Position numbers and translations under genes: made by a program. Shown in pieces: positions 1 through 24,206 of a DNA stretch of 24,206 nucleotides (the first letter of the stretch is position 1; each line of letters starts with the position of its first letter). The DNA comes from a virus: positions 1 to 24,206 of IMG/VR virus record IMGVR_UViG_3300037891_000325; one strand, 5' to 3'. The notes beneath the pieces were generated by a model. It saw nothing but the letters and a program-made list of their open reading frames with translations, ran no database searches and was not told the origin of the DNA.

Positions 1-14
1 AGAAAGAAAGGGAA
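1..14 (+). repeat. Leader repeat copy 1, upstream of the VWA gene
   Basis: The first 14 bases, AGAAAGAAAGGGAA, recur exactly at 2906-2919 in front of the ATPase gene. There they begin at the predicted transcription start. By analogy, base 1 of this window is close to a transcription start whose promoter lies just outside. The AAAGGG within it is the likely ribosome-binding site for the ATG at 16. Confidence 0.6.
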
Positions 15-15
15 T

Positions 16-2274
16 ATGGATTACGATACTAAAAACAATCAAAACAAGAAAATCGAGAAGCTAATGAGCACCGAGGTCAAATCTATGGTGGCTAAATTAT
101 TGGCTCGAGAAAACATTACTATTCAGCGGGGTAACTTTGATACTGCTTCATTTAATCTCAAGACACGGGTTCTTGAATTACCACTTTGGGAGACGATCAA
201 CAACGACGTGCTTGATTTGTTTATCGGCCACGAGATTTCCCACGCTTTAAATACTCCTGCTGACGGAGCCGAGCTATTCGCTTCGAGATGTAAGGGCATT
301 CCTTTTTCAGTCTGCAATATTATTGAGGACATCAGAATTGAGAAAATGGTTCAGAAAGAATACCCTGGTCTGATTTCATCTTTCAAAGCCGGCTACACAT
401 TTTTACATGACAATGACTTTTTCAAATTGGACTCGATTCCAATGGCAGACAGAACTCTCGTTGACAGAATCAATATCAAAGCAAAGCTCCGCGATTTGGT
501 CGAAGTTCCTTTTGCAGCTGACGAAATGGAATTGGTCAATGCAGCTTTCAATTGTAATTCATACGACGAAGTTCTTGAGACAGTTAATTTATTCAAAGAA
601 AAACTTGGCGATGTAGAAAACAACGAGCCGGGTGAAAGCGATGAAGAGCCTGATGCTGATGGCGAAGGCGAGGGTATTCCAAGTGAAGGCGACGACTACT
701 CTGACGATTCAGAAACTGAAGAGTCTGGCTCTGGTGGCAGCGGAGATTGGATGTCACCTGAAGATGACGAGACCGACGAGTCCAACGATGATTCAGATGG
801 CAATGGTAATTCTGACAATGAGTCAGATGACGACAGCGACGATACTTCAAATGGTTCTGGCGGACAAGACGATGGTTGGAAAGATGACGGAACAGAAGCT
901 GAGGCTGAAGAGACCAAGACACCAATCAAAGGAGCTGGCCAATATGGTTCTCAGTCACAAGACGCTTTAAACGACAATCTTTCAAATGACAGACTTGACA
1001 AAGATTTAGACGACTATGACGTCAGACACTTCAACTTCATTGCTCCTACTAATGAAATGATTGAAGACGCGATTGTGAGTTATGAAGATGTTCGCAAATC
1101 ACGATTGGCAAGCAACGAGTTTCAAGACGCTCTTGTTAATGGCTTTTACAGTTATTACCGAGACAATAATACTTCTGCTATTGAGTTATACAAAAAGTTC
1201 AACTCAACATCCAAGCGGTTTGTAAACAGTCTCAAGATGGAGTTCGAGATGAAAAAGTCGGCTTATCAATATACGCGAGCTACAGTTGCTAAGACTGGCA
1301 AAATCGATGTTAATGCTCTCCACGCTTACAAGTACAGTGAAGATATTTTCAACTCAATTACTACATTGGCCGATGCCAAGTCTCACGGAATGATTTTCCT
1401 AATCGATATGTCTGGTTCAATGTCTAATGTGATTGGAACAATTTACAAGCAAACGATCAATCTTTCAATGTTCTGCAAAGCAGTTGGTATTCCTTTCAAG
1501 GTCTACGGATTTACTTCCACTTATGCTAATACACGAGGTACAGAATTTGATTATCAAGATGGTCAGTTCGATATGAGTGACCTTCACATGACTGAGTTAC
1601 TTACATCCGACTTGAAGAAGTCAAAGTGGAAAGAAGCTCTTTACCACATGTTTGTTGCCTCAGAAATGTTCGAGTCAAGATCAGAACCAAGTAGAGCCGA
1701 AAGTATGGGAGGTACTCCTCTAGGATTGGCTACTATTGCTATAATGAAAAAGACAAAGGAATTTATTGCCAAGCACAAGATTGAGAAAACATCAATTATG
1801 TACTTGACCGATGGCTCTGGTCACAACCCTAGAGTGCGTGGCAGATCAGTTGGATATGGCGGAACCGGTATTGGTAAACTGAATGGCAAACAATGTGTTC
1901 TCTCCAGTAGAAATACAATTGAGAAAGATTTGAATGAGCACCTCAAGAAAACAACTGGTGCGACTATGACTCACTTCTTCTTGGTTGACAGCAAGGCTGG
2001 CACACGACAAGCAGGATACGCTTCTCTTTCAAATGACGAATGGAAAGTTATGAAGAAAGACAAGATTGTTACTCGAGATGCGGCAGGCGGATTTGACCGA
2101 GTCTTTATTGTCAAGAATGACAGAAACCAAAACTTGACTGATGCAAATGACTTCGGAGATATTGAGACTGGCGGCATGACCGACAATCAGTTGGCCAAAG
2201 CTTTCACAAAGAATCAAGTCGGCCGAAAGACAGACCGAGTATTCGTTAACAAATTTATTGGAATGGTAGCTTAA
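16..2274 (+). CDS. CobT-like VWA protein with N-terminal HExxH metallopeptidase motif
   Basis: A 752-residue cytoplasmic protein with three visible parts. Residues 1-200 carry a zinc-protease signature, HEISH at 72-76, followed by an IEDIRIE helix near 103-109 that could supply a third ligand. Residues 205-305 are a low-complexity Asp/Glu/Ser/Gly linker. Residues 455-740 are a von Willebrand A domain with the MIDAS motif DMSGSMS at 464-470, a GGTPLG Thr and an LTDGSG loop. VWA proteins of this type work with MoxR/CobS AAA+ ATPases, and one is encoded at 2929. T4-like phage homologues are often labelled CobT (cobaltochelatase), but no CobN is visible, and a protease motif argues for another role, such as remodelling or cleaving a protein complex. 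The start at 16 follows AAAGGG. The family is well supported; the function is inferred. Confidence 0.85.
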   Translation: MDYDTKNNQNKKIEKLMSTEVKSMVAKLLARENITIQRGNFDTASFNLKTRVLELPLWETINNDVLDLFIGHEISHALNTPADGAELFASRCKGIPFSVCNIIEDIRIEKMVQKEYPGLISSFKAGYTFLHDNDFFKLDSIPMADRTLVDRINIKAKLRDLVEVPFAADEMELVNAAFNCNSYDEVLETVNLFKEKLGDVENNEPGESDEEPDADGEGEGIPSEGDDYSDDSETEESGSGGSGDWMSPEDDETDESNDDSDGNGNSDNESDDDSDDTSNGSGGQDDGWKDDGTEAEAEETKTPIKGAGQYGSQSQDALNDNLSNDRLDKDLDDYDVRHFNFIAPTNEMIEDAIVSYEDVRKSRLASNEFQDALVNGFYSYYRDNNTSAIELYKKFNSTSKRFVNSLKMEFEMKKSAYQYTRATVAKTGKIDVNALHAYKYSEDIFNSITTLADAKSHGMIFLIDMSGSMSNVIGTIYKQTINLSMFCKAVGIPFKVYGFTSTYANTRGTEFDYQDGQFDMSDLHMTELLTSDLKKSKWKEALYHMFVASEMFESRSEPSRAESMGGTPLGLATIAIMKKTKEFIAKHKIEKTSIMYLTDGSGHNPRVRGRSVGYGGTGIGKLNGKQCVLSSRNTIEKDLNEHLKKTTGATMTHFFLVDSKAGTRQAGYASLSNDEWKVMKKDKIVTRDAAGGFDRVFIVKNDRNQNLTDANDFGDIETGGMTDNQLAKAFTKNQVGRKTDRVFVNKFIGMVA

Positions 2275-2277
2275 TTT

Positions 2278-2763
2278 ATGAGTAAAGAACAATTAATATA
2301 CAACAAAATCTTAAAAGGCATCTTGAATCTAAACTTAGATAATACAGACATAACGCCCAACGATTTAAAAGTCGAAACACTAACCGAAAAAGCTATAGCC
2401 AAAGTGGCAAAGCTGACTTGGGTAGGTAATGACAATTTACCTTGGGACTTTAAAGAAGATAAGTCGGACGCTAAGACCTCGTCTGTAGGAGCTTCAATTA
2501 CATATTATGGCACTATAACAAGTACGGAATCTAAAGAAGGCGCCTTGCGATGTGTTGTTACAAATGAATTTTCACCTAATGAAATTGATTACTTTTACAT
2601 ACCAGTGGATGTGGTACGAGACTTAGAGACATGTCCTGGCGGGAAAAAGAATCAAGCTAAGAAGTGCATTAAGTACACTTACCTAAAAGACAAAGATACT
2701 TATGGTAAATTAGAGCCATTTAGGTGCAAATCATTTAAGGAGATGTGTAAAAAGAATGGTTAG
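2278..2763 (+). CDS. Hypothetical protein, 161 aa
   Basis: I do not recognise this protein. It is predicted soluble and starts 3 bases after the stop of the VWA gene, so it is probably co-transcribed with it and may act with the VWA/ATPase pair that flanks it. The middle (about residues 70-120) alternates hydrophobic and polar residues, as in a beta-rich domain. The C-terminus is Lys- and Cys-rich (Cys near residues 92, 119, 130, 150 and 157), with no clear CxxC pairing for zinc. There is no signal peptide or membrane segment. Codon use resembles the neighbours, so it looks like a real gene. Confidence 0.75.
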   Translation: MSKEQLIYNKILKGILNLNLDNTDITPNDLKVETLTEKAIAKVAKLTWVGNDNLPWDFKEDKSDAKTSSVGASITYYGTITSTESKEGALRCVVTNEFSPNEIDYFYIPVDVVRDLETCPGGKKNQAKKCIKYTYLKDKDTYGKLEPFRCKSFKEMCKKNG

Positions 2764-2887
2764 AAGTTTCACAAGTCCTTGCAGCCGTATCACTTACAGA
2801 AACATGCTACAGTTTTTACTCAATCGGCCTAAGTCGTTTATTACCAACAGCTTAAGAATGAAAATAGTTCTGTACAAGTTGGGCTAA
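2756..2887 (+). CDS. Possible small basic protein, 43 aa
   Basis: An open frame starting ATGGTTAGAAG overlaps the end of the 161-aa gene by 8 bases, a spacing seen throughout this genome. AAGGAG at 2737-2742 could serve as a slightly distant ribosome-binding site. The peptide is basic (several Arg and Lys), begins MVRSFTSPCSRITYRN and ends VLYKLG. It fills most of the gap before the next promoter, whose -35 region lies in its last codons. No family is recognised. It could equally be a chance open frame in a 165-base gap. Confidence 0.35.
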   Translation: MVRSFTSPCSRITYRNMLQFLLNRPKSFITNSLRMKIVLYKLG

Positions 2888-2899
2888 ATATGGTATAAT
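2871..2899 (+). promoter_or_regulatory. Promoter for the CobS-like ATPase gene
   Basis: TGTACA at 2871-2876, a 17-base spacer, then TATAAT at 2894-2899 in the extended form TGGTATAAT. The -35 box is weak (4 of 6) and the -10 box is perfect. The expected start is base 2906, the first base of the repeated AGAAAGAAAGGGAA leader. Confidence 0.7.
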
Positions 2900-2905
2900 A
2901 GTAGT

Positions 2906-2919
2906 AGAAAGAAAGGGAA
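2906..2919 (+). repeat. Leader repeat copy 2, upstream of the CobS-like gene
   Basis: An exact copy of bases 1-14, beginning at the predicted transcription start and carrying AAAGGG 9-14 bases before the ATG at 2929. The two partner genes thus share an identical mRNA 5' end, which may equalise their translation or stability. Confidence 0.65.
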
Positions 2920-2928
2920 AACTTAATT

Positions 2929-4086
2929 ATGGGAAATATGACAAAACTAAGAAAATATCACAGCGAGGCTGCAAAGCTTCACGAGATTATCAAGCCAGGA
3001 GTCACCTACAGGGTGAAAGATTTGGCAACCGAATCAGGCATGCCGTTCAGTACGGTTCATTACGTGGTTCGTAAAACGTTGGAACAGAACAAACCGGGTT
3101 CACCACTCTGGTCACTGCCTGTTGTCGAAGCGGCACCTGAGGCCAAAATGAATTTAGCTTCTTCAGTGACTTCAATCAAGTCAGCTGAGGTTTACATACC
3201 GGCGGTTGAAAAAGAATACGTCCGCTGGGGTTCCTCGAAAGACATCGAGGCGATTATGAAATCACGGATGTTTTATCCGGTTTACATCTCCGGCCCATCG
3301 GGTAACGGAAAGACCATGATGGTCGAACAATCAGCCGCCAAGGCAAAGGTTCCTTTTCTACGGGTTCAGATTACACCCGAGACTGACGAGGACGACTTGA
3401 TTGGTGGTTTCCGACTCATCAATGGTGAGACAGTTTTTTGTAAGGGCCCTGTGATTAAGGCCATGGAAGAGGGTGCTCTTCTTCTGATTGACGAGATTGA
3501 CCGTGGCACAAACAAGATTATGTGTCTCCAAGGTGTTCTTGAGGGCAAGCCAGTTCTAATCAAAAAGACTGGTGAGACAGTTTCACCTGCCGAAGGTTTC
3601 AATGTGATTGCCACTGCGAATACCAAAGGTCGTGGTTCTGACGATGGTCGGTTCTCCGCTGCGACAATCATTGACGATGCTTTCCTCGAGCGTTTCGTTT
3701 CAGCGATCAATCAGCCTTGGCCTTCAAAAGCCATCGAAAAGAAAATCGTTGGTAACCACATGGACAAGTTCGACTCGGTCGACACTGACTTTTTAGACAA
3801 GCTTATTACATGGGCTTCAATTATTCGAAAGACCTTTGAGGTCGACGGAGTTGACGAGGTAATTTCTACCAGACGTCTCTGCCACATCATTAAGACTTTC
3901 TCAATCTTTGACGATCGAGCCAAGTCTATTGAGATGTGCATCAATCGTTTCGACGAAGATACCATCACCGCTTTCAGTGACCTCTACTCCAAGATTGATG
4001 CGGGTGAGTTGACTGATGAAGAATCAAATGAGGTTGACTTGACCAGCGCAAGTGAGAAAAGCGTAGAGGGCTACGACGTTCCCTAA
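2929..4086 (+). CDS. cobS: MoxR/CobS-like AAA+ ATPase
   Basis: A 385-residue AAA+ ATPase of the MoxR/CobS group. Residues 10-65 look like a helix-turn-helix or winged-helix domain. The ATPase core has Walker A GPSGNGKT at 122-129, Walker B LLLIDEID near 184-191, a sensor-1 region ATANTKGRG, and an arginine-finger segment DDAFLERF. The last 40 residues are acidic. CobS is a common gene of T4-like cyanophages and related marine phages. In bacteria CobS and CobT power cobalt insertion into the cobalamin ring, but MoxR ATPases more generally act with VWA proteins as chaperone-like assembly factors. The partner is the VWA protein at 16. An internal ATG at 2938 is an alternative start. It is followed by a strong terminator. 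The cobS symbol reflects similarity, not proven cobalamin function. Confidence 0.9.
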   Translation: MGNMTKLRKYHSEAAKLHEIIKPGVTYRVKDLATESGMPFSTVHYVVRKTLEQNKPGSPLWSLPVVEAAPEAKMNLASSVTSIKSAEVYIPAVEKEYVRWGSSKDIEAIMKSRMFYPVYISGPSGNGKTMMVEQSAAKAKVPFLRVQITPETDEDDLIGGFRLINGETVFCKGPVIKAMEEGALLLIDEIDRGTNKIMCLQGVLEGKPVLIKKTGETVSPAEGFNVIATANTKGRGSDDGRFSAATIIDDAFLERFVSAINQPWPSKAIEKKIVGNHMDKFDSVDTDFLDKLITWASIIRKTFEVDGVDEVISTRRLCHIIKTFSIFDDRAKSIEMCINRFDEDTITAFSDLYSKIDAGELTDEESNEVDLTSASEKSVEGYDVP

Positions 4087-4103
4087 TTTCCCTAATCCCA
4101 AGT

Positions 4104-4142
4104 CCTCGTCTCAAAAAGTTTTGAGGCGGGGCAATCTTTTAT
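4104..4142 (+). terminator. Rho-independent terminator after the CobS-like gene
   Basis: A long hairpin pairs CCTCGTCTCAAAA (from 4104) with TTTTGAGGCGGGG (to 4131), with two G-T wobbles, followed by a CAATCTTTTAT tail. It sits 18 bases past the stop codon and just before the clamp promoter, so it separates two transcription units. Confidence 0.8.
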
Positions 4143-4152
4143 CATTTTATGG

Positions 4153-4181
4153 TTTACAACTCGCCAAAAAGAGTGTATAAT
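4153..4181 (+). promoter_or_regulatory. T4-early-like promoter for the clamp/clamp-loader operon
   Basis: TTTACA at 4153-4158, a 17-base spacer, TATAAT at 4176-4181. The context GGTTTACAAC matches the T4 early -35 motif (GTTTACWWY). The expected start is about 4188, leaving a 25-base leader with AAAGAGG before the ATG at 4213. Confidence 0.85.
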
Positions 4182-4212
4182 AAAGGCATATTTAAAGAGG
4201 ACAAATATAATT

Positions 4213-4884
4213 ATGAAGTTAAGTAAAGAAACAGTAGCGAAGCTGAAAAATTTCGCATCGATAAATCCAAACCTAGTCTATGACGGGTCTGGTAAACTAA
4301 AGACCATCAGTGAGGCAAAGAACATTCTCGCTTCAGCTGATGTAGATATTGACAAAGCACTGAGTATATACGACGTGAATGAGTTTCTATCTATTGTAGG
4401 ATTGGTTGACGATGGCGACATCACAATCAATGAGAACTCTTGTACTATCTCAAATGGAAAACGTAAAGTTCGATATGTATTCGCTGACCCGAATATTCTA
4501 ACGGCTCCACAGAAAGATATTACAATGCCGCCAGCAGAATACACATTGAATCTGACACAAGAAGATATTGAAGCAATCCATAAGGCAAGCTCTACTCTTG
4601 GTCATAACACATTGCGTATCGCATTTACAGATTCCAACAGTGGTTCTATTAAAGTGGTTGATTCAACTGGCGCAAGTAAGAATGATTTCACATTACAGGA
4701 AATCTCAAGCGGAGATACATACGCAGAAAGTTTGCGGTTTTCGTTCGACATTCTTATAAATAATTTGAAGTTGATTCCAGGTAACTACACAGTTTATCTG
4801 TCGTCAAAACTAATTTCAAAATGGGAAGGTGACAGCGCAAATTACTTCATTGCACTAGAAGGTACATCTACATATGGCGGGTAA
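4213..4884 (+). CDS. 45: Sliding clamp, DNA polymerase accessory protein (T4 gp45)
   Basis: A 223-residue processivity clamp. The start MKLSKETVAKLKNFA closely matches the start of T4 gp45 (228 aa), as do a YDVNEFL segment (YDLNGFL in T4), a PGNYTVYL segment (PGNYKLLL) and the end GDSANYFIALEGTST. The protein should form a trimeric ring on DNA, loaded by gp44/62 (5433 and 6613), and tether the polymerase encoded at 8595. In T4 it also activates late transcription, relevant here because TATAAATA late boxes occur downstream. It is the first gene after an early promoter and terminator, and overlaps the next gene by 11 bases. Confidence 0.96.
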   Translation: MKLSKETVAKLKNFASINPNLVYDGSGKLKTISEAKNILASADVDIDKALSIYDVNEFLSIVGLVDDGDITINENSCTISNGKRKVRYVFADPNILTAPQKDITMPPAEYTLNLTQEDIEAIHKASSTLGHNTLRIAFTDSNSGSIKVVDSTGASKNDFTLQEISSGDTYAESLRFSFDILINNLKLIPGNYTVYLSSKLISKWEGDSANYFIALEGTSTYGG

Positions 4885-5116
4885 CAGATACCAGATGTGT
4901 GGATGTGGTAATCCAATAGAACAGGGTCGCATAGAACTGGACTTGAAATGTTGCGCAAGTTGCGCTCATCAATTCAAGACACCAAGAAAAATGGGACGCA
5001 TGGTATATTACCACAAAACCGGAGGTGAGATTGAAATAATGTCAAGCCAATCCTATTCAGAAAACAAAAAGTACTTCACTCGAAAAGCGAATAGAAGTAT
5101 ATTAAAACAAGTATAA
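4874..5116 (+). CDS. Small Cys-rich (zinc-ribbon-like) protein, 80 aa
   Basis: An 80-residue basic protein. The N-terminal third has CGC at 9-11 and CCASC at 27-31, enough for a four-Cys zinc knuckle. The rest is rich in Lys, Arg and Tyr, suggesting nucleic-acid contact. Its ATG lies inside the last codons of the clamp gene, implying coupled translation, so a role at the replisome or in transcription is plausible but not shown. I do not recognise a named family. There is no membrane segment. Confidence 0.8.
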   Translation: MAGNRYQMCGCGNPIEQGRIELDLKCCASCAHQFKTPRKMGRMVYYHKTGGEIEIMSSQSYSENKKYFTRKANRSILKQV

Positions 5117-5141
5117 AAACTAAACCTAGGAAAAAATAGTT

Positions 5142-5429
5142 ATGAGTGATAATAATACACCAGCAGTTGAAGAAGCTGCAGCAAATACCCCCGCAGATGT
5201 GGGATTGAACGTACAGGACATTGTCAATGTCGTTAAGATTATTGATGTTGTATCTGGTCGTGGCGCGGTGAAAGGCGAAGAACTTTCATCAGTCGGAACC
5301 GTTCGCGATCGTTTGGTCGCGTTCGTTAATGCTAATTCTCCTCAGCCGCCGGCTGAAGAAGAAGTTTCTGAAACAGTCGACTCGGCTGATACAGAAGAAG
5401 TGGACGTTAACGTAGAATTAGAAGATTAA
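5142..5429 (+). CDS. Small acidic protein, 95 aa, of a T4-like phage family
   Basis: The central segment (about residues 22-65) reads LNVQDIVNVVKIIDVV, then SGRGAVKGEELSSVGTVRD and RLVAFV. This resembles, from memory, small proteins of cyanophage-type T4-like phages with the pattern LQDL...IIxxxxxRGAFxxEELSxVGxxxxxxxxF. The N-terminus is Ala-rich and the C-terminus (67-95) is strongly acidic and probably disordered. No enzymatic motif is visible. It lies 3 bases before the clamp-loader gene with AGGAAAA as ribosome-binding site. The function is unknown. Confidence 0.8.
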   Translation: MSDNNTPAVEEAAANTPADVGLNVQDIVNVVKIIDVVSGRGAVKGEELSSVGTVRDRLVAFVNANSPQPPAEEEVSETVDSADTEEVDVNVELED

Positions 5430-5432
5430 TAT

Positions 5433-6377
5433 ATGAGTAATGGCAGTGAGTTCCTTTGGTGCGAAGAATACAGACCAAAGAAAATAGATGATTGTATACT
5501 ACCTGATGAGTTGAAATCTACATTCAAGCAGGTCGTTAGTACAGGTGAGATACCTAATATGTTATTGTCCGGCACATCAGGCTTGGGCAAGACTACCGTA
5601 GCGAAGGCTCTCTGCCATGAACTCAATCTTGATTATATTCTAATCAATAGTTCAGAAGATAGTGGAATCGACGTACTCCGTAACAGGATACGTCAATTCG
5701 CTTCTTCAATCTCTTTAGATGGTCAGTACAAAGTAGTAATACTTGATGAGGCTGACTACTTAAATCCACAATCGACTCAACCCGCACTTCGCGCTTTTAT
5801 TGAAGAGTTCAGTAAAAATTGTCGGTTCATCTTTACTTGCAACTTCAGAAACAAGATTATTGAACCACTTCAATCGCGTTGTGCGGTCATTGAGTTTAAT
5901 ACTACTAAGAAACATTTGGCTGGCTTAGCTGCTAAGTTTCATAGTCGTCTAAAAAACATATTAGACGAGAAAGGAATTAAATACGACGAAAGATTACTTG
6001 CAGAATTTATTATGCTCCACGCACCCGATTGGCGCAGGGTTATTAATGAAGCTCAGCGATATTCTACTGGTGGCGAACTCTCAGCTGCTGGATTGGTCGG
6101 TATGTCTAGTCAACAAATCGATGGCCTCGTTGGATTCCTAAAAGAAAAGAACTTCAAATCTATGAGAGGTTGGGTAGCACAAAACCCCGACATTGACTCA
6201 AGCACATTATTTAGAAAACTATATGATGGTGCCTATGACTTTTTAGAGCCGATGGCTATACCACAATTGGTATTGATATTGGCTGACTATCAACACAAAG
6301 CGGCGTTTGTGGCAGATAAAGAATTAAACATCGTCGCATGTTTGACAGAGATTATGGGGTCTCTTAAATTTAAATGA
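5433..6377 (+). CDS. 44: Clamp loader ATPase subunit (T4 gp44)
   Basis: A 314-residue AAA+ clamp-loader subunit, close to the 319 of T4 gp44. It opens with the typical WCEEYRPKKIDD segment, then has Walker A GTSGLGKT at 47-54, Walker B VVILDEAD at 101-108, and the clamp-loader SRC motif at 148-150 providing the trans arginine finger. A helical collar domain follows (about 230-314). With gp62 (6613) it should form the 4:1 loader that opens the gp45 ring on primed DNA. Its stop overlaps the next ATG (ATGA), as is usual for translational coupling. Confidence 0.97.
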   Translation: MSNGSEFLWCEEYRPKKIDDCILPDELKSTFKQVVSTGEIPNMLLSGTSGLGKTTVAKALCHELNLDYILINSSEDSGIDVLRNRIRQFASSISLDGQYKVVILDEADYLNPQSTQPALRAFIEEFSKNCRFIFTCNFRNKIIEPLQSRCAVIEFNTTKKHLAGLAAKFHSRLKNILDEKGIKYDERLLAEFIMLHAPDWRRVINEAQRYSTGGELSAAGLVGMSSQQIDGLVGFLKEKNFKSMRGWVAQNPDIDSSTLFRKLYDGAYDFLEPMAIPQLVLILADYQHKAAFVADKELNIVACLTEIMGSLKFK

Positions 6378-6616
6378 AAAAACATTACTATGTAGCAATC
6401 CTTGCAGTGGCTTCTTTGGCTGTTGCATTATTTGATACCGCTTCAGGTATCTATCTTGCAGTCTTCGCCAATGTAATCGCGAATATAATTACTCTTTCAA
6501 GACAGAAGAGCAAGACAACAGTTAAAAGAGTAAAGAAAGAAAGAGCAATGACAGTTGACGAGTTCCGTGAACAAGAAATGGGAGCTAATCCACATAGGGA
6601 TTACCCATTACGATGA
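6374..6616 (+). CDS. Small membrane protein, 80 aa, between gp44 and gp62
   Basis: One long or two short hydrophobic segments cover residues 5-42 (YYVAILAVASLAVALF and IYLAVFANVIANIITL). A basic tail and a polar C-terminus follow. It overlaps both the gp44 stop and the gp62 start by 4 bases, so it is translationally embedded in the clamp-loader operon. T4 has no gene at this place. No family is recognised; a host-membrane role (exclusion, lysis timing or anchoring) is only a guess. Confidence 0.75.
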   Translation: MKKHYYVAILAVASLAVALFDTASGIYLAVFANVIANIITLSRQKSKTTVKRVKKERAMTVDEFREQEMGANPHRDYPLR

Positions 6617-6999
6617 GTAAGAAAAGTCCATTTGATTTTCTCAACTCGATTAATTACTCTAAGCAGAACTTAATCAAAGAACCTCAAGATGAAAAGGAGT
6701 ATGTGCCTTTCATTGTTAACAGAGGTCTTGGTTACTTTCAAGATACTGTAATGTTGGCTAACGAAATGAACGTGAATTGTCATATTGATAACAAGATGCA
6801 ATATGACTTTCTAAAGAATACTGTTAGAAAAAGAAAGAGGTTCAGTAAATGGTTGAAGGCAGAAGATGATAAAAAGGTGGATATATTGGTCGCGTATCTT
6901 GGTTGTAGTCGTAGCAATGCTAAACATGTTGCTGATCTATTTGATAAGTCAGCAATTTCCGACATAAAGAAAAGGTTAGATAGGGGTGGTTCAAAGTAG
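6613..6999 (+). CDS. 62: Clamp loader small subunit (T4 gp62)
   Basis: A 128-residue protein in the gp62 position directly downstream of gp44 and upstream of regA. Its features fit the short gp62 of cyanophage-type T4-like phages: start PFDFLNSINYSK, then YVPFIVNRGLGYFQDTV, NKMQYDF and a Lys/Arg-rich KRKRFSKW segment. T4 gp62 itself is longer (187 aa) and diverged. It is non-ATPase and bridges the gp44 subunits and the clamp. Identification rests on both sequence pattern and gene order. Confidence 0.9.
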   Translation: MSKKSPFDFLNSINYSKQNLIKEPQDEKEYVPFIVNRGLGYFQDTVMLANEMNVNCHIDNKMQYDFLKNTVRKRKRFSKWLKAEDDKKVDILVAYLGCSRSNAKHVADLFDKSAISDIKKRLDRGGSK

Positions 7000-7019
7000 T
7001 AATTTATATAAATACTACT
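6995..7019 (+). promoter_or_regulatory. Near-perfect inverted repeat abutting the regA start
   Basis: AGTAGT (6995-7000) and ACTACT (7014-7019) flank ATTTATATAAAT, itself a palindrome; one extra A breaks perfect symmetry. The repeat covers the gp62 stop and ends on the base before the regA ATG. In RNA it would form a hairpin that hides the initiation region of regA in read-through messages. T4 RegA represses its own translation by binding such regions, so this is a candidate autoregulatory site. Confidence 0.55.
7007..7014 (+). promoter_or_regulatory. Possible T4-type late promoter box at regA
   Basis: TATAAATA, the exact T4 late -10 box, lies 5 bases before the regA ATG. A late transcript starting at the usual distance would begin on the ATG itself, giving a leaderless message. 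The box also forms the centre of the inverted repeat, so it could be incidental. Confidence 0.45.
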
Positions 7020-7451
7020 ATGAATGATGATGAACTTATAGAATGGACACCTAGTGATATGCTTGAAGTATCACTAAATGAACCAGATGATTTTTTAAAG
7101 ATAAAAGAAACCTTAACACGAATCGGAGTGTCTTCTCAGAAAGAAGAAAATACTCTTTTCCAAAGTTGCCACATACTACACAAGCAAGGGCATTACTTTA
7201 TTACTCACTTTAAAGAGCTGTTTGCCCTGGATGGTAAACCTTCAAGTCTAACCGACAACGATTTAGCTCGACGTAATACCATTACAACTCTTCTTTCAGA
7301 CTGGGGTCTATTAGATATAGTCAACCCCGAAGTAATGAAAGAAGAAGCTCCACTCAAACAGATAAAGATTATTTCTCACAGAGATAAAGTTGAATGGAAC
7401 CTAGAAAGTAAATATACTATTGGAAATTCTAAGGGTAGAGCCTATTCATAG
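7020..7451 (+). CDS. regA: RegA translational repressor
   Basis: A 143-residue homologue of T4 RegA (122 aa), an RNA-binding repressor that blocks ribosome access to many early mRNAs. Matches include EPDDFLKIKETLTRIG (T4 KPEDFLKVKETLTRMG), LFQSCHILHKQGHYFITHFK, and the end VEWNLESKYTIGN (T4 HEWKLVPKYTIGN). Compared with T4 it has about 15 extra residues at the N-terminus and 8 at the C-terminus. The true start might therefore be an internal codon near MLEVSLNEP, at the ATG at 7059. Gene order 44-62-regA is as in T4. The start region carries an inverted repeat and a late box. Confidence 0.95.
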   Translation: MNDDELIEWTPSDMLEVSLNEPDDFLKIKETLTRIGVSSQKEENTLFQSCHILHKQGHYFITHFKELFALDGKPSSLTDNDLARRNTITTLLSDWGLLDIVNPEVMKEEAPLKQIKIISHRDKVEWNLESKYTIGNSKGRAYS

Positions 7452-7459
7452 TATAAATA
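7452..7459 (+). promoter_or_regulatory. T4-type late promoter
   Basis: TATAAATA begins directly after the regA stop codon in the context AGTATAAATAGAAT. The expected start is about 7465, immediately before a 5-bp hairpin. It would drive the small membrane protein at 7508 late in infection, requiring a gp55-like sigma encoded elsewhere. Confidence 0.7.
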
Positions 7460-7465
7460 GAATTT

Positions 7466-7480
7466 GTTACAAAGTGTAAC
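7466..7480 (+). other. 5'-end hairpin of the late transcript
   Basis: GTTAC and GTAAC flank an AAAGT loop (GTTACAAAGTGTAAC). It falls at the predicted first bases of the late message. A 5'-terminal hairpin can protect mRNA from 5'-end-dependent decay; this role is inferred from position only. Confidence 0.45.
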
Positions 7481-7507
7481 GTTCTTTAACAGTCAACCAA
7501 TAAGATT

Positions 7508-7762
7508 ATGGAAATCATAGCATATGCCGCAGTTTGGCTTGCAGTTAGTGGATTATTTGCAATGCTTTTATTGTCAAATGACCCTTATGCACGAGCCAAA
7601 AAACTTGCTGATATTGCTCTAGAGCGTATCGAAGTATTAAAACACAAGTGGCTTGAATCTGAAAAAGCTGGATATGATATCGGTATGGAAACTGCCAAGA
7701 AATCTTGGAAGAAATCCCATGCTAAGAAGTGGAAAGCTAGCAGACGAAAGCTGCTCAATTAA
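7508..7762 (+). CDS. Small membrane-anchored protein, 84 aa
   Basis: Residues 2-24 form one clear transmembrane segment (IIAYAAVWLAVSGLFAMLLL). The remaining 60 residues are a charged helix ending in a Lys/Arg/Trp-rich tail (KKSWKKSHAKKWKASRRK), probably cytoplasmic. It is the only gene between a late promoter (7452) and a terminator (7775), so it looks like a single-gene late unit. No family is recognised; membrane protein with a late role (lysis or virion assembly) is a guess from its regulation. Confidence 0.75.
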   Translation: MEIIAYAAVWLAVSGLFAMLLLSNDPYARAKKLADIALERIEVLKHKWLESEKAGYDIGMETAKKSWKKSHAKKWKASRRKLLN

Positions 7763-7774
7763 CTAGAAATCAAC

Positions 7775-7816
7775 CCCTCAACTTTTTTAATTTTTTTATT
7801 AGAGTTGAGGGTTTTT
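7775..7816 (+). terminator. Rho-independent terminator
   Basis: CCCTCAAC (7775-7782) pairs perfectly with GTTGAGGG (7804-7811), followed by TTTTT. The loop is unusually long (21 bases) and almost all T and A. The T-rich loop would also give a weak A-rich run on the opposite strand. Confidence 0.8.
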
Positions 7817-7818
7817 AG

Positions 7819-7826
7819 TATAAATA
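7819..7826 (+). promoter_or_regulatory. T4-type late promoter for hsp20
   Basis: TATAAATA in the context AGTATAAATAATAG, two bases past the terminator T-run. The expected start is near 7832, leaving a leader of about 62 bases that ends in an AGGAG-type ribosome-binding site (ATAGGAGAAT). Confidence 0.75.
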
Positions 7827-7893
7827 ATAGACGTAGGTGCTCACAACGAGGTCTACAATACAACAATAACTCGCTTAATAGGAGAATAGAAAT

Positions 7894-8373
7894 ATGACAC
7901 AAGCAATGTACGCACTGCTATCCCAAATGGATGGCATGATTAAAGACCCAAGAGTATTGGGATTCGAACCGACGTTTAAAAGAATAGAACGTCAAGTAAA
8001 CCAACCACGAAACGATAGTTTCCCTCCGCACAATATTGTGTACTCAAAGGATAAGGAATCGTTTAAGGTTGAAATGGCTTTGGCAGGATATGCCGAAGAC
8101 GACTTCAGTATAACACTCCAAGACCAAGTGTTAACTATTGAAACATACGAAGAATTGGAACAACCAGATGAAACGTATGTGCACCAAGGAATTGCACGAC
8201 GTAAGTTTAGAAAGCAATTTACTTTAGGTGAGTACCTAGTAGTTGAAGGTGCCACGTTTGTTAATGGTATGTTAACTATTACGATTAATAAAGAACTACC
8301 CGAGGAAAAGAAACCAAAAACTATTGCAATTAATGGTAAGAAAACTAAAGAAAGTTCTTTACTTACTGAGTAG
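7894..8373 (+). CDS. hsp20: Small heat-shock protein, Hsp20/alpha-crystallin family
   Basis: A 159-residue IbpA-like holdase. The alpha-crystallin domain spans about residues 45-140: SFKVEMALAGYAEDDFSITL, then QDQVLTIETYEE, an RKFRKQFTL segment and the strand GATFVNGMLTITI. The conserved GML motif is present. A short Lys-rich C-terminal tail follows; a clear IXI motif is not obvious. Hsp20 genes are common in T4-like cyanophages and other aquatic phages and are thought to help fold structural proteins. Late promoter control here fits that role. The ribosome-binding site GGAG is well placed. Confidence 0.95.
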   Translation: MTQAMYALLSQMDGMIKDPRVLGFEPTFKRIERQVNQPRNDSFPPHNIVYSKDKESFKVEMALAGYAEDDFSITLQDQVLTIETYEELEQPDETYVHQGIARRKFRKQFTLGEYLVVEGATFVNGMLTITINKELPEEKKPKTIAINGKKTKESSLLTE

Positions 8374-8386
8374 TTTTTGGTATAAT
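8358..8386 (+). promoter_or_regulatory. Promoter for the structured RNA / polymerase leader
   Basis: TTTACT at 8358-8363, a 17-base spacer, TATAAT at 8381-8386 within TGGTATAAT. It overlaps the end of hsp20 and fires into a 200-base non-coding region. The expected start is about 8393. Confidence 0.75.
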
Positions 8387-8392
8387 AGCAAT

Positions 8393-8556
8393 ATAATTTA
8401 AGACGGAAAGTATCTATTCATCTATACGAATAGACAACTGGAAAGCTTAGAGATAACTTGGTACAATATCTATAAAATAAGTCGCCACGCGGGGATCACA
8501 TAGTTTTCGGACTCCCTTAGCCGGACTCGGACCATAGCCGAGGAGCGACATTTTTA
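8393..8556 (+). ncRNA. Candidate structured non-coding RNA or long polymerase leader
   Basis: A non-coding stretch of about 165 bases bounded by a promoter (8358-8386) and a T-rich run (8551-8555). Visible helices: TCTATTC 8413-8419 with GAATAGA 8428-8434 (7 bp); AGATA 8451-8455 with TATCT 8467-8471; an outer stem GTCGC 8481-8485 with GCGAC 8545-8549; inside it GGGA 8492-8495 with TCCC 8513-8516, TTCGG 8506-8510 with CCGGA 8521-8525 (these two interleave as a possible pseudoknot), and CTCGG 8526-8530 with CCGAG 8538-8542. The 8481-8549 part is about 62% G+C, far above its surroundings. It could be an independent small RNA ending in a terminator, or a regulatory leader of gene 43. I do not recognise a known RNA family; it is not a tRNA. 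Confidence 0.6.
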
Positions 8557-8558
8557 TC

Positions 8559-8587
8559 TTTACAAACCGCATCAAATGTGGTATATT
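8559..8587 (+). promoter_or_regulatory. T4-early-like promoter for DNA polymerase
   Basis: TTTACA at 8559-8564 (context TCTTTACAAA), 17-base spacer, TATATT at 8582-8587 in TGGTATATT. The predicted start (8594 or 8595) falls on the polymerase ATG, so the transcript would be leaderless. Confidence 0.8.
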
Positions 8588-8594
8588 ATATATA

Positions 8595-11057
8595 ATGAGT
8601 AATTACGTGAACTTCTATACTAACGTCAGCCGATACGGAAACAACATTCTGTACCGTGGCTATGACACTGAAGGCAAACCAGACTTACGGAAGATAAAGT
8701 ATCAGCCGACAATGTTTGCCGAAAGTAAAAACCCCAACGCTGAATGGCGAGGACTTGATGGCACTCCAGTTGAAAAGGTAAACCTTTCATCTATGCGAGA
8801 ATGCAAAGACTTCATTCAGTCTTATGGCGATATACCTAACTACAAAATCTTTGGTAATACTCGACATGTACATGCGTGTATTCAATCAATTTTTCCAAAC
8901 ACGATTCCAGCAGATACTTCGCTTATCAATGTCGTAACAATCGACATCGAGACTGCGTACTCTGATGGCTTTCCACATCCTAGCCAAGCAGCTGAGGAGA
9001 TTCTTGCTATCACCGTCAAGTCGTCCAAGAGCAACAAGTATGTTGTCTTCGGCCTAAAGGATTGGTCAGCTGAGGATTCTGATGTTGGACTCAATATCGA
9101 ATACCATCAGTTCTACACGGAGAAACTTTTACTTGCCGCCTTCCTAGACTGGTGGAAAGAACCATACAACACGCCAGATGTTATTACTGGTTGGAACACT
9201 CGGTTCTTTGATATTCCATACATTGTCAATCGAATGGCTCGTGTACTAGGTGAACAAGAGACTAAACATCTCTCGCCTTGGGGAATGATTGAAGCTCGTA
9301 AGATTGGTGTTCGTGGCCGTGAGGAAGTTACCTTTGAAATGATTGGTATTGCTTCGCTCGACTATATGGATTTGTTCAAAAAGTTTGCTTACACATATGG
9401 TAACCAAGAATCATATTCACTGAATCACATTTCGCATGTCGTACTCGGTGAGAAGAAGCTTGACTACTCGGATGTCGGTGACCTTATGGATTTGTTCGAA
9501 CAAGACCACCAACGCTTTATTGATTACAATGCTAAAGACGTAGCTCTGGTTGCACGGATTGACGAGAAGCTCGGACTGATTAACTTAGTTATGACCATGG
9601 CCTATATGGCAGGTGTAAACTTTGCTGACACTCTTGGTACAACTGCGATATGGGATTCTATTATCTTTCGCGAATTGATGCGACAGAAGATTGCAGTTCC
9701 ACAACCAAAAGAACATAAGTCTCAAGCATTCGTTGGCGGATATGTCAAAGACCCCCAGGTCGGTATGCATGACTGGGTAATGTCTTTTGACCTTAACTCA
9801 CTTTATCCAAACATTATTATTCAGTACAATATGTCGCCAGAGACTTTGATTCCTCACGACAAAGCTGAAGGTGCTCAAGCAGCTAATGGTTCTGTATTCC
9901 GCAAAGACAAGAAAGGTATCATTCCACAGATTGTCGAGAAGATGTACGAGACTCGTGTTGTCACTAAGAAAAAGATGCTTGGCGTCAAACAGCAAATTGA
10001 GACCGAAGGCAAATCTGATTCACTGATTCGCGAGGCAACCATTCTTGAGAATACTCAGATGGCTACTAAGATTCTACTCAATTCACTTTATGGTGCGATG
10101 GGTAACAAATGGTTTCGATACTTTGACTTACGAGTTGCTGAAGGTGTAACTACTACTGGCCAGAAAGTTATTCAACATGGCGAAGCTGCCGTGAATAAAT
10201 ACTTGCAGAAAGTAATGGGTGACGACAAAGACCGAGTGATTGCAATGGATACTGATTCTTTATATGTTGGTGTCGGTGATTTGGTAGACAAGTTCTGTAA
10301 AGACAATCCTGTTGACTTTCTAAACAAGTTCAGCGAAGAGGCAGTCGAACCAGTACTTGCCAAAGCATACAAACAATTTGCCGAAGACTCCAATGCGTAT
10401 ACTAACCGAATGGTTATGGGACGAGAAGTTATTGCTGATCGTGGTATATGGACAGCCAAGAAACGTTACATTCTAAATGTTCACGACTCAGAGGGTGTTC
10501 GATATGCTCAGCCCAAGCTTAAGGTTATGGGTATCGAAGCAGTCAAGTCTTCTACTCCTATGATTTGCCGTGATGCGATGAAAGAGATGTTCAATATTAT
10601 TGTGCAGGGTGACGAAGCAAAAACACAAAAGGCGATTAAAGCATTCAAAGATACATTCAAGAAGCTTCCACCTCAACAGATTGGTTTCCCCCGCGGTGTC
10701 AGCTCGGTTACAGACTATGTTGACCGAAATACTATCTATCGCAAAGGTACTCCAATTCATTCTCGCGGTTCTATCTTGTACAACTACAACTTAAAGAAAC
10801 AAGGCCTCGACAAAAAGTATCAGTACATTACTAATGGTGACAAAATCAAATTCTTGTACTTACGCAAGAACAATCCTATCCGCCAGAATGTCATTGCGTT
10901 TCCTAATGACCATCTGCCTACAGAGCTCGGCTTACACGATTGGATTGACACTGACTTACAATTTCAAAAAACCTTTCTCGACCCTATCGAGATTATACTA
11001 AACGCAATTGATTGGTCAGCAGAACCAATCGCAACCCTAGAAGAATTCTTCGCATGA
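8595..11057 (+). CDS. 43: Family B DNA polymerase (T4 gp43)
   Basis: The replicative polymerase with 3'-5' proofreading, 820 residues against 898 in T4. Exonuclease motifs: DIET 117-120 (Exo I), GWNTRFFD 199-206 (Exo II), Y311-D315 in YNAKD (Exo III). Polymerase motifs: DLNSLYP 399-405 (A), K492 to YG 499-500 (B), and DTD 552-554 (C). The C-terminus ends TLEEFFA, a likely clamp-binding peptide. The ATG at 8595 has no ribosome-binding site and coincides with the predicted transcription start of the nearest promoter. A GTG at 8607 would give MNFYTNV, closer to the MKEFYISIE start of T4. It works with the clamp and loader encoded at 4213-6999. T4 gp43 controls its own translation through an RNA hairpin, so the structured RNA upstream is noteworthy. 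Confidence 0.98.
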   Translation: MSNYVNFYTNVSRYGNNILYRGYDTEGKPDLRKIKYQPTMFAESKNPNAEWRGLDGTPVEKVNLSSMRECKDFIQSYGDIPNYKIFGNTRHVHACIQSIFPNTIPADTSLINVVTIDIETAYSDGFPHPSQAAEEILAITVKSSKSNKYVVFGLKDWSAEDSDVGLNIEYHQFYTEKLLLAAFLDWWKEPYNTPDVITGWNTRFFDIPYIVNRMARVLGEQETKHLSPWGMIEARKIGVRGREEVTFEMIGIASLDYMDLFKKFAYTYGNQESYSLNHISHVVLGEKKLDYSDVGDLMDLFEQDHQRFIDYNAKDVALVARIDEKLGLINLVMTMAYMAGVNFADTLGTTAIWDSIIFRELMRQKIAVPQPKEHKSQAFVGGYVKDPQVGMHDWVMSFDLNSLYPNIIIQYNMSPETLIPHDKAEGAQAANGSVFRKDKKGIIPQIVEKMYETRVVTKKKMLGVKQQIETEGKSDSLIREATILENTQMATKILLNSLYGAMGNKWFRYFDLRVAEGVTTTGQKVIQHGEAAVNKYLQKVMGDDKDRVIAMDTDSLYVGVGDLVDKFCKDNPVDFLNKFSEEAVEPVLAKAYKQFAEDSNAYTNRMVMGREVIADRGIWTAKKRYILNVHDSEGVRYAQPKLKVMGIEAVKSSTPMICRDAMKEMFNIIVQGDEAKTQKAIKAFKDTFKKLPPQQIGFPRGVSSVTDYVDRNTIYRKGTPIHSRGSILYNYNLKKQGLDKKYQYITNGDKIKFLYLRKNNPIRQNVIAFPNDHLPTELGLHDWIDTDLQFQKTFLDPIEIILNAIDWSAEPIATLEEFFA

Positions 11058-11326
11058 TTGAAAATACATTAGGATTTGTATATAACTTTTGTTTCATTAG
11101 TTGTTACTGGCCACAGATCGCAAAGTCACTTAGAACTAAGTCAGTAGATGACATAAGCATTATGCTATATATATTATCTATTATAGGCTATGCTTCCGCG
11201 TCTGGATATGCTGTAATGCGATTTGGTTTAGACTTTTGGCTACTTTTAAATTACGTACTAAGTGGATTCTCAGCAGTCTTTATGGTATGTGTATACTACA
11301 AATATAAGAATAAGAACAATGGGTAA
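11054..11326 (+). CDS. PQ-loop / SemiSWEET-like membrane protein, 90 aa
   Basis: A three-helix membrane protein with a PQ-loop motif: YWPQIAKSLRTKSVDDIS at about residues 16-33. Hydrophobic segments lie at about 6-20, 36-53 and 59-80, followed by a Lys/Asn tail. The length and single triple-helix bundle match bacterial SemiSWEET sugar transporters (about 85-95 aa), which dimerise to form a pore. Its ATG overlaps the polymerase stop (ATGA), so I prefer it over an in-frame ATG at 11012 inside gene 43. The family assignment rests on the motif and topology; the substrate cannot be told. Confidence 0.75.
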   Translation: MIENTLGFVYNFCFISCYWPQIAKSLRTKSVDDISIMLYILSIIGYASASGYAVMRFGLDFWLLLNYVLSGFSAVFMVCVYYKYKNKNNG

Positions 11327-11516
11327 AGGAATGACACCAAAGAAAGGCTATAATGATAAAGCCTATAAAGATAACTACGATTCAATCGACTTCTCGAGCG
11401 TACGTAAAAATCGCCAAGGACTAATGAACTCAAAAACTAAGGTCCACGGAGATAGAAAAGCAAAACATTTTAAGAAAATACATCAAGATGAGATTGACAA
11501 TCACGATGAATTATAG
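11319..11516 (+). CDS. Small basic hydrophilic protein, 65 aa
   Basis: Starts at ATG 11319, overlapping the preceding stop by 8 bases. It is rich in Lys, Asp, Asn and Tyr (start MGKGMTPKKGYNDKAYKDNY), with no membrane segment, and looks disordered. No family is recognised. It ends inside a perfect-consensus promoter that drives the next gene. An upstream in-frame ATG at 11262 would lie deep in the previous gene and is unlikely. Confidence 0.65.
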   Translation: MGKGMTPKKGYNDKAYKDNYDSIDFSSVRKNRQGLMNSKTKVHGDRKAKHFKKIHQDEIDNHDEL

Positions 11517-11522
11517 TATAAT
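11494..11522 (+). promoter_or_regulatory. Perfect-consensus sigma-70 promoter
   Basis: TTGACA at 11494-11499, exactly 17 bases, TATAAT at 11517-11522. All 12 box positions match consensus. The expected start is 11529, with AAGAGA before the ATG at 11547. Confidence 0.9.
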
Positions 11523-11546
11523 AGTCAACATAATAAGAGATAATAT

Positions 11547-11957
11547 ATGAGAAACTGTACGTCAGATATGAGATACATGCACGAGAAGTTCAAGGTGCAT
11601 GAAGCAATTGAAAAAATGGATAAGACAACTCTTAAAGCATTCTTACGATTTAGAGTAGCCTGTATACAAGAAGAAGTAGACGAGCTTAAGTCAGCTACTG
11701 CCGACAATTTACCAATCGATGGAGAAGAAACAGTCGATGCGCTAATCGATATTTGTGTGTTTGCAATTGGTACTATGGATTTGTTTGGCATTGACGCTGA
11801 TGACGCATGGGACGAAGTATTGCGAGCCAACATCAATAAAGAAGTCGGTGTAAAACCAGGAAGGCCAAATCCATTTGGATTGCCAGACCTAATCAAACCA
11901 GAAGGTTGGAAAGCTCCAAGCCACAAAGATAACCATGGCAAGTTAAAAGATTTATGA
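11547..11957 (+). CDS. MazG-like all-alpha NTP pyrophosphohydrolase
   Basis: A 136-residue helical protein with the metal-binding pattern of the MazG/dUTPase-2 (all-alpha NTP-PPase) superfamily: QEEVDELKSA (residues 41-50) and EETVDALIDICVFAIGTMDLFG (59-80). These acidic residues bind Mg and remove pyrophosphate from (d)NTPs. A Pro-rich tail (KPGRPNPFGLPDLIKPEGW) follows. T4 gp56 dCTPase belongs to the same superfamily, and a phage that builds hydroxymethyl-dCMP needs to destroy dCTP, so this is one candidate for that job; the substrate cannot be read from sequence. It is the first gene after a perfect-consensus promoter. Confidence 0.85.
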   Translation: MRNCTSDMRYMHEKFKVHEAIEKMDKTTLKAFLRFRVACIQEEVDELKSATADNLPIDGEETVDALIDICVFAIGTMDLFGIDADDAWDEVLRANINKEVGVKPGRPNPFGLPDLIKPEGWKAPSHKDNHGKLKDL

Positions 11958-12244
11958 GTACAATTAAATTAGTAGAAAAACCTAACGAGGTTTATTTTAA
12001 AACCACAACTAATTATAAGTTAGAAGTTGATGGTAGACCTTTAACCATCTGTATTGAAGAAGATTCAAACGAATCAATGCTTCATTATATAGATGAAGAT
12101 GGCGATACCTTTACCAACACGCCCGATTGGATTTTAGAAATGGGCGAAGATGATTGGGGCGACCTAATCTTTGAGAGTACGCTATACGAAGCTGGTATAT
12201 CGACTTTGCCAGTTGGAGAAGAAATTTTTACAGAGGACGAATAA
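11954..12244 (+). CDS. Acidic hypothetical protein, 96 aa
   Basis: A very acidic small protein (ends EEIFTEDE), with alternating strands in the first half (KLEVDGRPLTICIEEDS). It overlaps the preceding stop by 4 bases. No family, membrane segment or catalytic motif is recognised. Its strong negative charge resembles DNA-mimic inhibitor proteins, but that is speculative. Confidence 0.7.
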   Translation: MSTIKLVEKPNEVYFKTTTNYKLEVDGRPLTICIEEDSNESMLHYIDEDGDTFTNTPDWILEMGEDDWGDLIFESTLYEAGISTLPVGEEIFTEDE

Positions 12245-12245
12245 T

Positions 12246-12386
12246 ATGGACGGAGCAGTAACAGCATGGAATGAACTATCTTATTTAGATGGTATACTAT
12301 TTACAGTTTGGCTTGGTATTTTATACTGGGGTAAATGTTGGATAGATAGTTGGTTTAAAAGAAAAGACGAAGAATCGAGGTACTAA
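12246..12386 (+). CDS. Small single-pass membrane protein, 46 aa
   Basis: Starts at ATG 12246, one base after the preceding stop. One transmembrane helix at about residues 14-31 (YLDGILFTVWLGILYWGKCW), then a short charged tail KRKDEESRY. Its stop overlaps the next ATG by one base (TAATG). Longer in-frame starts would sit inside the previous gene. Function unknown. Confidence 0.65.
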   Translation: MDGAVTAWNELSYLDGILFTVWLGILYWGKCWIDSWFKRKDEESRY

Positions 12387-12532
12387 TGGGCTGGTTAATT
12401 GGATTGACATTTCTAGTTGTTTTTATTATAATGGTTGTATGGCCATTAATTAATAATTGGTTTGACGACTTAAAATCAGACTTCGAGCAAGAGGGGTGGT
12501 ATAGTTACTTAGATGATAAAAAAGATGATTGA
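12386..12532 (+). CDS. Small single-pass membrane protein, 48 aa
   Basis: Begins at the ATG of TAATG shared with the previous stop. Residues 3-22 form a transmembrane helix (WLIGLTFLVVFIIMVVWPLI), followed by an acidic tail (FDDLKSDFEQEGWYSYLDDK). Tandem tiny membrane proteins with overlapping ends suggest a coupled pair with the 46-aa protein. A perfect sigma-70 promoter lies inside its transmembrane codons. Function unknown. Confidence 0.65.
   Translation: MGWLIGLTFLVVFIIMVVWPLINNWFDDLKSDFEQEGWYSYLDDKKDD
12404..12432 (+). promoter_or_regulatory. Perfect-consensus promoter inside a small membrane-protein gene
   Basis: TTGACA at 12404-12409, 17 bases, TATAAT at 12427-12432: all 12 positions match. 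The start near 12439 would give the primase-like gene its own message. The match being exact makes chance unlikely, although it lies in hydrophobic AT-rich codons. Confidence 0.65.
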
Positions 12533-13463
12533 GTTTACAGCATTTCCTAGCATATTTGATAATAAAACGCATAGACGATTCTCGTTTGAAGATTGGGATA
12601 AGTTCTCTGCTGCTTTATTCAATATGAGTAAGAAAGAAGGTTATAAACCAAAGAAAGGTGAGAAGTCTCATCTCAAACCATCTCCTCTAATTACTCCAGC
12701 AGTTTATGATAAGGGTACTACACGAGCAAATGCCAATGTAATCAAATGGGCTGGTTGGTGTGCACTAGATATTGATGATTATGATACTACCTTTGAAGAA
12801 GCAGTAGAACAGTTCAAACCATTTGAATACATATGTTACTCAACCGCTTCTTCTACAAAAGAAAAAGCTAAGTTTAGAATCGTATTCAGATTAGAAAATG
12901 ATATTGAAGCAGATAAGATTAAACACTTCTGGTATGCACTGAATAAAGAGTTCAATTCTATTGGTGATCCGCAAACCAAAGACTTATCTCGTATGTATTA
13001 TATACCAGCACTGTATCCTAATGCATTTAACTTCTGCTTCGCTAATAAAGGTAAAGAACTAAATCCTAAAGAGCTAATGGCTAAGCACGAGTATGTAGAT
13101 AACAGTGGTACCTTCTTATCTAAACTTCCTGTCGAAATGCAACGAGCACTTCTTCAACATAGAAAAGATAGTCTTACTAATGACGACTACACCTGGTCTT
13201 CATACCATGATTGTAAGTTCGTACATAAACGACTAGTAGACGAGTATCGTACTATATCAGAAGCGGGCTGGTATCACAAAATGTTTCAGATAATGATTTC
13301 TATAGCGGGGTCTGCAATCAAGTATAAATATCCTATAACAGCAACTGATATTACTATCCTATGTAGACAGATAGATTTAGAAACCGGTGGCTGGTACAAG
13401 AATAGACCAATTGAAAAAGAAGCTCAAAGAGCATTAGAATATGTATTAAGTAGTGAATTATAA
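12513..13463 (+). CDS. Archaeo-eukaryotic-type primase-like (AEP/PrimPol) protein
   Basis: A 316-residue protein with AEP-like motifs: the metal-binding ALDIDD at 84-89 (D86, D88), the second motif region YSTASSTKEKAKFRIVF at 109-125, and DLSRMYYIP at 157-165. A helical C-terminal domain (about 230-316, WYHKMFQIMISIAG... EKEAQRALEYVL) resembles the region after PrimPol cores. No helicase or zinc domain is fused. Similar uncharacterised proteins occur in cyanophage-type T4-like phages. T4 uses a DnaG-type primase (gp61), so this would be an extra or substitute primase, or a repair polymerase. ATG 12525 (MIEFTAF) is an equally plausible start, overlapping the previous stop less. Family moderately sure, activity inferred. 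Confidence 0.7.
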   Translation: MIKKMIEFTAFPSIFDNKTHRRFSFEDWDKFSAALFNMSKKEGYKPKKGEKSHLKPSPLITPAVYDKGTTRANANVIKWAGWCALDIDDYDTTFEEAVEQFKPFEYICYSTASSTKEKAKFRIVFRLENDIEADKIKHFWYALNKEFNSIGDPQTKDLSRMYYIPALYPNAFNFCFANKGKELNPKELMAKHEYVDNSGTFLSKLPVEMQRALLQHRKDSLTNDDYTWSSYHDCKFVHKRLVDEYRTISEAGWYHKMFQIMISIAGSAIKYKYPITATDITILCRQIDLETGGWYKNRPIEKEAQRALEYVLSSEL

Positions 13464-13464
13464 T

Positions 13465-13941
13465 ATGAAATTATTGAAAAGTCAATTACACGAACAAGGG
13501 TATCTTTGGACAAACTCTGACTTAGAGCCATCGTACAAAGACACTAAATATCCTATTAAACAAATTAGAGTTGACGATATATGGGCATCGGTTCCTAAAG
13601 CTGAGGTACATAATGGTATTGTATTTTATAAACCAGTAAAAGAATCAATTGCTAAAGACGGAATGCACTGGCCAATTATGGTAGTCAATTGTACTCGGGC
13701 AGAGCTCAAAGGCCAAAAAGCAAAATGGAAACATAAAATAAATGATTTGCCATTTTGGATGGCTGAAGACCTGGATGTTAGAATGAATGTAGTATGGGGT
13801 GGCTCGAATAGACTTTGGATTGCTCGAGAATTGGGTTTCACCCACATTGATTGCGCTATGATGCCGAACTTTGAAACCGCTCATGCTTTACAAAAAACAA
13901 TGAGAGAAAACTTTCCACAATACTATAAAAATGACCGATAA
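13465..13941 (+). CDS. ParB/Srx-like domain protein, 158 aa
   Basis: The region from about residue 40 to 130 follows the ParB/sulfiredoxin N-terminal fold: a strand-helix segment (VFYKPVKESIAKDGMHWPIMVV), then the signature VVWGGSNRLWIARELGFTHIDCAMM, resembling the GxxR box of ParB-like nucleases and partition proteins. The C-terminal helix is short. I chose ATG 13465 rather than the in-frame GTG at 13453, because the ATG lies one base after the previous stop. Stand-alone phage ParB-like proteins act variously as nucleases, DNA-binding or nucleotide-hydrolysing proteins; which applies is unknown. Confidence 0.7.
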   Translation: MKLLKSQLHEQGYLWTNSDLEPSYKDTKYPIKQIRVDDIWASVPKAEVHNGIVFYKPVKESIAKDGMHWPIMVVNCTRAELKGQKAKWKHKINDLPFWMAEDLDVRMNVVWGGSNRLWIARELGFTHIDCAMMPNFETAHALQKTMRENFPQYYKNDR

Positions 13942-14473
13942 GCAAATAATATCAGATGAATACTTAGATTTGCAATTACAACTTCATGTCAATCCAAATT
14001 ATGGTGTAATGAGTATTAAGCACTCGCCTGAAGTTGCTAAGTTCGCAATAAAATATAATTGTAAATCAATTCTAGATTATGGTGCCGGCAAACAAAGGCT
14101 AAAGCCAGGGTTATATGAAAATGGTTATAAAGGCGATTATGCTGCTTATGACCCAGCAGTTATAGATATAAGAAATATACCAGAAGGTATATACGATTTA
14201 TTAGTTTGTGTTGATGTATTAGAGCACATTGAGCCAAACCTACTCGATAATGTTTTAGATGAAATGTTAGACCACACTGGCTTGTATGGTTTCTTTACAG
14301 TCGCGACAGGACCTGCAAGAAAGGTATTATCAGATGGTCGTAACGCGCACTTAATACAAGAAAAATTTGATTGGTGGAAACCAAAGATAGAACAGCGCTG
14401 GGACATTATAGAAGATGTACACCAAGACAATCATGGCTTTAAAATTATTACTAGAAAAAAATGGACTTCATAG
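13931..14473 (+). CDS. SAM-dependent methyltransferase (class I fold)
   Basis: A 180-residue small-molecule-type methyltransferase. Motif I ILDYGAGKQRL is at 47-57, an acidic end of strand 2 lies in YAAYDP, and motif IV VCVDVLEHIEP at 92-102 matches the UbiE/methyltransferase-11 group rather than DNA methylases (no NPPY or PC motif). It overlaps the ParB-like gene upstream and the next gene by 13 bases. It leads into the glycosyltransferase cluster, so sugar or glycan methylation is a reasonable inference. Confidence 0.85.
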   Translation: MTDKQIISDEYLDLQLQLHVNPNYGVMSIKHSPEVAKFAIKYNCKSILDYGAGKQRLKPGLYENGYKGDYAAYDPAVIDIRNIPEGIYDLLVCVDVLEHIEPNLLDNVLDEMLDHTGLYGFFTVATGPARKVLSDGRNAHLIQEKFDWWKPKIEQRWDIIEDVHQDNHGFKIITRKKWTS

Positions 14474-14697
14474 ATACAAAAATAAAAGAAACAGAAGCTT
14501 GGCTTAATGCCAATGAAAAACAAGGTACACTCCCGCTAATGTCGCTGGAAGATGAACTTTTACAACAAGAGGTAAGACACAAAAAAGAAATACTTGAATT
14601 GTGCAATCAGTTTAGACATCACCCACAAAGTGGAAATGAAGACTTTAAAGAGTTATACTTATTGGCAATAAAAAATGGAGCGCTAAACCATGATTAA
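14461..14697 (+). CDS. Helical hypothetical protein, 78 aa
   Basis: A charged, probably all-helical small protein (DTKIKETEAWLNANEKQ, then EDELLQQEVRHKKEILELCN). It overlaps the methyltransferase stop by 13 bases and the next ATG by 8. No family is recognised. The tight overlaps suggest it is translated as part of the glycosyltransferase operon. Confidence 0.65.
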   Translation: MDFIDTKIKETEAWLNANEKQGTLPLMSLEDELLQQEVRHKKEILELCNQFRHHPQSGNEDFKELYLLAIKNGALNHD

Positions 14698-15367
14698 TAT
14701 ATTCGTAGGATACGATTCAAAAGAAAAGGTAGCATTCAATACGCTGTCTTATTCTATACTAAAGAATAGTAGTCAACCAATTGCTATCACGCCGATATAT
14801 CTTGATAATATCAAAGATACATTCGTTAGAGAAAGAAACAATCTTTCATCTACTGAGTTTTCTTTCAGTCGTTTTATCATACCACACTTAATGAACTACC
14901 AAGGTTGGGCATTGTTTATGGATTGTGATATGCTAATGAAAGCAGACATCGCAGAGCTTTGGAGATTGAGAGATGATAAGTACGCCGTCCAGGTGTGTAA
15001 GCATGATTACATACCAAAGAGTTCTACTAAATTCTTAGGTCAAGTACAAACGGTTTATCCTAAAAAGAATTGGTCGTCATTCATGCTAATGAACTGTAAG
15101 AAGTGTTCAACTTTAACACCAGACTATGTGAATAGTGCAAGTGGATTAGAACTTCACCAATTCAAATGGTTAGAATCAGAAGACTTAATTGGTAGTTTAC
15201 CACTCGAATGGAATTGGTTAGCTGATGAATATGAATGTAAAGAAGACGTAAAGAATATTCATTATACCGAAGGTGGACCATACTTTAAAGGTTATGAAGA
15301 AATTGATTATGCAACAGATTGGTTTGAGTATCATAAAGAATGTAATGAATTGGAATTAGGTAAATAA
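14690..15367 (+). CDS. GT-A glycosyltransferase, GT8-like
   Basis: A 225-residue nucleotide-sugar transferase. It begins MINIFVGYDSKE, a typical GT8-like first strand. The conserved arginine region FSRFIIPHLM is at about 59-68, and the DxD metal/UDP-sugar motif is FMDCDMLM (D78, D80). W-rich C-terminal segments (LEWNWLADEY) complete the fold. The acceptor could be host surface glycan, a virion protein or phage DNA; the gene neighbours include three more transferase-like genes and a methyltransferase. One-base overlap with the next gene. Confidence 0.85.
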   Translation: MINIFVGYDSKEKVAFNTLSYSILKNSSQPIAITPIYLDNIKDTFVRERNNLSSTEFSFSRFIIPHLMNYQGWALFMDCDMLMKADIAELWRLRDDKYAVQVCKHDYIPKSSTKFLGQVQTVYPKKNWSSFMLMNCKKCSTLTPDYVNSASGLELHQFKWLESEDLIGSLPLEWNWLADEYECKEDVKNIHYTEGGPYFKGYEEIDYATDWFEYHKECNELELGK

Positions 15368-16194
15368 TGTTTGTTTGCCATAAATTATCTCGTGGAGTCT
15401 GTATATCAAATACGATATTTAACGCAATCGAAAAAGCACAGGTTCGTTGGACTAACGAAAAAGAGATACATTTATTTTGGGGACTGGGCTCAACTAATAT
15501 ACCAGAAATCAAAAAGTGCAAAGAAAAAGGACAAGAATGGTGGTTGGTCGACTGTGGTTATTTGAGCACATTTATCCACAGATACCCTACGCCTAAAATC
15601 ATTGAGAGAAAAGCTACTTACTACAGGTTCTGTAAAGGCGAAATGCACAATGATTTAACTGACGTATCTGACGATGATACTAGATTTAAAAAATTATTAA
15701 GCCTAGATAATATTCCTTATGCTAAGAAGATATTAGAATACGAACCAGCTGAAGTCGATAATACCGGTTCAATTTTATTAACACCATCTTCTAATCAAGT
15801 ATGTACTTTTCAAAATGATATGAGTCAAGATGATTGGATATATAATATTATTAAAGAAATAAAACAATACGCTAAAAGAAAAGTAGAATTTCGAAATAAA
15901 CCTAGGCCAGATAATAAGTGGTGGAATAGACCAATTAGTGAAGACTTAAAAACATCTTCGGCGTTAGTAACTAATATGAGTTTATCGGCAATCGATGCGC
16001 TTATTAATGGAGTGCCAGCTATAGTCGATAAAGGAAATGTATGCTCGTCTATTGCATCTACTTCTTATGGAGATATAAACAATTTAAAGATGCCAACAAA
16101 AGAAGACGTGATGACATGGAGCGCTAAGGTGGCTAATTGTCAATTTACTATTGACGAAGTCGCAAGTGGAGAATTTTATGAGTACCTCCGCTAA
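15367..16194 (+). CDS. Glycosyltransferase-like protein, paralogue of the next gene
   Basis: A 275-residue soluble protein. The C-terminal third (about residues 195-275: SSALVTNMSLSAIDALINGVPAIV... SYGDIN) aligns with the equivalent part of the protein at 16178 (VVNYSSGPGIEAAINGVPVFV... IYGDYL). The pattern S/G-x-x-x-xDAxxxGVP is that of the nucleotide-sugar site in capsule-polysaccharide/GT-B proteins. The N-terminal part is more diverged and lacks the RPHPR segment of its neighbour, showing instead RNKPRP, so the two may form a divergent or heteromeric pair. Overlaps the next gene by 17 bases. Confidence 0.7.
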   Translation: MFVCHKLSRGVCISNTIFNAIEKAQVRWTNEKEIHLFWGLGSTNIPEIKKCKEKGQEWWLVDCGYLSTFIHRYPTPKIIERKATYYRFCKGEMHNDLTDVSDDDTRFKKLLSLDNIPYAKKILEYEPAEVDNTGSILLTPSSNQVCTFQNDMSQDDWIYNIIKEIKQYAKRKVEFRNKPRPDNKWWNRPISEDLKTSSALVTNMSLSAIDALINGVPAIVDKGNVCSSIASTSYGDINNLKMPTKEDVMTWSAKVANCQFTIDEVASGEFYEYLR

Positions 16195-17044
16195 ACTAAA
16201 TTTCAGTCTGTATTCAAAGTACGGAGCATTAAACTCTCCGCCTATATTTCAAGCCTTCGCTGATGGTTGTAGATCGCTTGGCCATGAGGTTTCTGTTCAT
16301 AATCACGACGCAGATGTAGCAGTTATATGGTCCGTGCTATGGGACGGAAGAATGCGCCGAAATAGAGAAATATGGAATCATTATAGAAACCAAGGTAAGA
16401 ACGTGATTGTGTTAGAGGTTGGTACTTTAGCTAGAAGTATAACTTGGAGAGTTGGTATTAATGGAATAAACCGAGAGGCTACCTTTGGGCCAAGCAATAA
16501 TGATAGTGCTAGAAGAAAAAAATTCAAACTAAAGTATAATAACAATAGGACCAATAACAATGCTCCTATTTTAATATGCACCCAGTCTGAACAATCTAGA
16601 CAATGGAGAGATATGCCACCCTTAGAAATATGGGTATCAAACGTCATTCAAACTATCAGAACACAAACCGATAGACACATTATTGTTAGACCTCACCCTA
16701 GATACCCAATGAATGAATTACCATTTACTAATGTATCTTTTCAATATGCTAAACATGTCAAAAATGATAAGTGGGATTTAGATACAAAAAATGTTTATGC
16801 CGTTGTTAATTACTCGAGCGGACCTGGTATTGAGGCCGCTATAAATGGTGTACCCGTATTTGTAGGAGAAGAAAGTTTAGCACACGATATTGGTAATCCT
16901 ATATATGGTGATTATCTAAAACCTCATCAGCCTGACTATGAAACTAAAAACCAATGGTTAAATGATTTAACTTATACTGAATGGGATGTCGAAGAAATAA
17001 GTAAGGGCATACCACTGAAAAGACTAGAGCCGTATTTACAATAA
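16178..17044 (+). CDS. Glycosyltransferase-like protein (GT-B, capsule-synthesis type)
   Basis: A 288-residue protein. The centre has CTQSEQSRQWRDM and the IIVRPHPRYPM motif (about residues 165-178) of capsule-polysaccharide-type transferases. Then comes VNYSSGPGIEAAINGVPVFVG (about 216-236), a GT-B nucleotide-sugar loop. I chose ATG 16178 (MSTSAKLNFSLYSK); an upstream in-frame TTG at 16151 would only lengthen the overlap with its paralogue. It probably arose with the preceding gene by tandem duplication. Confidence 0.75.
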   Translation: MSTSAKLNFSLYSKYGALNSPPIFQAFADGCRSLGHEVSVHNHDADVAVIWSVLWDGRMRRNREIWNHYRNQGKNVIVLEVGTLARSITWRVGINGINREATFGPSNNDSARRKKFKLKYNNNRTNNNAPILICTQSEQSRQWRDMPPLEIWVSNVIQTIRTQTDRHIIVRPHPRYPMNELPFTNVSFQYAKHVKNDKWDLDTKNVYAVVNYSSGPGIEAAINGVPVFVGEESLAHDIGNPIYGDYLKPHQPDYETKNQWLNDLTYTEWDVEEISKGIPLKRLEPYLQ

Positions 17045-17052
17045 ATAAAAAG

Positions 17053-17694
17053 ATGAATAAATGTTTTATAACTGGAGTAGATTCTAACCACCAATGGATG
17101 TTACCATTTTGGTTAGAAAATATTTGGAAACACAACGATATACCAGTTGTTATATGCGATTTTGGTATGAACAATGGTTGGTCTGAGTGGGCAGAGAAAA
17201 GAGCTGACCATTTTATTAAATATCCAACTCATCATAAGTGTTCTTGGTTTCATAAACCCCAAACTCTTATCGATGCACCTTATGAGTATAAGTGTTGGAT
17301 AGATGTAGATTGCGAAGTACTTGCAGACATCAGTGACATATTTGATTATGTTGATGGTACTAACATGGGTATTACAGACGACCCTTGTAGAAGAAAAGAT
17401 GTACCTAACGAAAAATGGCATGCGACTGGAGTTGTAGTTGTAAAAGACACACCAGACATTTTAAAGGTTTGGTCCGAGTGGTGCAATAATGGTTGGTTAA
17501 GAGGTGACCAAGAGGTATTACATAATTTAGTTCATGTGCAACCATATCAATTAGATAACTTAGTTGAAATGCCAATGGAATACCAGTGGCTTAGAATCCA
17601 ATTAGCTAAAGGAGAGACCAATCCAAACGCTAAAGTTATTCATTGGACAGGACCTGCTGGTAAAGAGATAATTAAAAAGAAAATAGAAAAATAA
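17053..17694 (+). CDS. GT-A glycosyltransferase
   Basis: A 213-residue protein with a DxD motif KCWIDVDCEV (D84, D86) after a first Rossmann half (CFITGVDSNHQWMLPFWLENI). The end VIHWTGP is the HxxG(P)-type C-terminal motif seen in GT8/GT77-like enzymes. Other conserved-looking residues are HATGVVVVK and RGDQEVL, a pattern common in phage and eukaryotic GT-A sugar transferases. It closes the transferase cluster; a new promoter begins 4 bases later. Confidence 0.8.
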   Translation: MNKCFITGVDSNHQWMLPFWLENIWKHNDIPVVICDFGMNNGWSEWAEKRADHFIKYPTHHKCSWFHKPQTLIDAPYEYKCWIDVDCEVLADISDIFDYVDGTNMGITDDPCRRKDVPNEKWHATGVVVVKDTPDILKVWSEWCNNGWLRGDQEVLHNLVHVQPYQLDNLVEMPMEYQWLRIQLAKGETNPNAKVIHWTGPAGKEIIKKKIEK

Positions 17695-17697
17695 GTC

Positions 17698-17726
17698 TTT
17701 ACAAATGCGCCAATATAGTGTATACT
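17698..17726 (+). promoter_or_regulatory. T4-early-like promoter for dexA and following genes
   Basis: TTTACA at 17698-17703 (context GTCTTTACAAATG), 17 bases, TATACT at 17721-17726. The predicted start is 17733, the A of an ATG that opens a 12-codon frame. Confidence 0.8.
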
Positions 17727-17732
17727 ATATAT

Positions 17733-17771
17733 ATGAACAAAATTAAAGAATGTGTAGGTAATATATTATGA
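17733..17771 (+). other. Possible 12-codon leader peptide before dexA
   Basis: An ATG at the predicted transcription start opens MNKIKECVGNIL, whose TGA overlaps the dexA ATG (TTATGATG). This could couple dexA translation to a leaderless micro-ORF, or be chance in a 35-base leader. Confidence 0.3.
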
Positions 17772-18307
17772 TGCAAGGAATGGTTGATTTAGAAACTCTG
17801 GGTACTACCCAAGATGCTGTTGTTCTAACTATAGGAGCGGCAAAGTTCAATCCTTTTAATACTGACGAGCCAGTTGATAAGCTTTATTTAAAGTTGGATA
17901 CCTCTGGCCAAGTAGAGAAAGGCCGTATAATTGATAAAGGTACTCTTAAGTGGTGGGGAACGCAATCAGAAGAAGTTCGTAATGACACTTTTTCTGAGCA
18001 CGATCGAGTTGAGGTCAAAGATGGTTTACTCGCGTTAAATGAATGGTTCGACGGAGTGAGTAAGATTTGGTGCCAAGGGCCATCGTTTGACTTTCCAATG
18101 CTTGGTCATTTATATCGCCACTATGATATGGAACAACCTTGGAAGTTTTGGAATGAAAAAGATTCTCGCACTGTAACAGGATTGATACCAGACGATATTA
18201 AATCCAAGATTGACTTTAAAGCACACAATGCTATCGAAGATGTGGTAGCTCAATGCAAGTGTGTACAATATGTATTCAATGTATTGGATATACAAAGAAC
18301 CTTTTAA
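17768..18307 (+). CDS. dexA: DexA-like 3'-5' exonuclease (DEDDh)
   Basis: A 179-residue homologue of T4 exonuclease A (227 aa). Catalytic acidic residues are visible: VDLET (D7, E9), SFDFPML (D108) and the AHNAIED motif (H153, D158), giving DEDDh type. Matches with T4 DexA include TLKWWGTQSEEVRN (T4 TIEWWKNQSPEARK), CQGPSFDFP (CRGMSFDFP) and WKFWNEKDSRT (CKFWNQRDIRT). Several ATGs (17768, 17771, 17780) are possible starts. It would trim single-stranded 3' ends during host DNA breakdown, repair or recombination. First gene of a new early unit. Confidence 0.92.
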   Translation: MMQGMVDLETLGTTQDAVVLTIGAAKFNPFNTDEPVDKLYLKLDTSGQVEKGRIIDKGTLKWWGTQSEEVRNDTFSEHDRVEVKDGLLALNEWFDGVSKIWCQGPSFDFPMLGHLYRHYDMEQPWKFWNEKDSRTVTGLIPDDIKSKIDFKAHNAIEDVVAQCKCVQYVFNVLDIQRTF

Positions 18308-18309
18308 TT

Positions 18310-18534
18310 ATGAGACAGAAGATTATAATCAGCATCGCAGTACTACTCACTTTTGGCTGGATTGGAATATTAGACTATGAGTCCAAAAAGCTTAAAGAAG
18401 CAATAAGTAATTTAAATGAAACTGTAACAATACAAAACGAAGTGTTATTACAACATAAAGCAAGCATCATTAATACTAAAAGTGATATTGAACTTTTTAT
18501 ACAAATAGTAAACGAATTCAGAAATTTTATATAA
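18310..18534 (+). CDS. Membrane-anchored coiled-coil protein, 74 aa
   Basis: Residues 4-20 form a hydrophobic signal anchor (KIIISIAVLLTFGWIGI). A heptad-like helix follows to the end (KKLKEAISNLNETVTIQNEV and beyond), typical of a coiled coil facing the periplasm. Start 18310 follows the dexA stop by 2 bases; an in-frame ATG at 18253 lies inside dexA. The layout resembles small inner-membrane lysis or spanin-type proteins, but no partner gene is seen, so the role stays open. Confidence 0.7.
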   Translation: MRQKIIISIAVLLTFGWIGILDYESKKLKEAISNLNETVTIQNEVLLQHKASIINTKSDIELFIQIVNEFRNFI

Positions 18535-18537
18535 GAT

Positions 18538-18705
18538 ATGAGTAAAAAATTAAAACCCGGTGCAGACATCCGAGCTGCAAATCCCTCTAAACGAAAACTA
18601 CTAGGACGTTCAAGCGGCCCATTAGTATTCAATGAAACTGTTGGAGTAATGGTAACTCCTAAAATAGATAGAGCCATTAAGAACAATAAAGAAAAAAGAA
18701 AGTAA
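18538..18705 (+). CDS. Small basic protein, 55 aa
   Basis: Opens MSKKLKPGADIRAANPSKRK three bases after the preceding stop and ends KNNKEKRK. Its stop shares a base with the next ATG (TAATG). The composition is Lys/Arg-rich with a short hydrophobic centre (GPLVFNETVGVMVTP). No family is recognised; nucleic-acid binding is possible from charge alone. Confidence 0.65.
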   Translation: MSKKLKPGADIRAANPSKRKLLGRSSGPLVFNETVGVMVTPKIDRAIKNNKEKRK

Positions 18706-18965
18706 TGAATAAAATAAACAATAAAGTAAAAGCTCTAATATGGGCATCGTTATTCACCGCTCCTTATGTATTGGCATTTCTAATAGGTGCTGTATGGGCA
18801 GCATTTAACATGGAGAAGCTGCATGAATTAAAGCAAGTAAGCGATGTGGCTGTAAACAATCATCTACTAACGGTCTTCGAGCCATGGCTACCAATTATAA
18901 CTGTTTTTGGTTGGTTATACTGGATACCCGTAGTGTATGTATTTGTTAAGTTGTGGAGAAAATAG
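18705..18965 (+). CDS. Two-helix membrane protein, 86 aa
   Basis: Two transmembrane segments at about residues 10-32 (ALIWASLFTAPYVLAFLIGA) and 58-82 (WLPIITVFGWLYWIPVVYVF), with a polar loop between and a short basic tail, suggesting both ends in the cytoplasm. No family is recognised. It overlaps the previous stop by one base. Confidence 0.7.
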   Translation: MNKINNKVKALIWASLFTAPYVLAFLIGAVWAAFNMEKLHELKQVSDVAVNNHLLTVFEPWLPIITVFGWLYWIPVVYVFVKLWRK

Positions 18966-18971
18966 AAAGTA

Positions 18972-19334
18972 ATGACAGAAGAAAAACTAAAGGAGTGGGA
19001 AAAGCTGGCCAAGCATGCAAAAAAGAAATCAGCAAACGGCGGAATTAAGTTTGATGACGATAAGCCTGACTACTCTTTAATACCACCCAATGCGTTAGAT
19101 GACGTGGTAAAAGTACTAACCATCGGTGCACAGAAGTATGCTCGACACAATTGGAAAAAGCTTGACAATATTGATGATCGGTACTTTGCAGCAGCCCAAA
19201 GACATATGTGGGCTCTTATGAAAGATGAAGAGCTCGACCCCGAAACAGGAGTGCACCACGCAGCTCATGCGATTTGCTGTATGATGTTTTTACTTGAATT
19301 TTATTATTTACAAAAGGCCGAAAATAAGGTATAG
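18972..19334 (+). CDS. dATP/dGTP diphosphohydrolase-like protein (DUF5664 type)
   Basis: A 120-residue helical protein with the family signature GGIKFDDDKPDYSLIPPNAL (about 23-42), then VLTIGAQKYARHNWKK and a second half with RHMWALMKDEELDPETGVHHAAHAICCMMFLLEF. The Glu/Asp/His-rich pairs fit a metal-dependent all-alpha nucleotide pyrophosphatase fold. Databases name this phage family dATP/dGTP diphosphohydrolase; substrate data are limited, so nucleotide-pool control is a family inference. Its last codons contain the -35 box of the next promoter. Confidence 0.75.
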   Translation: MTEEKLKEWEKLAKHAKKKSANGGIKFDDDKPDYSLIPPNALDDVVKVLTIGAQKYARHNWKKLDNIDDRYFAAAQRHMWALMKDEELDPETGVHHAAHAICCMMFLLEFYYLQKAENKV

Positions 19335-19335
19335 T
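19307..19335 (+). promoter_or_regulatory. Early-like promoter before the Nmad1-like gene
   Basis: TTTACA at 19307-19312, 17 bases, TATAGT at 19330-19335. The predicted start is 19342, exactly the ATG of the next gene, another leaderless arrangement. Confidence 0.65.
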
Positions 19336-19341
19336 ATAACT

Positions 19342-19695
19342 ATGACAATTGATAAAGAATCACTAAAGGTACTTAAAGAATGTGCCGAATTACAAATTAA
19401 GAAATCAAATGATTACCAAAATCCAAACTCGCGAATCAAGCAAGCTGACTATTATCCGCGTGGTGTTCTTACTATATTGGATATTGTTTATGCTAAAGTG
19501 CTACGCATGTATTCAGTCATTGAAGCAATGGAGTCTGATGAATCGTATCAGCAAAACTTCGAATCAATTGAAGACTCAGCCAAGGACTTAATCAACTATA
19601 GTTCTTTTATTGCTGCTTATTGCCGCAATGGTATCGAAGGCCAAGATGGTACTAAAGATTTTCTTAACCGCGAAATAAAAAATGAAACAGAGTAA
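19342..19695 (+). CDS. DUF1599/Nmad1-like protein (nucleotide modification associated)
   Basis: A 117-residue helical protein starting at ATG 19342. Family-like features: KKSNDYQNP near residues 21-29, YYPRGVLTILDIVYAKVLRMYSV (about 37-59), and the ending ESIEDSAKDLINYSSFIAAY (about 74-93). This fits DUF1599, predicted by comparative genomics to accompany DNA base modification. That agrees with the dCMP hydroxymethylase two genes downstream. A MazG-like pyrophosphatase activity is an alternative. I place the start at 19342 rather than an in-frame ATG at 19294 inside the previous gene. Confidence 0.65.
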   Translation: MTIDKESLKVLKECAELQIKKSNDYQNPNSRIKQADYYPRGVLTILDIVYAKVLRMYSVIEAMESDESYQQNFESIEDSAKDLINYSSFIAAYCRNGIEGQDGTKDFLNREIKNETE

Positions 19696-20248
19696 TCCGT
19701 TTAAGCCAATTACATTCTTTGAGGTAGACGTAGAACCACCTAAGAAAGAATATCACGAAATAGTAAAGAAGCTAACTAATGCTGATATTCTTAAATTGTC
19801 TAATGAGATGTCGAGTCCTATTCGTACAGATTATTTTGCTGTAGACAAAAGCCAAGAAGCTTGGGACTTTAAAATGGATTTGTGGGGTGGGTTTATTCTA
19901 GGGCATCTAAGAGAACATTTAGCAGAATTTTTAGATTCGCTCAATGCAGTAGATTTAGCTTTTACCGATATATGGACACAAATATCGAATGGTTTTCAAT
20001 CTCATCACCCTCACGCGCATGGTGACGTGGGTTATTCTTTTGTGTGGTACATCGATGTAGATAAAGATAAGCACGAAGGTACTTATTATTATTCACCATA
20101 TAATTTAGACGACACTTGGCAGGCAGAATGCATCCCAGGTAAATTTATTATTTGGCCTAGCTGGCTATTACATTATCAACCACCAAGTAATTCTAGTCTT
20201 GACAGATGTGTAATTTCTGGTAATATAAAGATTATAGAAAATGATTGA
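19682..20248 (+). CDS. 2OG-Fe(II) oxygenase family protein
   Basis: A 188-residue double-stranded beta-helix oxygenase of the phage-rich 2OG-FeII_Oxy_5 type. The iron-binding region is FQSHHPHAHGDVGYSFVWYI (about 106-125). The distal histidine and 2-oxoglutarate arginine lie in IIWPSWLLHYQPP and SLDRCVISGNI (about 157-183). An acidic ligand after the first His (HGD) fits HxD only loosely. Such genes are abundant in T4-like aquatic phages, with substrates mostly unknown. It overlaps bS21 downstream by 8 bases; hydroxylation of a ribosomal protein or of a modified base are both speculative. The start overlaps the previous gene by 14 bases. Confidence 0.85.
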   Translation: MKQSNPFKPITFFEVDVEPPKKEYHEIVKKLTNADILKLSNEMSSPIRTDYFAVDKSQEAWDFKMDLWGGFILGHLREHLAEFLDSLNAVDLAFTDIWTQISNGFQSHHPHAHGDVGYSFVWYIDVDKDKHEGTYYYSPYNLDDTWQAECIPGKFIIWPSWLLHYQPPSNSSLDRCVISGNIKIIEND

Positions 20249-20402
20249 AGTTAAAGTTAAACGTGGCGAACCGATTGCAAAAGCACTCCGCCGATTAAAA
20301 AAGAAAATGGACAATGAAGGTATACTTCAAAGTGTAAACGACAAGCGATATTATAAAAAGCCCTCGCTTATAAAAAAAGAAAAGACTAAGTATTGGAAAT
20401 AA
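20241..20402 (+). CDS. rpsU: Ribosomal protein bS21 homologue, 53 aa
   Basis: A 53-residue protein reading MIEVKVKRGEPIAKALRRLK and then KKMDNEGILQSVNDKRYYKK, which follows the bacterial bS21 pattern (I-x-V-x-x-x-E-P-x-x-x-A-L-R-R-F/L-K, then G-x-x-x-x-x-R-x-x-Y/F-x-K-P). The C-terminal basic tail is shorter than in E. coli bS21 (71 aa). bS21 sits near the anti-Shine-Dalgarno end of 16S rRNA and helps initiation. Phage copies, known from pelagiphages and large phages, are thought to enter host ribosomes and favour phage messages. Start 20241 overlaps the oxygenase stop; one base separates it from the next gene. Confidence 0.9.
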   Translation: MIEVKVKRGEPIAKALRRLKKKMDNEGILQSVNDKRYYKKPSLIKKEKTKYWK

Positions 20403-20403
20403 T

Positions 20404-21246
20404 ATGAATAGAGTTGCAAATATACAAGACTATTTTACCCAAGCCCTAAAGCAGAAACAATTCGTAACTGATAAGTCAGGTGTAAAGACAATCGAAATGA
20501 TTAATGCTTGCTTTGAAGCAGACAAGCCATACATTATACGAGAACCAAATGAAGATTACATTAAAAGAGAAATCGAGTGGTATGAATCACAATCATTGTT
20601 TGTTCAAGAAATACCAGGCGAGTGCCCTGCAATATGGAAATCAGTTGCAAGTAATCTAGGTATTATTAATTCAAACTATGGTTGGCTTACTTATTCAGAT
20701 GATAATTGGAATCAATACGACAATGTATTAAAAGAACTCAACAAGAACCCCGAGTCTAGACGAGCCAATATGATTTACACTCGTCCTGCTATTTGGCATG
20801 ATTATAATATTGATGGTATGTCAGACTTTATCTGCACAAACAATGTTCAGTATTTTATTAGAGATAACAAACTTGTAACTTCAGTTTATATGCGATCTAA
20901 CGATGCAATCTTTGGCTACAATAATGACTTAGCATGGCAAACTCATGTAAGGGATAAACTTCTTGCAGACCTGGATAAACATTATGGTGCTGGTCCAATC
21001 TATTGGAATGTTGGTTCACTTCATGTCTATGAAAGACACTTTAAGTTTCTAGAAGAGCTTCGCAAAAATTATATAACAGGAGAATATAATATGCCATCAC
21101 ACGATATGGTGCATGTAGGAACAGAACGTAATGATAAAAAACCTCAGTCTCTTTATGACCTTAAACAACAGGAAATAGAAGCAATAGCAATAGAGGCAGA
21201 CGAAACAAACGAAATTGAAGACGACAACAATATATACAAACTATGA
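20404..21246 (+). CDS. 42: dCMP hydroxymethylase (T4 gp42)
   Basis: A 280-residue thymidylate-synthase-fold enzyme closely matching T4 gp42 (246 aa). Matches include FVTDKSGVKTIEMINA (T4 FVVDKTGVKTIEIIGA), INSNYGW, MIYTRPAIWHDYNIDGMSDF and WNVGSLHVYERHF. The nucleophile Cys144 (DFICTNNVQ) and Asp175 (GYNND) correspond to T4 Cys148 and Asp179. The Asp replaces the TS Asn that recognises dUMP, so the substrate should be dCMP and the product 5-hydroxymethyl-dCMP from methylene-THF. The extra C-terminal 50 residues are acidic and probably disordered. It forms a nucleotide operon with dCMP deaminase, overlapping it by 4 bases. Its presence predicts hydroxymethylcytosine in phage DNA. Confidence 0.95.
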   Translation: MNRVANIQDYFTQALKQKQFVTDKSGVKTIEMINACFEADKPYIIREPNEDYIKREIEWYESQSLFVQEIPGECPAIWKSVASNLGIINSNYGWLTYSDDNWNQYDNVLKELNKNPESRRANMIYTRPAIWHDYNIDGMSDFICTNNVQYFIRDNKLVTSVYMRSNDAIFGYNNDLAWQTHVRDKLLADLDKHYGAGPIYWNVGSLHVYERHFKFLEELRKNYITGEYNMPSHDMVHVGTERNDKKPQSLYDLKQQEIEAIAIEADETNEIEDDNNIYKL

Positions 21247-21806
21247 ATAAATGGGACTATAGATTTTTAAAAATCGCTAAAGAAGTTGGAACGTGGTCAA
21301 AAGACCCTTCCACACAAGTAGGTGCAATCGCAGTTAATGATAAACGAATCATCGCAACTGGCTATAATGGATTTCCTAAAGGAATCAAAGATAGCGATGA
21401 GCTATTGAATGATAGGCAAGCTAAGTTAAAGCTGATGGTACATGCAGAAATGAATATGATTTATAATGCGACTCAGCATGGTGTATCACTCGAAGGTGCT
21501 ACTGTTTATATTCACGGCTTACCTGCATGCGAAGATTGTTTTAAAGGACTGATTCAGATTGGAGTCGCTCGAGTTGTAATGCCAGATGTTGAAGTTCATG
21601 GTAAGAAGTGGAAAGCAGGATGTAACTTTGGTAAAGCCCAAATGGAATATGTGGGTATAGCAATTGATGAATACAATATGTTCCACGATTGGCAATGGAA
21701 TACTGATGGGCAGAATAAAGATACTATAACAGAACCTTATACGGCCGATGACCACTATAATTTAAGAGACAAAAACCACGGATCGGAAGTAGATGACAAC
21801 ACTTAA
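21243..21806 (+). CDS. cd: dCMP deaminase
   Basis: A 187-residue zinc enzyme converting dCMP to dUMP for thymidylate synthesis. The zinc site is HAE at 67-69 and PACEDC at 94-99; the start has STQVGAIAV and GYNGFPKGI, all standard for the family and close in length to T4 Cd (193 aa). It competes with gp42 for dCMP, and T4 balances this by allosteric dCTP/dTTP control; whether that holds here is not visible. Translationally coupled to gene 42 by an ATGA overlap. Confidence 0.95.
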   Translation: MNKWDYRFLKIAKEVGTWSKDPSTQVGAIAVNDKRIIATGYNGFPKGIKDSDELLNDRQAKLKLMVHAEMNMIYNATQHGVSLEGATVYIHGLPACEDCFKGLIQIGVARVVMPDVEVHGKKWKAGCNFGKAQMEYVGIAIDEYNMFHDWQWNTDGQNKDTITEPYTADDHYNLRDKNHGSEVDDNT

Positions 21807-21954
21807 AAAACGAATTCAAGAAATACTTGAAGAAAAGACCGCTCAGTACGAAGCTGATGTTAAAAGTGGTAAGAAGAAACTAAGAGTGCCGACTAAAGAT
21901 TATATTAATGAGCACGGAATAAGAATAAGAGAATATGCCGAAGTTAAAAAGTGA
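21793..21954 (+). CDS. Small charged protein, 53 aa
   Basis: Opens MTTLKKRIQEILEEKTAQYE, overlapping the deaminase stop by 14 bases. It is helical and basic (KSGKKKLRVPTKDYI), with no membrane segment. The second half (VPTKDYINEHGIRIREYAEV) may form a small DNA-binding or domain-swap motif, but I recognise no family. The overlap and coding character support a real gene. Confidence 0.6.
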   Translation: MTTLKKRIQEILEEKTAQYEADVKSGKKKLRVPTKDYINEHGIRIREYAEVKK

Positions 21955-21961
21955 AGTATCG

Positions 21962-22123
21962 ATGGTTGAAAAACAAAATAAAGGTAAGTGTTGTGTATGT
22001 TCTCCAATGTATGGTTCAATGACATTTTGGAAGAATAAAGACTTTTGGAAATCAATGCTAATGTACGCTTGCGGTGGAGTTATTTTATTGTGCTTTCTTA
22101 GCTTCTGTGCAAAGACAGTATAA
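21962..22123 (+). CDS. Small Cys-rich membrane protein, 53 aa
   Basis: Starts at ATG 21962, 7 bases after the preceding stop (an in-frame ATG at 21935 would overlap by 20). CCVCSP lies near residues 9-14, then one transmembrane helix at about 30-49 (LMYACGGVILLCFLSFCAKTV). The Cys residues could bind zinc, be acylated or be oxidised. No family recognised. Confidence 0.65.
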   Translation: MVEKQNKGKCCVCSPMYGSMTFWKNKDFWKSMLMYACGGVILLCFLSFCAKTV

Positions 22124-22131
22124 CTTTTGTC

Positions 22132-22160
22132 TTTACAACTGACGTATCACATGGTATAAT
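22132..22160 (+). promoter_or_regulatory. T4-early-like promoter for the DNA glucosyltransferase operon
   Basis: TTTACA at 22132-22137 (context GTCTTTACAAC), 17 bases, TATAAT at 22155-22160 in TGGTATAAT. The expected start is about 22167, with AAGAAG in the 20-base leader before the ATG at 22187. Confidence 0.85.
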
Positions 22161-22186
22161 AGTGTTTATAATTTAAGAAGAATAGT

Positions 22187-23590
22187 ATGAGAATAGGTTT
22201 TGTTTTTGGAAAAGGTATCGATGGGTGTGGAGTCACTCGTGGTGCTTTATTCTTTGAGAAGTGGTTATATGATAATGGCCATGACTCTGTAGTATTTGAT
22301 TTCATTAATGGCAATCGTTATGGTCGAGCTAAAGATAATAAATTCAAGGGTGAGGTTCTAGAAGTATCAGCTTCAGAATCTGATGCCTCTGTAGGAATTA
22401 TTGATGTAGCCAATAAGTGTGATATACTTATCTGTCACTCAGCTCCTATTCGTAAACACACAGACTATTGTGATAGATACAGACGATTTATCGAAAAGAT
22501 AAACGACCCAATCATTGTAATGCACGACCATGGTATCTCTGTTAATACTATTAACTCAGTTCCCCAGGCATGCGAACTATTTTCTTATGCTGATGTAGCA
22601 GTTCTTCAATCTAAAGACGGACTTTCATCTAGAGCATACACTGACTTTGACGAAGGTTTGAAAGACAGGATTATAGAGAACCCTATTTGGATTGAACCAG
22701 ATGCGTATAACAAATATCGTGCTGATGGCCCAACTAAACATTTCTTATACATCGGTCGTATGTCTCCACTAAAAGACCCTGCACTAATCTGTCGTTCAAG
22801 TAAGCATATGCCAGATTGGTTTTTATCTTTAGTTGGTTGTGAGCGATCGATTTCTTCAGTGGCCTTTGATGATACTAAAGAACTACACAGATGGCCGGGT
22901 CCTTATATTCCACCATTCAGAGACTTTGTTCGTATACATCGATTTGATAAAGATGGTAATATCAAACACAATTGTAAATTGAACGACGAAGAAATTGCAG
23001 TAAACGCATACGAATCTTATCCTTACGATTGGGGTATGAAAACTCTCGGTCAAGCATTCGCATCATGGTGTGGCTATCGACTAACCGACGAAAGAGAATA
23101 TGGTACACGAATGGAATACACTCAGATTGAATCATTTCTATTAACTCTACCAGTACTCAATAAACAATTTGCCGAGAATGCTTATTCACCAGAAGGTAAG
23201 AAGTGGGTTGATTATGATTGTGCACTTACAGCAGAAGCCAACAAAGAAGAAGCTTTGGCTGCAGAGCTCGATAGACTTTGGTATCAAAGAAATGAATATG
23301 TGGATAGGAGAGTAGCTTGTAGAGAACTAATTTATAAGTTCAATGATATTGACAACCTAGCACCTAAGTACTTAGATACTATCTTGAAGCTCGGCAAAAG
23401 AGAAAATAAAACCAATGCTATCGAAGCCATAAATACTTTCTTTCCAAACGCAAAAGAATTACGAGAGAAAGGTGAGGTTGTAATGACAGCACCAGGCTCT
23501 TATCTTAAAAGAGAAAAGTATATTTTAGTAAACAATAAACAACAAAAGGCTGAAGAAGAAACATCTTCTTTGGAATCATTTTTCGCATGA
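22187..23590 (+). CDS. agt: DNA alpha-glucosyltransferase homologue (T4 AGT-like)
   Basis: A 467-residue GT-B glycosyltransferase (T4 AGT is 400). The N-terminus MRIGFVFGKGIDGCGVTRG matches T4 AGT (MRICIFMARGLEGCGVTKF), and further matches are the CDILICHSAP segment (CDILIINSVP), MHDHGIS (YQHDHSV) and SYADVAVLQSKDG (RRADVIFSHSDNG). A retaining-GT region YIGRMSPLKDP is at about 187-198. T4 AGT transfers glucose from UDP-glucose to 5-hydroxymethylcytosine in DNA; the nearby gp42 supplies that base. The C-terminus SSLESFFA mirrors that of the polymerase and probably binds the clamp, as published for T4 AGT. The sugar donor may differ from glucose. It overlaps the next gene by 4 bases. Confidence 0.85.
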   Translation: MRIGFVFGKGIDGCGVTRGALFFEKWLYDNGHDSVVFDFINGNRYGRAKDNKFKGEVLEVSASESDASVGIIDVANKCDILICHSAPIRKHTDYCDRYRRFIEKINDPIIVMHDHGISVNTINSVPQACELFSYADVAVLQSKDGLSSRAYTDFDEGLKDRIIENPIWIEPDAYNKYRADGPTKHFLYIGRMSPLKDPALICRSSKHMPDWFLSLVGCERSISSVAFDDTKELHRWPGPYIPPFRDFVRIHRFDKDGNIKHNCKLNDEEIAVNAYESYPYDWGMKTLGQAFASWCGYRLTDEREYGTRMEYTQIESFLLTLPVLNKQFAENAYSPEGKKWVDYDCALTAEANKEEALAAELDRLWYQRNEYVDRRVACRELIYKFNDIDNLAPKYLDTILKLGKRENKTNAIEAINTFFPNAKELREKGEVVMTAPGSYLKREKYILVNNKQQKAEEETSSLESFFA

Positions 23591-24206
23591 AACACCATAA
23601 ACGTATAGTATTAGATTTTGACGATACACTAGCATTTCCTGTCAATAGGAACTTTAAAAATGCTAAAGCTAACAAACCATTAATCCGAAAAATAAACCAA
23701 CTTCATAAAGACGGTTGGCAGATTGATATCTTCACCGCTCGAGGTTCTATCTCTTGTGAAACTCGAGCAGATGCTGAAGTTAAGTATGGAGAAGAAATAC
23801 GACAATGGCTATCTGAGAACAAAGTTAGTTATGATAGCCTTTCATTTGATAAACCATTGGCTGCTTACTATGTAGACGATAAAGGTATATCACCAGAAGA
23901 TTTTATAGATGCCGATATACGAAATTTACAAGGTGGACTCTCTGGCTCTGACATATATACTGATGGTCGATTAGTTCACAAGACAGACTCCAAGGCTCAC
24001 GAGGTAAATGAATGGTTTGAGATAGTAAAAAAAGCTGGTGTGAATGTTCCTAATGTAGAAAGAGTCGTAGGTGAAACTATGACTATGGATTATATTGACC
24101 ATGACAATACTTACTTCTACAGGATGCCTCATAGAGCATTAGCATTGGTTCAAGAGAATTTAGAAAAGCTAAAGAAAATAAAATACCAAGAGCAAAATAA
24201 CTTTAC
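23587..24206 (+). CDS. HAD phosphatase fused to a kinase-like domain (partial)
   Basis: An open frame from the ATG overlapping the AGT stop to the window edge, 206 codons with no stop. Residues 5-110 are a HAD phosphatase: motif I VLDFDDTLAFP (D10, D12), motif II IFTARG (T50), motif III Lys in SFDKP (K89), and motif IV YYVDD (D97, D98). From about 115 a second domain begins that looks like the N-lobe of an aminoglycoside/choline-kinase-type phosphotransferase: a glycine loop GGLSGSDIY (116-124), Lys132 in VHKTD, and a hinge MTMDYID (165-171). The catalytic lobe (HxD...) would be outside the window. A phosphatase-kinase pair on one chain suggests sugar or nucleoside phosphate processing linked to the glucosyltransferase. 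HAD is confident, kinase moderate. Confidence 0.75.
   Translation, partial: MKHHKRIVLDFDDTLAFPVNRNFKNAKANKPLIRKINQLHKDGWQIDIFTARGSISCETRADAEVKYGEEIRQWLSENKVSYDSLSFDKPLAAYYVDDKGISPEDFIDADIRNLQGGLSGSDIYTDGRLVHKTDSKAHEVNEWFEIVKKAGVNVPNVERVVGETMTMDYIDHDNTYFYRMPHRALALVQENLEKLKKIKYQEQNNF

Follow-up and report, generated by a model that had tools for sequence, protein, structure and literature searches.

Comparative analysis indicates that a 69-nt segment between hsp20 and the DNA polymerase gene (positions 8481–8549 of the 24,206-nt stretch of viral DNA analysed here, designated the window) is a genuine structured RNA element that had not been described before. Its existence and conservation, the pairing of helices P2 and P4, its absence from Rfam, and the promoter layout were established by computation. 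The element probably forms the structured 5′ domain of a non-coding phage RNA unit that is free-standing and would act via its folded core.

Structure and conservation of the element

The window derives from a T4-like phage genome; this fragment encodes an AAA ATPase, a gp45-like clamp, clamp-loader-like proteins, Hsp20, and a family B DNA polymerase (gene 43). The closest annotated genome is that of Phage C48C1 (Kyanoviridae), with a polymerase identity of 49%. The end of hsp20 (8373) and the start of gene 43 (8595) are separated by 221 non-coding bases, and no noteworthy reading frame was found in 8374–8594, in agreement with the non-coding stretch described in the original prediction. A protein-coding reading of the element was rejected: no frame has a plausible start, and the indels in the alignment with a diverged copy (L088) are not multiples of three. 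The features are listed in Table 1.

Table 1 Coordinates of the element, its helices, and the flanking genes and promoters.
Feature	Positions	Strand	Basis or remark
hsp20 gene (context)	7894–8373	+	Pfam HSP20, 4.3e-18
RNA promoter, TTTACT (8358–8363)–17 nt–TATAAT (8381–8386), TG before −10	8358–8386	+	Promoter scan; overlaps hsp20 end
AT-rich 5′ part of predicted transcript, small hairpin	8393–8480	+	Kept in L086 and L087, not in L088
Structured RNA element, 69 nt	8481–8549	+	cmsearch, 4 contigs; 20/20 pairs kept, 4 two-sided changes
P1 5′ strand GTCGC, pairs with GCGAC (8545–8549)	8481–8485	+	Invariant in all four copies
P2 5′ strand GGGGA, pairs with TCCCT (8513–8517)	8491–8495	+	GGTGG/CCACC in L088
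P3 5′ strand TTCGG, pairs with CCGGA (8521–8525) across P2, possible H-type pseudoknot	8506–8510	+	Invariant sequence
P4 hairpin CTCGG-ACCATAG-CCGAG	8526–8542	+	CCCTG/CAGGG in L088
P1 3′ strand GCGAC	8545–8549	+	Alignment of four copies
Gene 43 promoter, TTTACA (8559–8564)–17 nt–TATATT (8582–8587), TG before −10	8559–8587	+	Promoter scan
Gene 43, family B DNA polymerase (context)	8595–11057	+	Pfam DNA_pol_B, 1.8e-32

The G+C content of the element is 0.62, the same as the value of about 62% given beforehand, and the helices named from the window (GTCGC/GCGAC, CTCGG/CCGAG, and the interleaved GGGGA/TCCCT and TTCGG/CCGGA) are all present. Unpaired CACGC and ACATA are conserved in the core, while P2 and P4 are variable. 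The element was also found downstream of hsp20 in three further IMG/VR phage contigs (L086, L087, and the diverged L088). The copies in the window, L086, and L087 are near-identical, and a covariance model trained on these three near-identical copies only detected L088 with an E-value of 3.9e-11. Identity between the window and L088 is 49/66 (74%) in the element versus 48% at four-fold sites of gene 43 (P ~1e-5).

Both the conservation and the covariation on which the original prediction depended were found among these relatives. Every pair is kept in all four sequences (100% of cells paired), and the two-sided compensatory changes relative to L088 comprise two in P2 and two in P4, with one additional G-U to G-C change in P2. 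In a slide control in which the partners were shifted by 1–3 columns, 33–53% were paired and no two-sided change was observed. Pairing survives each of the nine substitutions seen in P2 and P4, and random placement keeps all 10 pairs in 209 of 1,000,000 trials. The covariation in P4 is a genuine forward test because the CTCGG/CCGAG hairpin had been named from the window alone; because the known copies amount to only two independent sequence variants, a single comparison supplies all of the covariation. P1 and P3 are the same in every copy and hence lie outside the covariation test; a closing stem and an H-type pseudoknot would fit them. The fold is thus compatible with the pseudoknot proposed earlier, and pairing of its second helix, the invariant P3, is allowed and neither supported nor contradicted by covariation; in L088, P3 faces competition from an extended P2.

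P1, P2, and P4 all appear in the minimum free energy fold computed from L088 alone (z = −2.0). For the window copy, the folding energy is unexceptional (z = −0.14 for 8393–8560 and z = −0.59 for 8476–8560), so the thermodynamics of the window alone proves nothing and the evidence is comparative.

A scan with Rfam 15, in which membership was defined as a match at the gathering score or an E-value below 0.1, gave no gathering-score match, and none over 8481–8549 even at E-values up to 10, which bears out the earlier statement that no known RNA family fits. The covariance model of manA RNA (RF01745) does not match at 8481–8549, and its sole match in the window is a chance partial one (9747–9825, minus strand, E = 0.036). 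None of the Rfam ribozyme models matches the element, and ARAGORN found 0 tRNA or tmRNA genes in the window. A CsrA-sponge small RNA was rejected: the window element contains five GGA motifs and that of L088 only two, both in P3 strands, and GGA is not conserved.

BLASTN against phages and plasmids gave no real match. Degenerate pattern scans of IMG/VR and GTDB contigs (84,980 species genomes) yielded the element, among the matches listed, in the four contigs only; such scans demand exact conserved words, and remote variants may escape them. The other matches were chance-like, most of them lacking a covariance-model match, and the listed matches of one broad scan were filtered by script; a match in L224 was judged chance-like on reading. 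A covariance search that covered ~180 loci from the hsp20 and gene 43 sites, together with 41 whole records, returned the same four contigs only, and a weak match in C48C1 (E = 0.59) was taken as chance. In the literature collection searched, nothing relevant was found on an RNA at the hsp20–polymerase gap or on a leaderless gene 43.

Transcription signals around the element

The promoter with a perfect −10 box described earlier was recovered, with TG preceding TATAAT and a 17-nt spacer to TTTACT, and transcription of the RNA is predicted to start at ~8393. The promoter stretch TTTTTGGTATAATA is identical in the window, L086, L087, and L088 and similar in L009, L012, L014, and L089. Most of the upstream part of the transcript fails to align between L088 and the window, and what is conserved in the diverged L088 is ~69 nt only, not the whole 160 nt. 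A promoter-like copy of the region (81% over 37 nt) was observed at 22152–22188, upstream of an ORF at 22187. The T-run reported after the element is present at 8551–8555, but it is not a canonical terminator: no plus-strand intrinsic terminator (a GC-rich hairpin with a loop of 3–8 and a T-run directly after it) was found near 8549. With no clear terminator behind the element in the window, transcription may read through into gene 43.

The separate promoter claimed for gene 43 was found as well (Table 1). The ATG coincides with the predicted start site, 7 nt beyond the −10 box, and lacks a Shine-Dalgarno sequence. In most of 38 relatives (L003–L079) this distance is 5–9 nt (mode 6; start codon misplaced in some rows of the tally), the promoters being sigma-70-type with a 17-nt spacer, and a Shine-Dalgarno sequence at gene 43 was found in none of the 38. 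With this spacing the ATG falls on the expected start site, and as a Shine-Dalgarno sequence is missing too, gene 43 is probably leaderless across most of the phage group. In L087, a near-identical promoter stretch precedes a 2OG-Fe oxygenase gene instead of gene 43, and the presence of the element is independent of gene 43 being the next gene.

The hsp20-downstream site in related phages

In L087 and L088, manA RNA lies 5–13 nt behind the element and is followed by a terminator-like hairpin and then by the promoter of the next gene; manA matches lie directly downstream of the element in G002 and G003. The order in L087 is element, manA, 2OG-Fe oxygenase gene, and gene 43. The window and L086 have the element with the manA part absent, and L009, L011, L012, L014, L081, and L089 have manA at the site without the element. 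In L087, the element's end (GCGACATGATTTTT) and the terminator's end (TCGACTTTTTATTC) are each similar to the window junction GCGACATTTTTATC, which suggests that the window lost manA by deletion between short matches at these two ends; the reverse event is possible. The loss appears recent in the window lineage, and the window copy could therefore be a relic. As relatives carry manA directly behind the element, the 160-nt RNA of the window can be read as a shortened version of a longer non-coding unit.

Further observations were made at this site. manA is also located 3′ of hsp20 in L084, L085, and L099. In L011, L012, L087, and L088, the shared promoter at the hsp20 end precedes it, and a terminator-like hairpin and a separate promoter for the next gene come after it; such a location is unusual for an element of a 5′ UTR. 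A boxA-like sequence (rRNA antitermination; TCTTTAACAATTTAGAATA) occurs between promoter and manA in L011 (2724), L012 (2723), and L089 (2978). In L010 (2230–2320) and L014 (2230–2330), a 2OG-Fe oxygenase gene begins right behind the terminator-like hairpin linked to manA; neither a promoter nor a Shine-Dalgarno sequence is evident there, and this gene is a possible cis target of manA. More distant phages have tRNAs at the hsp20-downstream site. In L095, L096, L097, L099, L100, and L101, the region after hsp20 holds tRNAs and further unnamed, structured-looking RNAs, including a tRNA-like piece (GGGCTAG...CTGGTCCA) for which ARAGORN makes no call. A glutamine riboswitch (RF01739) scored above gathering in L084, a near relative of the window (9673–9724, minus strand), and a ROSE_3 RNA thermometer gave a weak match below gathering at the hsp20 start of L014 (1442–1506, E = 0.008).

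Proposed role and comparison with known RNAs

In the explanation that we favour, the non-coding unit would be kept directly downstream of hsp20 in this phage clade and transcribed from the strong promoter inside the hsp20 end. The closing stem P1 would enclose P2, possibly in an H-type pseudoknot with P3, and the hairpin P4. In relatives the unit would run on into manA RNA and end at the terminator-like hairpin, the manA part being missing in the window lineage, and the next gene (gene 43 here, the 2OG-Fe oxygenase gene in L087) would start from its own promoter as an apparently leaderless mRNA. The RNA may bind a protein or a small ligand through its folded core, in its own right, and would not control gene 43 translation. 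More tentatively, it may represent a novel class of small phage RNAs that form a pseudoknot and are active in themselves (as an aptamer, a ribozyme, or a protein-binding RNA), located in the hsp20-downstream non-coding slot that manA RNAs and tRNAs also occupy.

The main rival, which we regard as rather unlikely, is a tandem cis-acting sensor in which the element and manA are two serial aptamers controlling read-through into the downstream gene. It accords with the short distance between the two RNAs in L087 and L088, with the proposal of manA as a riboswitch candidate (PMC2864571), with the 2OG-Fe oxygenase gene of L010 and L014 that directly follows the manA-terminator without an obvious promoter, and with a conserved unpaired core and variable helices, which are typical of aptamers. 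However, the downstream gene in the window, L086, L087, and L088 has its own promoter and an ATG at the start site without a Shine-Dalgarno sequence, and a longer transcript would therefore be poorly suited to translate it; moreover, the window and L086 have no manA.

Less probable still is a reading in which the manA RNA of this subclade has the element as an accessory 5′ domain and a recent deletion left the window with an orphan copy that is not functional alone. The element does adjoin manA in both variants that have manA, and the window junction looks like a deletion between short matches, but most manA RNAs at the site (the six contigs named above) are without the element, and the element is intact in both manA-less lineages.

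The original prediction left the choice between an independent small RNA and a leader regulating polymerase synthesis; an unrecognised structured RNA with its own promoter was upheld, and the leader of gene 43 was not. In the window and L086, gene 43 directly follows the element and no clear terminator intervenes, which would favour a leader that controls polymerase synthesis like the T4 gene 43 operator. In T4, this operator consists of a small hairpin that overlaps the ribosome-binding site. The element resembles it as an RNA near gene 43 of a T4-like phage, whereas the end of the element is 45 nt away from the ATG, on the upstream side of a separate promoter; the element lies outside a gene 43 mRNA 5′ UTR near the ribosome-binding site, and provides no hairpin overlapping such a site. 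The RNA is not the leader of gene 43 because that gene has its own promoter and probably a leaderless mRNA; in L087, manA and a gene separate the element from gene 43, and a reading contradicted by the layout of relatives in this way is highly improbable. Equally improbable is a GC-rich DNA site or a chance fold, with which the ordinary folding energy of the window copy would agree, given the compensatory changes, the slide control, and the covariance-model match.

Among known RNAs, manA shares with the favoured free-standing unit the hsp20-downstream site, the phage clade, and a structured nature, and adjoins the element in L087 and L088, but it is ~190 nt long with another helix order, and the element fails the manA model. 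wcaG RNA (RF01761) is likewise structured, of a similar size class, and found in T4-like cyanophages; a wcaG variant was rejected, with 0 matches in G000, G001, G002, and G003, none in the window or close relatives, and a different conserved sequence. HDV-like and other small pseudoknotted ribozymes resemble the element in their compact nested pseudoknot of about four short helices. Their strand order differs: P1 of the element is the outermost nested stem, with P2 and P3 interleaving inside, and an HDV-like topology was rejected on this helix order.

manA and wcaG are riboswitch candidates, mostly from marine metagenomes and cyanophages (PMC2864571), and S-CREM1 has both (PMC9964418); the glutamine riboswitch is used with tmRNA by marine T4-like phages (PMC9004378). 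The element adds an unlisted structured RNA to this small set (manA, wcaG, and the glutamine riboswitch) of T4-like aquatic phages, and the gap downstream of hsp20 emerges as a site at which such phages exchange structured RNAs. That the unit has a promoter to itself and, in the presence of manA, a terminator-like end, beside a probably leaderless gene, calls into question the assumption that manA invariably regulates from a 5′ UTR.
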